A stretch of DNA of 64,000 bases from an uncultured Alphaproteobacteria bacterium (GTDB lineage Bacteria; Pseudomonadota; Alphaproteobacteria; Micavibrionales; CSBR16-224): contig CATLPD010000002.1 in assembly GCA_950054485.1 (NCBI GenBank), positions 124,001-188,000 of the forward strand. The letters run 5' to 3'. Position 1 is the first letter of the stretch; the number at the start of each line of letters is the position of its first letter. Shown here in pieces: positions 1-64,000 of the stretch. The notes below the pieces were generated by a model, which did no database searches, was not told the origin of the DNA, and saw nothing but the letters and a program-made list of their open reading frames with translations. Position numbers and translations under genes: made by a program.

Positions 1-2
1 AG

Positions 3-662
3 CTTGAAATTCTTGAAAGCTACAAGGATCAACTACCCGAATCTATATGGATGTCAAATCTAGCCGATAGTTCCCAAGGCGACGTACGCCAGAACCTACG
101 CGAGGCTTCACGCTTGCTGCGCGAGGCCGAATATATCGTAAAAGACGGCGTTCGTATAAATCAAGAAACGGGCGAGCCTTTTTCTTTTGAAATTCTTTTG
201 ACCTCGGCGGCGGACGAAAAAATAGCCCTGTTTTATAAAGAAACGCTACAACGTTTGGGAATTAACGTGAAAATACGCACTGTTGATGCGGCGCAATTTA
301 CGGGCAGGCTGGATCAGTTTGATTACGATATGGTCCTTTATCGATGGATCAATTCACTGTCACCGGGTAACGAGCAAATGAACTATTGGGGTAGCACAGC
401 TGCCAATAACAAAGGCAGCCGCAATTATGCAGGTGCCGAAAGTCCTGTCATAGACGCTTTGGCAATGGGGATTGGTGCTTCGAAAACCCGCGAAGATTTG
501 GAGGCTTATACGCGCGCATTCGATCGTGTTTTGACGCACAGCTATTACAGCATTCCGTTATTTTATCTGGGCGCAGACCTGATTGCACACGACAGCAAGC
601 TGCATGCACCACAGTTCACCCCCATGTACGGCACGGTTTTGGAAAGCTGGTGGTATAAATAA
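3..662 (+). CDS. Peptide ABC transporter substrate-binding protein, C-terminal part (family 5, YejA-like)
   Basis: The frame is open to the left edge, so only the last ~219 residues are present. The sequence resembles the C-terminal lobe of family 5 extracellular solute-binding proteins, with segments such as RLGINVKIRTVDAAQF and FDYDMVLYRW, and the ending LESWWYK, typical of YejA-type periplasmic oligopeptide binders. Such proteins deliver peptides to an inner-membrane ABC permease. The permease and ATPase genes are not downstream, so they must lie to the left or elsewhere. The first ATG in frame, at 51, is internal and not the real start. The substrate is an inference from family resemblance only. 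Confidence 0.85.
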   Translation, partial: LEILESYKDQLPESIWMSNLADSSQGDVRQNLREASRLLREAEYIVKDGVRINQETGEPFSFEILLTSAADEKIALFYKETLQRLGINVKIRTVDAAQFTGRLDQFDYDMVLYRWINSLSPGNEQMNYWGSTAANNKGSRNYAGAESPVIDALAMGIGASKTREDLEAYTRAFDRVLTHSYYSIPLFYLGADLIAHDSKLHAPQFTPMYGTVLESWWYK

Positions 663-729
663 CGCTTGGCAGCGGTGGGTTTCATCAGTATCCTAATATC
701 AGAAGACATATCAAAAACAGGTTCGGGTC

Positions 730-1269
730 ATGAACAAATTCATTAAATTTTCGATGGTAAGCGTTTTTTCAGCAGGACTTCTGACGGCATGTCAGTATCC
801 GGCAAATCACTCGACAGCCTATTGGCAGCGGATTGATACGCATTCTGCCCTTTATCTGACAGGCCCCAAAGCCCAGCAGCAACTGGAACAGGATACGGCC
901 ACCTGCGTTCGTGAGGTTGACGAGCTGGTACGTTTGCGCGCCTTGCGTGAAACAACCCCGCCGAATACGCATCATGAATATCATGAAGCCTTGAAAGAAT
1001 CGGGTGATCTGGCTGCATTCGATACGCCTGAATACAAGGGCGACATCCACGTTGATCACAGCGACTATTATGACTTTGAAAGCTGCATGCGATCAAAAGG
1101 GTGGGAGCGTATTCGCGCCCTTCGCTACGCACCGGGTGCACGCGCGCATCAAAATTATCAAGATACACAAGATTTGCGCAAATACGGCACAACCGGCCGT
1201 GCAGCTGATTTGAAACGTCAGCAAGAAGCGCGCGGACAGAACGATCAGTTTTCAACAGTAAATGATTAA
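730..1269 (+). CDS. Predicted lipoprotein of unknown function
   Basis: 179 residues. The N-terminus MNKFIKFSMVSVFSAGLLTAC is a lipoprotein signal peptide with lipobox LTAC, so the mature protein should start at Cys21 and be lipid-anchored in the envelope. The mature part has two further cysteines about 55 residues apart, in TATCVREV and FESCMRSKGWE; a Cys-Met-x-x-Lys-Gly-Trp pattern occurs in other small alphaproteobacterial envelope proteins, but I assign no function. The C-terminus is polar and rich in Gln, Arg and Asp. Its stop overlaps the stop of the convergent gene at 1266. The ribosome binding site is weak. Confidence 0.75.
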   Translation: MNKFIKFSMVSVFSAGLLTACQYPANHSTAYWQRIDTHSALYLTGPKAQQQLEQDTATCVREVDELVRLRALRETTPPNTHHEYHEALKESGDLAAFDTPEYKGDIHVDHSDYYDFESCMRSKGWERIRALRYAPGARAHQNYQDTQDLRKYGTTGRAADLKRQQEARGQNDQFSTVND

Positions 1270-1754
1270 TTGAGCTGATGGCGAGGCAAAGGACCTAATT
1301 TAGGGCTGTGTTTCAGTCTTTTCGGGTCATCCATAGGCCAGCCATTGGCGTCAAGTTTCACGCACGGCATTGGCGGCGGATCAGATTTCATCTTAACTGC
1401 AAACTTCTTAAGGCTTCCGTTGCATTCAAATTTCAACATGGTTTGAATATTTTCGCGCCATTCTTGAGAGCGCCTTTGAACAGCTCTATCTAGGCGACGT
1501 TGACGGAGCCTTCTTATAGATTTGATTTCACAAAGGCGCCTTTTTTCCGATTCTTTAATATCGGCACCTATACTGTGAACCGTCCCCGGTTTTGCATTGC
1601 AGCATAACGTCGTTTTAACACCCGTATGCGGATTGCCCCATTCTTCATGAGATCCTTTTGTGTTTCTAAGGAATTCAAACCCGTAAGACTTAACGAATTC
1701 CTGTAGGTCTCTTAGGTTTGGGTCGCCTGGTAGTGTTTTAAACTTTGTAGCCAT
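1266..1754 (-). CDS. HicA-like domain protein with basic C-terminal extension, no HicB partner
   Basis: 162 residues. Residues ~1-65 resemble the small HicA/YcfA fold, a dsRBD-like mRNA interferase toxin: LQEFVKSYGFEFLRNTKGSH followed by a beta strand and KPGTVHSI. The GSH motif carries the histidine that is catalytic in HicA toxins. Residues ~70-162 form a basic, Arg-rich extension absent from ordinary HicA (~60-80 residues), ending in a Pro-rich tail. AGGATA precedes the ATG at 1754. No HicB-like antitoxin ORF is adjacent: the next gene on this strand is the HIG1-type protein at 1821-2015. Toxin activity is inference; it could be a domesticated RNA-binding protein. Confidence 0.6.
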   Translation of the reverse strand: MATKFKTLPGDPNLRDLQEFVKSYGFEFLRNTKGSHEEWGNPHTGVKTTLCCNAKPGTVHSIGADIKESEKRRLCEIKSIRRLRQRRLDRAVQRRSQEWRENIQTMLKFECNGSLKKFAVKMKSDPPPMPCVKLDANGWPMDDPKRLKHSPKLGPLPRHQLN

Positions 1755-1820
1755 AATCTTATCCTCAATGTGATAAGAGTAGTATAAAATGGTTAAAAAG
1801 TCAATAATTATGGAATATAA

Positions 1821-2015
1821 TTAGCTGCCGATAGCGCTAAAAATAAATAGCAATAATATCGCAGCACCTTGCAAATAAACGCGCATCCACATCATTTTAT
1901 TGCTCTTTTTACGGGCGTCCATGCCGTCTTTGGACATGTTGAACAGGCCGTAGATCAGGGATGCGAATACGCCCAGCATCGCGAGCATGATCAAAACGAA
2001 AATTAAAGTCTTCAT
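1821..2015 (-). CDS. Twin-transmembrane HIG1-type inner membrane protein
   Basis: 64 residues with two hydrophobic helices (residues ~3-25 and ~48-63) joined by a basic loop containing DARKKSNKMMWMRVYLQG. The loop motif (KSNKMMxxRVxLQG) matches the HIG1 (hypoxia-induced gene 1) family, which in mitochondria associates with respiratory supercomplexes; alphaproteobacteria carry short homologues of this size. It probably sits in the inner membrane. AAGGA precedes the start by about nine bases. It is divergent from the esterase gene at 2071, so the 55-base gap should hold promoters for both. Confidence 0.75.
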   Translation of the reverse strand: MKTLIFVLIMLAMLGVFASLIYGLFNMSKDGMDARKKSNKMMWMRVYLQGAAILLLFIFSAIGS

Positions 2016-2070
2016 AATTGAGATCCTTGTGCTTATGATTACCCATCAAATATATAAGGATTCTTAGAAA

Positions 2071-2712
2071 ATGACACTGCAAGATTACAGTTTTAATTCC
2101 GGATCAGCCAAAGCCGACAAAATGGTTGTTTTTCTGCATGGTTATGGCGCAGATGGTAAAGACCTGATTTCGATCGCGCCGATGTGGGCGGATGAATTGA
2201 AAAACACTGTTTTCTTTGCCCCGAATGCGCCCGAGCCATGCGAAATGTCGCCGATGGGCTTTCAGTGGTTTAGCCTGATGGATAGATCAGAGGCTTCAAT
2301 GACGGCGGGTGCAAAATCTGTACGTAATATTTTGGAGAAATACATCCGGCAAAAACTGGACGATACAGGTTTGCAAATGAAAGACGTTGCAATTGTCGGC
2401 TTTTCACAGGGCACGATGATGGCGCTTTATACAATGCCACGGCTGGACCAGGCATGTGCAGGCGTATTGGGCTATTCAGGGCGCTTGGTTGCGGTAGATA
2501 GCTTGAAGTCAGAGCAAAAATCAAAATTTCCTATTTGTGCGATACACGGCACGGCCGATGAAATTGTACCATTTGACAGCCTTGCAGGAATCGCCGAAGG
2601 CTTTGACGGACAAGATGTAAAAACGCATAGCCGTGCGAATCTGGGCCACGGAATTGATGATGAGGGCCTTAGAATCGGCCTGCAGTTTTTACAAAAAGTT
2701 CTAAAGACCTAG
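2071..2712 (+). CDS. Alpha/beta hydrolase, carboxylesterase/phospholipase family
   Basis: 213 residues, a single alpha/beta-hydrolase domain of the YpfH / bacterial carboxylesterase (phospholipase/carboxylesterase) family. Visible features are the oxyanion-hole segment VVFLHGYGADG (residues ~19-29), the nucleophile elbow GFSQG with Ser112, the Asp in HGTADEIVPF, and the His in LGHGID near the C-terminus, which together make a complete Ser-Asp-His triad. It should hydrolyse carboxylic esters in the cytoplasm; no signal peptide is seen. Length fits the family. A short hairpin terminator follows at 2771-2789. Confidence 0.9.
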   Translation: MTLQDYSFNSGSAKADKMVVFLHGYGADGKDLISIAPMWADELKNTVFFAPNAPEPCEMSPMGFQWFSLMDRSEASMTAGAKSVRNILEKYIRQKLDDTGLQMKDVAIVGFSQGTMMALYTMPRLDQACAGVLGYSGRLVAVDSLKSEQKSKFPICAIHGTADEIVPFDSLAGIAEGFDGQDVKTHSRANLGHGIDDEGLRIGLQFLQKVLKT

Positions 2713-2770
2713 TTTTATAATCCGAAATTGTAATTATATTTCTGAATATTGAAAAATATCTCCCGATTTC

Positions 2771-2789
2771 AAGGGAATATTCCCTTTTT
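2771..2789 (+). terminator. Rho-independent terminator after the esterase gene
   Basis: A 6-bp stem, AAGGGA (2771-2776) with TCCCTT (2781-2786), encloses a 4-base loop and runs into five T residues. It lies 59 bases past the esterase stop codon. Confidence 0.6.
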
Positions 2790-2809
2790 GTCCGTCTATA
2801 TGGTATAAT
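2780..2809 (+). promoter_or_regulatory. Candidate extended -10 promoter for the HNH gene
   Basis: A perfect TATAAT at 2804-2809 is preceded by TGG, an extended -10 (TGn) element. The -35 region is poor; the best match, TTCCCT at 2780-2785, is 18 bases upstream. It sits 38 bases before the HNH start codon and just after the esterase terminator. Confidence 0.5.
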
Positions 2810-2847
2810 GAATTTATAGAACGGTTCAGCAGAATGGAGGGGACCAT

Positions 2848-3412
2848 ATGCACGTTCATCTCGACCAATGTCCCACGTTGGTATTAAATGCGGACTTTCG
2901 CCCGCTAAGCTACTTTCCTTTGTCTCTATGGTCCTGGCAGGACGCGATAAAAGCCGTTTTCATGGATCGTGTAAATATCATTTCGGAATATGACCGCGAA
3001 GTTCATTCGCCCAGTATGGCAATGAAGATACCAAGTGTCATTGCTTTAAAAGATTATGTGACGCCGCCCAATCAGCCGGCATTTACGCGTTTTAATGTCT
3101 TTTTACGGGATAAATGGCAGTGGCCAATATTGCGGGGTCATACACAAAACACAGGATTTGACGTTCGACCACGTCATCCCGCGCGCGCATGACGGGAAAA
3201 CGACTTGGGAGAATATCGTCGCAGCCTGTCAGGAGTGCAACCTCAGAAAAGGCTCGAAATTACCCAAAGAATGTCATATGTTTCCATTAAGGAGCCCCAG
3301 ACAGCCAACGATTCATGAATTGCAAAATAATGGGCGGGCTTTTCCGCCTAATTTTTTGCACGAAAGCTGGAGCGATTATCTATACTGGGATTCTGAACTC
3401 GATAGAGATTAA
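2848..3412 (+). pseudogene. HNH endonuclease gene split by a one-base frameshift
   Basis: Two overlapping frames together encode one HNH endonuclease of about 188 residues. The first (from 2848) gives the N-terminal part, with LVLNADFRPLSYFPLSLWSW and FTRFNVFLRDKWQ. The second frame then supplies QYCG, LTFDHVIPRAHDGKTTWEN, VAACQECNLRKGSK and the family ending LHESWSDYLYWDSEL. Deleting one G of the GG at 3122-3123 restores the expected first zinc-binding motif CQYC, so the lesion is a single-base insertion inside the metal site. AGAATGGAGGGG precedes the ATG. As read, the first frame ends at 3192 without the HNH core, so no active enzyme is made unless this is a sequencing error or recoding occurs. 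The family is widespread and intact in alphaproteobacteria. Confidence 0.85.
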
Positions 3413-3429
3413 ACTTTAGGAGTATTAAA

Positions 3430-3828
3430 TTGATTTCTGATAATGACCTGATCAATCGGGCCAAATCACTGGTTAACCCCAGAACATTGTCACGCAATGT
3501 AGAGGCCGGCAAGGTGGCTTCGGCCCTTGTAACTAAAGATGGTAATGTTTACGTCGGCGTAAATATAGATTCAGATTGCGATCTGGGCGCCTGCGCCGAA
3601 CATATTGCAATTGGCGGTATGGTTACGGGTGGTGAAAAGGATATTGATGTCATCGTGGCTGTGAATAAAGAAGGGGAAGTCATTGCCCCTTGTGGACGAT
3701 GTCGCGAATACATATATCAGATCAGCGGCCATAATTCGCAAACGCGTGTTCTTTTACGCGATGGTAAAAGCATGATCATAGACGAGCTGCTACCGCTTCA
3801 CTGGAAAACAGATATCAAAACAAAATAA
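3430..3828 (+). CDS. Cytidine / blasticidin-S deaminase family protein
   Basis: 132 residues; zinc-dependent nucleoside deaminase fold. The catalytic motifs are complete: GACAEHIAI (zinc Cys and proton-shuttle Glu) and APCGRCREYI (two zinc Cys). This set is shared by cytidine deaminase and by blasticidin-S deaminase; the Cys-Arg after PCG and the ELLP near the C-terminus recall the latter as well. The substrate is therefore uncertain. Translation starts at TTG (3430), preceded by TAGGAG at good spacing. It follows the HNH gene by 17 bases and precedes the cyclotransferase-like gene by 4, suggesting one transcript. Confidence 0.8.
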   Translation: MISDNDLINRAKSLVNPRTLSRNVEAGKVASALVTKDGNVYVGVNIDSDCDLGACAEHIAIGGMVTGGEKDIDVIVAVNKEGEVIAPCGRCREYIYQISGHNSQTRVLLRDGKSMIIDELLPLHWKTDIKTK

Positions 3829-3832
3829 ATTC

Positions 3833-4489
3833 ATGTCACAAAACTATATCACCATCATCGGTTTCGGATCCTTGATGTCTGAAAAGGACGCCAGACGCAC
3901 ATGTCCCAACCTTCAAAATTTCCGCTATGGGCGGGTCCCTGATTATGCCCGTGTTTTTGGTAAGGTTGACAGCAATCATTATGATTATGACCGAGATCAT
4001 ATAGCCAATTGGGCCTTTTTCGAGGCCCCTGATCATGAAACGCTTGTAACTCTTTTTGAAATTCCCGAGGAAGAATACGAAGCATTAGTTGCCCGTGAAA
4101 TGGATTACCATCTAAAGTCGATCAAGTTCATAGAGCTTGAAACTGGAACTGTGGGGCAGGGTATTGCTTGCTGTGCATTTAAAAACAATAGTGATTTTCT
4201 GGCTCATCTGGAAAAAGAGCCTTTGCAGAACAAATTATACAAAGCGCGTTACCATGATAAATACCGTGGTGACGTATGGCGTGATGATTTATTGCCTTGT
4301 AATAAATACCTGGCGTTTGTCTTGTCGATAGCTAACAACATCAATGATAAATACATCCAAAATATTTTAGACCAAAGCTACCTTGGGGACCGTAAAACCA
4401 AAGTCAGGGAGTATCTGGCGAAAGAATATAAAAACTTGGAATTCATAAAGGATTTGAATTGGCTGGGGAGCCACCTGAAGGCCGATTAA
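3833..4489 (+). CDS. Gamma-glutamylcyclotransferase-like protein
   Basis: 218 residues. The N-terminus IIGFGSLMSEKDAR matches the glycine-rich YGSL-type loop of the gamma-glutamylcyclotransferase (GGCT/AIG2) fold, and EYEALVAREMDYHLKSI resembles the region carrying the catalytic Glu. The family forms 5-oxoproline or acts on related gamma-glutamyl amines, but this member is divergent and longer, with an additional C-terminal helical region of unknown role. The start lies four bases after the deaminase stop and has no clear Shine-Dalgarno, so translation is probably coupled. It ends convergently with coq7, overlapping by four bases. Confidence 0.6.
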   Translation: MSQNYITIIGFGSLMSEKDARRTCPNLQNFRYGRVPDYARVFGKVDSNHYDYDRDHIANWAFFEAPDHETLVTLFEIPEEEYEALVAREMDYHLKSIKFIELETGTVGQGIACCAFKNNSDFLAHLEKEPLQNKLYKARYHDKYRGDVWRDDLLPCNKYLAFVLSIANNINDKYIQNILDQSYLGDRKTKVREYLAKEYKNLEFIKDLNWLGSHLKAD

Positions 4490-5037
4490 ATCTTTTTTGC
4501 GATCGTGATTGCTGCCTTAGACCCTGCTTTAATAGCAGCGGATAGCACCTTGTATCCTTTTGTTAATTCAGCTTCATTTTCAAGGCCGATATCGTGATGT
4601 TCTTCTTCTTCGGCCTTAAATTGTGCGATCTTGTTTTTAAGATCTTTTTCAGATTTGTTATCTGATAGGACATTAAGCTGTTCCTGATAATGACCCGAGA
4701 TAACGTCTTCTACGGCAACGGTACAAGCCATGGCGGCACGTCGTCCCATTTTGGCAGTGACATAGCCCAGGGCATACCCCGCAGCATGCCACAAAGGCTG
4801 AAGGGCCGTCGGGCGAACGTTTCGCTTTGAAAGCTGTTCTTCGAAATAGGCGAGGTGGGCTTCTTCTTGTTCGGCCATATGTTCAAGTAGCTCCCGTGTC
4901 TCAGGGTCTTTTCCCAATACCGCCAATTGTCCCTGATAAATGCGTCGTGCGCCGTATTCGCCTGCATGATTAACGCGGATGATCTCGTCGATATGTGCAG
5001 TTTCAGGCTGAGGATCGCCAGGAAGTTTACGCCGCAT
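4486..5037 (-). CDS. coq7: Demethoxyubiquinone hydroxylase Coq7
   Basis: 183 residues. A ferritin-like di-iron monooxygenase that hydroxylates 2-octaprenyl-3-methyl-6-methoxy-1,4-benzoquinol in ubiquinone biosynthesis, at the inner membrane face. The carboxylate and His ligands are visible in NHAGEYGA, EQEEAHLAYF, VAVEDVISGHY and KAEEEEHHDIG, giving the two ExxH motifs. Length is normal for bacterial Coq7. It overlaps dsbB upstream by 11 bases, indicating a shared transcript yqaA-dsbB-coq7. Confidence 0.95.
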   Translation of the reverse strand: MRRKLPGDPQPETAHIDEIIRVNHAGEYGARRIYQGQLAVLGKDPETRELLEHMAEQEEAHLAYFEEQLSKRNVRPTALQPLWHAAGYALGYVTAKMGRRAAMACTVAVEDVISGHYQEQLNVLSDNKSEKDLKNKIAQFKAEEEEHHDIGLENEAELTKGYKVLSAAIKAGSKAAITIAKKI

Positions 5038-5542
5038 CGTGATGCTCCAACCCTTTTTTTACAGACAGAAAACTATATATAGTCAGGAAAAATGACAGCG
5101 CGGCATTATATCCCGCCATGGAAATGCCGAATAATGACCATGCGACTTCGTTGCACTTAACAACGGGTGCATTCAGAATTTGCATACGTAATTCTTCGAG
5201 CGTCAGATCGGATGTGTCACCGCCCCCGCATTCGCTGAGGCCTTCCCACCAGCCGTTTTCAACCCCGACATGAAATCCGGCAATGCCGAAATTGATCAGA
5301 AACATTACGCCTGCTACGCCCAAAAACAGGTTTGCGATGTCTTTATCCTGTTTTGCCGCGCCATATGAAATCAGACCGAAGGCAATGGCGAAGACATAGG
5401 GAATGCGCTGATATATACAAAGAACGCATGGATGCAGTTCAAAGAAATACTGAGCGATCAAGGCGGCGGATAGCGCCAGAAAGCTCGTGAAAACGACAAC
5501 CGAGGCCGCGTTTTGTGTATCATTAAAAAGTCTAATCAACAT
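5027..5542 (-). CDS. dsbB: Disulfide bond formation protein DsbB
   Basis: 171 residues with four predicted transmembrane helices. The first periplasmic redox pair is HPCVLCIYQRIPY (CxxC, residues ~38-41), followed by the quinone-loop Arg region. The second pair is probably the Cys in SECGGGDTS and the Cys in VVKCNEVAW. DsbB reoxidises DsbA by passing electrons to ubiquinone, so its coupling to the ubiquinone gene coq7 (11-base overlap) makes functional sense. It is 12 bases downstream of the yqaA-type gene. Confidence 0.93.
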   Translation of the reverse strand: MLIRLFNDTQNAASVVVFTSFLALSAALIAQYFFELHPCVLCIYQRIPYVFAIAFGLISYGAAKQDKDIANLFLGVAGVMFLINFGIAGFHVGVENGWWEGLSECGGGDTSDLTLEELRMQILNAPVVKCNEVAWSLFGISMAGYNAALSFFLTIYSFLSVKKGLEHHDAA

Positions 5543-5554
5543 ATCCTGTTCCTA

Positions 5555-6133
5555 TCACAGAAACTTTAAAGCTGCAAAGCCGGCAATCAACAACAGAAAA
5601 CCTGCTGTTGCAACCCAAGGCAGATATTTATCGACAAAGCGTAATATCGGTGCCCCATATAACCATATTAAACCCGCAACCAGAAAAAATCTAATACTTC
5701 GGGCAATGACCGAAAAGAAAATGAACAGGGGCAGTGCCAATTGGGTCACGCCGCTGGCGATCGTGATAACTTTATAGGGGAATGGCGTTACGCCGGCTCC
5801 CAGAACAATCCATGCGCCCCATTCGTTATAATTATCAGCGAATTGATCAAAATAGGCCTGTTTGCCGTAGAAATTCAAAATAGGCTCGGCAATCGCTTCG
5901 AAAAAGAAATAGCCGATGGCATATCCGAAAATTCCCCCGATGACAGACGAGATTGTGCAAATGAATGCGTAATAGAATGCTTTCTCACGATTGGCCAGAC
6001 ACATCGGAATTAAAAGCGCATCCGGAGGGATCGGAAAAAAGGAGCTTTCAGCAAAAGAGACCCCCGCCAAAATAGGTGTGGCGTGTTTCTTTGCTGCCAA
6101 ATCGAGCGTCCAGTTATAAAGCTTTCGTAGCAT
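5555..6133 (-). CDS. yqaA: YqaA/DedA-related inner membrane protein (VTT domain)
   Basis: 192 residues with four to five hydrophobic segments. GVSFAESSFFPIPPDALLIP and GAGVTPFPYKVITIASG are characteristic of the YqaA branch of the SNARE-associated / DedA (VTT) family. DedA-family proteins are linked to lipid-carrier recycling and membrane homeostasis; the exact role of YqaA is not established. It is the first gene of a tight minus-strand group with dsbB and coq7. Its start lies 93 bases from the divergent tRNA-Leu gene. Confidence 0.88.
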   Translation of the reverse strand: MLRKLYNWTLDLAAKKHATPILAGVSFAESSFFPIPPDALLIPMCLANREKAFYYAFICTISSVIGGIFGYAIGYFFFEAIAEPILNFYGKQAYFDQFADNYNEWGAWIVLGAGVTPFPYKVITIASGVTQLALPLFIFFSVIARSIRFFLVAGLIWLYGAPILRFVDKYLPWVATAGFLLLIAGFAALKFL

Positions 6134-6177
6134 CCTGAATAACTAGCACAATGTGTTAGGGGAGCAAAACAAAATCC

Positions 6178-6206
6178 TTGGCTTTTTCTGCAATGGTTGC
6201 TATAAA
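6178..6206 (+). promoter_or_regulatory. Promoter of the tRNA-Leu gene
   Basis: TTGGCT (6178-6183), a 17-base spacer and TATAAA (6201-6206) form a good sigma-70-type promoter ending 20 bases before the tRNA. Confidence 0.65.
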
Positions 6207-6226
6207 TCCTTGCTAATCACTCCGTT

Positions 6227-6311
6227 GCCCCTGTGGCGGAATTGGTAGACGCGCCGGATTCAAAATCCGGTTTCTTCGGAAGTGCGAGTTCGAGTCTCGC
6301 TGGGGGCACCA
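6227..6311 (+). tRNA. tRNA-Leu (anticodon CAA)
   Basis: 85 bases including an encoded CCA. The acceptor arms GCCCCTG and TGGGGGC pair with G-T wobbles; the anticodon loop TTCAAAA carries CAA, which reads UUG; an extended variable arm typical of a class II tRNA is present; the T arm is GCGAG-TTCGAGT-CTCGC. All stems close. Confidence 0.97.
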
Positions 6312-6448
6312 TTTATTACTTTCCAAATACCTTCAGTTTGTAATTATGTTTTAATTTTGTTCGATTTTGAGCATCTATCGTTCGGTTTTTCTGGACAGGG
6401 TATGATTCGGGTGCTAGCCTGATTCTATATTCAAAAAGGCAGGATACT

Positions 6449-6763
6449 ATGAACGATTTATTTGGGAAGGAATCACAGCCATTACATTGGCATTTTAACC
6501 GTCCATCAGCCCGTTCCGAGGCTGTTACAAAGGTACGTCGTCTTGCAAAGCTTTTGAACGTATCTTTTCATGAAATTGATACCAAGGGTAAATCCTACCG
6601 CACGATGGTGGAAGATTTGGTCGAAGTTGCCTTGAAAAAGAACGCGCCTGAATTGGCCATGTTGTTCCCCGCAGCTTCTATAAATAATATTGCTGAAAGC
6701 ATGCGAAAAGATCCGCCACGCTCGCATTATGCAATGTCACAAAGATTACGCATGGCAATGTAG
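6449..6763 (+). CDS. Hypothetical protein
   Basis: 104 residues, soluble, basic, without signal peptide or membrane segment. I recognise no family. The N-terminal part contains SARSEAVTKVRRLAKLLNVSF and looks helical; the C-terminus is Met/Arg-rich (YAMSQRLRMAM). AGGAT lies at suitable distance before the ATG. The gene stands alone between tRNA-Leu and phrB and is followed by a strong terminator hairpin at 6785-6820, so it is probably a single-gene transcript. Confidence 0.65.
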   Translation: MNDLFGKESQPLHWHFNRPSARSEAVTKVRRLAKLLNVSFHEIDTKGKSYRTMVEDLVEVALKKNAPELAMLFPAASINNIAESMRKDPPRSHYAMSQRLRMAM

Positions 6764-6784
6764 AATTTTTGGGCTTGAAGTTTT

Positions 6785-6820
6785 ATACTCCGTCTATAGT
6801 TTTATAGGCGGAGTATTTTT
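6785..6820 (+). terminator. Strong hairpin terminator abutting the phrB start codon
   Basis: Arms 6785-6798 and 6803-6816 form a 14-bp stem with one G-T wobble and a 4-base loop, followed by TTTTT at 6816-6820. The next base, 6821, is the A of the phrB ATG. Confidence 0.8.
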
Positions 6821-8242
6821 ATGACTGAAAAACCGATTATCGTATGGTTCCGCAAGGATTTACGTTTAAAAGACAATCCGGCACTGTGGTTTGCCGCGCA
6901 GTCGGGTAAGCCGATCATTCCTGTTTATATTTACGATACTGAAAATCAGGGTAAATGGCACCCGGGTGGGGCCAGCCTGTGGTGGTTGCACCATTCACTG
7001 ACATCCCTGCAAAAATCGTTCGGACGTCATAACGCGTCGCTAATTTTGAAAAAAGGTGACCCGCAAACCATTCTTGAACAGATGATCAAGGACACGGGGG
7101 CGGATATGGTCGTCTGGAACCGCCAGTACGAACCATGGGCGACCCGTCGTGATAAGAAAATAAAATCCGGCCTTGATGCCGAAGTCAAAAGTTTCAAAGC
7201 TAGCCTTTTGTTTGAACCCTGGGAAATCAAAACCAAAAGCACAGGTGAATTCTATAAGGTTTATACGCCATACATGCGCGCGTGCCGTGAGCGCGAGGCG
7301 ATGATCCGCCCACCGTATGACGAGCCGTCGCTGACATTCTACGGCGATATGCCCAAAAGCGATAATCTGGATGATTGGGGGTTACTGCCTGATATCAGGT
7401 GGGATGACACTTTTTATAAAACCTGGGATGTGGGCGAGGAGGCAGCCCACAAATCATTGAAAGAATTTATCGAGGATCATCTGACAGACTACAAAGATGG
7501 CCGCAATTACCCCGCAGAGGATAAAGAAGCCGTTTCACGCATGTCCCCGCATCTGCATTGGGGCGAAATCAGCCCCAACCAGATATGGCACGAGGCGCAG
7601 AAAGAACGTCAAAGCGAAGGTCAGAAAATATATTTGAATGAAATTATCTGGCGCGAGTTCAATTATACGCTGCTTTATAATGTGCCGAATTTTGCGGATC
7701 AGCCCATGCACGAAAAATTTCAGAAATTTAAATGGTCGGCATCAGATAAAAACTTGAAGGCATGGCAAAAAGGCCAGACAGGCTATCCAATCGTTGATGC
7801 CGGTATGCGCCAATTGTGGCAGACAGGCTGGATGCATAACCGTGTGCGTATGATCGTCGGATCATTTCTGGTGAAAGACCTGCACATCGATTGGCGTCAA
7901 GGCGAGAAATGGTTTTGGGATTGTCTGGTTGATGCCGATCTGGCCAGTAACTCCGGCGGATGGCAGTGGGTTGCCGGATGCGGCGCAGATGCGCAGCCGT
8001 TTTTCCGCATTTTCAATCCGATCACACAAAGCGAGAAATTTGATAAAAACGGCGATTACATTCGCCAATATGTGCCTGAATTAAAAGATATGCCGGCAAA
8101 ATATATCCATGCCCCATGGGATGCACCGGATGACGTTTTGAAAAAGGCAGGGGTGGAGCTGGGCAAGGACTATCCTGAACCTCTCGTCGATCATAAAGAG
8201 GCCCGAGAAGAGGCCTTGGCCCGTTATAAAGAGATCAAATAA
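6821..8242 (+). CDS. phrB: Deoxyribodipyrimidine photo-lyase
   Basis: 473 residues. Repairs cyclobutane pyrimidine dimers in DNA using blue light. The N-terminal photolyase domain begins [17 protein letters not shown] at residue ~6, and the C-terminal FAD-binding domain carries [34 protein letters not shown] and the segment from [20 protein letters not shown] to FRIFNP, all typical of class I CPD photolyases. The start is fixed by the N-terminal family motif. It has no Shine-Dalgarno: a terminator hairpin occupies the bases directly before the ATG. Its stop overlaps the ygfZ start (TAATG). Confidence 0.97.
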
Positions 8243-9015
8243 TGCCGATTACTGAAATCACAAACCGCTTATGTTTGAATGTTTCTGGCGCGGATGCCAA
8301 AAGCTTTGTGCAGGGACTGATTACAAATGATCTTAATAAACTAGACCATCAGGATGCCTTATATTCCTGTTTTCTGACACCTCAAGGAAAGTTTCTTTAT
8401 GATTTTATTATTACAAAACATAAAGATGGGTACATTCTTGAAGTTTTGAAAGATGATGTTGAAAGTTTTCAAAAACGACTGAAGATGTATGCCTTAAGAT
8501 CAAATGTGAAGCTTGAAATTCTGGACAATCTGAAAATTTATGCCGGATGGAATGACGCGAAACCTGATGAAGGATATGTCGATCCTCGTTTGCCTGAACT
8601 GGGGTGGAGATATATTGCCCAAAATATGGATACGAATACCAACTTTGAAAATTATGATCTGCACCGCATCAAACTGACCGTGCCGGACGGAAGCCGTGAT
8701 TTGAAACCGGAAATCATGACGATTTATGACGGGAATATCGATCTATTAAACGGGGTGGCATTTGATAAAGGTTGCTATCTGGGGCAAGAATTGACGGCGC
8801 GCATTCATTATCGTGGTCTTGTTAAAAAGCGTTTGTTTGCCGTCAAGTTTGATCACCCGCCAACCGAAACAGATATCAAAACGGAAGAGGGGGCTTTAGT
8901 GGGGCAGATGTTATCCACGCAAGGGGAATACGGCCTTGCGCTTTTAAAGCTTTCGGAAGTTGATAAATCGCTTCAAGGTTTTGAAGTTATCAAACCAGGC
9001 TATTTAACGCTTTAG
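8242..9015 (+). CDS. ygfZ: Folate-binding protein YgfZ (IBA57 family)
   Basis: 257 residues. A GcvT-like tetrahydrofolate-binding protein that supports maintenance of certain Fe-S enzymes and, in E. coli, tRNA modification by MiaB. The signature KGCYLGQELTARIHYRG, with its conserved Cys, is present at residue ~176. The protein starts one base inside the phrB stop and so is probably translationally coupled to it. The 3' end overlaps the convergent ppdK by 12 bases. Confidence 0.93.
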   Translation: MPITEITNRLCLNVSGADAKSFVQGLITNDLNKLDHQDALYSCFLTPQGKFLYDFIITKHKDGYILEVLKDDVESFQKRLKMYALRSNVKLEILDNLKIYAGWNDAKPDEGYVDPRLPELGWRYIAQNMDTNTNFENYDLHRIKLTVPDGSRDLKPEIMTIYDGNIDLLNGVAFDKGCYLGQELTARIHYRGLVKKRLFAVKFDHPPTETDIKTEEGALVGQMLSTQGEYGLALLKLSEVDKSLQGFEVIKPGYLTL

Positions 9016-11661
9016 ATTTGCCTGTGCTGCCGCCAGACGAGCAATCGGAACACGATAGGGCGAGCAAGACACATAATCGAGCCCTGCGCTTTCAAAGAAT
9101 GCAACAGATTGCGGATCACCCCCATGTTCACCACAAATGCCCAGCTTGATATGCGGTCGGGCTTTGCGGCCTTTTTCAACAGCGGTTTTAACCAGTGATC
9201 CAACACCATCAACGTCGATTGATACGAATGGGTCACGTGCGATAATGCCCTGTTCCTGATAGGCGGGCAGGAAACGGCCCGCATCATCACGGCTGATCCC
9301 GAAAGTTGTCTGCGTTAAATCATTAGTACCAAAGCTGAAGAATTCAGCCAGTTCCGCCAGTTCATCAGCGCACAGGGCCGCACGCGGCAATTCGATCATG
9401 GTGCCGACGGTATATTCGACATTGAAATTGGCGGCCGTATCATCAACCAGCTTTTTTAGAATTTCCAGTTCCTTGCGGGTCGAGGCGAGGGGGATCATAA
9501 TTTCAGGTTTCACGGATGCTTCGGTTGCTGCGCCCAGAATGGCGCGGACCTGCATCGCGTAAATCTCAGGAAAGGTGATCGCCAGACGACAGCCGCGATG
9601 ACCCAGCATCGGGTTTGTTTCGGTCAGCTCCGCAATACGTGATTTTAAGTGCTTGACGCTGATATTGGCCTCGTTTGCCAAGGCCTCAATATCCTTTTCA
9701 CTGTGCGGTAAAAATTCGTGGAGCGGCGGGTCCAAAAGACGAATTGTTACGGGCAGACCGGCCATGATTTCGAACAACTCTTTAAAGTCTGCCTTTTGTT
9801 CAGGCTCTAATGCGGACAAGGCTTTTAAACGATCGTCTTTATTTTCTGCCAAAATCATTTTACGCACATTCATGATGCGGGCCGGGTCAAAGAACATATG
9901 TTCTGTGCGGCATAGACCAATCCCTTCGGCGCCGAAATGGCGCGCTGTTTTGGCATCTGTGGGAGTTTCCGCATTACAGCGAATGTTGAGGCGGCGGATT
10001 TCATCAGCCCATTTCATCACAGTTTCAAAATCACCTGATAATTCAGGCTCAACCGTTGCAATCTCGCCCAGCATGATTTCACCTGTTGCGCCGTCTAATG
10101 TGACGATATCACCCGATTTAATCGTCTCGCCATTGACGCTCATTTCAGCGGCTTTGTAATCAATCGAAATCGAACCTGCCCCCGCAACACATGGGCGCCC
10201 CATACCGCGGGCGACAACAGCTGCGTGACTGGTCATTCCGCCGCGTGTGGTCAGAATGCCTTCTGCGGCATGCATGCCGTGAATATCTTCGGGGCTGGTT
10301 TCGGTGCGGCATAAAATGGTTTTAATGCCGGCATTTGCTTTTTGTTCGGCCTCGTCAGCAGAAAAAACAACCGCGCCGCATGCGGCCCCCGGGGAAGCGG
10401 GTAAGCCTTTGCACAGAACATGGCGTTCAGCTTTCGGGTCAAGGGTCGGGTGCAGCAATTGATCCAGCGCTTCCGGATCGACGCGCAATATCGCATCTTC
10501 TTTTGAAATCAAACCTTCGCTGACCATATCAACGGCAATTTTCATCGCGGCCTTGGCGGTGCGTTTTCCGTTACGTGTTTGCAGCATATAAAGTTTATTT
10601 TGCTGAATTGTGAATTCGATATCTTGCACATCTTTATAATGCGCTTCCAGTTTAGTACGCACGTCTTCCAATTGTTTAAAGACTTCAGGCATTGTTTCTT
10701 CCATCGCGGGTAAATTGGACCCGTTTGCCTTTTTCCCAGCAATTGTTAGGTGCTGTGGTGTGCGTATGCCAGCCACAACGTCTTCGCCCTGTGCATTGAT
10801 CAGATACTCACCATAGAATACGTTTTCACCCGTTGATGGATCGCGGGTAAAGGCGACACCCGTTGCGCAATCCTGCCCCATATTACCAAAGACCATGGCC
10901 TGAATATTAACGGCTGTACCCCATTCGGATGGAATATTGTTTAATTTGCGATATGTGACAGCGCGCTTCGTGCTCCAAGATTTAAAGACGGCACCAATCG
11001 CGCCCCATAATTGATCATTTACATCCTGCGGAAAGGGGCGACCCAGATCGCGCTCTACAATTCCCTTATAATCTGCAATGATTTCCTGCCAGCCATCGGC
11101 TGTAATCATGGTGTCTTCGGTGATGTCTTCGCTGCGTTTAAAACTTTCGAGAACATCTTCGAATTCATAATGGTCCAGACCCAACACGACATCGCTGTAC
11201 ATCTGTATAAATCGGCGATAGCTATCATAGGCAAAGCGTTCATCACCGCTGCGTTTTGCGAGGCCCTCGGCAGTATCATCATTCAGCCCAAGGTTTAAAA
11301 CCGTATCCATCATCCCTGGCATCGAAACGCGCGCGCCAGAACGCACAGATAAAAGCAACGGGTTTGCAGGATCGCCCAGCTTCATGCCCATTTCATCTTC
11401 CAGCTTTGTGACGGCGTCAGCAACGGCTTCGGATAGGCCTGACGGGTAATCTTCGTTATTTTTGTAAAACAGCGTGCAGACTTCGGTTGATAGGGTGAAA
11501 CCCGGCGGAACAGGTAACCCAAGGCTTGCCATTTCGGCCAGGTTTGCGCCTTTACCACCCAATAGGTTTTTCATACTGGTATCACCATCGGTGCCGTTTT
11601 TGCCGAATGAATAAACATATTTTTCTGAAAACTTATCGACAGGTGATGTTTGCGCGTTCAT
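9004..11661 (-). CDS. ppdK: Pyruvate, phosphate dikinase
   Basis: 885 residues from the ATG at 11661, giving MNAQTSPVDKFSEKYVYSFG; an in-frame upstream extension to 11778 would run into the divergent glyQS start region and adds no family sequence. Interconverts pyruvate + ATP + Pi and PEP + AMP + PPi. The ATP-grasp N-terminal domain has LLGGKGANLAEMASLGLPVP, the swivelling phosphohistidine domain has GGMTSHAAVVARGMGRPCV, and the PEP/pyruvate barrel has FSFGTNDLTQTTFG and LGICGEHGGDP. Length is normal for the family. Its presence suggests reversible, PPi-linked glycolysis or gluconeogenesis. Confidence 0.96.
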   Translation of the reverse strand: MNAQTSPVDKFSEKYVYSFGKNGTDGDTSMKNLLGGKGANLAEMASLGLPVPPGFTLSTEVCTLFYKNNEDYPSGLSEAVADAVTKLEDEMGMKLGDPANPLLLSVRSGARVSMPGMMDTVLNLGLNDDTAEGLAKRSGDERFAYDSYRRFIQMYSDVVLGLDHYEFEDVLESFKRSEDITEDTMITADGWQEIIADYKGIVERDLGRPFPQDVNDQLWGAIGAVFKSWSTKRAVTYRKLNNIPSEWGTAVNIQAMVFGNMGQDCATGVAFTRDPSTGENVFYGEYLINAQGEDVVAGIRTPQHLTIAGKKANGSNLPAMEETMPEVFKQLEDVRTKLEAHYKDVQDIEFTIQQNKLYMLQTRNGKRTAKAAMKIAVDMVSEGLISKEDAILRVDPEALDQLLHPTLDPKAERHVLCKGLPASPGAACGAVVFSADEAEQKANAGIKTILCRTETSPEDIHGMHAAEGILTTRGGMTSHAAVVARGMGRPCVAGAGSISIDYKAAEMSVNGETIKSGDIVTLDGATGEIMLGEIATVEPELSGDFETVMKWADEIRRLNIRCNAETPTDAKTARHFGAEGIGLCRTEHMFFDPARIMNVRKMILAENKDDRLKALSALEPEQKADFKELFEIMAGLPVTIRLLDPPLHEFLPHSEKDIEALANEANISVKHLKSRIAELTETNPMLGHRGCRLAITFPEIYAMQVRAILGAATEASVKPEIMIPLASTRKELEILKKLVDDTAANFNVEYTVGTMIELPRAALCADELAELAEFFSFGTNDLTQTTFGISRDDAGRFLPAYQEQGIIARDPFVSIDVDGVGSLVKTAVEKGRKARPHIKLGICGEHGGDPQSVAFFESAGLDYVSCSPYRVPIARLAAAQANLKR

Positions 11662-11763
11662 AACGTACGAATCCCTTATAAAATGTTGCAGTGCAGTCAA
11701 TGGAAGTATAGGATAATTCCCGAAAGGTTCAATCGGTAAATCGGAAAATATGGTGTAAAAACG

Positions 11764-13308
11764 ATGACACAGGCACAAATGAAAGCAGTTGAAAATATGG
11801 ACAATCAGGAATTTAGCATGGATGATTTGGTCGCGCTTTGCAAAAGACGCGGATTTATATTTCAGGCGTCTGACATCTACGGCGGTATTAATGGCTTTTG
11901 GGATTACGGTCCACTGGGCGTTGAGCTGAAAAACAACCTGCGTGACGCATGGTGGCGTGACATGGTTTTATGCCCACCGATTGGTCCTGACGGCCAACCG
12001 CTGGATATTAAAGGTCTTGACACATCTATTATTCAAAACCCGAAGGCGTGGGTTGCATCAGGTCATGTTGGCGGATTTAACGATCCAATGGTGGATTGCA
12101 AAGAATCAAAGCTGCGTTACCGTGCCGACCATTTGGTGATTTACAAAAACAAAGAAAACGGCAAGATGCTGGCCTTTTTGGAAGGCGAACTTGATAATAG
12201 CCAGCTAAAGAAACTGAAAAAGCTGGGCGGCAGCGATAATCTGTCTGACTATGATACAGCCTTGATGACCGATCTGGATGCATCCGAATATCCGAATATT
12301 GTCGGCCCTGACGTAAAAGATGCAGGAAGCCTGACCGAACCGCGCGCCTTTAACATGATGTTTAAGACTTATGTTGGTGCAACAGCAACAGAAGATGATG
12401 CCGCCTATTTGCGGCCTGAAACAGCGCAGGGTATTTTCCTGAATTACCGCAATGTTCTATCCTCCAGCCGCGTCAAGCCACCATTTGGGATTGCGCAGAT
12501 CGGTAAGGCTTTCCGCAACGAAGTCACGCCGCGTAACTTTATTTTTAGATCACGCGAATTCGAACAGATGGAAATGGAATGGTTCTGCCATCCTGATGAA
12601 GCCAAAATGTGGATGGATTTCTGGATGACTGAACGCCATAACTGGTGGAAATCAATGGGGTTATCCGATGCCAATATGATCCTGCGTCCGCATGATAAAG
12701 ACGAGCTGTCGCACTATGCGAAAGAAGGCTATGGGACATCCGATATCGAATTCAAATGGCCGTTTACACGCCCCGGCTACGGCGAGCTGGAGGGTATTGC
12801 CCACCGCTGCGCATTCGATCTGACACAACATCAGGAACATTCGGGCACCAAGATGGAATATGTTGACCCGCAGGCGCCGGATGATCGCTTTATTCCGCAT
12901 GTCATCGAACCTGCTGCCGGTCTGACACGTGGCGTATTGGCTGTATTGTCAGAGGCTTATACCGTCGATGAATCGCGCCCGTCAAAAATGTTTATGAAGT
13001 TCAAACCTGAATTGGCACCTGTAAAGGCCGCGATCCTTCCGCTAGTGGCCAAAGACGGCATGCCTGAAGTTGCGCAAAAGCTGTACATGAGCCTACGTAA
13101 GAAAATGGTGACAGAAATCGATGTGAAACAGAATATCGGTAAGCGCTATGCGCGTCATGATGAAATCGGCACACCGTTCTGTTTGACGATCGATACACAG
13201 ACTTTGGAAGATCAAACGATTACCGTCCGTCACCGTGACACGATGGAGCAAGAGCGCATCAGCCTTGATAATGCCGAGAAATATCTGACGGAAAAGCTGA
13301 ATGCATAA
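11764..13308 (+). CDS. glyQS: Glycine--tRNA ligase, single-subunit (alpha2) type
   Basis: 514 residues. Charges tRNA-Gly. The class II motifs are present: motif 2 FRNEVTPRNFIFRSREFEQM and motif 3 IEPAAGLTRGVLAVL, followed by an anticodon-binding domain beginning PVKAAILPLVAKDG. WDYGPLGVELKNN near residue 40 is diagnostic of the eukaryote/archaeal-like alpha2 enzyme rather than the GlyQ+GlyS heterotetramer found in most alphaproteobacteria. The first ATG, at 11764, is followed by in-frame ATGs at codons 6 and 12, so the start is uncertain by a few residues. Overlaps ybgC by 8 bases. Confidence 0.95.
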   Translation: MTQAQMKAVENMDNQEFSMDDLVALCKRRGFIFQASDIYGGINGFWDYGPLGVELKNNLRDAWWRDMVLCPPIGPDGQPLDIKGLDTSIIQNPKAWVASGHVGGFNDPMVDCKESKLRYRADHLVIYKNKENGKMLAFLEGELDNSQLKKLKKLGGSDNLSDYDTALMTDLDASEYPNIVGPDVKDAGSLTEPRAFNMMFKTYVGATATEDDAAYLRPETAQGIFLNYRNVLSSSRVKPPFGIAQIGKAFRNEVTPRNFIFRSREFEQMEMEWFCHPDEAKMWMDFWMTERHNWWKSMGLSDANMILRPHDKDELSHYAKEGYGTSDIEFKWPFTRPGYGELEGIAHRCAFDLTQHQEHSGTKMEYVDPQAPDDRFIPHVIEPAAGLTRGVLAVLSEAYTVDESRPSKMFMKFKPELAPVKAAILPLVAKDGMPEVAQKLYMSLRKKMVTEIDVKQNIGKRYARHDEIGTPFCLTIDTQTLEDQTITVRHRDTMEQERISLDNAEKYLTEKLNA

Positions 13309-13720
13309 TTATAAAGTTCGCATCTATTACGAAGACACCGACGCCGGCGGTGTGGTCTATCATTCAAACTATTTGCGTTATGCAGAACGGGCCCGTACCG
13401 AAATGCTGCGCGATATGGGATACATTCATTCCGAACTTTTAAAGGAACGCGGAATCGGTTTTGTCGTTCGTCATATAGAAGTTGATTATCAAAAGCCTGC
13501 CGTTCTGGATGACCTTTTGACAGTTCTATCGCAAATTACCCGCGTGGGCGGTGCCAGTTTTGATGTTTTACAGACGATTAAAAAGGGCGATCAAACAATA
13601 TGCGAAGTCAAACTGGTTCTGGTCTGTATGAATGTCAATAATTTCACGGCGACCCGTGTGCCAAAAGAAATAAAAACATTATTTGAAAAACAAAATGTGG
13701 GAGAAACTGTAAATGTCTGA
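13301..13720 (+). CDS. ybgC: Tol-Pal-associated acyl-CoA thioesterase YbgC
   Basis: 139 residues; hot-dog fold 4-hydroxybenzoyl-CoA thioesterase family. The active-site segment YYEDTDAGGVVYHSNYLRYA holds the catalytic Asp. YbgC hydrolyses short acyl-CoAs or acyl-ACP and travels with the tol genes across proteobacteria. It overlaps glyQS by 8 bases upstream and tolQ by 8 bases downstream, so glyQS-ybgC-tolQRAB may form one transcript. Confidence 0.95.
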   Translation: MHNYKVRIYYEDTDAGGVVYHSNYLRYAERARTEMLRDMGYIHSELLKERGIGFVVRHIEVDYQKPAVLDDLLTVLSQITRVGGASFDVLQTIKKGDQTICEVKLVLVCMNVNNFTATRVPKEIKTLFEKQNVGETVNV

Positions 13721-14462
13721 TCGTGCTGTGGAAGCGATGTCTGTTGGAACGTCCGTGGTCCATGATATGTCTATCTGGGGTTTGTTTATGCAGGCCGACT
13801 GGGTTGTCAAAACCGTGATTATTATTCTGGTTCTGGCATCGATCTGGTCATGGGGTATTATTTTCGAGAAAATGCGCACCTTTAAAAAGCTAAATAATCT
13901 TGCGCAAAAATTTGAGAATGCATTCTGGTCGGGCGAGGCGCTGGAGCGTTTATATGAACGCGTAAATAAAAAGCCGGGTGAACCCATGACACGCACATTC
14001 TGTGCTGGTATGCAGGAATGGAAACTGACGGCAGATAGCAAGGATTCTTCTGATCTAGGTGCCAGCCTGTCACAACGCATTGATCGCGCGATGGCAACGT
14101 CAATTAACCGTGATGTAAACCGTCTTGAACGCTATATGACATTTCTGGCAACTGTTGGATCGACAGCACCATTTATCGGTCTTTTCGGAACCGTCTGGGG
14201 GATTATGAATTCATTTGCTGCGATTGCAGGATCACAAAACACATCTTTGGCTGTCGTTGCCCCCGGTATTGCGGAGGCTTTGTTCGCCACAGCCTTGGGC
14301 CTTGTTGCAGCGATTCCGGCTGTTGTGGCGTATAATAAGTTTTCGACGGATCTGGGACGTTATGCGGATCGTCTCGATGCGTTTTCATCTGAATTCAGTT
14401 CGATCCTGGGGCGTCATCTGGAGCAGTCACGCGGCTATTCACGTAAAGGCGGAGAATTATAA
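13713..14462 (+). CDS. tolQ: Tol-Pal system protein TolQ
   Basis: 249 residues. Inner-membrane subunit of the TolQR proton-driven motor (MotA/TolQ/ExbB family). Helix 1 lies at residues ~27-52, and the two C-terminal helices follow TFLATVGSTAPFIGLFGTVW, the family signature. The complex drives TolA during outer-membrane constriction at division. It overlaps ybgC and shares a single base with the tolR start. Confidence 0.96.
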   Translation: MSDRAVEAMSVGTSVVHDMSIWGLFMQADWVVKTVIIILVLASIWSWGIIFEKMRTFKKLNNLAQKFENAFWSGEALERLYERVNKKPGEPMTRTFCAGMQEWKLTADSKDSSDLGASLSQRIDRAMATSINRDVNRLERYMTFLATVGSTAPFIGLFGTVWGIMNSFAAIAGSQNTSLAVVAPGIAEALFATALGLVAAIPAVVAYNKFSTDLGRYADRLDAFSSEFSSILGRHLEQSRGYSRKGGEL

Positions 14463-14899
14463 TGGGGGCAAAACTTCAGGGGCGCGTAAAATCTTCACAT
14501 GGGTCACGTGGTTCACACCGTCCAATGGCAGAAATTAATGTGACACCTTTTGTTGATGTTATGCTGGTGTTGCTGATTATCTTTATGGTTGCAGCACCGC
14601 TGATGACGTCAGGTGTTGCGGTTGATTTGCCGGATGACAGTGCAGGGGCCTTGACCCATCAGGATTCAGCACCCGTTGAAATTTCGGTTGAAAACAGCGG
14701 TGTCGTCTATATCGGTGATACGGAGGTCACATTGGATCGTCTTCAGGAACTGGTCGCAGCGATTGCAGCAAAAGATGTCGAGCGCCGCGTATATATCCGC
14801 GCCGATCAGGGGCTGGCATATGGTACGGTCATGTCTGTCATGGCAACTGTTAATCAGGCTGGATTTACCAAAGTTGCCCTGATTACTGACAGCGAATAA
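14462..14899 (+). CDS. tolR: Tol-Pal system protein TolR
   Basis: 145 residues. ExbD/TolR family: a short cytoplasmic N-terminus, MAEINVTPFVDVMLVLLIIF with the conserved membrane Asp of the proton channel (residues ~21-40), then a periplasmic domain ending FTKVALITDSE. It is the partner of TolQ in the motor. The start overlaps the tolQ stop by one base, so the two are translationally coupled. Length is typical. Confidence 0.96.
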   Translation: MGAKLQGRVKSSHGSRGSHRPMAEINVTPFVDVMLVLLIIFMVAAPLMTSGVAVDLPDDSAGALTHQDSAPVEISVENSGVVYIGDTEVTLDRLQELVAAIAAKDVERRVYIRADQGLAYGTVMSVMATVNQAGFTKVALITDSE

Positions 14900-14917
14900 G
14901 GAGTATGAGCACCCGAT

Positions 14918-15808
14918 ATGCGTTTTGGCAGTCTGTTTACATCGGTAATTTTTCACATCGCAATCGTCGTTTTTATGACGGTTGGCATTGCTTTTACACC
15001 TGAACGTGAAATTAATATCCCGCCGCCGATCACAGTCGAGTTCGCCAAGGTCAGTGATTTGACACAAACGCCTGACCCGACACCAAAACCGCCCGTGAAA
15101 AAGCCTGAGGAAGAAAAAAAACCGGAACCGCCAAAGAAAAAAGAAGAAAAGCCAAAAGCCGCCGCGACCAATACATCTGACGTACCTGTTGCGCCTGTGA
15201 AAGAGCCCAAAAAGGAAGAGCCGAAACCGCCGGAGCAAGAAGCCGAAGTCAAGCCGGCCCCAAAGCCCGAGCCGAAAAAAGAAGAGAAAAAACCGGACCC
15301 ACCACCAAAAGAAACAAATAAGAAAGCCGCTGAAAAAGCGCCTGAGCCGAAAAAAGAGGAGCCAAAAGAAACGGCCCCACCGCAGCGTGACTTTGGATCT
15401 GTCCTGCGTAACCTGGCTGAAAGCGAGCCACAGGATGAAGCAGAGGTGGCTGATGAAGAAGTGCCGACAGTCGGCCAGCAAGCTCCGCTGGGTGAACAAC
15501 TAACAATCAGCGAGCTTGATGCTTTGCGCCGACAGTTGGAAGGATGCTGGAATGTTCCGATCGGGGCGCGCGATATTGAAAACATGATTATTGATGTCAA
15601 TATCATTGTTGGGCAGGACCGTGTCGTACAGCAGGCTGGTATTGTTGATAAGGCGCGCTATAATAGTGATAGTTTCTATAGAGCTGTGGCAGATACCGCG
15701 ATTCGTGCGGTTTATTCGCCGTCATGCTCTCCGTTAAATTTGCCGGAAGGTAAATATGAAATGTGGAAAAATATAATTGTAGAATTTAACCCGAGGGAAA
15801 TGTTCTGA
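14918..15808 (+). CDS. tolA: Tol-Pal system protein TolA
   Basis: 296 residues. The N-terminal membrane anchor is [20 protein letters not shown] (residues ~5-24). A long low-complexity region rich in Pro, Lys and Glu (residues ~50-165) spans the periplasm, and the C-terminal TonB/TolA-like domain contains [11 protein letters not shown] and [17 protein letters not shown]. TolA is pulled by TolQR and links to TolB and Pal. The repetitive middle produces long spurious frames on the other strand. The stop overlaps the tolB start by one base. Confidence 0.94.
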
Positions 15809-17136
15809 TGACAAAACAATACCAAAAACTATTCTGGGCTTTTGCCTTTGCGATCTTCTTTATACCCAGCCTGGCGCATGCCCAGTTAAAGGTCACTGTT
15901 GACCGTGGTGGCGTAAAAGCTATTCCGATTGCCGTTCCGAATTTCTCAGTTGCAGACGGTAATGCTGATCTGGCGAAACTGGGGCAAGATATGGCCGGTG
16001 TGATCACAAATAACCTTCGCAGCTCGGGGTTATTCAAGCCCTTGGCGCCATCAACGTTTATCCAGTCGGATAACAGCATTTACCAAAGCCCGAACTTTAA
16101 CGAGTGGCGCGTCATTAACGCGCAGGCATTGGTTGCAGGTCAGGTCAGCAAAGCGAATGACGGCCGCACAAAGGTTGAATTCCGCCTGTGGGACGTTTTT
16201 GCAGAACAGCAGATGGTCGGTATGGCCTATATGACGACACCGCAAAACTGGCGCCGCATTGCGCATATTATCTCGGACGAAATATATAAACGTCTGACAG
16301 GTGAAGAAGGTTATTTCGATACACGTATTGTCTATGTCTCTGAAACAGGCCCGGGCGATGCACGTATCAAGCGCCTTGCGATTATGGATCAGGATGGATA
16401 CAACCACCGCTTTCTGACAGACGGCAAAACATTGGTTTTGACCCCGCGCTTCTCGCCGACGTTGCAGCAAATCACATATATGGCTTATTATAACAACAAG
16501 CCCCGCGTGTACCTGTATGATATCGACACAGGCCGTCAGGAAGTTCTGGGTGATTTCCCGGGCATGACATTTGCGCCGCGTTTCTCACCGGATGGTAATA
16601 AGGTCATCATGTCATTATCGCAAAACGGTAACAGCGATATTTACACTATGGATCTTAGAAACCGCGGTGTGTCACGTTTGACAAGTAATGCCGCGATTGA
16701 TACCAGCCCGTCTTATTCACCCGATGGCAATTATATCGTATTTGAATCTGACCGTGGCGGTACACAGCAGTTGTATGTCATGAATGGTGACGGTTCAGGC
16801 GTACGTCGTATCACATTTGGTGATGGTCGCTATGCCAACCCTGTTTGGTCTCCACGTGGCGATTTGATTGCCTTTACCAAAATGCTGAAAGGTCAATTCT
16901 ATATCGGTGTGATTAAGCCGGATGGCTCAGGCGAGCGTTTGATTACCAAGGCCTATCACGTTGAAGGACCAACATGGGCGCCAAACGGGCGTGTTTTGGC
17001 CTATTTCAAGGAAACACCCGGCCGCACAGGACGTTCAGCGCATGTCTATACGATTGATCTGACAGGATTTAACGAGACACGCGTTGAAACACCGCTGGAT
17101 GCGTCGGATCCCGCGTGGTCGCCATTGAACCAGTAA
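15808..17136 (+). CDS. tolB: Tol-Pal system beta-propeller protein TolB
   Basis: 442 residues. Periplasmic; the signal peptide ends FIPSLAHA-Q near residue 26. An N-terminal alpha/beta domain is followed by a six-bladed propeller with repeated SPDG/SPRG-type motifs ([48 protein letters not shown]). It binds Pal at the outer membrane. The pal gene, normally next, is not present downstream here. Confidence 0.96.
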
Positions 17137-17205
17137 AATTTGAGTTTAACCAAGCCTTAATTTAATAAGCATATAATTTTTATATGTTAATTAAGGGGTG
17201 CGCCT

Positions 17206-17361
17206 ATGTCAGGACTTGATTTTTCAAAGTATAAAACTCGTAATAGTCTATTTAATCTTTTTGCTGCTGTAAAAATAACATCTAAGGTTTATGTGGAAGA
17301 CGACAGAGCAATTAGAACCATTATTCTGCAAAGAAACGACGGTGTAAATGGGATGTTTTGA
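17206..17361 (+). CDS. Small protein of 51 residues, unknown
   Basis: A short frame starting with ATG at 17206 (MSGLDFSKYKTRNSLFNLFA) and ending at 17361, with a convincing AAGGGG 8 bases before the start. It encodes a basic soluble peptide with no recognised domain. It lies 69 bases after tolB and its stop overlaps a following small frame (17358). Supported only by the ribosome binding site and its position. Confidence 0.45.
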   Translation: MSGLDFSKYKTRNSLFNLFAAVKITSKVYVEDDRAIRTIILQRNDGVNGMF

Positions 17362-17606
17362 AACGTAGCGCATATCTATGGCATCATGGTTCTGCTATGT
17401 CCACGCAACTTACAGAGCGCGAAGCCAAGAAAGAATTTGAGGTTATTGAAGAGGGAGTGTCAAAGGAATCTGCCTTGGGTAGTATTAAGGAACACAACGC
17501 AACAGTGGCTTCAATTATAGATAAAAACATTGAAGCTATGAATAAAGAACGTAATGACAGAAAAGCTCAGAAAAGATCTAAAGCATTAGAAAACTCTTTA
17601 AGGTAA
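17358..17606 (+). CDS. Small charged hypothetical protein
   Basis: 82 residues if started at the TTG that overlaps the preceding small frame by four bases, or 69 from the ATG at 17397, where it begins MSTQLTEREAKKEFEVIEEG. The protein is highly charged and helical, with a Lys/Arg-rich C-terminus (RNDRKAQKRSKAL), suggesting a coiled or nucleic-acid-contacting peptide; no family is recognised. Neither start has a strong Shine-Dalgarno, so coupling with the upstream frame is plausible. The 3' end overlaps convergent rppH by 9 bases. Confidence 0.5.
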   Translation: MKRSAYLWHHGSAMSTQLTEREAKKEFEVIEEGVSKESALGSIKEHNATVASIIDKNIEAMNKERNDRKAQKRSKALENSLR

Positions 17607-18083
17607 AAAGGGTTTGAAATAATCTATAACGATTTCGTATGTTGCGCGTTTGACAGGGATACAGGTATCAAAGACTCGATCCAGCGCGCACCATTTCCAT
17701 GATTGGAATTCCGGATATCGGCAGGTATGTAGATTAATCTCGCTGTCGATCCCGTCAAAGCGAATGGCGACCCATTTCTGTTTTTGTCCGCGATATTGGG
17801 AATCCCAAAGCTTTTCAATTAAATGTTCTGGTAGGTCGTAATATTGCCAGTCATCCATAATGGCAATAATTTTTGAATTCTTTGATGTCATACCGGTTTC
17901 TTCTTCAAGCTCGCGGAAGACAGAGGTTTCGAAATCGCTATCCCCGTCATCTATGCCACCTTGTGGAAGCTGCCAGATGCCAGCTTGTTCGAAACGTTCG
18001 CCAATGAAAACATCGTTATTCTGATTTAAAATAAGAAGCCCGACACCCGGGCGATAAGGAAGGTTTTTATATTCGGGCTTCAT
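17598..18083 (-). CDS. rppH: RNA pyrophosphohydrolase RppH
   Basis: 161 residues, Nudix hydrolase. It begins with the RppH-type N-terminus YRPGVGLLILNQNNDVFIGE; the Nudix box spans residues ~42-64 with GGIDDGDS and RELEEETGM. The enzyme removes pyrophosphate from 5' triphosphate mRNA ends, starting decay, and the length matches the alphaproteobacterial Ap4A/RNA pyrophosphohydrolase group. It overlaps the upstream yibQ-like gene by four bases, the last gene of the ctpA cluster. Confidence 0.93.
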   Translation of the reverse strand: MKPEYKNLPYRPGVGLLILNQNNDVFIGERFEQAGIWQLPQGGIDDGDSDFETSVFRELEEETGMTSKNSKIIAIMDDWQYYDLPEHLIEKLWDSQYRGQKQKWVAIRFDGIDSEINLHTCRYPEFQSWKWCALDRVFDTCIPVKRATYEIVIDYFKPFLP

Positions 18084-19042
18084 TGCAACTTCCTTTTTTC
18101 AACAACGGCTGAAACAGGTGATAGAACAACCCCGCGGCTATCCAAGTCTTTTGCCCATTGCTTTATAACTTCAATCGTAAGGGGGTAGGGCTGTGCGATG
18201 CCGACAGCATATCCTTTTTCTTTTGCGTCGCGTTCCAGTTTGCGTAGGCGGGCAACAATGGCATTTGTGTTTGCCAATGCATCAATTTGAAGATCGCTGG
18301 ACACATAATCGGCGCTGATTTGTTTCGAAAGCTCGTTCATAGGCGGGTTTAGATTATCAATTAAATCTTCTACAAAGATGGCCTCTTCCAATTGGATCCA
18401 GTCAATAAAACGACGGTTTTGAACATCGCCTGACAGATAAGCATTCCCAAATTCGTTAATATAGCCAACAGGCCGATCGTATGGCATGGCGATGGTGTTC
18501 AGATGTTTTAAATTATCTTCCCATGTATCCCGTCGCAAAAGTGTTAGCGGCCCGGGGTCCGTATCGGGGTAATCCGCTGGCTCCATAGGGATACCGATTA
18601 AAATTTCGTGTTTGTTCTCAATGGCCTGATCAATCCAGCTTGGGTTATTTGCCCCGTATGGCGAAAGCGCCATTGTTATTTCAGCAGGCAGCTCCGTTAT
18701 GGCTTTTTTTGTATTGTCATCCTGAAGCCCTAATCCTTTTACAATCACAGCTATACGTGGAAGGTTGTTAGCGTTATCATATGGTGATTTAAAGCGGTTT
18801 GTCGGACGGTTACGACCCGTTGTCACAATACTGTTCGGGCTATATTCGGACGTTTTCATGCTCTCGATCGCCATGACAATCGCAGCCTGATTATCGTAAT
18901 CGCCAGTTTGTTTCGAAAGCAAAAGCACGACGAAAACAAGTAAAAGAATAAGCAGAATGACTCCAGCTGCTATCTTGCGCGCAAAAGGATTTTCCCCTGC
19001 GCCAAAGATATCTTTAGGTGTTTTGAACTTTGGAAAGTTCAT
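18080..19042 (-). CDS. Divergent polysaccharide deacetylase family protein (YibQ-like)
   Basis: 320 residues. One N-terminal transmembrane segment (ILLILLLVFVVLLLS, residues ~30-46) anchors a periplasmic domain. RIAVIVKGLGLQDDNTKKAI, EITMALSPYGAN and HEILIGIPMEPADYPDTDPG match the divergent polysaccharide deacetylase (DUF610/YibQ) family, which lacks normal metal-binding histidines and whose substrate is unknown. It is consistently found beside ctpA and rppH in alphaproteobacteria, as here, pointing to a cell-wall role. Confidence 0.9.
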   Translation of the reverse strand: MNFPKFKTPKDIFGAGENPFARKIAAGVILLILLLVFVVLLLSKQTGDYDNQAAIVMAIESMKTSEYSPNSIVTTGRNRPTNRFKSPYDNANNLPRIAVIVKGLGLQDDNTKKAITELPAEITMALSPYGANNPSWIDQAIENKHEILIGIPMEPADYPDTDPGPLTLLRRDTWEDNLKHLNTIAMPYDRPVGYINEFGNAYLSGDVQNRRFIDWIQLEEAIFVEDLIDNLNPPMNELSKQISADYVSSDLQIDALANTNAIVARLRKLERDAKEKGYAVGIAQPYPLTIEVIKQWAKDLDSRGVVLSPVSAVVEKRKLQ

Positions 19043-19064
19043 TGTGCCCCCGCGAAATACCCAG

Positions 19065-20402
19065 TTACTTTAAAGCGCTTCTGTATAAGGCAATTCCCTC
19101 CAGCAGATCAATAGCACGTGTTAACTGGTAATCTACAATATCTTCTTCCAGATCGACTTCGATCTCAACTTCTTTATCGTCTTTGGACTTTGAAGTGCTT
19201 TCATCGTCTTTTTTCTTTTCAAGTCCATTATCAAGTGCGCCGCGTAAGTCTGCTTCACTGATTTGGCCTGAATTATCGGTTTGGCCGACAACGGCCACGC
19301 GTTCGACTTTAATGTCAGGCTCAATACCGGTTGCCTGAATGGAACGACCAGATGGCGTGTAATATCGCGCGGTTGTCAGGCGCATGGCACCATGGCCCGG
19401 AAGTGTGATAACGGTTTGAACTGACCCTTTACCAAAGGATTTTGTTCCCATGATAATAGCGCGTTTATGATCCTGCAGGGCACCGGAAACAATTTCTGAT
19501 GCTGACGCCGACCCACCATTAATCAAGACAACAATCGGCAAACCGTCTGTCAGATCGCCGGCGGTGGCATTGTCACGGCGCACGTCGTCTTTTGCGCGTC
19601 CACGTGTCGATACAATTTCCCCTTTATCAAGAAAGGCATCTGAAACCGCGATAGCCTGGTCAAGCAGACCGCCCGGGTTGTTGCGTAAGTCCAGAACATA
19701 ACCTGATAGGTTTTCACCCGCCTCGGCCTTAATTTCTTTGATCGCTTTTTTTAGACCAGGGAAGGTTTGCTGGTTAAAAGTAGTAATACGGATATAACCG
19801 ATATTTTCGTTTTCTACGCGGCTACGCACGGATTGAATTTGAATGATGTCACGTGTAATCGTCAGCTTTACAGGTTCGGCTTCGCCCTCACGTACAATGG
19901 TCAGATTGATATCGGTACCGACCTTTCCGCGCATTTTAGATACTGCGTCGGACAGCGACATCCCCATAACCTGTTCGCCATCAATTTCAACAATCATGTC
20001 ATTAGCTTGAACGCCGGCTTCGAAGGCGGGGGTGTCATCAATAGGGGATACAACCTTAACAAGGCCGTTTTCCATTGTGACTTCGATACCAAGTCCGCCG
20101 AATTCACCTTTGGTCTGGACCTGCATCGAGGAAAAGTCTTCTTCGGTTAAATAGCTGGAATGTGGGTCAAGAGCTGTAAGCATGCCATTCAGGGCCGTTT
20201 CGACCAATTCCTTATCTTCGACTTCTTCTACATATTCGCTGCGCACACGTTCGAAGACATTACCAAAAAGGTTAAGCTGTTTGTATGTATCGGCCGTGTT
20301 TTGAACATCGTTTGAAGTATCTTGTGCCAGACTGATTCCGCCTGCACCAATACTGAGCCCCAAGACAAGTGAACCTACAACCAGTTTTGCGTTTTTTAGC
20401 AT
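19065..20402 (-). CDS. ctpA: Carboxy-terminal processing protease CtpA (S41)
   Basis: 445 residues, exported (signal peptide to about residue 26). A PDZ domain covers residues ~95-180 (GGLGIEVTMENGLVKVVSPI, KMRGKVGTDINLTIV), followed by the S41 protease core with DLRNNPGGLL, Ser300 in GGSASASEI and Lys325 in KSFGKGSVQ, the Ser-Lys dyad. The C-terminus is unusually acidic and Lys-rich (DKEVEIEVDLEEDIVDY). CtpA trims periplasmic proteins including peptidoglycan hydrolases; the neighbouring envC gene fits this. Confidence 0.95.
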   Translation of the reverse strand: MLKNAKLVVGSLVLGLSIGAGGISLAQDTSNDVQNTADTYKQLNLFGNVFERVRSEYVEEVEDKELVETALNGMLTALDPHSSYLTEEDFSSMQVQTKGEFGGLGIEVTMENGLVKVVSPIDDTPAFEAGVQANDMIVEIDGEQVMGMSLSDAVSKMRGKVGTDINLTIVREGEAEPVKLTITRDIIQIQSVRSRVENENIGYIRITTFNQQTFPGLKKAIKEIKAEAGENLSGYVLDLRNNPGGLLDQAIAVSDAFLDKGEIVSTRGRAKDDVRRDNATAGDLTDGLPIVVLINGGSASASEIVSGALQDHKRAIIMGTKSFGKGSVQTVITLPGHGAMRLTTARYYTPSGRSIQATGIEPDIKVERVAVVGQTDNSGQISEADLRGALDNGLEKKKDDESTSKSKDDKEVEIEVDLEEDIVDYQLTRAIDLLEGIALYRSALK

Positions 20403-20416
20403 TCTTATTTCCTTGT

Positions 20417-21580
20417 TTAACCGTTTTTAATTGTGAAAACCGATGATGGATTAATCGGCTTACTGTTTTTTCTCAACTCATAGTATAGCCGTCCTTTTTG
20501 ACTATTGCTACGGTCAATACGTCCTATCGGCTCTCCTGTTTTCAGATTTGCACCCACATTCGCTTCTATTTTGTCGAGACCCGCTATTAAACTATGATAT
20601 GAGCCGGAATGCTCAATAATCAAGAGCTGTTTGAAGTTTTGAAAGGGGCCTGCAAAGACAACTTTGCCTGCCATTGGGGCGACAACAACAGCATTTGGCT
20701 GCGTGGTAAAGACTATCCCCTGATTTTTACCACCGATTTCACCCGTCTCTCCATAATTGACTTTTATAATACCGGCAACGGGCAGGGTTTTGTCCTGATT
20801 TGTCGCGACTGCAGGGGCAGGGCTTGGTGCTGGTTTTGCAACTGCCGTCCCGGCTTGCCTTACATCTTGCGGTTTGGGCGAGGGGCGAAGCTGAGCAACC
20901 AGATCCTCTAGGCTTTTTGCCTCTTTTTGCAGCCTTTCAACGTTTTTAACGGCTTTTTGATATGATCCCGATGCCGTATCATACATTTTTTGGCGCTTAG
21001 ATAATAAAGATGTAAGCTCTTTTGTTGATTGGCTCAGGTTCTTTTGTTCGCTTTGTTCGCGCTCGATCAGTTTGTTAATATTTCCCTGCAAGGCTTTGAT
21101 TTCATTGACTTGATCCTCAAGCTTTTGCATGCGTTTATGCAAGCTTGGGATCGTAGTATTCATGGCAATCATCCGGTGCAGAATTTTATCTTTCGGCATT
21201 TTTGAAAAATATAAACCATAAGCGGGAATTTTCGCCCCTTGGTATATGCTTCGCAGCATTGTTGTGGATAGCCCCTGGTCCTCAATGATACGGCTGGTTA
21301 AATAGGATTGTTCTTGCTGTAATTTCTGCTTTTGGCTTTCAAGATCATTCAGATTATTTTCTATTTTTTTTCTTTTATTTGCAGCTGTCACCAGATCGGC
21401 CTGAACAGATTTCATTTTTTTCTCTGCAGCAGCTTTTTCTTTTGCCGTCTCGAACTTTTTTTTCTCCTGCGCTTGTAATTCGGCCTGTGTTTTTTTGATG
21501 TCACCGATATCCTGTGCGCTGGCCACAAGCGGCAGCGATAAGAACACAATGGTTGATATAAAAGCGATGTATTTATTCAC
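20417..21580 (-). CDS. envC: Murein hydrolase activator EnvC-like (degenerate LytM domain)
   Basis: 387 residues. Signal peptide MNKYIAFISTIVFLSLPLVASA, then two long coiled coils (residues ~28-120 and ~150-230), a Pro/Ala-rich linker and a C-terminal M23/LytM domain (~270-387). The metal-binding HxH of active LytM enzymes is replaced (RLYYELR), so it should be an activator of amidases rather than a hydrolase, as in E. coli EnvC. It overlaps rlmH by 8 bases and precedes ctpA by 14. Confidence 0.9.
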   Translation of the reverse strand: MNKYIAFISTIVFLSLPLVASAQDIGDIKKTQAELQAQEKKKFETAKEKAAAEKKMKSVQADLVTAANKRKKIENNLNDLESQKQKLQQEQSYLTSRIIEDQGLSTTMLRSIYQGAKIPAYGLYFSKMPKDKILHRMIAMNTTIPSLHKRMQKLEDQVNEIKALQGNINKLIEREQSEQKNLSQSTKELTSLLSKRQKMYDTASGSYQKAVKNVERLQKEAKSLEDLVAQLRPSPKPQDVRQAGTAVAKPAPSPAPAVATNQDKTLPVAGIIKVNYGETGEIGGKNQGIVFTTQPNAVVVAPMAGKVVFAGPFQNFKQLLIIEHSGSYHSLIAGLDKIEANVGANLKTGEPIGRIDRSNSQKGRLYYELRKNSKPINPSSVFTIKNG

Positions 21581-22025
21581 GGTGATAAGGGTGTCCGGCT
21601 AAAATTTGTTGGGTTCGATAAATCTGTTCTATCAGCATAACCCGAACCAGTTGATGAGGCCATGTTTGTTTACCGAAAGAGATTAAAAAATTGGCTTTTT
21701 TTCTTATTTCAGATGTCAGGCCGTCTGCGCCGCCGATGATAAAGCAAACGGATGTCTGGTTATCATGCATAAGATCCTGAATGATATTTGAAAAATCAGT
21801 GCTGGAATATGTTTTGCCACGTTCATCAAGCGCGAAAACCTGATAATCAGGTGGTATCAGATCAAGAATTTTTTCTTGCTGGGCATCAGGGGTAGGAAAT
21901 TTTCGTGAATCTATTTCTACAGCATCAATCTGCCAATGCATGCGTTTTTGATAGGTTTCAAAAAGCGCATAAAAAGGCGAATTTTTCTTAACTGTGCCGA
22001 CAGATATAATTTTAACATGCATCAT
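21573..22025 (-). CDS. rlmH: 23S rRNA (pseudouridine-1915-N3)-methyltransferase RlmH
   Basis: 150 residues; SPOUT-class methyltransferase. The knot region carries VCFIIGGADGLTSEIR, and the C-terminal QLVRVMLIEQIYRTQQILAG and HPYHRE are family hallmarks. It methylates pseudouridine 1915 in helix 69 of 23S rRNA in the assembled 70S ribosome. The two tandem ATG codons leave a one-residue ambiguity at the N-terminus. It is adjacent to rsfS, a common pairing. Confidence 0.96.
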   Translation of the reverse strand: MMHVKIISVGTVKKNSPFYALFETYQKRMHWQIDAVEIDSRKFPTPDAQQEKILDLIPPDYQVFALDERGKTYSSTDFSNIIQDLMHDNQTSVCFIIGGADGLTSEIRKKANFLISFGKQTWPHQLVRVMLIEQIYRTQQILAGHPYHRE

Positions 22026-22043
22026 AAATGCATATTAGCGAGT

Positions 22044-22385
22044 TTACGCAGAAATATAAAGTGTATGGTCGGCTGCGTTAAAGTCGACGCCCCACATTTT
22101 TTCAAGCTGGTAAAAGTCACGAACTTCGGGGCGGAAAATATGCACGATAAAATCACCTGCATCGACGACAACCCAATCACCATTTTCCTTACCTTCGATT
22201 TTTGGCTGAAGGTCATAGTCCTTTACAGTTTCAGACAAAATATCAGCAAGCGCTGAAACCTGACGGCTGGAGCGTCCTGAACATATAACCATAAAATCTG
22301 CGATTGATGTTTTTCCGGCTAGGTCGATATCGACAATTTTTTCGGCTTTGTTGTCATCCAAAATTTTGACGACAATTTCTTTCAT
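22044..22385 (-). CDS. rsfS: Ribosome silencing factor RsfS
   Basis: 113 residues of the RsfS/Iojap family, which binds ribosomal protein uL14 and blocks subunit joining under starvation. Motifs ADFMVICSGRSSRQVSALAD, DWVVVDAGDFIVHIF and YQLEKMWG are typical. It is normally preceded by nadD in alphaproteobacteria; here the 122 bases upstream hold no gene and the next genes are unrelated, so this is the head of the rsfS-rlmH-envC-ctpA group. Confidence 0.96.
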   Translation of the reverse strand: MKEIVVKILDDNKAEKIVDIDLAGKTSIADFMVICSGRSSRQVSALADILSETVKDYDLQPKIEGKENGDWVVVDAGDFIVHIFRPEVRDFYQLEKMWGVDFNAADHTLYISA

Positions 22386-22507
22386 TTTTTCAGGGGAAAG
22401 GTCCCTGTGTGTTTTGCTGGCTATGACAATCCTCCAAAGCGGTTTTCACAAATATAGGATACAAACCCTATACTTCTATTATATCTGATTCTTATTAATT
22501 TTGGAAA

Positions 22508-24112
22508 TTACCAATCCAGTTTTTTCTTCTTTTTGGGGCGGTTTTGCTGATATCTATAGCCCCTTACACCAATATAACCAATGACATACAGCGCGAATAG
22601 ACCACCGACGATCTTTGCGAAAGCTTCAAACGCGCTTTGAATTCGTTCTGAGCGTTCGGCATCTGCCTGCGCGCGGGCGGCGTTAACCTCCTCGGCATGT
22701 GGGGTATTTTTTTCAACCCAACATTGGCTGATGGCATTAAAGACATCGCGGCGCTGTGTCATATCTGTTTCTGACGTGTTCGCGGGTAGTAGGTCTTCAC
22801 GGCATTCAAACATATATTTCAAATTGCGGTCTGGCTCCGGTGCATTTGCATTCCATGCAAATTCAAGGTCATTCGGATCATCATTGTTGACAAGAGTTTT
22901 CAGATCATCCCATTGAACTGACGGGTTCAGCATCGCATGCCAAAGTACAATCGCGTTTACCTGTCTTGTGTCCTCAGTTAATACCGGGGAGGATTCAAGA
23001 CTTGATCTTACGTCCCTGTAATAAGGCGAAAACCTACTGTTGCGTGTACCTGCTTCATATGCTTGCTGTTTAAATGCCAGAGACACAGGCGTGATTTCGG
23101 CCTCCGATAATTGGTCGGCAATCTCCTGATCCGCCTCGCTTGATCGACTTTGCGTACATGTAATAATATTGTTAAGGAGGGTCTGTCGCGCCATAATCTC
23201 CTCAGGTGTCTGGGTAGGTAAAAGTTCATCGCGACATTCAAAGGCAAGTTGTAGGTTATCATCAATATAACGTGATCCTACCTTGCGTAATAAAAATTGC
23301 GGGTTTGAGCCCTCATTTAAGATTGTCATGTCATTTGCATTCTGACCGTGGGAAAGCAAAGCGTCTGTTAGCATCATGGCTTCGCGGTTTCCTAGCTCTT
23401 CGGTATAGCCGTTTTCTTCAAGGAATTCGGTTTCTGCAATAACAGCGCCTTGAAACTTCTGATAATATTCATCTTCGGCTTGAAAAGCGCGCAGTTTTTC
23501 ATCGAAAGAATAGGGGGCTGCAAAGGGCATTTCGTGCACGCCTGCAATGCCTTCATAAATGATTTCAGGCTCGACAACGGGTGCATTCATTGCGTTTCTG
23601 GCGCAGCCGCGAACATGCTGATATCTCAGGTATATATTTTGAATTTCCGGAGCGTCTTGACGGCATTGCAAAATAAAGCTGTAATTTTGATCTAGTCTGG
23701 CTTCTTCCGTATCAAGCTCGTCAAGCTCGGGGTGTGCGGCCAGCATTTCTGCCGTGATCTCTGGATTTGTGAAACTTTCAATAAAAGTCAGAAAGACGTC
23801 CGGGTCTACGCTTCTACTCAGCATGTCAGAATCTTCGATTGTCTCCTCGAATAATTCATTTACGGCCTCTTTATATTCCTCATCATTGAACCATCGTTCA
23901 ATCTTGACATCCAAGGGGGACGTATCCGTTATAACATTAACAATATTCCATTGTACTTGCAGGTCATCATCTGTCGTTGCAGGCGCCTCGTCTTCAGGCA
24001 GTTGCTGAGGTTCTGAAACTTCTGTGGAAGATACGAATTCGGCATCCTGCGCATTGGCAGGAAATGCGGCAGCAATCGTAATGGGAAGAAGTAAGCTGGA
24101 AAAGGGTTTCAT
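22508..24112 (-). CDS. Exported protein with three Cys-pair repeats and a C-terminal membrane anchor, unknown
   Basis: 534 residues, family not recognised. A signal peptide ends FPANA-QDA near residue 22; a single C-terminal membrane helix (IVGGLFALYVIGYIGVRGY) is followed by a Lys-rich tail, PKKKKKLDW, so most of the protein should be periplasmic with a cytoplasmic tail. Three homologous segments each hold a Cys pair: FILQCRQDAPE to VRGC, FECRDELLPTQTPEE to IITC, and FECREDLLPANTSET to ISQC. They are probably disulfide-bonded modules. A smaller exported protein gene ends upstream of it (12-base gap), so both are likely cotranscribed. Confidence 0.75.
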   Translation of the reverse strand: MKPFSSLLLPITIAAAFPANAQDAEFVSSTEVSEPQQLPEDEAPATTDDDLQVQWNIVNVITDTSPLDVKIERWFNDEEYKEAVNELFEETIEDSDMLSRSVDPDVFLTFIESFTNPEITAEMLAAHPELDELDTEEARLDQNYSFILQCRQDAPEIQNIYLRYQHVRGCARNAMNAPVVEPEIIYEGIAGVHEMPFAAPYSFDEKLRAFQAEDEYYQKFQGAVIAETEFLEENGYTEELGNREAMMLTDALLSHGQNANDMTILNEGSNPQFLLRKVGSRYIDDNLQLAFECRDELLPTQTPEEIMARQTLLNNIITCTQSRSSEADQEIADQLSEAEITPVSLAFKQQAYEAGTRNSRFSPYYRDVRSSLESSPVLTEDTRQVNAIVLWHAMLNPSVQWDDLKTLVNNDDPNDLEFAWNANAPEPDRNLKYMFECREDLLPANTSETDMTQRRDVFNAISQCWVEKNTPHAEEVNAARAQADAERSERIQSAFEAFAKIVGGLFALYVIGYIGVRGYRYQQNRPKKKKKLDW

Positions 24113-24124
24113 AACCGGCCTTTT

Positions 24125-24511
24125 TTAAAAGCGTAATCGCAAATCAATTGTATATTCGGAGCGTGGTTGCGCTTTCGGGTTGCCAGTCGCGTATTCGCCG
24201 TCTTTAGCGCCGCGGAAATGACGATAAAAAGCTCCGATTTCCAATGGGCCATTATCAGGGCGCCAGTTAAGGCCATTGCGGCGGCCGACTTTTAATGTCA
24301 CATCTTGGAAAACCTGAACGCGTTGATATTCATCGTTATCAGCGGTTTCATCTGCGGGCAATAATCTGAAATTATTTAATTCCTGATTGGAAAGAATATT
24401 GATTTCGGTCGGTTCATTTTCAGTTTCCTGAGCGAGAACAGGTGACGCGCCAGCGCATAGGGCAGAGGCTGCAGTGAAAGAAAGTAGTATTCTTTTAGAA
24501 TCAATATTCAT
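24125..24511 (-). CDS. Small exported protein, possible outer-membrane associated
   Basis: 128 residues. The signal peptide ends near SPVLA-QETE (residue ~27). The mature part ends SEYTIDLRLRF, with alternating hydrophobic residues and a terminal Phe, the pattern of an outer-membrane beta-strand, but it is too short for a full barrel. VTLKVGRRNGLNWRPDNGPL suggests further beta structure. AGGAG precedes the ATG. It is upstream of, and probably cotranscribed with, the repeat protein ending at 22508. No family recognised. Confidence 0.7.
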   Translation of the reverse strand: MNIDSKRILLSFTAASALCAGASPVLAQETENEPTEINILSNQELNNFRLLPADETADNDEYQRVQVFQDVTLKVGRRNGLNWRPDNGPLEIGAFYRHFRGAKDGEYATGNPKAQPRSEYTIDLRLRF

Positions 24512-24611
24512 GGGGATCTCCTAATGATTTAGTTATGTTAACAAAATATTAACATAAGGTCAAGTTTTCTTTTCGAAATACTTGATAGTCATTACAAGAG
24601 GCCGACTGTTA

Positions 24612-27600
24612 TCAATCTTCGGAAAGAGACACGAGGGTCGTATTCCCGCCAGATGCCGTTGTATTGATTGTAATTGTCTTCTCAGTTGCAAAACGGTGTA
24701 AATAATGCGGTCCACCGGCCTTGGGCCCTGTACCGGATAGCCCCATACCGCCGAATGGCTGCACGCCAACAACAGCACCAATCATCGAGCGGTTGACATA
24801 GCAATTACCAACGCGCGCCTTTGAAAGGGTCGTGTCAATCGTATGATCAATCCGGCTGTGGATACCTAGGGTTAGGCCATAGCCTTTACCATTGATATCA
24901 TCCATAACCTTGCCAAGTTCAGATCCTTTAAAGCGCACGATGTGCACGATAGGGCCGAAGACTTCGCGCTCCAGAATGTCCGTATTTTCGATTTCATAGG
25001 CACGAGGTGCAAAATAAAAACCTTTGTTATCCAAACCATCGGGCATTGGGGCGATCGCCACACATTTACCGATCTTATCTAGCTCTTCAGCATGGTTCTT
25101 CAATGTTTGCAGAGACGGCTGGTCAATAACCGGCCCGACGTCTGTTGAAAGATATGCCGGATCAGCCAGGACAAGCTCCTGAGCCGCGCCGTTTAACATT
25201 TCGATGATATTATCGGCAATCCCGTCCTGAACGTACAGTATACGCAATGCTGAACATCTTTGTCCCGCTGATTGAAAGCCACTGATCAGAATGTCATCAA
25301 TCACTTGTTCGGGCAGGGCTGAATTATCAACGATCATGGCATTTTGGCCGCCTGTCTCCGCAATGAGCGGTGCAATCGCGCCACCACGCTCGGCAAGGGT
25401 TTTGTTGATAATATGCGCTGTTTCGGTTGAACCGGTAAAACAAACCCCAGTCACACGCGGGTCGGGAACCAGTAATTCACCGGCAATGCGACCGCGGATA
25501 GGAACAAGATGCAGAACATCTTTTGGAATACCGGCCTGATGCAGGATATCGACGCACATTTGACCGATTAAAGGCGTCTGTTCAGCAGGTTTGGCAATAA
25601 CGCAATTTCCTGCCATCAAGGCTGCGGCGACTTGTCCTGCGAAAATGGCAAGCGGGAAATTCCACGGACTGATACATAAAAATGTCCCGCGCCCCGTCAT
25701 ACCCAATGTGTTACGTTCACCTGTCGGGCCCGGCAGGACAAGGTCACTTCCGAAATCCTGACGCCCACGAACCGCGTAATAACGGCAAAAGTCAATTGCT
25801 TCGCGGACTTCAGCGAGCGCATCCGGAATTGTCTTTCCGGCCTCCCGCACGCACAAGGCCATCAACTCGACCATCTGTTCTTCCATCAGGTCGGCGGCAA
25901 CATCAAGGTAGTACGCTCTGTCTTGTGCAGGTGTTTTCGACCAACTGCGGAAAGATTCCTCGCAAGTATCCAGAATTTTCTCTATTTGCTGTTCGTCGGG
26001 GCTGTAATAATGCCCTACGCTATCTGCTGTATCCGACGGGTTGATAACAGCCTGACCGGCTGATTTATTTGTCTTGAATTGTGCGCCTGCCTCCCAGTTT
26101 TTTGTCGCATATGATTGTATTTCGTCTTCCAGCGGTTCACTGACGGCTGTATCCAGTAGCTCAATACCCTTTGAATTGGCGCGATGGAATTCTGTGCCGA
26201 AACCGTACATATCAACGGGCAGGTTAATTTTGGGGTGTCTTTTATTATCAAGAGCAGCGATATATTCGATAGGGTCGGTCACCATTTCTTCAACGGGGAC
26301 ACGGTCATCTTGCAAGCGGTTAACGAACGAGCTGTTTGCGCCGTTTTCGAGCAGACGACGCACCAGATAGGGTAACAGGTCTTCGTGGCTACCCACAGGG
26401 GCATAAACGCGCACAGGGTATTTGTTTGCATCGCCTTCCTGCCCGACCAGCTGGTGGTACAAAGGCTCGCCCATGCCATGCAGACGCTGAAATTCAAAGC
26501 CGCTGTCCTGGCCGCGCGCCATCGTGATAATCGAGGCAACTGTATGCGCATTATGGGTTGCAAACTGTGGGTAGAACAAATCGCGTTGATCCATTAATTT
26601 TTGGGCACATGCAAGGTATGAAACATCTGTCGCATTTTTGCGGGTAAAGACCGGATAATCCTCTAGCCCGCGTTCCTGGGCGTATTTGACTTCGGTATCC
26701 CAGTAAGCACCCTTGACCAGACGCACCATGATGCTGTGGCGTGATGTGCGTGCCAATTCAGCCAGCCAGTCAATTGTCTTCCATGCGCGTTTTTGATAAG
26801 CCTGAACAGCAAGGCCAAAGCCGTTCCAGCCGTTTAATTTTGGGTTCATACGCACGGCTTCAATAATTTGAAGCGATATGTCGAGGCGATGTGCTTCTTC
26901 AGCATCGACGGTCAGGCCAATGTTATAGTTTTTACACAGTTCTGCTAGCTCCAATAGGCGCTCAATCAAAACGGGCAGGGTCTTATCAGCCTGTGAAACA
27001 ATGTAGCGCGGATGCAGCGCTGAAAGCTTTACCGAAATACCGGCAGATGTAATAGGACTAGCGTCTTCATCGTATCCCTGAACGGTTTTACCGATGGCGT
27101 GAATGGCATCTTTATAGGCGTCAAAATAACGCTCAGCATCTTTTGCGGTACGGGCAGCTTCCCCCAGCATATCGTAGGAGTAACGATAGCCCAGATTTTC
27201 CTGTGGGCGGGCTGTTTTCATGGCTTCGGTGATTGTGCGGCCAATCACAAACTGGTGGCCCAGAATTTTCATGGCGTGCAACATGGCCTGACGCACGACA
27301 GGCTCGCCGGCTTTTTTGACCAGCTTTTGCAATACGTTTGAAGCGCTGATTTCATCTTTATCCTGATCGGCGCCGCCTATTACCTTACCGGTCAGCATCA
27401 GGGCCCATGTTGAGGCGTTCACAAATAAATCGCTGCCTTTTCCGACATGCTCGTCCCAATCAGCGCTGCCAATCTTATCTTTGATCAATAGATCGGCGGT
27501 TTCACGATCCGGAATACGCAGCAGGGCTTCTGCCAAACACATCAAAGCAATGCCTTCGGTTGTGGTCAGTCCATATTCATTAAGGAAACTGTCGAGGCCG

Positions 27601-27812
27601 CCAAAGCGCCGTCTGTTCGCGCGGACATTGTGAACCAGCTCGGTCGCGGTCGCGGTAGTGCGTGTTTTATCCTGATGCGATCTTTCAATTTTTTCGATCA
27701 GCATATTCAGATGATCGTTTTCATCTGCATGATAATCGCGCGCCATATCAATGCGGATTTGATCAAGTGATGTGATGTCGGATTTTTTTTGAGACGCTGA
27801 ACCGGTGGCCAT
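24612..27812 (-). CDS. putA: Bifunctional proline dehydrogenase / P5C dehydrogenase PutA
   Basis: 1066 residues from the ATG at 27812, which has AAGGGG seven bases upstream; a GTG at 27842 would add ten residues with poorer support. Oxidises proline to glutamate in two steps. The FAD-dependent PRODH barrel has IMVRLVKGAYWDTEVKYAQ and FATHNAHTVASI; the aldehyde dehydrogenase half has CISPWNFPLAIFAGQ, ETGGQNAMIVD and the catalytic Cys in SAGQRCSALRIL. It lacks an E. coli-type N-terminal ribbon-helix-helix DNA-binding domain, so it should be an enzyme only and not a repressor. Confidence 0.95.
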   Translation of the reverse strand: MATGSASQKKSDITSLDQIRIDMARDYHADENDHLNMLIEKIERSHQDKTRTTATATELVHNVRANRRRFGGLDSFLNEYGLTTTEGIALMCLAEALLRIPDRETADLLIKDKIGSADWDEHVGKGSDLFVNASTWALMLTGKVIGGADQDKDEISASNVLQKLVKKAGEPVVRQAMLHAMKILGHQFVIGRTITEAMKTARPQENLGYRYSYDMLGEAARTAKDAERYFDAYKDAIHAIGKTVQGYDEDASPITSAGISVKLSALHPRYIVSQADKTLPVLIERLLELAELCKNYNIGLTVDAEEAHRLDISLQIIEAVRMNPKLNGWNGFGLAVQAYQKRAWKTIDWLAELARTSRHSIMVRLVKGAYWDTEVKYAQERGLEDYPVFTRKNATDVSYLACAQKLMDQRDLFYPQFATHNAHTVASIITMARGQDSGFEFQRLHGMGEPLYHQLVGQEGDANKYPVRVYAPVGSHEDLLPYLVRRLLENGANSSFVNRLQDDRVPVEEMVTDPIEYIAALDNKRHPKINLPVDMYGFGTEFHRANSKGIELLDTAVSEPLEDEIQSYATKNWEAGAQFKTNKSAGQAVINPSDTADSVGHYYSPDEQQIEKILDTCEESFRSWSKTPAQDRAYYLDVAADLMEEQMVELMALCVREAGKTIPDALAEVREAIDFCRYYAVRGRQDFGSDLVLPGPTGERNTLGMTGRGTFLCISPWNFPLAIFAGQVAAALMAGNCVIAKPAEQTPLIGQMCVDILHQAGIPKDVLHLVPIRGRIAGELLVPDPRVTGVCFTGSTETAHIINKTLAERGGAIAPLIAETGGQNAMIVDNSALPEQVIDDILISGFQSAGQRCSALRILYVQDGIADNIIEMLNGAAQELVLADPAYLSTDVGPVIDQPSLQTLKNHAEELDKIGKCVAIAPMPDGLDNKGFYFAPRAYEIENTDILEREVFGPIVHIVRFKGSELGKVMDDINGKGYGLTLGIHSRIDHTIDTTLSKARVGNCYVNRSMIGAVVGVQPFGGMGLSGTGPKAGGPHYLHRFATEKTITINTTASGGNTTLVSLSED

Positions 27813-27877
27813 GTTTATCCCCTTATATGAATTGATACCCACAACTTAGGAGATTTTTCCAAGTATATCAAACGAAA

Positions 27878-28318
27878 TTAGTAACCGTAGTGTCCCCAGT
27901 ACCCCGTACCATGGCCAACACCAACCCCGACGCCAAAGCGTCCACGGTCATATTGATAGTTGCGTTCGCGCCGTTGGCTTTCGACCTCGACGCGCACACG
28001 GCTAAGGGCAGCCTCGGCCTGTGTCGCGGTTATTTTGCCTTGTTTATATTCTTCGGCCAAAAGGGCGAGTTGATCAATGAAATAGACATCCAGATCATCA
28101 TAAGAACCACGATTTTCGGGGGGCAGGTTTTTGTATGTCTGAATAATACAATGGGCCCGCACTGCAAAATCCGCAGACTGTGTTGTCTGTGCTGTACAGG
28201 TATCTTCGATTTCGCTTACAGATACAGTTGTGGTGCAGCCACTGAGGGCCAGTACAACCAAGGGAATAGTTACAATCTTAAGCAGAGAGTTTTTTTGGCA
28301 GGCTTTTAATAGCATCAT
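27878..28318 (-). CDS. Predicted lipoprotein downstream of atpF
   Basis: 146 residues. Lipobox VLALSGC near residue 28 predicts an envelope lipoprotein. The mature protein has a Cys-containing, Gln/Arg-rich middle and a Gly/Tyr-rich tail (GVGVGHGTGYWGHYGY). No function is recognised. The ATG at 28318 lies 41 bases inside atpF, so either the two overlap strongly or a later non-ATG start is used; the signal sequence is retained in either case. Confidence 0.65.
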   Translation of the reverse strand: MMLLKACQKNSLLKIVTIPLVVLALSGCTTTVSVSEIEDTCTAQTTQSADFAVRAHCIIQTYKNLPPENRGSYDDLDVYFIDQLALLAEEYKQGKITATQAEAALSRVRVEVESQRRERNYQYDRGRFGVGVGVGHGTGYWGHYGY

Positions 28319-28766
28319 CTATCAACTCGTTATCTTTTTTATCCATCTCACTAGATAAGATAGACTTAACTGTTGATGTTGCAATATCTGCAGCCTTAAA
28401 GCGGATTTCTTTGATTGCCGCTTTTTCAGCACGCTCGATGCGCTCGACCAGTTGATTTTCTTTTCTGGCCAGTTCTTCATCCATCTTTGACAGCATATCT
28501 TTTTCGATACGCGAAGCGCGTTCTGATGCGTTTTCGATGATTTCATCGGCTGTTTTCATGGCATCGCGGTATTTGCGCTGATAGTCAGCCAGAATTTCCT
28601 GTGCTTCAACGCGCAGTTTTTCAGCTTCTTCCAGTTCTTTGCGGATGCGGTCCGTGCGGGCATCCAGAATTTCGGTAATAGGTTTTGCGCCTTTTTTCCA
28701 AGCAATGATGACAAAAAGAATTGTCGAAACCCAAACCCAGAATGTCGTGTTAGAAAGGAGTTCCAT
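28278..28766 (-). CDS. atpF: ATP synthase F0 subunit b
   Basis: 162 residues. One N-terminal membrane helix (FWVWVSTILFVIIAW) and a long charged helical stalk, EELEEAEKLRVEAQEILADY onward, as in b subunits of the peripheral stator. It follows the b' gene with a one-base overlap of start and stop. Last of the F0 genes here; F1 genes are elsewhere, as usual in alphaproteobacteria. Confidence 0.93.
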   Translation of the reverse strand: MELLSNTTFWVWVSTILFVIIAWKKGAKPITEILDARTDRIRKELEEAEKLRVEAQEILADYQRKYRDAMKTADEIIENASERASRIEKDMLSKMDEELARKENQLVERIERAEKAAIKEIRFKAADIATSTVKSILSSEMDKKDNELIDDAIKSLPKKLSA

Positions 28767-29374
28767 TACGCGGCATCCTTCATCTGTTCTTTGACAGCCT
28801 TGATGGCGACATCTTTCTTAACAGAAATGTCGGCGACTTTTTTCAAAGCGTCTTTTGTTATTTCAGCTGCGATATCTTCCAAAGATTTCAAAGCTTCGTC
28901 CTTGGCCGTATTGATAGCCTTTTCCGATTTTGTCAGGCGGCTTTTCGCCATGTCAGCAAACTGACCCTGTTTGGCTGCAATTTTTGCAGCGGTTGTTTGC
29001 TCGATCTTTTTAACGACATCGCCGGCATCTGCGTGTGCTTTTGCCAGTGCAGTTTCGTATGTGTTTTTGACGTCTTCGATTTCAGCTTCGAATTTCTCGG
29101 CACGGTTCAGGTTTGTATTGATTTCTGATTCGCGCATTTCCAAAACTTCGCTGACTTTAGGCAGGGCCATTTTCGACATCAGTAGATACAACAGAACAAA
29201 AGCCACAACCAACCAGAAAATCTGACTGGCATAGGTTGCACTGTTTAACTGTGGCAAGCCTGTTTGTGCTTCGTGCCCTGCGGCATCTGTTGCAGCCAAG
29301 GCCGGGAAGGATGCTGTTATAACAGCAATGCTTCCCAAAACCTGTGCATAAATGTGTCGAAAATTAATCGTCAT
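28766..29374 (-). CDS. atpG: ATP synthase F0 subunit b'
   Basis: 202 residues. A b-type stator subunit with an N-terminal leader of ~30 residues, a membrane helix (QIFWLVVAFVLLYLLMSKMA) and a long amphipathic helix. The b/b' pair is characteristic of alphaproteobacteria and phototrophs. It lies 16 bases after atpE and overlaps atpF by one base. Some annotations use atpF2 for this gene. Confidence 0.92.
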   Translation of the reverse strand: MTINFRHIYAQVLGSIAVITASFPALAATDAAGHEAQTGLPQLNSATYASQIFWLVVAFVLLYLLMSKMALPKVSEVLEMRESEINTNLNRAEKFEAEIEDVKNTYETALAKAHADAGDVVKKIEQTTAAKIAAKQGQFADMAKSRLTKSEKAINTAKDEALKSLEDIAAEITKDALKKVADISVKKDVAIKAVKEQMKDAA

Positions 29375-29390
29375 TATTCTTTTCTATCGA

Positions 29391-29618
29391 TTAGAAGTTA
29401 AACAGAATAATGAAAGCGATCAAAAGCGCGAAAAGAGCAACAGCTTCAATCAGCGCGAAGTACAGAAGACCTGTACCTTTAACTTCACCGGCAACTGATG
29501 GGTTGCGACCGATTGCAGCAACGATGTTACCGAACAGGTTACCCAGACCAATACCCACACCCAGTAGTGGGAATACAGCCAGACCGGCAGCGATCAATTT
29601 TGCAGCTTCTACTTCCAT
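29391..29618 (-). CDS. atpE: ATP synthase F0 subunit c
   Basis: 75 residues from the ATG at 29618 (MEVEAAKLIAAGLAVFPLLG), chosen over an upstream in-frame ATG because AAGGA lies eight bases before it and 75 residues is the usual size. It is a helical hairpin: the loop GRNP joins two membrane helices and the proton-carrying Glu is in FALIEAVALF. It forms the rotor ring. Confidence 0.96.
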   Translation of the reverse strand: MEVEAAKLIAAGLAVFPLLGVGIGLGNLFGNIVAAIGRNPSVAGEVKGTGLLYFALIEAVALFALLIAFIILFNF

Positions 29619-29719
29619 TTTATTTTCCTTTTCCACTTAGTTAGTTAACGTTTTTACTCAAAACTTATTTGCCTTATACCCAATCTAACGATTCCCGTAC
29701 AGGCTTTATTTCAATTTTT

Positions 29720-30445
29720 TTAGTGCAGTTCGATGCCGTCTTTCAGGTATACACATGTCAGAATGGCAAAAACATAGGCCTGAATAAAGGCGACCAGAAT
29801 TTCAAAGCCGACGAGTGCGACGATGACCAGCATTGGCATGATGCTTGCGATGATCGGCAGCGATACACAGAAACCCGCAAAAATTTTCAACATTGTGTGC
29901 CCCGCCATCATATTCGCAAAAAGACGAACAGACAGACTAACCGGACGTGACAAATATGAAAGGACCTCGATACAGAAAATCAGAGGCAGAATAAAGATCG
30001 GCAGCCCCTTTGGTACGAATAGGCTAAAGAAATGCAACCCGTGGCGCGCAAAACCGATGAATGTAGCGCCCAAAAATACAACCATAGCCAGTACGCCTGT
30101 GACGATAATATGGCTGGTATAGGTGAATGAACCGGGGATCATACCCAAAAGGTTACCCATCAATACGATCATGAAAATCGAAAATACGAACGGGAAATAT
30201 TTGCGGCCCTCGCGGCCAATGGTGTCTTGCACCATGTTCGATATAAATTCATACAGTATTTCACCAACATTCTGCCAGCGACCAGGTACCAAAGCCTTTT
30301 GACGCATGCTGAAAACCATGAGAACGGTTGTTACAACAACGGCCAATGTCATCCAAAGGGCTGAATTCGTGAATGAAATGTCATATCCGCCAAATTCAAT
30401 AGGTATAATAGGATTAATTTGAAACTGTTGTAATGGTCCAGCCAC
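29720..30445 (-). CDS. atpB: ATP synthase F0 subunit a
   Basis: 241 residues with five to six membrane helices. The essential Arg is in SLSVRLFANMMAGHTMLK, the conserved segment facing the c-ring, and the C-terminal helix region EILVAFIQAYVFAILTCVYL is typical. It forms the proton half-channels. Gene order atpI-atpB-atpE-b'-b matches alphaproteobacteria. Confidence 0.96.
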   Translation of the reverse strand: MAGPLQQFQINPIIPIEFGGYDISFTNSALWMTLAVVVTTVLMVFSMRQKALVPGRWQNVGEILYEFISNMVQDTIGREGRKYFPFVFSIFMIVLMGNLLGMIPGSFTYTSHIIVTGVLAMVVFLGATFIGFARHGLHFFSLFVPKGLPIFILPLIFCIEVLSYLSRPVSLSVRLFANMMAGHTMLKIFAGFCVSLPIIASIMPMLVIVALVGFEILVAFIQAYVFAILTCVYLKDGIELH

Positions 30446-30462
30446 GATTCCCTCGCAAAAGC

Positions 30463-30828
30463 TTATTTTTCAGGTTTTTCCGCGTCCTTTTGACCATTTT
30501 TTTCAGTGTTTGTCAACTGTCCGATACCAGTTTTGTGATAGTTTCCTGTCTGGGCCTTATAAATATTCAAAAACCCTGCTGCAAACCCCAGAAAGAATAA
30601 AATTATCATACCGAAAGGGGATGTGCCCAGCCATTGGTCAATCCAATAGCCTATAAATGCACCGACAGCGACTGCTGACACCAGTTCAACACCCGCGCGC
30701 ATGGCTGTTCCCATGGCTTTGCCTTCGGCTTCTTTATCAGGATTATATCCGGGATCGTTGGTTGGATCATCATCGTGTTTGGCTTTAGCCGCTGCGATGC
30801 GGGATTTAAGGTCTTTATTTTCAGACAT
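30463..30828 (-). CDS. atpI: ATP synthase accessory protein AtpI/AtpZ-like
   Basis: 121 residues. An acidic N-terminus (AKAKHDDDPTNDPGYNPDKE) precedes two membrane helices with the motif GAFIGYWIDQWLGTSPFGMI, characteristic of the AtpI/AtpZ (ATP synthase gene 1) family that helps c-ring assembly or Mg uptake. First gene of the F0 operon; atpB follows after 17 bases. Confidence 0.88.
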   Translation of the reverse strand: MSENKDLKSRIAAAKAKHDDDPTNDPGYNPDKEAEGKAMGTAMRAGVELVSAVAVGAFIGYWIDQWLGTSPFGMIILFFLGFAAGFLNIYKAQTGNYHKTGIGQLTNTEKNGQKDAEKPEK

Positions 30829-30885
30829 GTTTACATCCTTTGTTAAAGAACAAAGTATGAATGTCTCATGAAATAAGTCAATGTT

Positions 30886-31413
30886 TTAGAATACGCGACC
30901 GACACCGCTTGATAACAGCTTGCTCCATAGATACTGGTCTTCTGTGGCTTTGTATTCTTCTTCGCCGACGACATTGGCGGTCATTAATTTGCCCTGATCA
31001 AAAATCATGACCAGTCTTAAATCGTGGCCTGTCTTATCAACCTTCATTTTGGCAAAGCCCAATGATCCTGTACTTTCAATTTGACGATAGGGCAGAGAGT
31101 ACCCTTCATAGCCTAATAGGCGCTTTCTGAAGCGTTCCAGTTCGGTAGGTGAGCCTTGAACCATAGAATTTCCGTAAACAGCTGTTTGAACTTCAGGTGT
31201 GCTCATGGCGGAAAAACGCTCCATCGGTACATTCAAAACTTCGAAAGCGGCGCTCTTGCTCATGCCTTGTTGCAGTTCGGCTGTGCGCACTTTCATTTCC
31301 TCTTTATCTTTGAAGAGTTCGGCATTGATATTTTCATCTTTGAGCGGCATACAGGCTGCCATCAAAATGCATGCCGTGATCATAAGAACATAGCTGAAAG
31401 ATCGTTGCCGCAT
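30886..31413 (-). CDS. Predicted lipoprotein, possibly BamE/SmpA-like fold
   Basis: 175 residues from the ATG at 31413, which places a lipoprotein signal (SFSYVLMITACILMAAC) at the N-terminus; an upstream ATG at 31482 would bury it behind 23 polar residues. After the Cys comes an acidic linker, then ELQQGMSKSAAFEVLNVP, which resembles the GMs..eV...LG.P segment of BamE-type lipoproteins. That assignment is tentative. Neither start has a clear Shine-Dalgarno. It stands 58 bases upstream of atpI on the same strand. Confidence 0.65.
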   Translation of the reverse strand: MRQRSFSYVLMITACILMAACMPLKDENINAELFKDKEEMKVRTAELQQGMSKSAAFEVLNVPMERFSAMSTPEVQTAVYGNSMVQGSPTELERFRKRLLGYEGYSLPYRQIESTGSLGFAKMKVDKTGHDLRLVMIFDQGKLMTANVVGEEEYKATEDQYLWSKLLSSGVGRVF

Positions 31414-31548
31414 GTTCTTTGTCAGTGATGATTTCGAACATGCATTATCAGCCACAGCGGATATTGCAAAACCTTTTCCCATAGTTTTATTATACGGAAA
31501 ATAGATTAATTACATGTAAATAAAGTGATAGAACTTACGATTGAAAAT

Positions 31549-32229
31549 TTATTCTTCTTTCAACGAAACATATTTATATTGAGGCACCTCGGACAGGTTA
31601 TGGGGCTTTTTGATAACGGCATAACAAAGCCAACCGTTTTTTGCCCATGTGCTATCTGTAAGCAATTGACTATCATTTGAGACCTTTGCAAGGAGCCATT
31701 TGAAAGGGTGTAAAAGCTTTGCTTTTATGGAAGTTATATATTTGCTTTCTATAAGTTCACAGTCATATGATAGCGCAAGTCTATAGAATGCAGCGGGCGT
31801 CCATGGACGAATATGAGTCGGATCATCCCAAAACGATAAAAACGAGTTGCTTTTGAAATTTGGATCGCTTTTGACTAATAACGAACGATCTGAAGGTGCT
31901 TCGATATAGATTACTCCACCCGGCTTACATACTCTTAACAGAGCTTCAAATAGTTTTAAGGGAGCTTGGGAGTGTTCTATCACATGAGACAGTACGATCA
32001 TATCAAAAGAATTTTTATCGCAGTAAATTTGATTTGTACTGGGGTCTATCAAATGAAATTGAGCATCATTCGGAGTTTCAGAAAAAGTATCAAGGTCACA
32101 ACCATGGTGATGAAGGTCTGTACGCTCAATTTTCTTGCTAAGGGCATAGACAGGCCATTTATAACACCCGTAATCCAGAATATTCGAATTTTTAGGTAGA
32201 CTCAGGATGAGTTGCTCAAGTTTGTTCAT
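31549..32229 (-). CDS. Class I SAM-dependent methyltransferase
   Basis: 226 residues. Motif I ILDYGCYKWPVYAL binds SAM; IVLSHVIEHSQAPLKLFEAL and RVCKPGGVIYIEAP are the post-motifs of the Methyltransf_11 family. The substrate cannot be told; similar proteins act on small molecules or glycans. It starts 24 bases after phhA ends, so it may be the tail of the aromatic-degradation operon, although no role in that pathway is known. Its composition is more A+T-rich than that of its neighbours. Confidence 0.8.
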   Translation of the reverse strand: MNKLEQLILSLPKNSNILDYGCYKWPVYALSKKIERTDLHHHGCDLDTFSETPNDAQFHLIDPSTNQIYCDKNSFDMIVLSHVIEHSQAPLKLFEALLRVCKPGGVIYIEAPSDRSLLVKSDPNFKSNSFLSFWDDPTHIRPWTPAAFYRLALSYDCELIESKYITSIKAKLLHPFKWLLAKVSNDSQLLTDSTWAKNGWLCYAVIKKPHNLSEVPQYKYVSLKEE

Positions 32230-32253
32230 GTGAGAGTTTTTCGATGTGTTGTT

Positions 32254-33180
32254 TCAGGATTTATTTTTCTTTTTTGCGGCGCGCTTTTCGTTGGCAATTT
32301 TTTCGTATTCGCGTGTGCCTTTATTGATGAATACATCTTCGGGAACGGTTTCACCTTCTTTGATCATCGGTTGCTGTTTAAGCTCTTCATATATCGGTGT
32401 AAAATCAGGCTCTGCTGTTTCCTTGAATAGCTGATCGAAGCTATCGATTACGAAATACTGGGCCTGAAAATCGTCGATTTTCACCTGCGTGCGCATCATG
32501 CGTTCTTTATCAAAACGAATGCGGTGCGGCGACGGATTTTCAAGGGCGAATACAGCCTCGGTCGGGGATGACATGATGCCGGCGCCATAGATCTTTAATC
32601 CGTCTTTTTCTTCGATCAGGCCGAATTCTACTGTATACCAATATAGGCGGCCCAGAAACTTGTCTGCATTCATTCCGCGGGCTTTGATGCTGCCCTGACC
32701 GAACAATTGGATATAATCGGCAAAGACAGGGTCTGCTAATAAAGGTACGTGACCAAACAGATCATGGAAGATGTCTGGTTCCTCGATGTAGTCCATATGT
32801 TTAGGTTTGCGCAGGAACGTGCCGGCCGGAAATTTACGGTTGGCGAGCAATTCAGTGAATGGATAAACGGGTATAACGCCGGGTACACCGACAACTTCCC
32901 ATCCTGTTTTTTTCATCAGGATTTCGTTGACTTCCTCCAGCTTGGGAATGCGGTCACGCGTAATGCCAAGTGTTGAAAGGGAATCCATAAATTGTGTAAT
33001 GGCGCGACCTTTCAGAATTTCCTCCTGACGGTCAAACAGATGTGCCCAAAGTTTATGTTCTTCGTCGGTATAGTTTTCCCAGTCTTGTGGAATGGTAAAA
33101 TATTCCAGATCGCCCGGTGTCCAACCTTCAAGGTCTGTGTAATGCCCAGGGTATTCGCGATCATTGTTCGTTTTTTTCAT
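32254..33180 (-). CDS. phhA: Phenylalanine 4-monooxygenase
   Basis: 308 residues. Non-heme iron, pterin-dependent hydroxylase converting phenylalanine to tyrosine. The iron ligands are the two His of IFHDLFGHVPLLADP and the Glu of YTVEFGLIEE; SSPTEAVFAL follows. No pterin dehydratase (PhhB) gene is adjacent. It is the fourth gene of hppD-fahA-maiA-phhA, so phenylalanine feeds the homogentisate pathway encoded by its neighbours. Confidence 0.96.
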   Translation of the reverse strand: MKKTNNDREYPGHYTDLEGWTPGDLEYFTIPQDWENYTDEEHKLWAHLFDRQEEILKGRAITQFMDSLSTLGITRDRIPKLEEVNEILMKKTGWEVVGVPGVIPVYPFTELLANRKFPAGTFLRKPKHMDYIEEPDIFHDLFGHVPLLADPVFADYIQLFGQGSIKARGMNADKFLGRLYWYTVEFGLIEEKDGLKIYGAGIMSSPTEAVFALENPSPHRIRFDKERMMRTQVKIDDFQAQYFVIDSFDQLFKETAEPDFTPIYEELKQQPMIKEGETVPEDVFINKGTREYEKIANEKRAAKKKNKS

Positions 33181-33192
33181 GGTTTATACCTG

Positions 33193-33855
33193 CTATTCTT
33201 TTTGTGCATCCGGCTGGTTTTCAGGACTAGCCTGTTCAAAGACATCCAGCGTCAGACAGTTCTCGTTGATCTTGCTCAAAATTGGATATCGCGCCATATC
33301 AACGTCAAAGCGTTCGGCATTATAGATTTGCGGAATCAACGTACATTCAGCATAACTGATACCGAAATCACTGCAAAAGCCGTTATCGCTATAGAATTTA
33401 GATTGTCCGATCATTTCTTCCAGAGCCCCAAATCCATTATTTATCCATCTATGATACCATTTTTTCTTTGATTCATCATTAACCTTCAAATCTTTTTTCA
33501 GGCTTTGCAAAACGCGCAGATTATTTAAAGGATGTATATCGCAAGCGATGACATTCATAATTTGGCGCAGATAGGCGCGGTTTTCAACATATTGCGGCAA
33601 CAGCGCAGGGGCGGGATATCGTTCTTCTAGATATTCAAGAATGGCATTTGATTGCGTTAAAACCATGCCATCATCAATTAATGTCGGTACACTTGCCATG
33701 GGGTTTATTACTCTATATTCCGGCTCGTGCTGACGACCGCCCATATCCAGCAAATGAACAGGTATGATCTCGTATTTTATTTTCTTAACATTCAGGGCGA
33801 TCCTGACCTTGTATGATGTCGAAGACCGCCAATAGCTATATAACTGTAATGTCAT
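33193..33855 (-). CDS. maiA: Maleylacetoacetate isomerase
   Basis: 220 residues, zeta-class glutathione S-transferase. The N-terminal thioredoxin fold has the catalytic SYWRSSTSYKVRIALN motif. NPMASVPTLIDDGMVLTQS holds the cis-Pro and glutathione-binding Ser, and the helical domain contains DIHPLNNLRVLQ. It isomerises maleylacetoacetate to fumarylacetoacetate. It overlaps fahA by four bases and precedes phhA by 12. Confidence 0.96.
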   Translation of the reverse strand: MTLQLYSYWRSSTSYKVRIALNVKKIKYEIIPVHLLDMGGRQHEPEYRVINPMASVPTLIDDGMVLTQSNAILEYLEERYPAPALLPQYVENRAYLRQIMNVIACDIHPLNNLRVLQSLKKDLKVNDESKKKWYHRWINNGFGALEEMIGQSKFYSDNGFCSDFGISYAECTLIPQIYNAERFDVDMARYPILSKINENCLTLDVFEQASPENQPDAQKE

Positions 33856-34832
33856 GGTTTATATTCAACGACCCTTTGATCAATAGCGCCAAAAATCGAT
33901 TGGCCGGTTTCATCATACATTTCTATTTTGATCGTGTCACCAAATTGCATAAAGGGTGTTTTGGCCTCGCCACTTTCGATGGTTTCCAGCATGCGCGCTT
34001 CTGCCAGACAAGCCGAACCGTTTGATCGATCGATGTTCGAAATCGTACCAGATCCGATAATCGTGCCTGCACACAGGGGGCGCGTTTTGGCGGCATGTGC
34101 AATCAAGCGTGGAAAATCAAAAACCATGTCAGCCCCTGCATCCGGCGTGCCGAAGATATCTCCGTTGTAGGTTACCTTAATAGGCAAGTGAACAATTCCG
34201 CCATCCCATGCGTCGCCAAGCTCATCCGGCGTAACGGCGACCGGTGAAAAGGCACTGGACGGTTTTGACTGAAAAAAACCAAACCCTTTTCCAAGCTCGC
34301 CCGGAATAAGTTTTCGCAAAGAAACATCGTTTACCAGCATGACCATTTGGATATGATCGCCGGCATTGGCAACATCAACGCCCATCGGGACATCATCTGT
34401 CACAACGGCAATCTCGCCTTCAAAGTCAATGCCCCAATCAGTTGAGGCCATTTCGATATCATCGCGAGGGCCGATAAAACTGTCAGAGCCGCCCTGATAC
34501 ATCAAGGGGTCTTCCCAAAAGCTTTTCGGCATTTCAGCGCCGCGCGCTTTGCGGACCAGTTCCACATGATTAACATAAGCGCTGCCGTCAGCCCATTGAT
34601 AGGCGCGGGGCAGGGGGCTTTCCATTTGTTCTTCATCAAAGTCAAAGCTTTCAACCGTGCCGTTTTCAAGTGCGTCCGCCGCATCCTCAAGCTTGGGCTT
34701 TATATCACTCCAGTTATCCAACGCATATTGCATTGTTGGTGCGATGTGCATAACCTCGACCGCACGTGTTAGATCGCGGCTGACCAATACAAGCTTGCCG
34801 TCTCGTCCGTGTTTTAGTGATCCTAGTTTCAT
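33852..34832 (-). CDS. fahA: Fumarylacetoacetase (bacterial short form)
   Basis: 326 residues of the fumarylacetoacetate hydrolase superfamily, shorter than the eukaryotic enzyme. Metal-binding acidic residues are visible in WGIDFEGEIAVVTDDVP and in the FSPVAVTPDELGDAW region; GTIIGSGTISN is the C-terminal family motif. It cleaves fumarylacetoacetate to fumarate and acetoacetate, the last step of tyrosine breakdown. Four-base overlaps on both sides indicate tight operon coupling. Confidence 0.95.
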   Translation of the reverse strand: MKLGSLKHGRDGKLVLVSRDLTRAVEVMHIAPTMQYALDNWSDIKPKLEDAADALENGTVESFDFDEEQMESPLPRAYQWADGSAYVNHVELVRKARGAEMPKSFWEDPLMYQGGSDSFIGPRDDIEMASTDWGIDFEGEIAVVTDDVPMGVDVANAGDHIQMVMLVNDVSLRKLIPGELGKGFGFFQSKPSSAFSPVAVTPDELGDAWDGGIVHLPIKVTYNGDIFGTPDAGADMVFDFPRLIAHAAKTRPLCAGTIIGSGTISNIDRSNGSACLAEARMLETIESGEAKTPFMQFGDTIKIEMYDETGQSIFGAIDQRVVEYKP

Positions 34833-35887
34833 TTTAATACTCCTCGCCTAATCTGATCTTCTTCAAGGCTTTCAAATAATGCCTGAAAATTCCCTTCACC
34901 AAAGCCTTCATTACCTTTGCGTTGAATGATTTCAAAGAAAATAGGGCCGATGACTTCCTGCGTGAAGATTTGCAGCAATATGCCTTGTCCTTCGGTTGGG
35001 GCACCATCAATCAGAATGTGACGTTTATGCAATTCGGTCACATCTTCGCCATGACCGGGCAAACGTTCGTCAATTTTCTCGAAATAAGTGTCGGGTGTTG
35101 ACTGGAACTTGACCTTGTTATTCTTTAATCCATCAACTGTATCAAAGATATTATCCGTACCCAACGCGATATGCTGAATACCTTCGCCTTTATACTTAGA
35201 CAAATATTCTTCGATCTGCGATTTATCATCCTGACTTTCGTTAATCGGAATACGAATTTTTCCGCAAGGTGACGTCATGGCACGGCTGATCAAACCGGTC
35301 AACTTGCCTTCAATATCAAAATAGCGAATTTCACGAAAGTTGAATAAGTCTTCGTAGAATTTGGCCCATTTATTCATGTTACCGCGAAAGACGTTATGCG
35401 TAAGGTGATCAATATATGTCAGTCCGCAGCCTGATACTTTTTCGTGACCATCCGTATCAAAATCAAAATCTGTGTCGTATATCGTTTCATCTTTGTATTT
35501 ATCGACAAGGTATAATCGTGATCCGCCGATACCTTCTAGAACCGGGATTTTTAGCTCGCCGGGTCCGACAGGATTATCGGGGCTGTTGACACCGAATTCA
35601 TTGGCGCGGGCCAATGCTTTTTCAGCGTCTTTCACACGAAAGGCCATGGCGCAAACACATGGGCCGTGTTCTGCCGCGAACTGCTGGGCGAATGAGTTTG
35701 GTTCTGCATTGATAATAAAATTAATATCGCCTTGGCGGTGCAAGGTTACATTTTTGCTTTTGTGCTGTGCAATTTGTTTGAACCCCATACTGTCGAAAAG
35801 CTTGCGAAGCTGTTCCGGTTCGGGATGTGCATATTCTACAAACTCAAAGCCGTCTGTTCCCATTGGATTTTCAAAAAGGTCGCTCAT
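34829..35887 (-). CDS. hppD: 4-hydroxyphenylpyruvate dioxygenase
   Basis: 352 residues; a two-domain vicinal-oxygen-chelate enzyme. Iron ligands fit YIDHLTHNVFRGNM (His), GIQHIALGTDNIF (His) and GPIFFEIIQRKGNEGFGEGN (Glu), and the C-terminal gating helix FQALFESLEEDQIRRGVL is intact. It converts 4-hydroxyphenylpyruvate to homogentisate. First gene of the operon; its promoter should lie in 35888-35951. The next enzyme, hmgA, is 8 kb away. Confidence 0.96.
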   Translation of the reverse strand: MSDLFENPMGTDGFEFVEYAHPEPEQLRKLFDSMGFKQIAQHKSKNVTLHRQGDINFIINAEPNSFAQQFAAEHGPCVCAMAFRVKDAEKALARANEFGVNSPDNPVGPGELKIPVLEGIGGSRLYLVDKYKDETIYDTDFDFDTDGHEKVSGCGLTYIDHLTHNVFRGNMNKWAKFYEDLFNFREIRYFDIEGKLTGLISRAMTSPCGKIRIPINESQDDKSQIEEYLSKYKGEGIQHIALGTDNIFDTVDGLKNNKVKFQSTPDTYFEKIDERLPGHGEDVTELHKRHILIDGAPTEGQGILLQIFTQEVIGPIFFEIIQRKGNEGFGEGNFQALFESLEEDQIRRGVLK

Positions 35888-35951
35888 TTTTATACTCCCA
35901 TATCAATGCTCGTATAAAATTAGCGCGCAAAAGTAGTATTTGCAAGCGGAG

Positions 35952-36305
35952 TCAGTTTGAAAGGAACTTTGAAATTTCAGCGATGCGAAAAGACCTGATG
36001 CTAAATTCGCCTGATCGGCTGCGGTTATATGTGGCAAGACCCAAAATACATAGCGCGCCAATAAAATCGACACCAAATACAATACTTGCAATCAAATCCT
36101 GCAAAATGAATATGGCATAAAAAAGCGAGACCAGAGCGTCAAGGGACCATACCGCCCAAGTCTGCAACGAAACATCCTTGGATGACGTCTTTGATTTCAT
36201 AAGCGTCATGATTTGTGGTAAATAGGCTATAAGAGAAATAAAACCAATTAATGTATAAGCAAAAATAATTGAATTTTGAAATGTTAGTAAAGCTATAATT
36301 TTCAT
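35952..36305 (-). CDS. PQ-loop / SemiSWEET-like small membrane protein
   Basis: 117 residues with three predicted membrane helices. GFISLIAYLPQIMTLMKSKT has the Pro-Gln (PQ) loop of the MtN3/SemiSWEET and PQ-loop superfamily, whose short bacterial members dimerise to transport sugars or other small solutes. The second half, TWAVWSLDALVSLFYAIFIL, fits the third helix of the triple bundle. The charged tail after residue ~95 is extra. Substrate unknown. Confidence 0.65.
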   Translation of the reverse strand: MKIIALLTFQNSIIFAYTLIGFISLIAYLPQIMTLMKSKTSSKDVSLQTWAVWSLDALVSLFYAIFILQDLIASIVFGVDFIGALCILGLATYNRSRSGEFSIRSFRIAEISKFLSN

Positions 36306-36346
36306 CTCGACCCCAAGCTATATACAACGACTACGCTAAATTCTTG

Positions 36347-36363
36347 TACCTTATAATAAGGTA
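36347..36363. promoter_or_regulatory. Inverted repeat overlapping a TATAAT box, candidate operator
   Basis: A 7-bp dyad, TACCTTA (36347-36353) and TAAGGTA (36357-36363), surrounds TAA; a TATAAT sequence (36352-36357) lies inside it on the plus strand. It sits between the divergent PQ-loop and metF genes. No T-run follows, so it is not a terminator. Confidence 0.4.
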
Positions 36364-36446
36364 TACTGTTATGGTTAATATTTACTAAAAAAGCTTGGTG
36401 TTCCGTGGATTAATTGATAATTTCTATTCATGTAGCGGAGCATAAA

Positions 36447-37289
36447 ATGTTTAAAAAAAATAATATCAAAGTAAGTTTTGAATTCTTTCCACCAAAAAAT
36501 GAAAATTTGGAGGCGGGCTTGTGGAATTGCGTACAATCATTGAAAGACCTGAATCCCGACTTTGTTTCTGTGACTTACGGTGCGGGGGGATCCACCAGAA
36601 AACGTACACATTCGATCGTAAGTAAATTGTATAAAGACCATAAGTTGCCCACGGCAGCACATCTGACCTGTATCGGTGCATCCGAAAAAGATATCAGCGA
36701 GATTGCCGAAACATATTGGCAAAATGGTATAAAACATATTGTGGCCTTGCGGGGTGATTTACCTGATGGTCATGACCATAAAAGCGACCAATACGCCTAT
36801 GCTGCTGATTTGGTGACAGCCTTGAAAAATATAGCTGATTTTGAAATATCTGTTGCGGGATACCCTGAAAAACACCCGGAGTGCCAGAGTATTGAACAGG
36901 ATATAGAGAATTTAAAAAGAAAAGTTGATTGCGGGGCCGATCGTATCATTACGCAATTTTTCATGAATCCTGAAGATTTTTTGCTTTGGCGGGACAGAGT
37001 CGTATCGGCCGGTATTGATGTGCCGATCGTGCCGGGAATATTGCCATTAAACCATTATGGCCGCGCTGTCAGCTTTGCAAAAAGGTGTGGAACAAAAATT
37101 CCGTTATGGCTGAAGGATTTATATCAAGGGCTTGATTCAACCCCGACCATGCGTGACCGTGTATCTGTCTCGGTTGCTTATGAACAGTGCCGCATTCTGC
37201 AGGAAAACGGGGTTGATCAATTTCACTTCTACACATTAAACCGTCCCGAGCTTGTTAAGACAGTTTGCCATTTGTTGGGGATAAGGTAG
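36447..37289 (+). CDS. metF: 5,10-methylenetetrahydrofolate reductase MetF
   Basis: 280 residues from the ATG at 36447, preceded by GGAG with six bases of spacing. FAD-dependent TIM barrel that makes 5-methyl-THF for methionine synthesis. KVSFEFFPPKNENLE, VSVTYGAGGSTRKRTHSI, HIVALRGDLPD and DRIITQFFMNPEDFLLWRD are all family signatures. The stop codon is directly followed by the ATG of a MetE-like protein, so the two are one translational unit. Confidence 0.96.
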   Translation: MFKKNNIKVSFEFFPPKNENLEAGLWNCVQSLKDLNPDFVSVTYGAGGSTRKRTHSIVSKLYKDHKLPTAAHLTCIGASEKDISEIAETYWQNGIKHIVALRGDLPDGHDHKSDQYAYAADLVTALKNIADFEISVAGYPEKHPECQSIEQDIENLKRKVDCGADRIITQFFMNPEDFLLWRDRVVSAGIDVPIVPGILPLNHYGRAVSFAKRCGTKIPLWLKDLYQGLDSTPTMRDRVSVSVAYEQCRILQENGVDQFHFYTLNRPELVKTVCHLLGIR

Positions 37290-38354
37290 ATGGTACAAAC
37301 GACGACCATGGGAATTTATGATCCCGAGATGTTGGCAGAGACTGCAAAAGTTTGTGAAAGTGAAAAAATATCGGAAGAGGTCATTTCAAAGCAAGTTGCT
37401 CAATTACAACGTGACTGGTGCCTCAAGCAGGCGGCGGCAGGTATTAGCCTGTTTCCTGTAAATGATATTTTTTTAACAGATCCGGTATTCGAGATGGCGA
37501 GAGCATTGGGGCTGCATAATTTGTCAAGCTGGGACTATTTTTCTTTAGACATCAAAAAGGCAAAATGGTTCAGCGGGGATCATTTATTTTATGTTCCCGA
37601 AATTGGCGGAGGAATGGATATATCTTTTGATTCCAGTGCTTTATCGCCAATTCCTGAAAGCTTAATTGATGGCAGTTTCGAGGTTGTAGTTTCTTTGATT
37701 GGGCCTCTAACGATGCTTGGCTGGTGTATAGATGAGGCCAGTGGTAACCCATTTATAGATAACTGGCAAAAATTCTTGCCTCGCTATCTTGAGCTGCTAC
37801 TAGCGTATGAAAGCCGGGGCGCGGATTGGATACAATTCCATGAACCGATTTTGGATCGCGCCCTACCTGCGGATATCATTGATTTGGGGCGGGTTATATA
37901 TGACGCGGTAAGTGAGAAAACAGAAATGAAAAGCCTTTTGGTTTTTAATTCCGGACATAGCGCAGATAATATTAAAAAAATTATGAAGTTTCCCGTTCAC
38001 GCTGTTCATGTGGATATGATTCACAATGCTGATAATTTCTCGGTTTTTCTGGATAATGATTTTGGCAAAATCTTTTCTTTAGGGGTCGTCAGTGCCGATT
38101 TTTCCAACCTTACCAATTTGAGTCAGCAATTAAAATATGTTGAAAGGTCTGTTAACCAGATTGGATTGAGGCGCACGATGGTTTCAATGAACCGTCCGTT
38201 TTATCGTGCTCCTGTGGACGGCATTAACGCAGAAACGCTTGATGAAAAATTGAACTATCTGGCCGTTATATCTAAAGCTATGAAAAGGGGCAGGGCGAGC
38301 GTGCAATCTGAAATAGAAGCGAACAGTAAAAAACTGACTGACAAACAGGCTTAA
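37290..38354 (+). CDS. Stand-alone homologue of the N-terminal half of MetE
   Basis: 354 residues. It aligns over its whole length with the N-terminal domain of cobalamin-independent methionine synthase MetE: RDWCLKQAAAGISLFPVNDI, KAKWFSGDHLFYVPE, VSLIGPLTMLGW, YESRGADWIQFHEPIL and HAVHVDMIH. In MetE this half is a duplicated barrel that contacts folate but carries no zinc. The zinc ligands of the C-terminal catalytic half (His-x-Cys, Glu, Cys) are absent here and no C-terminal half follows. Start immediately after the metF stop. A role with metF in methyl transfer is inferred from the neighbourhood alone; it may need a separate catalytic partner. Confidence 0.8.
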   Translation: MVQTTTMGIYDPEMLAETAKVCESEKISEEVISKQVAQLQRDWCLKQAAAGISLFPVNDIFLTDPVFEMARALGLHNLSSWDYFSLDIKKAKWFSGDHLFYVPEIGGGMDISFDSSALSPIPESLIDGSFEVVVSLIGPLTMLGWCIDEASGNPFIDNWQKFLPRYLELLLAYESRGADWIQFHEPILDRALPADIIDLGRVIYDAVSEKTEMKSLLVFNSGHSADNIKKIMKFPVHAVHVDMIHNADNFSVFLDNDFGKIFSLGVVSADFSNLTNLSQQLKYVERSVNQIGLRRTMVSMNRPFYRAPVDGINAETLDEKLNYLAVISKAMKRGRASVQSEIEANSKKLTDKQA

Positions 38355-38372
38355 ATATTGTTTAATATCAAT

Positions 38373-39014
38373 ATGTCATGTGAAAAAAAACACATTCAAT
38401 GCGGTAAGCTGTCGCGGGAGTTTCAAAAAGCAGTCGAGGAATATTTGCTGGTTGAGACTGAATTGGCGCCCGCTGATATAGCCGTTGTGTTTGGCAGCAA
38501 TGGCCGCAAATCTTTGGCTGAAAAGGCGTTCGAACTTTATCAAAAGGGTCTTGTTAAGAAAATTGTCGTCACCGGCGGATACAAGGGAAGCTTTAAGAAA
38601 ACCGAGGCCGAAGATATTCAAGCAAGGCTTTTAAATCTGGGTGTCCGTTCAAATGATATTCTGATAGAAAATAAATCTTTAAACACCGGACAGAATGTTG
38701 TACTGACCCGCCAGCTTATTGAAAAAGAAATAGGATTGGAAAAGGTCGGGTCCATTATAGCTGTTGGCAATGTGACAGCATCAAGGCGTTTTTTAATGAC
38801 TTTGAAAAAACACTGGCCCGAAGCTTTTGTCATGATCGCTCCGGCAAATCCATACAATGTACCTAAAAATAAGTGGTATAAGGTTGATAAGTTCAAATGT
38901 GACGTTATGAACCAGTATGTCAAAATCCCGCTTTACTTTGAAAAGGGATTTATCAAAGAGGTGGATATCTCAGATATTAACCGCAAAGCCATCCAGAAAA
39001 GAAAATTCGGTTGA
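38373..39014 (+). CDS. YdcF/SanA-family (DUF218) protein
   Basis: 213 residues from the ATG at 38373; a TTG at 38358 is an alternative, and neither has a good ribosome binding site. DIAVVFGSNGRKSLAEKAFE, KKIVVTGGYKG and ENKSLNTGQNVVLTRQLIE match the DUF218 (ElyC/SanA/YdcF) family, Rossmann-like proteins linked to envelope maintenance or nucleotide binding. No membrane anchor is visible, which sets it apart from SanA and ElyC. It follows the metF unit closely. Confidence 0.75.
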   Translation: MSCEKKHIQCGKLSREFQKAVEEYLLVETELAPADIAVVFGSNGRKSLAEKAFELYQKGLVKKIVVTGGYKGSFKKTEAEDIQARLLNLGVRSNDILIENKSLNTGQNVVLTRQLIEKEIGLEKVGSIIAVGNVTASRRFLMTLKKHWPEAFVMIAPANPYNVPKNKWYKVDKFKCDVMNQYVKIPLYFEKGFIKEVDISDINRKAIQKRKFG

Positions 39015-40307
39015 TCAAGCTGAAGGCTTGCTGGCGTTCCGCGCTGTTTTTGCACTATAATCAGCTGTTTTATCTGCGGATGCTTTCTGGGCTTGCTCGA
39101 CGATAATTGCCGGGATAATTGCATTATCTTTTAGGCGCTCACCCTTTTGGGCTTGCTCAAACCATGCTTTTTTACGTGTCGAGAAGTCTTTGGCGATATT
39201 GGTCAGCTCTGGCGAAACTGTCGGCAGGTTGTTTGTAGCGACGTTTCGCATATTTTCGATATCCATCTGTGTGGCGCCAATCTTAATAAACAGTTCTTCG
39301 GCTTTTGAAAGTCGCTTTGCAATATTTTTAGAATTCAGCTCGAACTGCTCTCTTTTGTCGGAATCTGTGCTGTTATCATATCGCTGCTCGTTATTAATTG
39401 TTTGCAGGGCCTGAACGTGCATCACGATGATTTTGACAGCTTCGTAATCTACAAAGCGTTTAAATTCAACGATGTGCGGCATCTCAACGTCTTTGAATTC
39501 ACTTTTAACGGTAAAAGTGCCCTTCTTTTCAATCATCTCGCGGGCGCTCATCAAGGCGTCTTCTGCAGCCTCAATCAATTCCATTTTACCGAGTTGGCGG
39601 AATTCTTCTGAATATTGCGCCAGATATTTATGGCAGGTTTCAAGGCGTGTCATAAAGCGTTCCAGAACTTCAATACGTTTTTCAACTTTACGATTGATGA
39701 TGTCATTCGGATCAATACCCGGTTTAGAAAGGCGTGCAAATTGTTCTGACAGGGTTTCTGTTTGTTTGAAACCTATAAAAGGTGAATTATGCCGAGACAG
39801 GTCATGTTCAGTCCATAGTTTATTAGCTTGTTTCAGGTCTTCTTCATCAACTGTGCAATTCATTGGGCGCGCCATTTCGTGTGGGCGGCTGTGCATACGG
39901 CCTTTTTCATCAGGTACTAGGCCGTTCATCATAGCATAGGTTTTAAAATGCAATTGTTTCATTTTCTTTGCGCTATCGCCAACGACTTCGTATTGGGCGA
40001 TACCATTTTCTTGATAGGCAAGGCGGCGCTCGAAAGAGGCCATAATGTTCATAGCTTCCTTAAAGTCGATATCGACCTGGTCATCAGGTGTATATGTAGG
40101 TAATTTATCCCCGTTATATTTAATATCACATGTCTGCACGGTCCATAGCCCTAATACAGGGTCTGATTCAAACGCTTCAAGATATGTTGATGTTCGCCCG
40201 ACCTCGTCAAAGCTGTCGTCATCTTCTTTTTGGGCAAGTTGCAACATTACTGTGCGGCAATAAAAAGGCGAAATGATCGCGCGATATGTGTCCTGAATTC
40301 CAGTCAT
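39015..40307 (-). CDS. Large helical hypothetical protein
   Basis: 430 residues from the ATG at 40307, because GGAG lies six bases before it; a longer start at 40331 is possible but lacks such a site. No family recognised. Predicted soluble and mostly helical, with several heptad-like stretches (RKVEKRIEVLERFMTRLETC, KNIAKRLSKAEELFIKIGA). The C-terminal ~25 residues are Ala/Lys/Ser-rich and probably disordered. It abuts the convergent YdcF-like gene end to end, with no intergenic base. Confidence 0.7.
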   Translation of the reverse strand: MTGIQDTYRAIISPFYCRTVMLQLAQKEDDDSFDEVGRTSTYLEAFESDPVLGLWTVQTCDIKYNGDKLPTYTPDDQVDIDFKEAMNIMASFERRLAYQENGIAQYEVVGDSAKKMKQLHFKTYAMMNGLVPDEKGRMHSRPHEMARPMNCTVDEEDLKQANKLWTEHDLSRHNSPFIGFKQTETLSEQFARLSKPGIDPNDIINRKVEKRIEVLERFMTRLETCHKYLAQYSEEFRQLGKMELIEAAEDALMSAREMIEKKGTFTVKSEFKDVEMPHIVEFKRFVDYEAVKIIVMHVQALQTINNEQRYDNSTDSDKREQFELNSKNIAKRLSKAEELFIKIGATQMDIENMRNVATNNLPTVSPELTNIAKDFSTRKKAWFEQAQKGERLKDNAIIPAIIVEQAQKASADKTADYSAKTARNASKPSA

Positions 40308-40379
40308 AACAAACTCCATTTTTTTTGCCATAATACAAAAAATAAGTTATTATGTCAATAAAAAAAATATAGGTCACTT

Positions 40380-41099
40380 TTACTTTTTAATTAAAACGCG
40401 GACATAATGATTGCATGTAACTCCGCTACAGCCAGATGTTTCCTGAATACAGCCCTGTGTGTTACCCTCAAACACCGTTCCTTCAGCAATATTTTGGGTA
40501 GTAGCATCGCCGCTGCCGTATACGCCAACAAACGTTGTGCCTGAAGCTGCAAAAGCTGCATCCGTAATCGTGGCTGCACCAAGACCTAACTTTTCATTTA
40601 TGTTAAGGCACATATCGTCTGTAAGGCCGCTTATAACATATATAAGTTCGGCGGTGTTTGAACCTACATTGTTGATTCTATTATCAGCGTTGAAGCTTTG
40701 TTGAAAAGTTACCGAGACCGCAGGATCATAAATATCTTCTGAGTATGTGCGTTCTTTCATTCCTCCACCCTTCGCGTGAAACATGTGGCAGGAGAAATCA
40801 CTGGGAGCCGAGGCGTTAAAATAGTCTGTGTCTGACCCATCGAAGGGGCGGCGTTCAAAACTGATTTCATCATCTTCGCAGCCGATCGCTTTCATGGTCA
40901 TGAGGGCATTTCTAAGCTTATTGCTGTATTCGACGATTTCGGTTACGTGTAATTCAAGTAATTCCTTTGACAGATTGGCACCTGAGCCTCTGGAGCCTTG
41001 GGTCATCGCAAAACCGAGTGCGGCAAAAAGGCCAACCCCTACAAGGATCAAAAACAGTGCATTTCCTTTTGCCGAACATATGTTTGAATTCGCTTTCAT
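40380..41099 (-). CDS. Pilin-like secreted/membrane protein, paralogue 1
   Basis: 239 residues from the ATG at 41099; a TTG at 41117 is an alternative. A short basic leader is followed by SAKGNALFLILVGVGLFAAL, a single N-terminal hydrophobic helix of the kind in type IV pilin-like proteins, and a Cys-rich extracytoplasmic domain (FSCHMFHAKGGG, DDMCLNINEKLGLG, GCIQETSGCSG). It is homologous along its length to the protein encoded at 45253-45942. I cannot name the system. No assembly ATPase or secretin is nearby. Confidence 0.7.
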   Translation of the reverse strand: MKANSNICSAKGNALFLILVGVGLFAALGFAMTQGSRGSGANLSKELLELHVTEIVEYSNKLRNALMTMKAIGCEDDEISFERRPFDGSDTDYFNASAPSDFSCHMFHAKGGGMKERTYSEDIYDPAVSVTFQQSFNADNRINNVGSNTAELIYVISGLTDDMCLNINEKLGLGAATITDAAFAASGTTFVGVYGSGDATTQNIAEGTVFEGNTQGCIQETSGCSGVTCNHYVRVLIKK

Positions 41100-41213
41100 T
41101 TTTTTATTATAGCACAAAATTATTATTTTAAAGCAAAGGCTTTTTCAGAAAAATCGGAACGGAAAGAATAATTTTTTGTTTGTAAACCACCAACCAACTA
41201 AGGAGATACTAAA

Positions 41214-42305
41214 ATGAAAACTTTAAACACCCTTGCTATGGCGACGGCATTTATCGCGCTGACGGGCGGTGCTTTTGCACAGACAATCAATTCAAGTGAT
41301 ATTCAATGGAATTCACCAAGCGCTTATACAACCACATCAGCTAGTGTAAATTCTCAATCACAGCTGCGCCTGAACTCGACTCAGGTACGCGCTTTGCAGC
41401 AAGCTTTGAGATCTGAAGGTTATAACATCGCTGTTGATGGTGCCTATGGTCCCAACACGGCCAGTGCCTTGCGCTCGTTCCAGTCACAAGAAAAACTGGC
41501 GGTGACAGGACAGGCAAATACGGAGACATTGGCAAAGCTTAATTTGAACAATGACGCATTTTTGAATTCTAATATTGCAACAAACACAAATACTAGCGCG
41601 CAATCATCATTAAAGCTTAGTCGTTCAGAAGTGATGGATATGCAGCGTGCCCTGCGTTCTGAAGGTTATAACATCGGTGTAGATGGTGTCTACGGACCCA
41701 ATACAGCAAGCGCATTACGTTCTTTTCAATCGCGTAATAGCCTTGCGGTTACTGGGCAAGCTAACCGCGAGACGCTTGCAAGTTTAAACCTGATTTCTAA
41801 TTCAGGTACAATGGCAAACACTTCAGCTAATTCGTCACTTAAGGCGCAAACGGCCCTCCAACTGGACACGGGCGACATACGCAGTATGCAAACTGCTTTG
41901 CGTGCACAAGGTTATAACAGTGTCGCTGTAAATGGTATTATGGATCAAAACACTGTAGCGGCGTTGCGTTCTTATCAGGCTGATAAGAACCTGAGCGTTA
42001 CAGGCAAAGCTAACTTTGAAACATTGGCAAATCTTGATCTGTTGTCACGCACAAATTCGGGCGCGTCAGTAAATGCAAATGCGACTTTGATGCCGTCTTT
42101 GGTGCAGCTTGATAATGGTAACATTCGCATGTTACAGCAGGCCTTACGTTCAGAAGGCTATAACATCGGTGTAGATGGTATTGTCGGCCAGAACACTGTT
42201 AATGCGCTTAGAACATTTCAGGCTAGCAATGACCTGCAAGCGACAGGCGAACTTGATCAGGAGACACTCGTGATGCTGAATCTTTTAAACAGGTTTGCAC
42301 GCTAA
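41214..42305 (+). CDS. Exported protein with four peptidoglycan-binding repeats
   Basis: 363 residues: a signal peptide (MKTLNTLAMATAFIALTGGA, cleavage near FAQ) and four PG_binding_1 domains at residues ~52-111, ~139-195, ~217-275 and ~300-360, each with ALRSEGYNI-V-G----NT--ALR-FQ and VTGQAN-ETL-type motifs. There is no catalytic domain, so it probably binds the cell wall as a structural or adaptor protein. AAGGAG precedes the ATG. A terminator follows. Repeats 1, 2 and 4 are nearly identical in DNA over about 20-30 bases, suggesting recent duplication. Confidence 0.9.
   Translation: MKTLNTLAMATAFIALTGGAFAQTINSSDIQWNSPSAYTTTSASVNSQSQLRLNSTQVRALQQALRSEGYNIAVDGAYGPNTASALRSFQSQEKLAVTGQANTETLAKLNLNNDAFLNSNIATNTNTSAQSSLKLSRSEVMDMQRALRSEGYNIGVDGVYGPNTASALRSFQSRNSLAVTGQANRETLASLNLISNSGTMANTSANSSLKAQTALQLDTGDIRSMQTALRAQGYNSVAVNGIMDQNTVAALRSYQADKNLSVTGKANFETLANLDLLSRTNSGASVNANATLMPSLVQLDNGNIRMLQQALRSEGYNIGVDGIVGQNTVNALRTFQASNDLQATGELDQETLVMLNLLNRFAR
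41367..42296 (+). repeat. Four tandem coding repeats (peptidoglycan-binding domains)
   Basis: Four units of ~60 codons separated by Ser/Asn/Thr-rich linkers. The core TCTGAAGGTTATAACATCG is identical at 41412 and 41658 and differs by two bases at 42150; the third unit (near 41905) has diverged more. Confidence 0.75.
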
Positions 42306-42329
42306 AACCTAATCAAAAATCATAGAAAG

Positions 42330-42360
42330 ACGGGCAATAGAAATATTGTCCGTTTTTTTT
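42330..42360 (+). terminator. Rho-independent terminator after the PG-binding gene
   Basis: ACGGGCAATA (42330-42339) pairs with TATTGTCCGT (42344-42353) with one G-T wobble, around a GAAA loop, followed by eight T residues. Confidence 0.85.
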
Positions 42361-42377
42361 ATTTAATTTGGGAAAAA

Positions 42378-42454
42378 TGGTAGCGAGGGAGAGACTTGAA
42401 CTCCCGACACATGGATTATGATTCCACTGCTCTAACCAGCTGAGCTACCCCGCC
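42378..42454 (-). tRNA. tRNA-Met (anticodon CAT, elongator type)
   Basis: 77 bases with encoded CCA. The acceptor GGCGGGG pairs with CCTCGCT; the D arm is GCTC-AGCTGGTTA-GAGC; the anticodon loop ATCATAA carries CAT; the T arm contains TTCAAGT. The sequence around the anticodon matches elongator tRNA-Met; a tRNA-Ile2 with lysidine would share this anticodon, so identity is very likely but not certain. Confidence 0.93.
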
Positions 42455-42464
42455 ACGGGAATAA

Positions 42465-42495
42465 TCTATATGCCTGTTTTCGCAAATTCTGTCAA
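42465..42495 (-). promoter_or_regulatory. Promoter of the tRNA-Met gene
   Basis: On the minus strand a perfect TTGACA (complement of 42490-42495) is followed after 18-19 bases by ATATAG/TATAGA (complement of 42465-42471), just upstream of the tRNA. Confidence 0.6.
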
Positions 42496-42511
42496 GAGGG
42501 GGGAAGTGTTT

Positions 42512-42541
42512 TTTACAAAAAGTCGTTTTCTTTGCTAGTAT
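42512..42541 (+). promoter_or_regulatory. Candidate promoter of fadL
   Basis: TTTACA (42512-42517), 18 bases, then TAGTAT (42536-42541), about 45 bases before the fadL ATG. It is back to back with the tRNA-Met promoter. Confidence 0.4.
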
Positions 42542-42585
42542 ATAGTGTAGAATAAGTCACTCACTTAAATCCATTGGGGGAAATA

Positions 42586-43875
42586 ATGATTTCATCAAAA
42601 ACATTTAAACTTGCTTGCGGCGCAATTGCAGCTATAGGTTGTTCAACTATGTTGTCCACACCTTCCTATTCGGCAGGCTTTTTCATTCAGGAACAATCGA
42701 CGTCCGGTCTGGGTGCTTCATTTGCAGGCGAGGCGGCAATGCCGCGTAACGCGTCTATTTTATTTTATAATCCGGCCGGTATGACCTATTTAGAGGGCCG
42801 CCAGTTAAATGCCGGTGCGCATGTGATTATTCCGATGGCCGATCTTGATAATACGGGGTCAAACCTTGTCGGCGGTTTACGAGCAGGGCCGGTAGGTGGT
42901 GATGTCGATAATCCGTATAGCCCGACACCTGTGCCGAACTTCCATTTTGCAACACCGCTAAGCGAAATTCCCAATACATGGCTTGGTCTTTCGATATCTG
43001 CGCCTTTCGGTCTTTCAAATGAATATGACCAGGAATCTTTCGTCAGATATGATTCTATTAAAACATCTTTGAAAACGTACAATATTCAGCCTAGTGTGGC
43101 GTATAAATTCAACGATCGTCTATCATTTGGCGGTGGTATTGATATTCAATATGCCGACGCGGAATTGTCTCAGGCTGTAGATCTTGGTCTTGCTGACGGT
43201 GTATCCGAATTTGCCGGAAGTGACACTTCAGTCGGTTGGAACGTCGGTCTGATGTACGAGCCTGCCGAAGATTGGCGTTTGGGTGCCCATTATCGTTCGG
43301 GTATTTCACATGATCTGAATTTGAACTTCACAACTTTTGCGCCTGGCGGTGTCGTCGTCGCATCAGATGGCGGCGCAAGTGCTGACCTTGAACTGCCCGA
43401 TATTGCAACATTGGCCGCAGCTTATGATTACAATGACCAATGGACGGTTATGGGGCATGTCATGTGGTTCGGGTGGAGTAATTTTGATTCGATTACAGCA
43501 TTGTCTTCGGCCAGTACGGTTATTACAAGCCTGCCGCAAAATTACGAGAATACATTTGCCTATGCACTTGGTGCTGAATACGAACATTCCGATGTATGGA
43601 CCTTCCGTGGTGGTGTACAGTATGACGAAACACCGACGCAGGATGGCTTCCGTTCGACCCGTACGCCGGATGGTGATCGTATTTGGGGAAGTGTCGGTGC
43701 GACATACAGCATGAATGAGGCAATGGATATTGATTTCTCGGCGACCTATATTGATGTGGCTGGTGAAGATATCAATGTTTCACGCATTCAGCCATCTGGT
43801 GCCGTTGCCAACATTAATGCCGAAGCCAAGCAGCGCATTGGTATTTTTGCGGTTGGCTTGAACTATAAATTTTAG
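42586..43875 (+). CDS. fadL: Outer membrane long-chain fatty acid transporter FadL
   Basis: 429 residues from the ATG at 42586, with GGGGGA just upstream. Signal peptide to about residue 30 (SYSA-GFFIQEQ); the mature N-terminus GFFIQEQSTSGLGASFAGEA forms the hatch domain typical of FadL/OmpP1/TodX, and SILFYNPAGMTYL with its NPAG motif is diagnostic. The 14-stranded barrel ends IFAVGLNYKF. It imports long-chain fatty acids or hydrophobic aromatics; with hmgA next, aromatic uptake is possible but unproven. Confidence 0.94.
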   Translation: MISSKTFKLACGAIAAIGCSTMLSTPSYSAGFFIQEQSTSGLGASFAGEAAMPRNASILFYNPAGMTYLEGRQLNAGAHVIIPMADLDNTGSNLVGGLRAGPVGGDVDNPYSPTPVPNFHFATPLSEIPNTWLGLSISAPFGLSNEYDQESFVRYDSIKTSLKTYNIQPSVAYKFNDRLSFGGGIDIQYADAELSQAVDLGLADGVSEFAGSDTSVGWNVGLMYEPAEDWRLGAHYRSGISHDLNLNFTTFAPGGVVVASDGGASADLELPDIATLAAAYDYNDQWTVMGHVMWFGWSNFDSITALSSASTVITSLPQNYENTFAYALGAEYEHSDVWTFRGGVQYDETPTQDGFRSTRTPDGDRIWGSVGATYSMNEAMDIDFSATYIDVAGEDINVSRIQPSGAVANINAEAKQRIGIFAVGLNYKF

Positions 43876-43895
43876 GCTATCGAATTTTTCAAGAA

Positions 43896-43924
43896 AACTC
43901 CTATACTTGTATAGGAGTTTTTTT
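43896..43924 (+). terminator. Rho-independent terminator after fadL
   Basis: A perfect 10-bp stem (43896-43905 with 43910-43919) around CTTG is followed by T residues to 43924. The hmgA ATG begins 12 bases later. Confidence 0.85.
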
Positions 43925-43935
43925 ATGGGGGTCAT

Positions 43936-45222
43936 ATGAGCGATTTAAGATACATGACAGGTTTTGGAAATGAATTCGCGACAGAGGCTGTCGTGGATAC
44001 TCTGCCGAAACGCGGCAATAGCCCGCAAAGACCAGCACATGGGTTATATGCAGAACAGCTCAGCGGCAGCGCCTTTACCGCGCCACGCGCGCACAATAAA
44101 CGCAGTTGGCTATACCGTATCTTGCCATCCGTCAGGCATTCGGCTTTTAAACCATACAAGCATAAAAATATCACCTTACCATCGCCGGAAAAGGCGACGC
44201 CAAACCAGATGCGTTGGGACCCGCAAGCGATGCCTAAAAAGGCGACTGATTTTGTTGACGGCTTGATGTCTTTCTGCGGTAATGGGTCGATTGACGCGGT
44301 CGAGGGGCTGAATATTCACCTTTACGTTTCCAATACGTCCATGAACGGCCGTTATTTTTATAATGCAGATGCGGAGATGATGATTGTGCCCCAACACGGA
44401 GCGCTTGAAATCTTCACAGAAATGGGACGCATGTTTGTTGAGCCCGAAGATATCGCAGTAATTCCGCGCGGGGTTAAATTCAAGATTGAATGTGGTGGTG
44501 AAATCCGCGGATACGTCTGTGAGAACTATGGTCAGCCTTTTCAACTACCTGATCTGGGCCCGATTGGTGCCAATGGCTTGGCCAACCCGCGCGATTTTGA
44601 AACGCCTGTTGCCGCCTACGAGGATTTGGAAGGCGATTTCAAACTGCTTTGTAAGTATGGCGGTAAACTTTGGCAGGCTGATATTGATCACAGCCCGCTC
44701 AATGTAGTGGGCTGGCACGGCAATTATGCGCCCTATAAATATGATCTGAATAAGTTTCAGGCGATTAATACCGTTAGCTTTGATCATCCTGATCCGTCTA
44801 TATTTACGGTTTTAACATCCCCATCAAATACCGCGGGTGTTGCCAATGTTGATTTTGTGATTTTCCCGCCGCGCTGGATGGTGGCCGAAGACACATTTCG
44901 CCCACCATATTTCCATCGTAACGCCATGAGCGAGTTTATGGGCCTGATCGGCGGTGTCTATGATGGAAAAGAGGGAGGAGGATTTCAGCCTGGGGGTGCC
45001 AGCCTGCATAACCGCATGTCAGCGCATGGTCCTGACAGTGCAACGGTGGAAAAAGCTGAAAACGCAGATTTGAAACCGCAAAAGATTACAGAGGCTTTAG
45101 CCTTTATGTGGGAAACGAGGTTTCCGCTGCATGCCACTGATAATGCTTTGAAATCAAAAACGCTTCAGAAAGATTACCACAGCGCTTGGAAGGATATTAA
45201 AAAGCGTTTTAAATCGCCTTAA
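43936..45222 (+). CDS. hmgA: Homogentisate 1,2-dioxygenase
   Basis: 428 residues; cupin-fold iron dioxygenase opening the ring of homogentisate to maleylacetoacetate. [14 protein letters not shown] at the N-terminus, [19 protein letters not shown], and the C-terminal iron region [20 protein letters not shown] and [19 protein letters not shown] are all conserved. It completes the pathway encoded by hppD-fahA-maiA-phhA, which lies 8 kb away on the other strand. GGGGGT precedes the start, directly after the fadL terminator. Confidence 0.97.
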
Positions 45223-45252
45223 AAAAGCCATATTTATATTATACAATAAGGT

Positions 45253-45942
45253 ATGAATGCTAAAGGAAATGCACTGTTTTTGATTTTGATTGCTGTGGCT
45301 CTATTCGCTGCGCTGTCTTATGCCATCACACAATCAGGTAGAGGTGGTGGAGGAATTGATCGTGAAAAAGCAGAGATTGCGGCAGCTCAAATCGTGCAAT
45401 TTGCGGGGCTTTTGGAAAATGCTGTGCAAAAACTTCAAATTCTGAACGGATGTAGCGACACAGAATTGAATTTTGATAATACTGTTTACACAGGATACAC
45501 AAACGGAAGCTTGGATTCACCTTGCTCGTTATTTCATCCTAGTGGTGCAGGCTTAACTATGCCTGATTTTCGCGAGAGTCTGGGCTATGGAAACGCGCTT
45601 GGGCTAACTTATATTTCGGGCTCAAATAGTGTTGATGGCGTTGGATCAACATGCGGCACTGCAACATGTGTAGACTTGGTCATGTTAGTTCGATTTGTTG
45701 ATACAAATTCTACTTCGCCCGTTTTATGTAACTCTATAAACCAAAAGCTGGGCATTGAGAGTCCAACCGTACCCGTGGATACAAACAATAATATTCATGT
45801 TGGAACAGCCTTTACCGGAACCTATACTGCGACAGCAAATATTCTGGATACAGGTAATTTGCTTTTAGGACAACACAGCGGCTGCTTCAAAGAAAGCGCC
45901 GCTGGAAACTACTTTTTTTATCATGTTTTGAAAGCTAGATAG
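45253..45942 (+). CDS. Pilin-like secreted/membrane protein, paralogue 2
   Basis: 229 residues. It begins MNAKGNALFLILIAVALFAALSYA: a short basic leader and one N-terminal hydrophobic helix, then an extracytoplasmic domain with several Cys (NGCSDTELNF, LDSPCSLFHPSGAG, LCNSINQKLGIES, GQHSGCFKES). Order and spacing of these motifs match the protein at 40380-41099, so they are paralogues. AATAAGGT precedes the ATG. Pilin-like by architecture only; the usual Glu5 of type IV pilins is not evident. Confidence 0.7.
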   Translation: MNAKGNALFLILIAVALFAALSYAITQSGRGGGGIDREKAEIAAAQIVQFAGLLENAVQKLQILNGCSDTELNFDNTVYTGYTNGSLDSPCSLFHPSGAGLTMPDFRESLGYGNALGLTYISGSNSVDGVGSTCGTATCVDLVMLVRFVDTNSTSPVLCNSINQKLGIESPTVPVDTNNNIHVGTAFTGTYTATANILDTGNLLLGQHSGCFKESAAGNYFFYHVLKAR

Positions 45943-45946
45943 AAGA

Positions 45947-46681
45947 TTAGAAGCTTTTGGCTATTCCTAGTTTTACAAGATGATCGCGAGAGGCGCGGGA
46001 TATGCCTGTGCGGTATCCTGTTTCGAATGAAAGACCATTGTCAAACGAGCCTTTGAAGACAGGCCCCATTTGATGATCTTGATTGCTATATCCCGATTGG
46101 GTTCTGAGGTTGCCAAAATCATTAAACATTTCGATACCGGCAGAAGATTTTTTCAGCCACGATATATCCGTTTTATGCATTATTTGGTGGCTTAGCCCGA
46201 ATGATATGCCATCGGCTGATCCGCCACCAACCTGATGTCCAAAATTTAAGTTGTGGCGGGATGTTATATCGTTCGTCCATTTCTTTTGGCCGATCAATTT
46301 TAACCCCACACTATCCGCCCGTCCGTGATTTGCGGAATAACTAAGGCGAAATCCACCATCCCAGCCATGATCTTTGCTGTTAAAAATCTGAAAGCGGTTT
46401 TCAAGAGTAAATGCATCCTGATCCAGATCGTCATTCTGACGGTCATCCTGCGCGGCAATAATGCGCATTGCATACAGATCATTAAAACCGTGGTCGATGT
46501 GTTCGCGCAATTGAAAACGCTCGTCCAATGACGCGCTTTCGTCATCCCAGGAATATCCCGCGCGGACTTCAAATGATGTCACGCCGCTGCTGACGGATGG
46601 CCCGCTGACAAAGCTGGTGGGTGATGCGCTGTAGGCAGAAAACGGCAATATCATTAGGAGGGCTAAGATCAGTTTTTTCAT
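45947..46681 (-). CDS. Exported protein, likely outer-membrane beta-barrel
   Basis: 244 residues. Signal peptide MKKLILALLMILPFSAYSA; the rest is a series of alternating beta-type strands ending VKLGIAKSF with a terminal Phe, the outer-membrane insertion signal. The content (SFEVRAGYSWDDE, LNFGHQVGGGSADGISFGLS, SFETGYRTGIS) suits a 10-12 strand barrel. No specific family assigned. It follows mnmA by 18 bases on the same strand. Confidence 0.75.
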   Translation of the reverse strand: MKKLILALLMILPFSAYSASPTSFVSGPSVSSGVTSFEVRAGYSWDDESASLDERFQLREHIDHGFNDLYAMRIIAAQDDRQNDDLDQDAFTLENRFQIFNSKDHGWDGGFRLSYSANHGRADSVGLKLIGQKKWTNDITSRHNLNFGHQVGGGSADGISFGLSHQIMHKTDISWLKKSSAGIEMFNDFGNLRTQSGYSNQDHQMGPVFKGSFDNGLSFETGYRTGISRASRDHLVKLGIAKSF

Positions 46682-46699
46682 GTTTTGTTTTTCTCTTTT

Positions 46700-47842
46700 T
46701 TATGCAACTTGCTTAGAGCTCTCAGCCCCGTTAATCCAGCCGCCGCCAATGACACGGTCACCGACATAGCACACCATGGCTTGTCCAGCCGATATACCAA
46801 ATTGCGGATCATTTAATACAGCAAAATATCGTCCATCGTTTCCTTTGTAAAGATGGGCGTGTGAAGGCGATTGGTTCGAGCGGATTTTGATCTGAACATC
46901 CAGGCCTTGCGGTGGAATATCAATCAGCCAGTTTGTGTCCTGTATATAGACAGTATCACGGGCAAGTGCCTCGTATGGGCCGACAACAACTTCGTTATCA
47001 TTTGGGTTCATGCCTACGACATAAAGGGGCTCGTTGTTTTCTGTGACGCCGCCGCCGATGCCAAGGCCGCGCCTTTGGCCGATCGTGTAGTGAATAATGC
47101 CGTTATGATCACCAACAACACGCCCATCAAGATGCACGATTTTACCAGGTTTGGATGCACCGGGGCGCAGCTTTTCAACGACGGATGCATAACTGCCGTT
47201 CGGGACAAAGCAGATGTCCTGACTATCGGGTTTGTTCATGACACATAGCTCAAGGCGTTCAGCGTGTTTGCGTGTGATCTCCTCCTTGCTTTCAACAGCG
47301 CCCAGCGGAAAGCGCAGAAAATCAAGCTGGTCCTGCGTTGTTGCAAATAGGAAATAGCTTTGATCTTTGCCCACATCGCTGGCGCGGTGCAGTTCAGACC
47401 CGTTTTCAGTTTCAATGCGTTTGATGTAATGGCCCGTTGCCATACAGTCCGCACCCAAATCACGCGCCATTTTCAAAAGGTCTTTGAATTTCACAGTTTG
47501 ATTGCAACGCACGCAGGGGATCGGGGTTTCCCCGCGCATATAGCTGTCTGCAAAATCCTCCATGACTTGATCCTGAAACTTGCTTTCGTAATTCAGAACG
47601 TAATGCTCGAACCCCAGTTTCTCGGCCACACGTTTTGCATCATAGATGTCTTGTCCTGCGCAGCAGGCGCCTTTTTTTTCAATTGCAGCGCCATGATCGT
47701 ACAGCTGTAATGTGACGCCAATGACTTCATAGCCTTCTTCGTGCAGAAGGGCGGCGACAACAGACGAGTCAACGCCGCCTGACATCGCAACAACGACGCG
47801 CGTATCTTCCGGTTTTTTATCAAAGCCTAATGAGTTTTTCAT
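46700..47842 (-). CDS. mnmA: tRNA-specific 2-thiouridylase MnmA
   Basis: 380 residues from the ATG at 47842; a TTG at 47878 would overlap the upstream gene. It thiolates U34 of tRNA-Lys, -Glu and -Gln. The PP-loop [18 protein letters not shown] binds ATP; the catalytic Cys pair lies in [12 protein letters not shown] and in [13 protein letters not shown] or [12 protein letters not shown], and the C-terminal beta domain has [18 protein letters not shown]. The sulfur donor route starts with a cysteine desulfurase; one is encoded 2 kb away. Confidence 0.96.
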
Positions 47843-47874
47843 GGACAAATGTATAAGCGATAAGCCTGATTCCG

Positions 47875-48339
47875 TCAAGCTTTTAACATAAATTCGATCT
47901 CGTCCCGCATCGGAATATCGTTGCGACCCATTTCAGGAATAGCGTTATGCTTTTCACGTGATTGATCAATCGCACAGGGATATATTTTGTGAAAACGAAA
48001 ACCCGTACGCTGCAAATAGCCCATCAGATCAAGGTTATCATTGGTTGTGGTGGCATAGATTTCGCCAAAAGCGTTTGCTTGTGCTTCTTGTTTTAACGCC
48101 GCAATCAATTCATCAATAGGTTTCTGATCATATCCGTATGGAATATTGAATGTGACGATATCAAACCGATCAGAGAAATTATAAGTTAGCACGACTTCTT
48201 TATCTTCGGTGTAAAATGCTGGTAGGGCAGACGCATCATATTGACCATTCGGAAGGTAGATATCCGTTGATCCCCACAAGTCGGTCAGATATTCGGTGAT
48301 CCAGTTTTGATCTGACTTGGAATTGGATTTTATATTCAT
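47875..48339 (-). CDS. Probable GNAT-family acetyltransferase
   Basis: 154 residues. The C-terminal half, [20 protein letters not shown] then [19 protein letters not shown], matches the end of GNAT acetyltransferases in which a Gly-Phe strand precedes an active-site loop. The N-terminal half is divergent ([19 protein letters not shown]), and the acetyl-CoA pyrophosphate loop is not clear, so activity is uncertain. Upstream of mnmA with 32 bases between, same strand. Confidence 0.6.
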
Positions 48340-48416
48340 AACTCACCCTGCAATACATAATCAATTAACTTTTTTTGCATATAATTAGATGGTAATCAAT
48401 TTAAAAGGATAATAAT

Positions 48417-48749
48417 ATGAAAAAAAAGGGTTTTCTTTGTGCTGCAATGGCTATTGCCGCTGGGGCGATGTGGATAAGTGGTGGACAAGAAAACCGTCCT
48501 GTAAATAGTGATAGGTTAACAGAAGAGGTTATGCAGGATAATGATCAGCAAAGATCATTCGCAAGTAATTTATTGGATACAACTGCTAAACCTCAATCAC
48601 TTATGATGTTGGCAGACGATGGGGAGGCTAAAGAACTTCATGGAACGGGTATGCGAGAAACCCATTCATCTGGAGTTATGATGCGCAGAGAAGACGGGGC
48701 GCTTATCAATATTGTAGGAACTAAACCAGTTCCTAATCCTTATAAGTAA
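48417..48749 (+). CDS. Small exported hypothetical protein
   Basis: 110 residues. N-terminal MKKKGFLCAAMAIAAGAMWI is a signal peptide or signal anchor. The rest is hydrophilic, Met/Asp/Glu-rich and probably disordered (RLTEEVMQDNDQQRSFAS). No family recognised. AAAGGAT lies before the ATG. It is a solitary plus-strand gene between minus-strand neighbours, and its base composition is somewhat A+T-rich. Confidence 0.55.
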   Translation: MKKKGFLCAAMAIAAGAMWISGGQENRPVNSDRLTEEVMQDNDQQRSFASNLLDTTAKPQSLMMLADDGEAKELHGTGMRETHSSGVMMRREDGALINIVGTKPVPNPYK

Positions 48750-48775
48750 GAAAGTCTGCATTTAAATTTTAAAAA

Positions 48776-49099
48776 TCACCATTCTTTTGGCGCGCCGGGC
48801 AGGGCGACGACAAGGCCATCTAGCTCGTCAGTAATTAAAATCTGGCATCCAAGGCGAGAAGTTTTTTCCAGATCATAGGCCAGATCCAGCATATCTTCCT
48901 CGTCTTCTGATGGTTCGCCGACCTTTTCAAACCAGTCAGGCTTGACAATGACGTGGCATGTCGCGCAGGACAGGCAACCGCCGCATGCGCCTTCAATATC
49001 AACGCCGTGCTTGTGCGAGACTTCCATGACCGACAGGCCTTTGGGGGCGTCGACTTCCAGATGATTGCCGTCTTTTTCGATAAAGGTTAGTTTAGGCAT
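48776..49099 (-). CDS. fdx: 2Fe-2S ferredoxin, ISC/adrenodoxin type
   Basis: 107 residues. Cluster ligands are the Cys of GACGGCLSCATCHVIV (C-x5-C-x2-C) plus the Cys in SRLGCQILIT, with the acidic partner-binding stretch EDEEDMLDLAYDLE between. This is the adrenodoxin-type ferredoxin that supplies electrons for Fe-S assembly. It lies two bases downstream of the MazG-like gene and near the cysteine desulfurase, consistent with a shared role in iron-sulfur cluster formation. Confidence 0.93.
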   Translation of the reverse strand: MPKLTFIEKDGNHLEVDAPKGLSVMEVSHKHGVDIEGACGGCLSCATCHVIVKPDWFEKVGEPSEDEEDMLDLAYDLEKTSRLGCQILITDELDGLVVALPGAPKEW

Positions 49100-49101
49100 G
49101 A

Positions 49102-49512
49102 TCAGGCAACCTCTTTCTTTTCTTCATTGATGCCAAGAACACGCGCCAGATCAGGCTTGAAATAATTGGGACCTTTCAAGACTTTTCCGTCTTCACGAAA
49201 AATTGGCTTGCCGTTTTCGTCGGCCTTGCTCATGTTTGAATTGAAAATTTCTTCTGAAATGGCTTCTTTGTAGTCTGACAGACCACAAACATCATATGTA
49301 CCATCAACGACAACAGACAGATCACCTAAAGCGTCCGCAACGCAAATAATATCATTGTTTTCAAAGGCTTCTTTTAATTCGTTTAGTTCTTCTTGGATAA
49401 GATCAAAACGCAATTTGCAGATGTCTTTGGATGGTATGGTTGGGCTTTCAGCGCATTCGACTAAAAAAGTTTCATGGAATTTTTGGACGCGCTGTAATGG
49501 TTTATCTGTCAT
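49102..49512 (-). CDS. MazG-like nucleoside triphosphate pyrophosphohydrolase
   Basis: 136 residues from the ATG at 49512, which has AGGAGA six bases upstream. Helical all-alpha NTP-PPase fold: VQKFHETFLVE, LIQEELNELKEAFENND and VADALGDLSVVVDGTYDV carry the metal-binding EExxE and ExxD-type acidic residues; SNMSKADENGKPIFREDGKV is typical of this phage/bacterial branch. It likely hydrolyses noncanonical dNTPs or dUTP. It lies between the desulfurase and ferredoxin genes. Confidence 0.8.
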   Translation of the reverse strand: MTDKPLQRVQKFHETFLVECAESPTIPSKDICKLRFDLIQEELNELKEAFENNDIICVADALGDLSVVVDGTYDVCGLSDYKEAISEEIFNSNMSKADENGKPIFREDGKVLKGPNYFKPDLARVLGINEEKKEVA

Positions 49513-49537
49513 GTTCTTCTCCTGATGAATGACTAAT

Positions 49538-50647
49538 CTAGGATGTAACACGCTGATAGATTTTTTTCCAGACCTGAATAAAGTTTTTAATGTCATCATG
49601 GGATGTGTTCCAGCCCATTGATACCCGAATGGCGGAGGCTGCCATTTCATCATATGCACCCATTGCCTTTAAAATGCGTGACGGTTCAACGCGCCCGCTG
49701 GAACAGGCTGATCCGTTGCTTACGGCAATGCCTTCCAGATCCAGATTGATGACTTGCGTATCTGCTGCGAAATCGGGTGTGGCAAACATAGTTGTGTTTG
49801 CGACGCGCGGGGCACCTTGCCCATAAAATATGGTTTGTGAAGAAATATTTTGAATTTCTGTTTCGATTTCATCACGCCAAACTGACAGCTTTTGATATTC
49901 TTTCAGGTTTTGAACAGCAAGTTCTGCCGCTGTGCCAAATCCGACAATCCCGGTGACGTTCTCGGTACCGGCTCTGCGATTTTTCTCCTGTCCGCCGCCG
50001 ACGATAAAGGGCTCGATATCCAGATCCGGTCGCACGACCAATGCACCGACGCCCTGCGGTCCACCGATTTTATGCGATGACAGGGTCATTAAATCAAACC
50101 CGACAAATGAAACATCCATTTTGCCAAAAGCCTGTGATGCATCCGTATGCAGCAACGCCTTATATTTTTTGGCAAGGGCCTTGATATCGTCCATAGGCTG
50201 AACCACACCGGTTTCATTATTCACCCAGATAATTGATATCAGGGCAGGGGCCTCGGCGTATTTTAAGGCTTTCTCCAACTTATCGACTTCAATTAGGCCT
50301 TTCGTAGTGACGGGTAGCAATTGCAATTGATCATGCGGCAGGGCTGCCATAACGGTCGGATGTTCAATGGTTGACGAGATGATCGGTAGATCGAAGAAGT
50401 TCATGAATACCGTGTTATTTGCCTCGGGCGCGCCGCTGGTATAAATGATGGAATCCGGTTTTGCGCCAATTGCATCTGCCAGTTTCTGGCGGGCACCCTC
50501 GACCTGCATGCGTGCATTGCGTCCGAATTTATGCATAGCTGAAGCATTTGATGGTGCATCCATGACCTCGAACATCGCGCTTTTGACCTGCGGTTTAAGA
50601 GGTGTTGATGCATTATGATCAAGGTATATCGGGTGATTCGTTTGCAT
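49538..50647 (-). CDS. Cysteine desulfurase (NifS/IscS family)
   Basis: 369 residues, PLP-dependent. IYLDHNASTPLKPQVKSAMF starts the fold; the PLP lysine is in MTLSSHKIGGPQGVGAL, and the persulfide-forming Cys in AVSNGSACSSGRVEPS. The enzyme supplies sulfur for Fe-S clusters and tRNA thiolation; ferredoxin and MnmA genes nearby suggest both uses. Other IscS-type genes may exist elsewhere, so no specific symbol is given. Confidence 0.95.
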   Translation of the reverse strand: MQTNHPIYLDHNASTPLKPQVKSAMFEVMDAPSNASAMHKFGRNARMQVEGARQKLADAIGAKPDSIIYTSGAPEANNTVFMNFFDLPIISSTIEHPTVMAALPHDQLQLLPVTTKGLIEVDKLEKALKYAEAPALISIIWVNNETGVVQPMDDIKALAKKYKALLHTDASQAFGKMDVSFVGFDLMTLSSHKIGGPQGVGALVVRPDLDIEPFIVGGGQEKNRRAGTENVTGIVGFGTAAELAVQNLKEYQKLSVWRDEIETEIQNISSQTIFYGQGAPRVANTTMFATPDFAADTQVINLDLEGIAVSNGSACSSGRVEPSRILKAMGAYDEMAASAIRVSMGWNTSHDDIKNFIQVWKKIYQRVTS

Positions 50648-50687
50648 TATAAAGTTTGCTCAAGTCTTTGATTTTAAATGCCGTTTT

Positions 50688-50773
50688 GTTAACAAAGGTT
50701 AAAAAAAGCTTGCATTCGGTGCGATGTTTATGTATATTTAGCTGTGCTTGAAGTCAAGTAACCTTTTGTTAAC
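50688..50773. repeat. Inverted repeat flanking a promoter
   Basis: Left arm GTTAACAAAGGTTA (50688-50701) and right arm TAACCTTTTGTTAAC (50759-50773) are inverted copies differing by one inserted T. They bracket the candidate hydrolase promoter in the divergent intergenic space. Confidence 0.55.
50710..50738 (+). promoter_or_regulatory. Candidate promoter for the alpha/beta hydrolase gene
   Basis: TTGCAT (50710-50715), a 17-base spacer and TATATT (50733-50738) make a good sigma-70-like pair, 60 bases before the ATG at 50799. Confidence 0.5.
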
Positions 50774-50798
50774 TTTTTACGCTCTGGAGGCACCCCTT

Positions 50799-51458
50799 AT
50801 GCCAGAAATTATCTTTAACGGTCCAGCCGGCCGCCTTGAAGGAAGATACCACCACGCCAAAACACCGAATGCGCCAGTCGCGCTTATTCTACATCCCGAT
50901 CCGGAAAAAGGCGGTACAATGAACAACCGCATGACCTACACATTATTCCAGAACTTTAAAGACCGCGGTTTTTCCGTTCTGCGCTTTAATTTCCGTGGTG
51001 TCGGCCGCTCGCAGGGGGAAGTCGGTTGTGGCGAAGGCGAATTGTGCGATGCAGCAGCAGCTTTGGACTGGTTACAGAGTGTAAACAAAAACGCATCCGG
51101 CGTTTATGTTGCCGGATTTTCTTTCGGTGCCTGGATTGCGATGCAACTTTTGATGCGCCGCCCCGAAATCGACGGTTATATTTCAATTGCGCCACCTGCA
51201 AACCTGCACGACTTTAACTTCCTTGCGCCTTGTCCGAATGATGGTTTGATCATTCAGGGTGATGCCGATCAGGTTGTGACTATGGATTCTATCCACCGTC
51301 TTGTTGAAAAGCTGGTTGAACAGCGTGGTCCTGCCGGGGTTGATTTCCGTGTTGTTGAAGGTGCCGGTCACTTCTTCCAGAACGAACTGGACCAGGTGAT
51401 GGGACATGTAAATGATTACCTCAGCCTTGCGCTGTCATCTCAGGATGTTGCAGCTTAG
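50799..51458 (+). CDS. Alpha/beta hydrolase (COG2945-like)
   Basis: 219 residues from the ATG at 50799, with GGAGG eight bases upstream. Predicted cytoplasmic serine hydrolase: VALILHPDPEKGGTMNN, VLRFNFRGVGRSQGE, the nucleophile elbow VAGFSFGAWIA (GxSxG), and LIIQGDADQVV and VEGAGHFFQ carrying Asp and His. This group of short hydrolases is common in alphaproteobacteria; its natural substrate is not known to me. A structured terminator follows at 51497-51565. Confidence 0.9.
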   Translation: MPEIIFNGPAGRLEGRYHHAKTPNAPVALILHPDPEKGGTMNNRMTYTLFQNFKDRGFSVLRFNFRGVGRSQGEVGCGEGELCDAAAALDWLQSVNKNASGVYVAGFSFGAWIAMQLLMRRPEIDGYISIAPPANLHDFNFLAPCPNDGLIIQGDADQVVTMDSIHRLVEKLVEQRGPAGVDFRVVEGAGHFFQNELDQVMGHVNDYLSLALSSQDVAA

Positions 51459-51496
51459 GTTATAATTAAAAAAAACAGCTCTTATTGAGCAGACAC

Positions 51497-51565
51497 AGAG
51501 ACGACCCACTTAAATGATTTATCGTCATTTTAGTCTCCTTTAAAAACGGGTCGTCTCTTTTTTAT
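51497..51565 (+). terminator. Long hairpin terminator, possible small RNA 3' end
   Basis: AGAGACGACCC (51497-51507) pairs perfectly with GGGTCGTCTCT (51548-51558), followed by a T-rich tract. The 40-base loop contains a second small hairpin and CTCCTTT, complementary to Shine-Dalgarno sequences. Confidence 0.7.
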
Positions 51566-51581
51566 TTAGAATTTAGGGGAT

Positions 51582-51606
51582 AAAAAAAAGCGGCCCGAAG
51601 GCCGCT
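51582..51606 (-). terminator. Rho-independent terminator of trxB
   Basis: On the minus strand AGCGGCC, loop TTCG and GGCCGCT form a perfect 7-bp stem with a UUCG tetraloop, then seven or more T residues. It lies 25 bases past the trxB stop. Confidence 0.9.
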
Positions 51607-51630
51607 TCACAAAACTTTTACCTATAACGG

Positions 51631-52608
51631 TTAGGCCGCTTGCTGGGTGTCTTCTTCCATCTGCATGATGAATTTATCAGCTTCAAGCGCAGCCATACAG
51701 CCCATGCCGGCGGCGGTGACAGCCTGACGATAGACTTTATCCTTTACATCACCTGCGGCATAGACACCCGGAACGGATGTCTTAGTAGAATCCGGAGCAC
51801 CAAGGATATAACCCTCATCATCCATTTCAACATGACCTTTAAAAATCTGCGTAGCAGGATCATGTCCGATCGCAATAAAGATGCCATCAACGGGCAGCTC
51901 TGTAACAACATCCGTTTTGACGTTTTTAATACGTGCAGCTGTTACGCCTGGCATGCCTTCGCCGCCAGGTGGATTGCCCAAAACTTCTTCCAGAACGCTG
52001 TCCCAGATCACGTCAACCTTGTCGTGTTTGAAAAGACGGTCCTGCATGATACGTTCGGCGCGCAATTCATCACGACGGTGAATTAATGTTACCTTGGATG
52101 CAAAGTTTGTTAGAAACAAAGCCTCTTCGACTGCGCTGTTACCGCCGCCGATGACGATGACATGTTTTTCACGGTAAAAGAAACCATCGCATGTGGCGCA
52201 TGCAGATACGCCATAGCCTTTGAATTTCTCTTCAGATGGCAGGCCTAACCAGCGCGCCTGTGCACCCGTCGCAATGACAATTGTATCGGCTGTATAGATG
52301 TCACCGTTATTACCGACGGCTTTTTTGGGCGAAGATTCAAAGTCGACTTCGACAATCATGTCACTGATGATTTCCGTGCCGACATGTTCGGCCTGTGCCT
52401 TCATCTGTTCCATTAACCACGGCCCTTGAATAGGGTCAGCAAAGCCGGGGTAGTTTTCAACGTCTGTTGTAATGGTCAATTGGCCGCCGGGCTGCATGCC
52501 CGAAACCAAAACAGGCTTTAAATTCGCGCGTGCTGCATATATCGCAGCGGTGTATCCGGCTGGTCCTGAACCGATAATCAAGATTTTTGTATGTTTTGTT
52601 TTTGACAT
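51631..52608 (-). CDS. trxB: Thioredoxin-disulfide reductase
   Basis: 325 residues. FAD- and NADPH-dependent. GSGPAGYTAAIYAARANLKP is the FAD-binding motif, SACATCDGFFYREK holds the CATC redox centre, VIGGGNSAVEEALFL the NADPH motif and YAAGDVKDKVYRQAVTAAG the C-terminal FAD site. It keeps thioredoxin reduced. It lies two bases downstream of the ELM1-family gene and has its own strong terminator. Confidence 0.97.
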   Translation of the reverse strand: MSKTKHTKILIIGSGPAGYTAAIYAARANLKPVLVSGMQPGGQLTITTDVENYPGFADPIQGPWLMEQMKAQAEHVGTEIISDMIVEVDFESSPKKAVGNNGDIYTADTIVIATGAQARWLGLPSEEKFKGYGVSACATCDGFFYREKHVIVIGGGNSAVEEALFLTNFASKVTLIHRRDELRAERIMQDRLFKHDKVDVIWDSVLEEVLGNPPGGEGMPGVTAARIKNVKTDVVTELPVDGIFIAIGHDPATQIFKGHVEMDDEGYILGAPDSTKTSVPGVYAAGDVKDKVYRQAVTAAGMGCMAALEADKFIMQMEEDTQQAA

Positions 52609-52610
52609 GA

Positions 52611-53600
52611 CTACCCCTTTAGATAATTCTTATAATGCTGTGTAACCGATTGGCAGATCTTGATCATATCATTGCTTTCTGGTCTTTGCCAGTCCTGAAA
52701 GCTTTTGGGGATAGGCTTTGTCAGGTTTTTTTCAGCGAGATTGCTGTGGAATAGCTCGATACGGGGGCCCTGTGTGCCTATATGGGCAATATACACGGGC
52801 TTGCCAGTTGCCAAAGCTTCGGTGGCCATGCTGACGCTGTCATTTGTGACAATGATCGCATCGGCCATATGCAAGTAGTCGAAATAGGGGTTGCTGCCCT
52901 GGCCATTCCAGAAATGTGTATTTTTGCCATCCAGTATCGTTTTTAAAATACGCGATTGTTCGTTTCCTGTGCGTCGTGACGTTGTGATCATGAGGCTGGC
53001 ATCGCATGACTTTTGAAGATTTGCGATATTTTCAGCCAAAAGCTTCGCATTTTCAGATGTGAATTCCGATTTTGTTGTGCTGCCGCCGATTAGGACAGCA
53101 ATCCGCGGTCCCGGTAGTTTTTTTAAGTCGTCTGCATGGTGGCTCAGGTTTCGTTCAAGAAAATCAGGTGATATACGGTGTAGAGCACCGAGCGATTTGA
53201 CAACATTGTCGCCATCGACAGGGTCATGCTGGGGGGCTATGACCAGATCAAAATGCTGCGGTGATATACGCGGGTCCTGTATCTGGATCAAAAAGCTTTT
53301 ATTGCCGGATAGTTTTTTGATATGGCGTGCCGCCGGCACAGATTTACGACCGCTGGCAATTATAATATGAGGGTAGGCAGGACGAAAAGTCTCGTTTACA
53401 TTTTTGTAGGCTTTTTCAATACAGAAATTCAAATATGGGGCGGTCCAGCGCCACCCTTTTTTCATTTCGACGTATTTTGTTTTCACATTTCCGATTTTTA
53501 AGCACTCGGCCAGGGCAATGCACTGGTTTTCAGTGCCCCTGAGGCCCGGTTCTACAATAATCCATGCAGTTTTATCATTAAATTCGGAAAAATCGATCAT
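52611..53600 (-). CDS. ELM1/GtrOC1 family protein
   Basis: 329 residues. DKTAWIIVEPGLRGTENQC, PHIIIASGRKSVPAARHIKK, FDLVIAPQHDPVDGDNVV and ADAIIVTNDSVSMATEALAT match the mitochondrial fission ELM1 family, which has a GT-B-like two-domain fold. The bacterial members are found mainly in alphaproteobacteria, and their biochemical role, possibly glycosyl transfer, is unknown. It precedes trxB by two bases. Confidence 0.87.
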   Translation of the reverse strand: MIDFSEFNDKTAWIIVEPGLRGTENQCIALAECLKIGNVKTKYVEMKKGWRWTAPYLNFCIEKAYKNVNETFRPAYPHIIIASGRKSVPAARHIKKLSGNKSFLIQIQDPRISPQHFDLVIAPQHDPVDGDNVVKSLGALHRISPDFLERNLSHHADDLKKLPGPRIAVLIGGSTTKSEFTSENAKLLAENIANLQKSCDASLMITTSRRTGNEQSRILKTILDGKNTHFWNGQGSNPYFDYLHMADAIIVTNDSVSMATEALATGKPVYIAHIGTQGPRIELFHSNLAEKNLTKPIPKSFQDWQRPESNDMIKICQSVTQHYKNYLKG

Positions 53601-53702
53601 TTTTTGTTTTTCTATTGTCTTTAAACTTTTATAATATTAGTACAAGGGAGAATAATTTTTGGAAATGATTCTCTTCAGATTTTGATATAAGGATATAAAT
53701 TT

Positions 53703-54176
53703 ATGGCTAAAGTTAAACTTGATAAGATTGATCGCGTCATCATTAACCAGCTTTTAGAGCATGGTCGCATGACAAATGTCGAGCTTGCTGAAAAAGCAGG
53801 TATTTCCGCTCCACCCTGTTTACGCCGTGTGCGTGCTCTTGAAAACAGCGGTATCATAAAAGGATATCACGCTCGTGTCGATGCAGCGATGCTGGGATAT
53901 AACGTGACAGTCTTCACGCATGTCGGTTTGGAAAACCAGCATGATGATGAATTGCGCAAGTTTGAAAAGCAGGTTCAGGAATGGGAACGTGTGCGTGAAT
54001 GCCATTTGATTTCAGGTGACTCAGACTTTCTCTTGAAAGTTGTGGCTAAAGACTGGGATGATTATCAACAGTTTTTGACGACACGTCTGACATCGACGCC
54101 GAACATCAAGCATGTTAGGTCATCTATGGGTGTTAAAACCTGTAAATACAATCCAGGTGTTCCTGTTCAGGAATAA
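53703..54176 (+). CDS. Lrp/AsnC-family transcriptional regulator
   Basis: 157 residues. The N-terminal winged-helix DNA-binding domain (residues ~5-65, KIDRVIINQLLEHGRMTNVE, ISAPPCLRRVRALENSGII) is followed by the RAM/AsnC ligand-binding ferredoxin-like domain (ECHLISGDSDFLLKVVAKDW). These regulators respond to amino acids. Targets are not evident from position; the amino-acid catabolic genes in the window (putA, hppD operon) are possible but distant. Confidence 0.93.
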   Translation: MAKVKLDKIDRVIINQLLEHGRMTNVELAEKAGISAPPCLRRVRALENSGIIKGYHARVDAAMLGYNVTVFTHVGLENQHDDELRKFEKQVQEWERVRECHLISGDSDFLLKVVAKDWDDYQQFLTTRLTSTPNIKHVRSSMGVKTCKYNPGVPVQE

Positions 54177-54188
54177 ATCAAACCAGAC

Positions 54189-54662
54189 TTATTTGTATTT
54201 TACATCCAAAATTTCATAGGCTTTTTCGCCTTTAGGCGTGCGAACCTCAACACTGTCACCAACTGACTTGCCAATCAATGCACGTGACAGGGGCGCTGTG
54301 TTTGACAGCTTGTTTTTATCAATATCAGCTTCGTATTCACCAACAATCTGGTACGTGACTTCTTCTTCGGTATCTTCATCAACCAGCTCAACGGTTGCGC
54401 CAAACATGACGCGGTTTCCGGATAGAGAGGCAGGATCGATCACTTCGGCAAGGGACAGGCGGCCTTCCAGTTCCTGAATGCGGCCTTCGATAAAGCTTTG
54501 CTTTTCACGTGCTGAATGATATTCGGCATTCTCGGATAGGTCGCCGTGTTCGCGCGCAGTCGCAATCGCCTCGATAATAGCGGGACGTTCAACCGATTTC
54601 AGGTTCTTCAGTTCTTTTTCTAATTGTGCATAACCTAATGCCGTAATGGGCAACTTATCCAT
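54189..54662 (-). CDS. greA: Transcription elongation factor GreA
   Basis: 157 residues. The N-terminal coiled coil begins [20 protein letters not shown] and contains [20 protein letters not shown], with the acidic tip that stimulates RNA polymerase cleavage; the C-terminal FKBP-like domain ends [15 protein letters not shown]. It rescues backtracked RNA polymerase. Convergent with the Lrp-type gene with 12 bases between. In alphaproteobacteria greA commonly lies near carAB, as here. Confidence 0.97.
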
Positions 54663-54748
54663 TTCATACCTCTTTAATTCTGGATTAAGATCAAAAACTT
54701 AAAACAAAAGAAGGTCAATGGCAAGTATAAACAGCTGTTATGAAATAC

Positions 54749-55045
54749 TTATTTAGGCTTCATAGCTTTCTGCACGGCCTGAATAACCGCGTTGCTCTGC
54801 TTGTCAAATTCTTCTGAATTTTTGGGCTCTCCGCCATTTTCATCTTCCCAAGCACAGTATGCAGAATAGGCTGTTCTTTTGTTCTTTTCAGTAAAATCAG
54901 CTAAGAGCTTTTTATCGGCTACATCAAGCTTTGTTGCTTTTTTATTAAATTCATCACACCAGATATTTTTCATGATGCCTTCGATAATTCTCATATCGTC
55001 ATCAAATTTTAGCATGTGATCAAGGTTGCTATATTTCTGTGTCAT
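54749..55045 (-). CDS. Small hypothetical protein
   Basis: 98 residues, soluble and mostly helical, with two Cys (NIWCDEF, SAYCAWEDENGG). No family recognised. It has AAGGA upstream of the ATG at suitable distance. It sits alone between greA and carB, on the same strand, with gaps of about 90 bases on each side. Confidence 0.6.
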   Translation of the reverse strand: MTQKYSNLDHMLKFDDDMRIIEGIMKNIWCDEFNKKATKLDVADKKLLADFTEKNKRTAYSAYCAWEDENGGEPKNSEEFDKQSNAVIQAVQKAMKPK

Positions 55046-55138
55046 TTTTAAATCCTTTTCTATTTGTATATCAGTATACGCTAAAACTTAACATAATGCA
55101 AGTGGATGCGGTTTTTAGGATATTAAGCGGCCAATTTT

Positions 55139-58100
55139 TTATGCGGCGTTAATATAATGTTGAATGGGAAAGACATCTAGATCATGCCCTTGCTGCATCT
55201 TTTGAATGGCTGAAATCGCGGCACGGGCCCCTGAAATCGTCGTGTAATAGGGAATACGGTTTTGCAAGGCTACGCGGCGCAAACTGACCCCGTCATCAAC
55301 GGCGCGCGGGCCATGGGTCGTGTTGATCACCAGATGTATATCACCATTAATCATGGCATCAGCGGCATGCGGCTGGCCTTCATAAACTTTGTTGATCTTG
55401 TGCGCGCGAATGCCGGCACTGACCAGATGCGCAGCCGTACCGCCGGTCGCGACAATTTTAAAGCCCATATCCTGTAGGCGGGAGGCCAGCGGGATCATCA
55501 GGTTTTTATCGCTATCTTTGACCGAGATAAAAACAGTGCCCTTTATAGGCAGGAACGATCCTGTTCCAAGGCGCGCTTTCATAAAAGCTTCGTGATAGTT
55601 TTTGTCGATGCCCATGACTTCACCTGTTGATCGCATTTCTGGTCCGAGCAACACATCAACGCCCGGAAAGCGCGTAAATGGGAATACGGGCGCTTTGACA
55701 GCCGTATAACCAGATAAGCTGTTTTTCAACAGGCCATCTTTTCTAAGATCAGCCAATGTTTCGCCCATCATCAGGCGCGTTGCCATTGCCGCAACAGGCA
55801 TGCCCGTCGCTTTGGCAACAAAGGGAACGGTGCGGGACGCACGCGGGTTAACCTCCAGCACGTATATCTCATAGGCATCAAGGTTTGCGGGGTCACGGCT
55901 TTCGGATATAACAAATTGCACGTTCATCATGCCTTTGATTTGAAGGCTTTTGGCCAAGGTGATGGCTTGGTTCATCAGATCTACGACAATTTCTTCGCGC
56001 AGCGAATGCGGGGGCAAGCTGCAGGTGCTGTCACCGGAGTGTACGCCGGCTTCCTCGATATGCTCCATGACGCCGCAGATATGAACATCTTTACCATCGC
56101 AAATGGCATCAACATCGATTTCAACACAATGCTGTAGATATTTATCGATGAGTACAGGGTTTGTGCCAGATACCTCAACTGCATTATTAATGTACTTTTT
56201 CAAGCCATTGGCATCATACACAATTTCCATTGCCCGACCGCCAAGGACATAGGATGGACGTATTACAACGGGATATCCGATCTTTTCAGCGGTTTTGACC
56301 GCTTCGGTTTCATTGCGGGCAATACCGTTTGGTGGTTGCTTCAGCTTTTTATCGTTCAGTAGTTTTTGGAAACGTTCGCGGTCTTCGGCCAGGTCAATCG
56401 CATCAGGTGAAGTGCCCAGAATGGGAATGCCATTTTCTTCCAGCGTAAGGCACAACTTTAAAGGGGTCTGACCACCCAGTTGAACGATAACGCCCAGAAC
56501 TTCACCATTTTCCTGTTCTTTACGGATGATATCCAAAACACGCTCGGCTGTGATTGGCTCGAAATAGAGGCGATCCGACGTATCATAGTCTGTTGAAACC
56601 GTTTCAGGATTGCAATTGATCATGATGGCTTCATAGCCTTTGGCCTTTGCGGCATAGGCTGCATGCACGCAGCAGTAATCAAATTCAATGCCTTGGCCAA
56701 TTCTGTTTGGGCCACCGCCCAAAATGATAACCTTCTTTTGATCTGTCGGGCGTGCCTCGCACCATGAATCAATCATGGTTTCATAGCTGGAATAAAAATA
56801 GGCGGTTTCAGATGAAAATTCGGCAGCGCAACTATCAACACGTTTGAATGTGGGGGTGATTCCAAAATCTTCCCGCTGCTGGCGAATGGTTTTCTCTGTG
56901 ATTCCGGCAAGTTCGGCAAGGCGCAGATCCGAAAAACCAAGGCGTTTTAGTGCAAAAAGTTCTGCTTTGCTTTTTGGTAGGCCGCTTTTTTTGACGTGTT
57001 TTTCATGATTTACAATATTTTCAATCCGCTCCAAAAACCATGGGTCATATTTGCAGATATTGTGAATATCATTTAATTCTAATCCGCGGCGGAAGGCTTC
57101 GGCAATAACGCGAATGCGGTTCGGACCCGGGTAGGACAGGGCTGCTGTTATATCCTGATCGCTATCACCAATTTCTGTCATATCGTTCAGACCTGTCAGG
57201 CCGTTTTCCATCGCACATAAGGCTTTTTGAAGGCTTTCTTCAAAACAGCGGCCCATCGCCATGACTTCGCCGACGGATTTCATCGATGTCGTTAATTTAT
57301 CCTGTGTGCCGCGGAACTTTTCAAAATTAAAGCGCGGAATTTTTGTGACGATATAATCGATCGAAGGCTCGAAAGAGGCCGGAATTTTATTTGTGATGTC
57401 GTTTTGTAATTCATCCAGTGTATATCCGACCGCAAGGCGTGCGGCGACTTTGGCGATTGGAAAGCCCGTTGCTTTGGATGCCAGTGCAGACGATCGGCTG
57501 ACACGCGGGTTCATTTCAATGACCGCCATACGCCCATCTTCGGGGTTCACGGCAAATTGCACGTTTGACCCGCCCGTATCAATGCCGATGCCGCGCAAGA
57601 CAGCCAGCGAGGCGTTGCGCATTTTTTGATATTCCTTATCCGTCAGGGTCAGGGCGGGGGCAACGGTGATTGAATCCCCCGTGTGCACACCCATTGGATC
57701 AATATTCTCAATGGCGCAAATGATAATACAATTGTCGTTGCAGTCGCGCACGACTTCCATTTCATATTCTTTCCAACCCAATACGGATTCTTCGATCAGA
57801 ACCTCGGTTGTGGGTGAAGCCTCCAGACCGCTATGGACAATTTCAATGAATTCTTCCTTGTTGAAGGCGATACCACCGCCTGTACCACCCATAGTAAAAC
57901 TGGGCCGGATAATTGCGGGCAAGCCGATATCTTCGACAGCGCGCAGGGCATGATCCAGCGTTTTGACGGTCTGGCTTTTCGGGCTTTCAAGGCCCAAACG
58001 ATCCATACAATCGCGGAACAACTGCCTGTCTTCGGCCATAGCGATTGACTTTCTGTTGGCGCCGATCAGCTCGATATTCAATTTTTCCAGCACGCCGTTA

Positions 58101-58411
58101 TCAGCCAGCGCCAGCGCAGTATTAAGGGCCGTTTGTCCGCCCATGGTCGGCAACAGGGCGTCAGGGCGTTCTTTTTCAAGGATTTTTGCGACGACATCTG
58201 GCGTGATTGGCTCGATATACGTTGCATCAGCCATATCTGGGTCTGTCATGATCGTTGCGGGGTTGGAATTGATCAGTATAACGCGATATCCGTCTTCACG
58301 CAGGGCCTTGCAGGCCTGTGCTCCCGAATAGTCAAATTCGCAGGCTTGTCCGATGATAATGGGGCCCGATCCTATGACAGCAATTGATTTTATGTCGGTT
58401 CTTTTTCCCAT
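55139..58411 (-). CDS. carB: Carbamoyl-phosphate synthase large subunit
   Basis: 1090 residues: two homologous ATP-grasp halves (N-terminal carboxyphosphate and C-terminal carbamate sites) with [20 protein letters not shown] and [20 protein letters not shown] as the paired starts, an oligomerisation domain between, and a C-terminal MGS-like allosteric domain ([18 protein letters not shown]). Makes carbamoyl phosphate for pyrimidines and arginine. Its start overlaps by one base a membrane spermidine-synthase-like gene that separates it from carA. Confidence 0.97.
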
Positions 58412-60435
58412 CAGTTAAATCCTTTTAAGGTTGAAAGCACGTGCGTGTAATCATCTGTCCATAGTTTTGTGTCGGTGCCGGGGATGACCTGTTCCCAGTC
58501 ATTTATAGGGCTTTTGGACACCAGCAACCAATGACTTGGTGTTATCCATGGCACCAAGCCGTCGGCATCGTGATATTTGTGAAAGGTTTTATACCCGTAT
58601 TTTTCGACCACTTTGGCAACTGTTCTCGACAGATCAAAATAGCGGTTTGAAATATTGACCAGAATAATTCCGTTCTGGTTCATTTTACTGAAATATTCTT
58701 CGAAGGCTTCAAGGGTCAATAAATGTGCCGGGATAGCGTCCGAACTGAAAGCGTCCATAATCAAAATATCAAAATTACGATCCTGTTTTGCGAGTTCAAG
58801 TCGTCCATCACCGACGATGATTTTATTTTCTGGATGATAGCAATCTTTGATAAAATCAAAATATTCGTTTGCGACGGCGACGATTTCACTGTCAATTTCG
58901 AAGGATGTAAAATAACGATCAGGTGCGTGATAGCATAGCAGCGTGCCGGCACCAAGACCGATAATCCCAATCGAGCTGTTTGGTATATCGTCACGCGCAA
59001 AAAATGGTTTCAAAGCCGCATAATACGAATAGTCGGCGGATTTTTTGAATTCCTCTTCTCTTAACTGTAAACCATGCAGCGTCGTGCCGTGTTTTAAAGC
59101 ACGCAGGTTATATGTTTTACCCTGATAATCATCCTGTTCCTGAGCAACCGCAATCGGGCCATAAAAATTCCGGGTTTTAAAGATGATGTCTTTATTCACG
59201 ATATTGATGCTGATAATGAAAAGCGTGATCGATGTCACGGCAGCAAACAAAAGATTAAAGCGCATTATGCTATGTTTCTCGAATTCTTTTAATAACAAGG
59301 GCGAGAAAAACAGGCTGAGCGCCGCGACCAATGGGTATTCATACAAACGGCTGAAAACTTCCGGGGCGATGAATGCATTTAATATCCCGCCTAATGCGCC
59401 GCCAATGGCAACATAAAGATAAAATGCTGTCAGGAATTTCGGGTGCGGTCTGGCGGCAGCCAACTGGCTGTGACACATCATGGCGATGATAAGGAAAAAG
59501 ACCAGATGCAACAAAAGCGCCGATAAACTGATCAGTTTAACGGAAAAGACGAAAAGGATGACAACACCCATTGCGGCGAAAGGGTGCAAATGAATTAAAA
59601 GATTGCGGTATTTTTCAGGCTTTACTGAAAAAGCCACAATATATGTGACAAGGTACAGCGCCAATGGCAGTACCCAGAACAGTGGTATCGGAGTGATTTC
59701 CAGCGTTACAAAATTTGTGACACCGACCATAAGGCTGGAGGGTATAAAGGCCAATATAATCCAGTAAAGGCCGGTTTTAAGTTTTGGCGCAACAATCTCC
59801 GTTGTTTCTTTGTTTTCTATCGTATTACGGCTTAGTAAGCTGGCAGACAATATGCCTGCTATCAGGACAATATATCCATACATCCAGTAATGCGTTTGCT
59901 GCGATACGGTCAGGAACGGTTCGATTAACAGCGGGTATCCAAGAAGCCCTAAAAAACTGCCAAAATTACTTACGGCATATAAAAAATAGGGGTCTTTACC
60001 CTTGGTGGCATCGGTGTAATGAAAAAGCCTTTGCAGTGTTGACGATACGGAAGATAAGGCGATGAAGGGCACAGCCACAGCCGCTGTCAATAAAATAAAG
60101 ACATTCATAGCCGCCTTGGAAGATTGCTGAACATCTATACCCTTTAAATGGAGGGGCAGGAATAATGCGCCCAGCCCCAACAGAACCACGACCGATATAC
60201 CATGTTGCCTTGGGGTAAGTTTGGAGAACCAGTGGGCCAATATATAACCGACCAGCAGCGAGAGTTGGAAAAAGGCCAGCGCGACAATCCATCCCGATGG
60301 TGCGCCGCCAACCAAAGGCAGCAGCATTTTTCCTGCCATGGGCTGTACCATGAATAGCAGCGATGCCGACAAGAAAATGGAAATCAGAAAAACACTTAGG
60401 GTAAGAAATACGTTATTCTGTGTTTTTACTGTCAT
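58411..60435 (-). CDS. Membrane protein fused to a spermidine-synthase-like domain
   Basis: 674 residues. Residues ~1-410 contain about 10-12 hydrophobic helices; residues ~430-674 are a SpeE-like aminopropyltransferase/methyltransferase fold: [43 protein letters not shown] and [20 protein letters not shown]. Such fused proteins are widespread, but their substrates are largely uncharacterised. It lies between carA and carB with one-base start/stop overlaps at each end, so all three are translated as one coupled unit. Confidence 0.85.
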
Positions 60436-61568
60436 TATGCGGCGTCCGGTTGTCGTTTTATGTCTCTCATGGTCTTAAAAAATTCATCGAAAACGTAATG
60501 TGCATCTTGCGGGCCGGGGGAAGCTTCGGGGTGATGCTGGACACTGAAAACGGGCAATGTTTTGTGTCTAAGGCCTTCGTTTGATCCGTCAAATAAACTG
60601 ACATGGGTTTCGACCACATCATCCGGTAAACTTTCGCTGATTACAACAAACCCGTGGTTTTGGGATGTGATTTCAACATGTCCTGTTTCAAGGTTTTTTA
60701 CAGGGTGGTTTGCTCCACGGTGCCCATATTCAAGTTTGATCGTTTCTGCACCAAAGCTGCGGGCCAGCAATTGATGACCCAGACATATACCGAATACAGG
60801 CATGCCGCTTTTGGTTAGGTTCTGAATGATTGGCAGGGCATATTCAGCCGTTGCCGCCGGATCGCCGGGGCCATTTGAAAGGAATACACCGTCTGGTGAC
60901 ATCTTCAGAATATCCTGGGCTGATGTGGTGCATGGCACGACCGTCAGTCGTCCGCCCATGTTTTCCAGCATTCTTAAAATATTATGTTTGACGCCGTAAT
61001 CAATAACGACGACATGATGTTCGCCCGATTTTGACCATTCATATGGTTTCGGGGTTGTGACGGACTTTGCCAGATCGCAGCCTTTCATATTTGGCGCGCC
61101 TGATAAAATGTCCTGTAATGTGTCAATGTCCGGACGCCCGTTTGCAAAATGATGGATAACACCGTTTTGTGCGCCTTTATCACGTAAGATTTGTGTAAGG
61201 CGTCGTGTGTCAATATCGCATATGGCCATTTTATTGTTTTCAATCAGCCAGCTTTGTAAGGATTGCGTGGCCCGCCAATTTGACGGTGATGTGATATCAT
61301 TACGAATGATCATGCCTGCCGCTGCAAAGCTACGGGATTCGATATCTTCTGTGTTAATACCGGTGTTGCCGACATGCGGAAATGTAAAAGTGATAATCTG
61401 GCCGGTATATGACGGGTCGGTCAGTATTTCCTGATAACCTGTCATCGAGGTGTTGAAACAAAGCTCGCCGACTGTTGTGCCTGTTGAACCAATTCCACGT
61501 CCCCAAAATACGGTTCCATCCTGTAAAACAAGACATGCTGTTGCATGATCAGGAGGCTGTGGCATCAT
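60435..61568 (-). CDS. carA: Carbamoyl-phosphate synthase small subunit
   Basis: 377 residues. The N-terminal domain has FNTSMTGYQEILTDPSYTGQ; the C-terminal class I glutamine amidotransferase domain carries the catalytic Cys in FGICLGHQLLARS and the His-Glu in VQHHPEASPGP. It supplies ammonia to CarB. First gene of the three-gene unit; the 67-base gap to the divergent yqeY gene should hold its promoter, with no clear attenuator. Confidence 0.97.
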   Translation of the reverse strand: MMPQPPDHATACLVLQDGTVFWGRGIGSTGTTVGELCFNTSMTGYQEILTDPSYTGQIITFTFPHVGNTGINTEDIESRSFAAAGMIIRNDITSPSNWRATQSLQSWLIENNKMAICDIDTRRLTQILRDKGAQNGVIHHFANGRPDIDTLQDILSGAPNMKGCDLAKSVTTPKPYEWSKSGEHHVVVIDYGVKHNILRMLENMGGRLTVVPCTTSAQDILKMSPDGVFLSNGPGDPAATAEYALPIIQNLTKSGMPVFGICLGHQLLARSFGAETIKLEYGHRGANHPVKNLETGHVEITSQNHGFVVISESLPDDVVETHVSLFDGSNEGLRHKTLPVFSVQHHPEASPGPQDAHYVFDEFFKTMRDIKRQPDAA

Positions 61569-61635
61569 TCCCTCTTTACTCAGATTGCTAAGGCGTTATA
61601 TTAGGCTATAACAGCTTTTAAAATTTATCAATGGG

Positions 61636-62103
61636 GTGACCATGTCTTTACGCGAAAAATTTCAAACAGGCCTGAAAGAGGCCATGCATTCGCAAAATAA
61701 AATGGCGATTGCGACAATTCGTCTGATCTCCGCTGCCTTGAAAGACCGTGATATTGCAGCGCGCAGTAAGGGCAACACCGAAGGCATCGCCGAAGAAGAA
61801 ATTCTGGCCATGATGCAGACCATGATTAAACAACGCCGCGAATCTATCAAAATGTACGAACAGGGCGGGCGCGAAGAGTTGGCACTTCGTGAGCAACAGG
61901 AAATTGATATCATTGAAACATTCCTGCCGCGTCAGATTACGGGCGATGAGATGGAAGCCGCTGTTGATCAGGCGATTGAAAAAGAAAATGCAACCTGCAT
62001 CAAGGATATGGGGAGAGTCATGGGATATTTACGAAACGAATATGCCGGACAAATGGATTTTGGACAGGCTAGCGTTATTATTAAAAAGCGATTGGTTGGA
62101 TAA
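61636..62103 (+). CDS. yqeY: GatB/YqeY-domain protein
   Basis: 155 residues. SLREKFQTGLKEAMHSQNKM and KQRRESIKMYEQGGREELAL, ETFLPRQITGDEME are typical YqeY sequences, related to the tail domain of the GatB amidotransferase subunit that contacts tRNA. Free-standing YqeY function is unclear. In alphaproteobacteria it is usually located between carA and dnaG, exactly as here. GGGGTG precedes the ATG. Confidence 0.93.
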   Translation: MTMSLREKFQTGLKEAMHSQNKMAIATIRLISAALKDRDIAARSKGNTEGIAEEEILAMMQTMIKQRRESIKMYEQGGREELALREQQEIDIIETFLPRQITGDEMEAAVDQAIEKENATCIKDMGRVMGYLRNEYAGQMDFGQASVIIKKRLVG

Positions 62104-62148
62104 GCCTTAGACCTAGACATTGCAGGCTTTTTTGGCTATGTATTAGGC

Positions 62149-63885
62149 ATGAGTTTCCCAAAGCAGTTTATACAGGATTTGAACGACCGCACCGTTTTAT
62201 CCGAATTGATCGGTAAAAAGGTTAAATTGACGCGTGCGGGACGCGACGAATTCAAAGGCTGTTGTCCATTTCACAACGAAAAAACCCCGTCTTTTACTTT
62301 GAACAATCAAAAAGGTTTTTACCATTGCTTTGGCTGTGGGGCACATGGGGATGCGATCAAGTTTTTACAAGAAAACGACAATCTCAGTTTTATGGAGGCT
62401 GTTGAACAACTGGCAGCGCTGAACGGCATGCAGGTCCCAAAGGCCAGCCCCGAGGAGCGCGAGCGGTTCGAGCAAAAGAAAACTCTGTATGATTTACTGG
62501 AAGATGTGACGATTTTCTTCGAGCAGGCATTGGGCCATGAACGCGAGGCGATGCAATACCTTAAGGGGCGCGAGCTGAGTGATGGAACGATTAAGCTGTT
62601 CCGTTTGGGTTATGCGCCCGCTGATGGACAGGCGCTGGGCAATTTCCTAAAAGACAAAGGCTATGCCGTCAAAGATATGATCGAAGCGGGTGTATTACGA
62701 AATTCGACACGCAACCAAGGTGAAACTTACAGTTTTTTCCGCGACCGTATTATTTTTCCTGTAAAGGATTTGCGGGGCAGGGTGGTTGCCTTTGGCGGGC
62801 GCATCATGCCGGGACGTGATCCGGGTGGTAAAGCGCCGAAATATATAAACTCGTCTGATACGCCTTTATTTCACAAAGGGCAGATCCTCTACAACTTATC
62901 CGATGCCCGTAAAAACGTCGATGTGAACAAGCCCTTCATCGTGGTCGAGGGCTATATGGATGTTATCGCACTGGCGCAAGCCGGTTACGATACAGCTGTT
63001 GCCCCATTGGGGACAGCGATGACCGAAAGCCAGATCGAGATATTGTGGAAAGTTGCGCCATCAGATGCACGGGTGCCAGTACTATGTTTTGATGGGGATA
63101 ATGCAGGCCGCCGCGCTGCATCACGTGCCATGGAACGCACATTGCCACTTTTAAAACCGGATCAAAGCGTGCGTTTTGCTTTTCTGCCGGATGGCGAAGA
63201 CCCTGATAGTTTGGTCCAGAACAAAGGGAAAGCTGAATTTGAAAAGTTCTTATCGGCTGCCAGCTATCTTAGCCAGATTTTGTGGGAAGAAGAACTGGGT
63301 AAACGTCCCGGCACAACGCCCGAGGACCGGGCTGGCTTGAAAGCTGCATTATTATCGCGCGTGAATACGATTGAGCATGCAGATGTGCAAAACGAATATC
63401 AGCGCATGATGACGTCGCTTTTTTACGATCACTTCAGTGGTAAGCGTCAATCTAAAACTCCTTTTTCCCGCAGTAATTATAATTCTAAACAGCAGGACAG
63501 ACTTGCCCCGATCGCGAAAAAACCGGAACCTGTCAAGCAAACATCATTCGGAATTGAACACTACTTGCTGGCGACATTGGTTAACTATCCCGAATTGTTC
63601 GATGATGTAGAAGAAACGCTTGGAATGATTGAGATTCAGGACAAAAACCTTCGAAAAATGCGTCAAAAGCTGTTTGAAACGCTTAATTCGCACGAAGTCC
63701 TTGATTCTTCGGAATTAAAGGATATATTGAAAAATGCAGGATTTTGCGAGGTTTTGGATGTAATTCTGTCCGAATCGCTTTATCTTCAAGCCGTTTTTGC
63801 CCGCCCGGGTCAAGATTTAGGGGTGGTTAAAGAAGGTTGGATGTTTACGGTGAACCGGTCAAGAAAACGCCGAAAGCGTCTTTAA
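62149..63885 (+). CDS. dnaG: DNA primase DnaG
   Basis: 578 residues. Makes RNA primers at the replication fork. The zinc finger is CCPFHNEKTPSF with HCFGCGAHGD (residues ~39-66), the RNA polymerase domain contains FRDRIIFPVKDLRGRVVAFG, and the TOPRIM metal sites are VVEGYMDVIALAQAG and VLCFDGDNAGRRAA. The C-terminal DnaB-binding region is present but ends abruptly in the basic tail NRSRKRRKRL after KEGWMF, shorter than in many relatives, where the helical tail continues; it may be a real variant or a late frameshift. Confidence 0.95.
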   Translation: MSFPKQFIQDLNDRTVLSELIGKKVKLTRAGRDEFKGCCPFHNEKTPSFTLNNQKGFYHCFGCGAHGDAIKFLQENDNLSFMEAVEQLAALNGMQVPKASPEERERFEQKKTLYDLLEDVTIFFEQALGHEREAMQYLKGRELSDGTIKLFRLGYAPADGQALGNFLKDKGYAVKDMIEAGVLRNSTRNQGETYSFFRDRIIFPVKDLRGRVVAFGGRIMPGRDPGGKAPKYINSSDTPLFHKGQILYNLSDARKNVDVNKPFIVVEGYMDVIALAQAGYDTAVAPLGTAMTESQIEILWKVAPSDARVPVLCFDGDNAGRRAASRAMERTLPLLKPDQSVRFAFLPDGEDPDSLVQNKGKAEFEKFLSAASYLSQILWEEELGKRPGTTPEDRAGLKAALLSRVNTIEHADVQNEYQRMMTSLFYDHFSGKRQSKTPFSRSNYNSKQQDRLAPIAKKPEPVKQTSFGIEHYLLATLVNYPELFDDVEETLGMIEIQDKNLRKMRQKLFETLNSHEVLDSSELKDILKNAGFCEVLDVILSESLYLQAVFARPGQDLGVVKEGWMFTVNRSRKRRKRL

Positions 63886-63968
63886 GTTTTATATGTAAGT
63901 GGAGTGGATACACGCCTTTGCCATGAAAGTCAGCGGCGTGTTTTGAGTTTGAATGTGGAGAACTGTTA

Positions 63969-64000
63969 ATGAGCGTTAAGCCTTCTGAAGAACAAGATCA
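63969..64000 (+). CDS. rpoD: Start of a gene, probably rpoD (sigma-70)
   Basis: Only ten codons are inside the window (MSVKPSEEQDQ to the edge). TGGAG lies nine bases before the ATG. The identification rests on the common dnaG-rpoD gene order and is not provable from these codons. Confidence 0.4.
   Translation, partial: MSVKPSEEQD

Follow-up and report, generated by a model that had tools for sequence, protein, structure and literature searches.

The N-terminal barrel of the methionine synthase MetE is seen as a duplicate that has been disabled and that serves to build the folate site together with the C-terminal barrel. A gene that codes for this half only, placed behind metF in an alphaproteobacterial genome, raises the question of what such a protein is, how it came to stand there and whether it is kept for some use.

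The orphan gene and its product

The gene lies at 37290..38354 (forward strand) of the window, by which we mean the whole 64,000-nucleotide stretch of DNA that was analysed; it starts with ATG and encodes 354 aa. It is preceded by metF (5,10-methylenetetrahydrofolate reductase; 36447..37289, forward strand; PF02219, E = 2.8e-93), the reading frame of which can be extended upstream to a TTG at 36414, and which a genome-wide search recovered as the single MetF copy. The earlier reading of the orphan as translated directly after metF held true: the metF stop codon (TAG) occupies 37287-37289 and the orphan ATG begins at the next base. Judging from this junction (TTGGGGATAAGGTAGATG, 37275..37292, forward strand, the stop codon abutting the ATG), with the purine-rich GGGGATAAGG upstream of the ATG, the two genes are likely to be translationally coupled; the start may instead be M7 (37308), since clear homology is seen only from G8 onward. 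The orphan coding frame outscores the other five, its codon use is native and similar to that of metF, and its GC3 (0.41) is close to that of metF (0.42); together with the homology, these features place the gene far beyond chance.

The protein was confirmed to be a stand-alone MetE N barrel. Profile searches placed it in PF08267 alone (E = 9.4e-27, 94.8 bits vs. a curated cut-off of 27, profile positions 25-307 of 313) and in no family of another function, PF01717 was not detected in it by the Pfam search, and the NCBIfam matches were full-length MetE models aligned over their N half only. MetE N barrels were also its best PDB sequence matches, and all four motifs quoted in the preliminary description were found in the frame. 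The ‘end to end’ match claimed there proved slightly generous, as the profile is unmatched over its first 24 positions (GFPRIGxxRELK) and some 20 residues near the MARGN loop are missing. By alignment, residues 314-354 match the final helices of the two-barrel MetE and the beginning of its inter-barrel linker (tail EKLNYLAVISKAMKRGRASVQSEIEANSKK).

Structure prediction and superposition agreed with this assignment. The AlphaFold2 model built from seven sequences (pLDDT 72, pTM 0.77), which superseded a weaker first one built from four (pTM 0.60), fitted the MetE N barrel and linker start with Z = 34.2 (rmsd 3.0, 346 residues), as compared to Z = 24-26 for single-barrel methionine synthase-like structures and about 20 for UROD. 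By its predicted fold, the orphan belongs to the MetE/UROD barrel superfamily. The likeness to MetE extends over its whole length (linker start included), to the GP, EP and HxD motifs and to its position behind metF, as in the metF-metE operons of the order; it differs from MetE in being devoid of the C barrel and of any zinc or homocysteine site, in its low identity, and in the loss of the residues for the folate glutamate tail and of the MARGN, GRNIW and SCSLLH motifs.

The divergence is considerable. While MetE N-halves are 37-99% identical among themselves, the orphan shares at most 28% identity with them, and its tree branch (8.6 changes per site, vs. a median end branch of 0.23) has a position without support. 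It retains 39% of the 66 columns that are at least 95% conserved in MetE N-halves (each of the real N-halves in the set retains at least 88%), and the retained fraction increases with column conservation, from 14% to 39%. Kept are K92-W93, V102-P103-E104, G138-P139, Y166, W180, Q182, E185-P186, Y204, H240, D242, S263 and G265; lost are the GFPRIGxxRELK segment (including the folate-tail Arg and Lys), the MARGN loop, GRNIW, the TYF and SCSLLH positions (counterparts of the C-barrel zinc ligands) and, by motif alignment, the inter-barrel residues. The positions equivalent to the zinc ligands (His/Cys/Glu/Cys in MetE) hold V/N, D242 and R, and a MetE-type zinc site is absent, as the preliminary description had it.

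The roles of the folate-contacting residues were taken from the Thermotoga maritima MetE (PMC539065) and mapped onto the orphan by motif alignment in this analysis. In that enzyme Arg15 and Lys18 of the N barrel hold the folate glutamate tail, while the folate is held mainly by the C barrel, with no intimate binding by the N barrel (PMC539065). Both equivalents are Ala in the orphan, and K92, the equivalent of the pterin-contacting Lys104, is the sole survivor of the folate-contact residues (within a conserved KWF motif). Folate binding by the orphan alone appears unlikely on these grounds, because most of the contacts belong to the C barrel, which is missing, and the residues for the tail have not been kept. 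A further peculiarity is the WIQFHEP motif (37827..37847, forward strand), in which His184 replaces the Asp of the QxDEP motif of MetE N-halves; Asp stands at this position in all MetE N-halves and orphans compared, and a scan of 84,980 species for the HEP pattern matched only unrelated actinobacterial core MetE proteins. WIQIHEP in place of DEP was observed in core MetE-like proteins of Pseudonocardia and another actinomycete MAG (L094, L095, L096), one Pseudonocardia contig carrying two similar copies.

Genome context and descent from a metF-metE locus

The genome (2.28 Mb in 12 contigs, 99.99% complete) gave no PF01717 (MetE catalytic domain) match anywhere in a profile search in which 10 of 14 control genomes did, and it carries one complete MetH (1226 aa, five domains), with homocysteine, pterin, B12-binding and activation domains. 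Thus, no catalytic partner exists for an N subunit and methionine can come from MetH; the suggestion that the orphan is the partner of a separately encoded core MetE is refuted, while the search for metH that accompanied it returned the enzyme just described. That the orphan is not itself a methionine synthase is well supported, given that it has neither a zinc/homocysteine site nor most of the folate contacts.

The locus retains the traces of a full-length metE. The syntenic anchor of the hppD-metF-metE arrangement is a gene at 34829..35887 (reverse strand), which, from sequence similarity and general knowledge, we take to be hppD (4-hydroxyphenylpyruvate dioxygenase), and which is 68-77% identical to the hppD adjoining metF in genomes of the sister family and of its own family. 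In the sister family (f6) all five genomes have hppD(-)/metF(+)-metE(+) with a full-length metE (metF 56-58% and hppD 68-69% identical to the window genes), and in two genomes of the own family (G004, G005) hppD(-)/metF(+) occurs without metE. The same hppD context of metF was found in L090, L091, L092, L166 and L169. The window metF is 55-61% identical to those of six family members, and the N-half gene was not found in any of the six other genomes of the family. Given this arrangement in relatives, the window gene sits in the metE position, and the linker remnant in its tail indicates descent from a two-barrel MetE that lost its C barrel. Together, position and linker make the metE ancestry of the orphan well supported. 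It would be less parsimonious to suppose that a divergent N-half gene was inserted horizontally beside metF, and the linker remnant of a fused MetE led us to reject an archaeal split subunit as the ancestor.

At the level of the order, homologues lie mostly within full-length MetE (about 750-830 aa), and metF is commonly found directly upstream of metE. The proposed survey of metF neighbours has shown a link that is real and that says little on function: it was inherited from a metF-metE operon and is weak evidence for a MetF-specific role. The pattern of MetH occurrence is compatible with a replacement of MetE by MetH in the family of the window, where its activation domain is present in five of seven genomes (the other two being incomplete); it was not seen in G133, an incomplete genome of the sister family that carries a full metE.

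The place expected for the lost C half is taken by a DUF218 (YdcF/SanA-like) gene (38373..39014, forward strand; PF02698, E = 1.7e-17), which starts 18 nt after the orphan stop (or 3 nt, with a TTG at 38358) and is possibly in the same operon. Co-acquisition of the two genes was considered; in the relatives examined, neither metE nor metF had a DUF218 gene as neighbour. Upstream of metF (32254-35887) the window holds, by sequence similarity, genes of phenylalanine/tyrosine degradation (phenylalanine hydroxylase, maleylacetoacetate isomerase-like, fumarylacetoacetase and hppD), with homologues in the same order in own-family L166 and L169. At 41214-42305 there is a secreted-looking protein with about four peptidoglycan-binding-like repeats (LRSEGYNIGVDGxYGPNTxxALRxFQ).

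Relatives and parallel orphan N-halves

No ortholog of the orphan was recovered from the family, order and class samples or, by 8-mer and motif scans, from 84,980 species, and no close relative from viral contigs by an 8-mer scan. The matches in the order and class lay inside full-length MetE or in shorter frames (several at contig ends), none being a close relative, and plasmid tblastn gave only matches below 60% identity, which, among the matches listed, were annotated as metE or unannotated. Divergent MetE genes were observed in IMG/VR contigs classed as viral (L151, L153, L154), of 717 aa in L153 and running past the end of the stored stretch in the other two. On another viral-class contig (L099:2929-4245), a large in-frame deletion has left a 439-aa MetE whose N barrel runs straight into the middle of its C barrel. 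Full-length metE is likewise present on L097 and L098.

A screen of a phylum sample and of a Pseudomonadaceae-like family sample (the family name being inferred from gene content) brought to light further orphan MetE N-halves in Pseudomonadaceae-like genomes (L082-L085, L133-L146), of three types. Type 1 (369-406 aa) retains a large part of the GFPxxG/RELK segment; in L083 and L085 its neighbourhood includes a metR-like LysR gene. Of 12 genomes of one genus, 9 carry type 2 (354-370 aa), whose neighbours, where examined, are a GNAT gene and a TonB receptor; this type no longer has RELK, Lys104, GRNIW or SCSLLH, a state similar to that of the window protein, which however kept Lys104. Type 3 (238-281 aa) adjoins a metR-like gene and rlmM; in two genomes (L142, L143) it is followed downstream by MesX and by a core of 350 aa that is presumably MesD. 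In these two (L142:4882-9872, L143:4875-9864) the 238-aa N-half is located between a divergent metR-like LysR gene and rlmM, the locus also comprising MesX (PF08908), the 350-aa core methionine synthase and a flavin-reductase-like gene downstream; it may have a role with MesD/MesX.

Thirteen of the genomes with type 1 and 2 orphans were without PF01717, save for weak cross-matches of the orphan itself, and all 13 possess MetH. Pairwise dN/dS values of the pseudomonad-like orphans (0.15-0.44) reveal purifying selection. Like the window protein they are lone PF08267 barrels, and their diverged type has lost the same folate and inter-barrel residues; they differ in their neighbours (metR-like or other genes, not metF), in the Asp kept in the DEP motif where compared, and in origin. 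In the tree, the four that were included grouped as a single clade inside the gammaproteobacterial-type MetE and away from the window protein; two independent origins are likely from this topology. We found no description of lone MetE N-halves without a catalytic partner in the open-licence literature, the nearest being split MetE, and they are apparently undescribed so far.

Maintenance and possible use

We consider it rather probable that the orphan is what is left of metE and that it has been kept as a barrel without catalytic function, co-translated with MetF. The main competitor is a decaying, functionless N-half, open by chance because it is translated with metF. Such a relic would agree with the retention of the gene in only one of seven family members, with its very fast evolution and many lost conserved residues, and with the fact that a metE remnant fully accounts for its position. 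We nevertheless hold it to be unlikely. When neutral decay was simulated from the N-half of a sister-family metE (200 runs, substitutions only), the frame remained stop-free at 70% identity in just 1% of the runs and at 60% or below in none of the 200, and 5-11 stops are expected at the divergence of the orphan, which has 354 open codons; indels would make survival of the frame rarer still. Thus, selection very likely acted on the frame for much of its history, and the codon use in line with metF, the preferential retention of conserved columns and the purifying selection on the parallel orphans likewise speak against plain decay.

The remaining alternatives assign a defined activity to the barrel. 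The proposed methyl-folate-binding adaptor, which would take methyl-THF from MetF and pass it to MetH, draws on co-translation with metF, on the complete MetH of the genome and on the surviving K92 and KWF motif, and has come out weakened: the tail residues are replaced by Ala, most folate contacts belong to the missing barrel, the most diverged parallel orphans have neither Lys104 nor the tail residues, and the metF link was inherited and not acquired. We regard it as improbable. The same applies, with somewhat more force, to a new methyltransferase or other enzyme with an active site rebuilt in the barrel mouth (His184, His240, Asp242, Glu185); His184 in place of an otherwise invariant Asp, several His within conserved barrel motifs and the fold of the MetE/UROD superfamily would suit it, but the zinc ligand set is absent, there is no conserved family to reveal an active site, and the neighbourhood gives no pointer to a substrate. 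A split MetE of the archaeal kind, with a separate catalytic core, is barely credible. In being a PF08267-only protein under the limit of 400 aa, the orphan does resemble the subunit known to bind folate in split MetE (Pyrococcus PF1268/PF1269 type). Split MetE is however defined by the presence of both parts, the catalytic subunit being nearly always adjacent (Price et al. 2021, PMC7857596), whereas the window genome has no such subunit and the tail betrays a fused ancestor. The core methionine synthases (core-MetE, MesA-MesD) share a single barrel of the MetE superfamily with the orphan but represent the opposite half, i.e. the catalytic, zinc-bearing PF01717 half (PMC7005905, PMC7857596), of which it has neither the barrel nor the zinc site.

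Returning to the kept, non-catalytic barrel, we envisage an ancestral hppD / metF-metE locus in which MetH would first have come to serve methionine synthesis, after which the catalytic C barrel would have been lost and the N barrel would have persisted as a protein of its own, with its translation following directly on that of MetF. It would then have evolved fast, with its frame and fold preserved along with a few residues of the barrel (GP, E185-P186, H240-x-D242, K92). As the leftover barrel is intact, some use other than methionine synthesis is probable, most likely as a non-catalytic binding barrel: the face that formerly packed against the C barrel, remodelled, could dock on another protein of the pathway (co-translated MetF or one of the MetH barrels being the first candidates) or bind a small ligand. 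The docking step by itself is a guess, and a rather doubtful one.

The metF link of the orphan has an ordinary evolutionary explanation; what makes it interesting is that the N barrel has more than once outlived its catalytic half. It is conceivable, and we put it forward tentatively, that lone N barrels of MetE form a recurring functional class, freed repeatedly in MetH-using bacteria and kept under selection as binding or regulatory proteins of one-carbon metabolism, here locked to MetF. A lone, intact N barrel under purifying selection in the pseudomonad-like family, with no catalytic half, suggests that the barrel can act by itself. Such genes may be annotated as metE, wrongly predicting B12-independent methionine synthesis in organisms that may depend on MetH.
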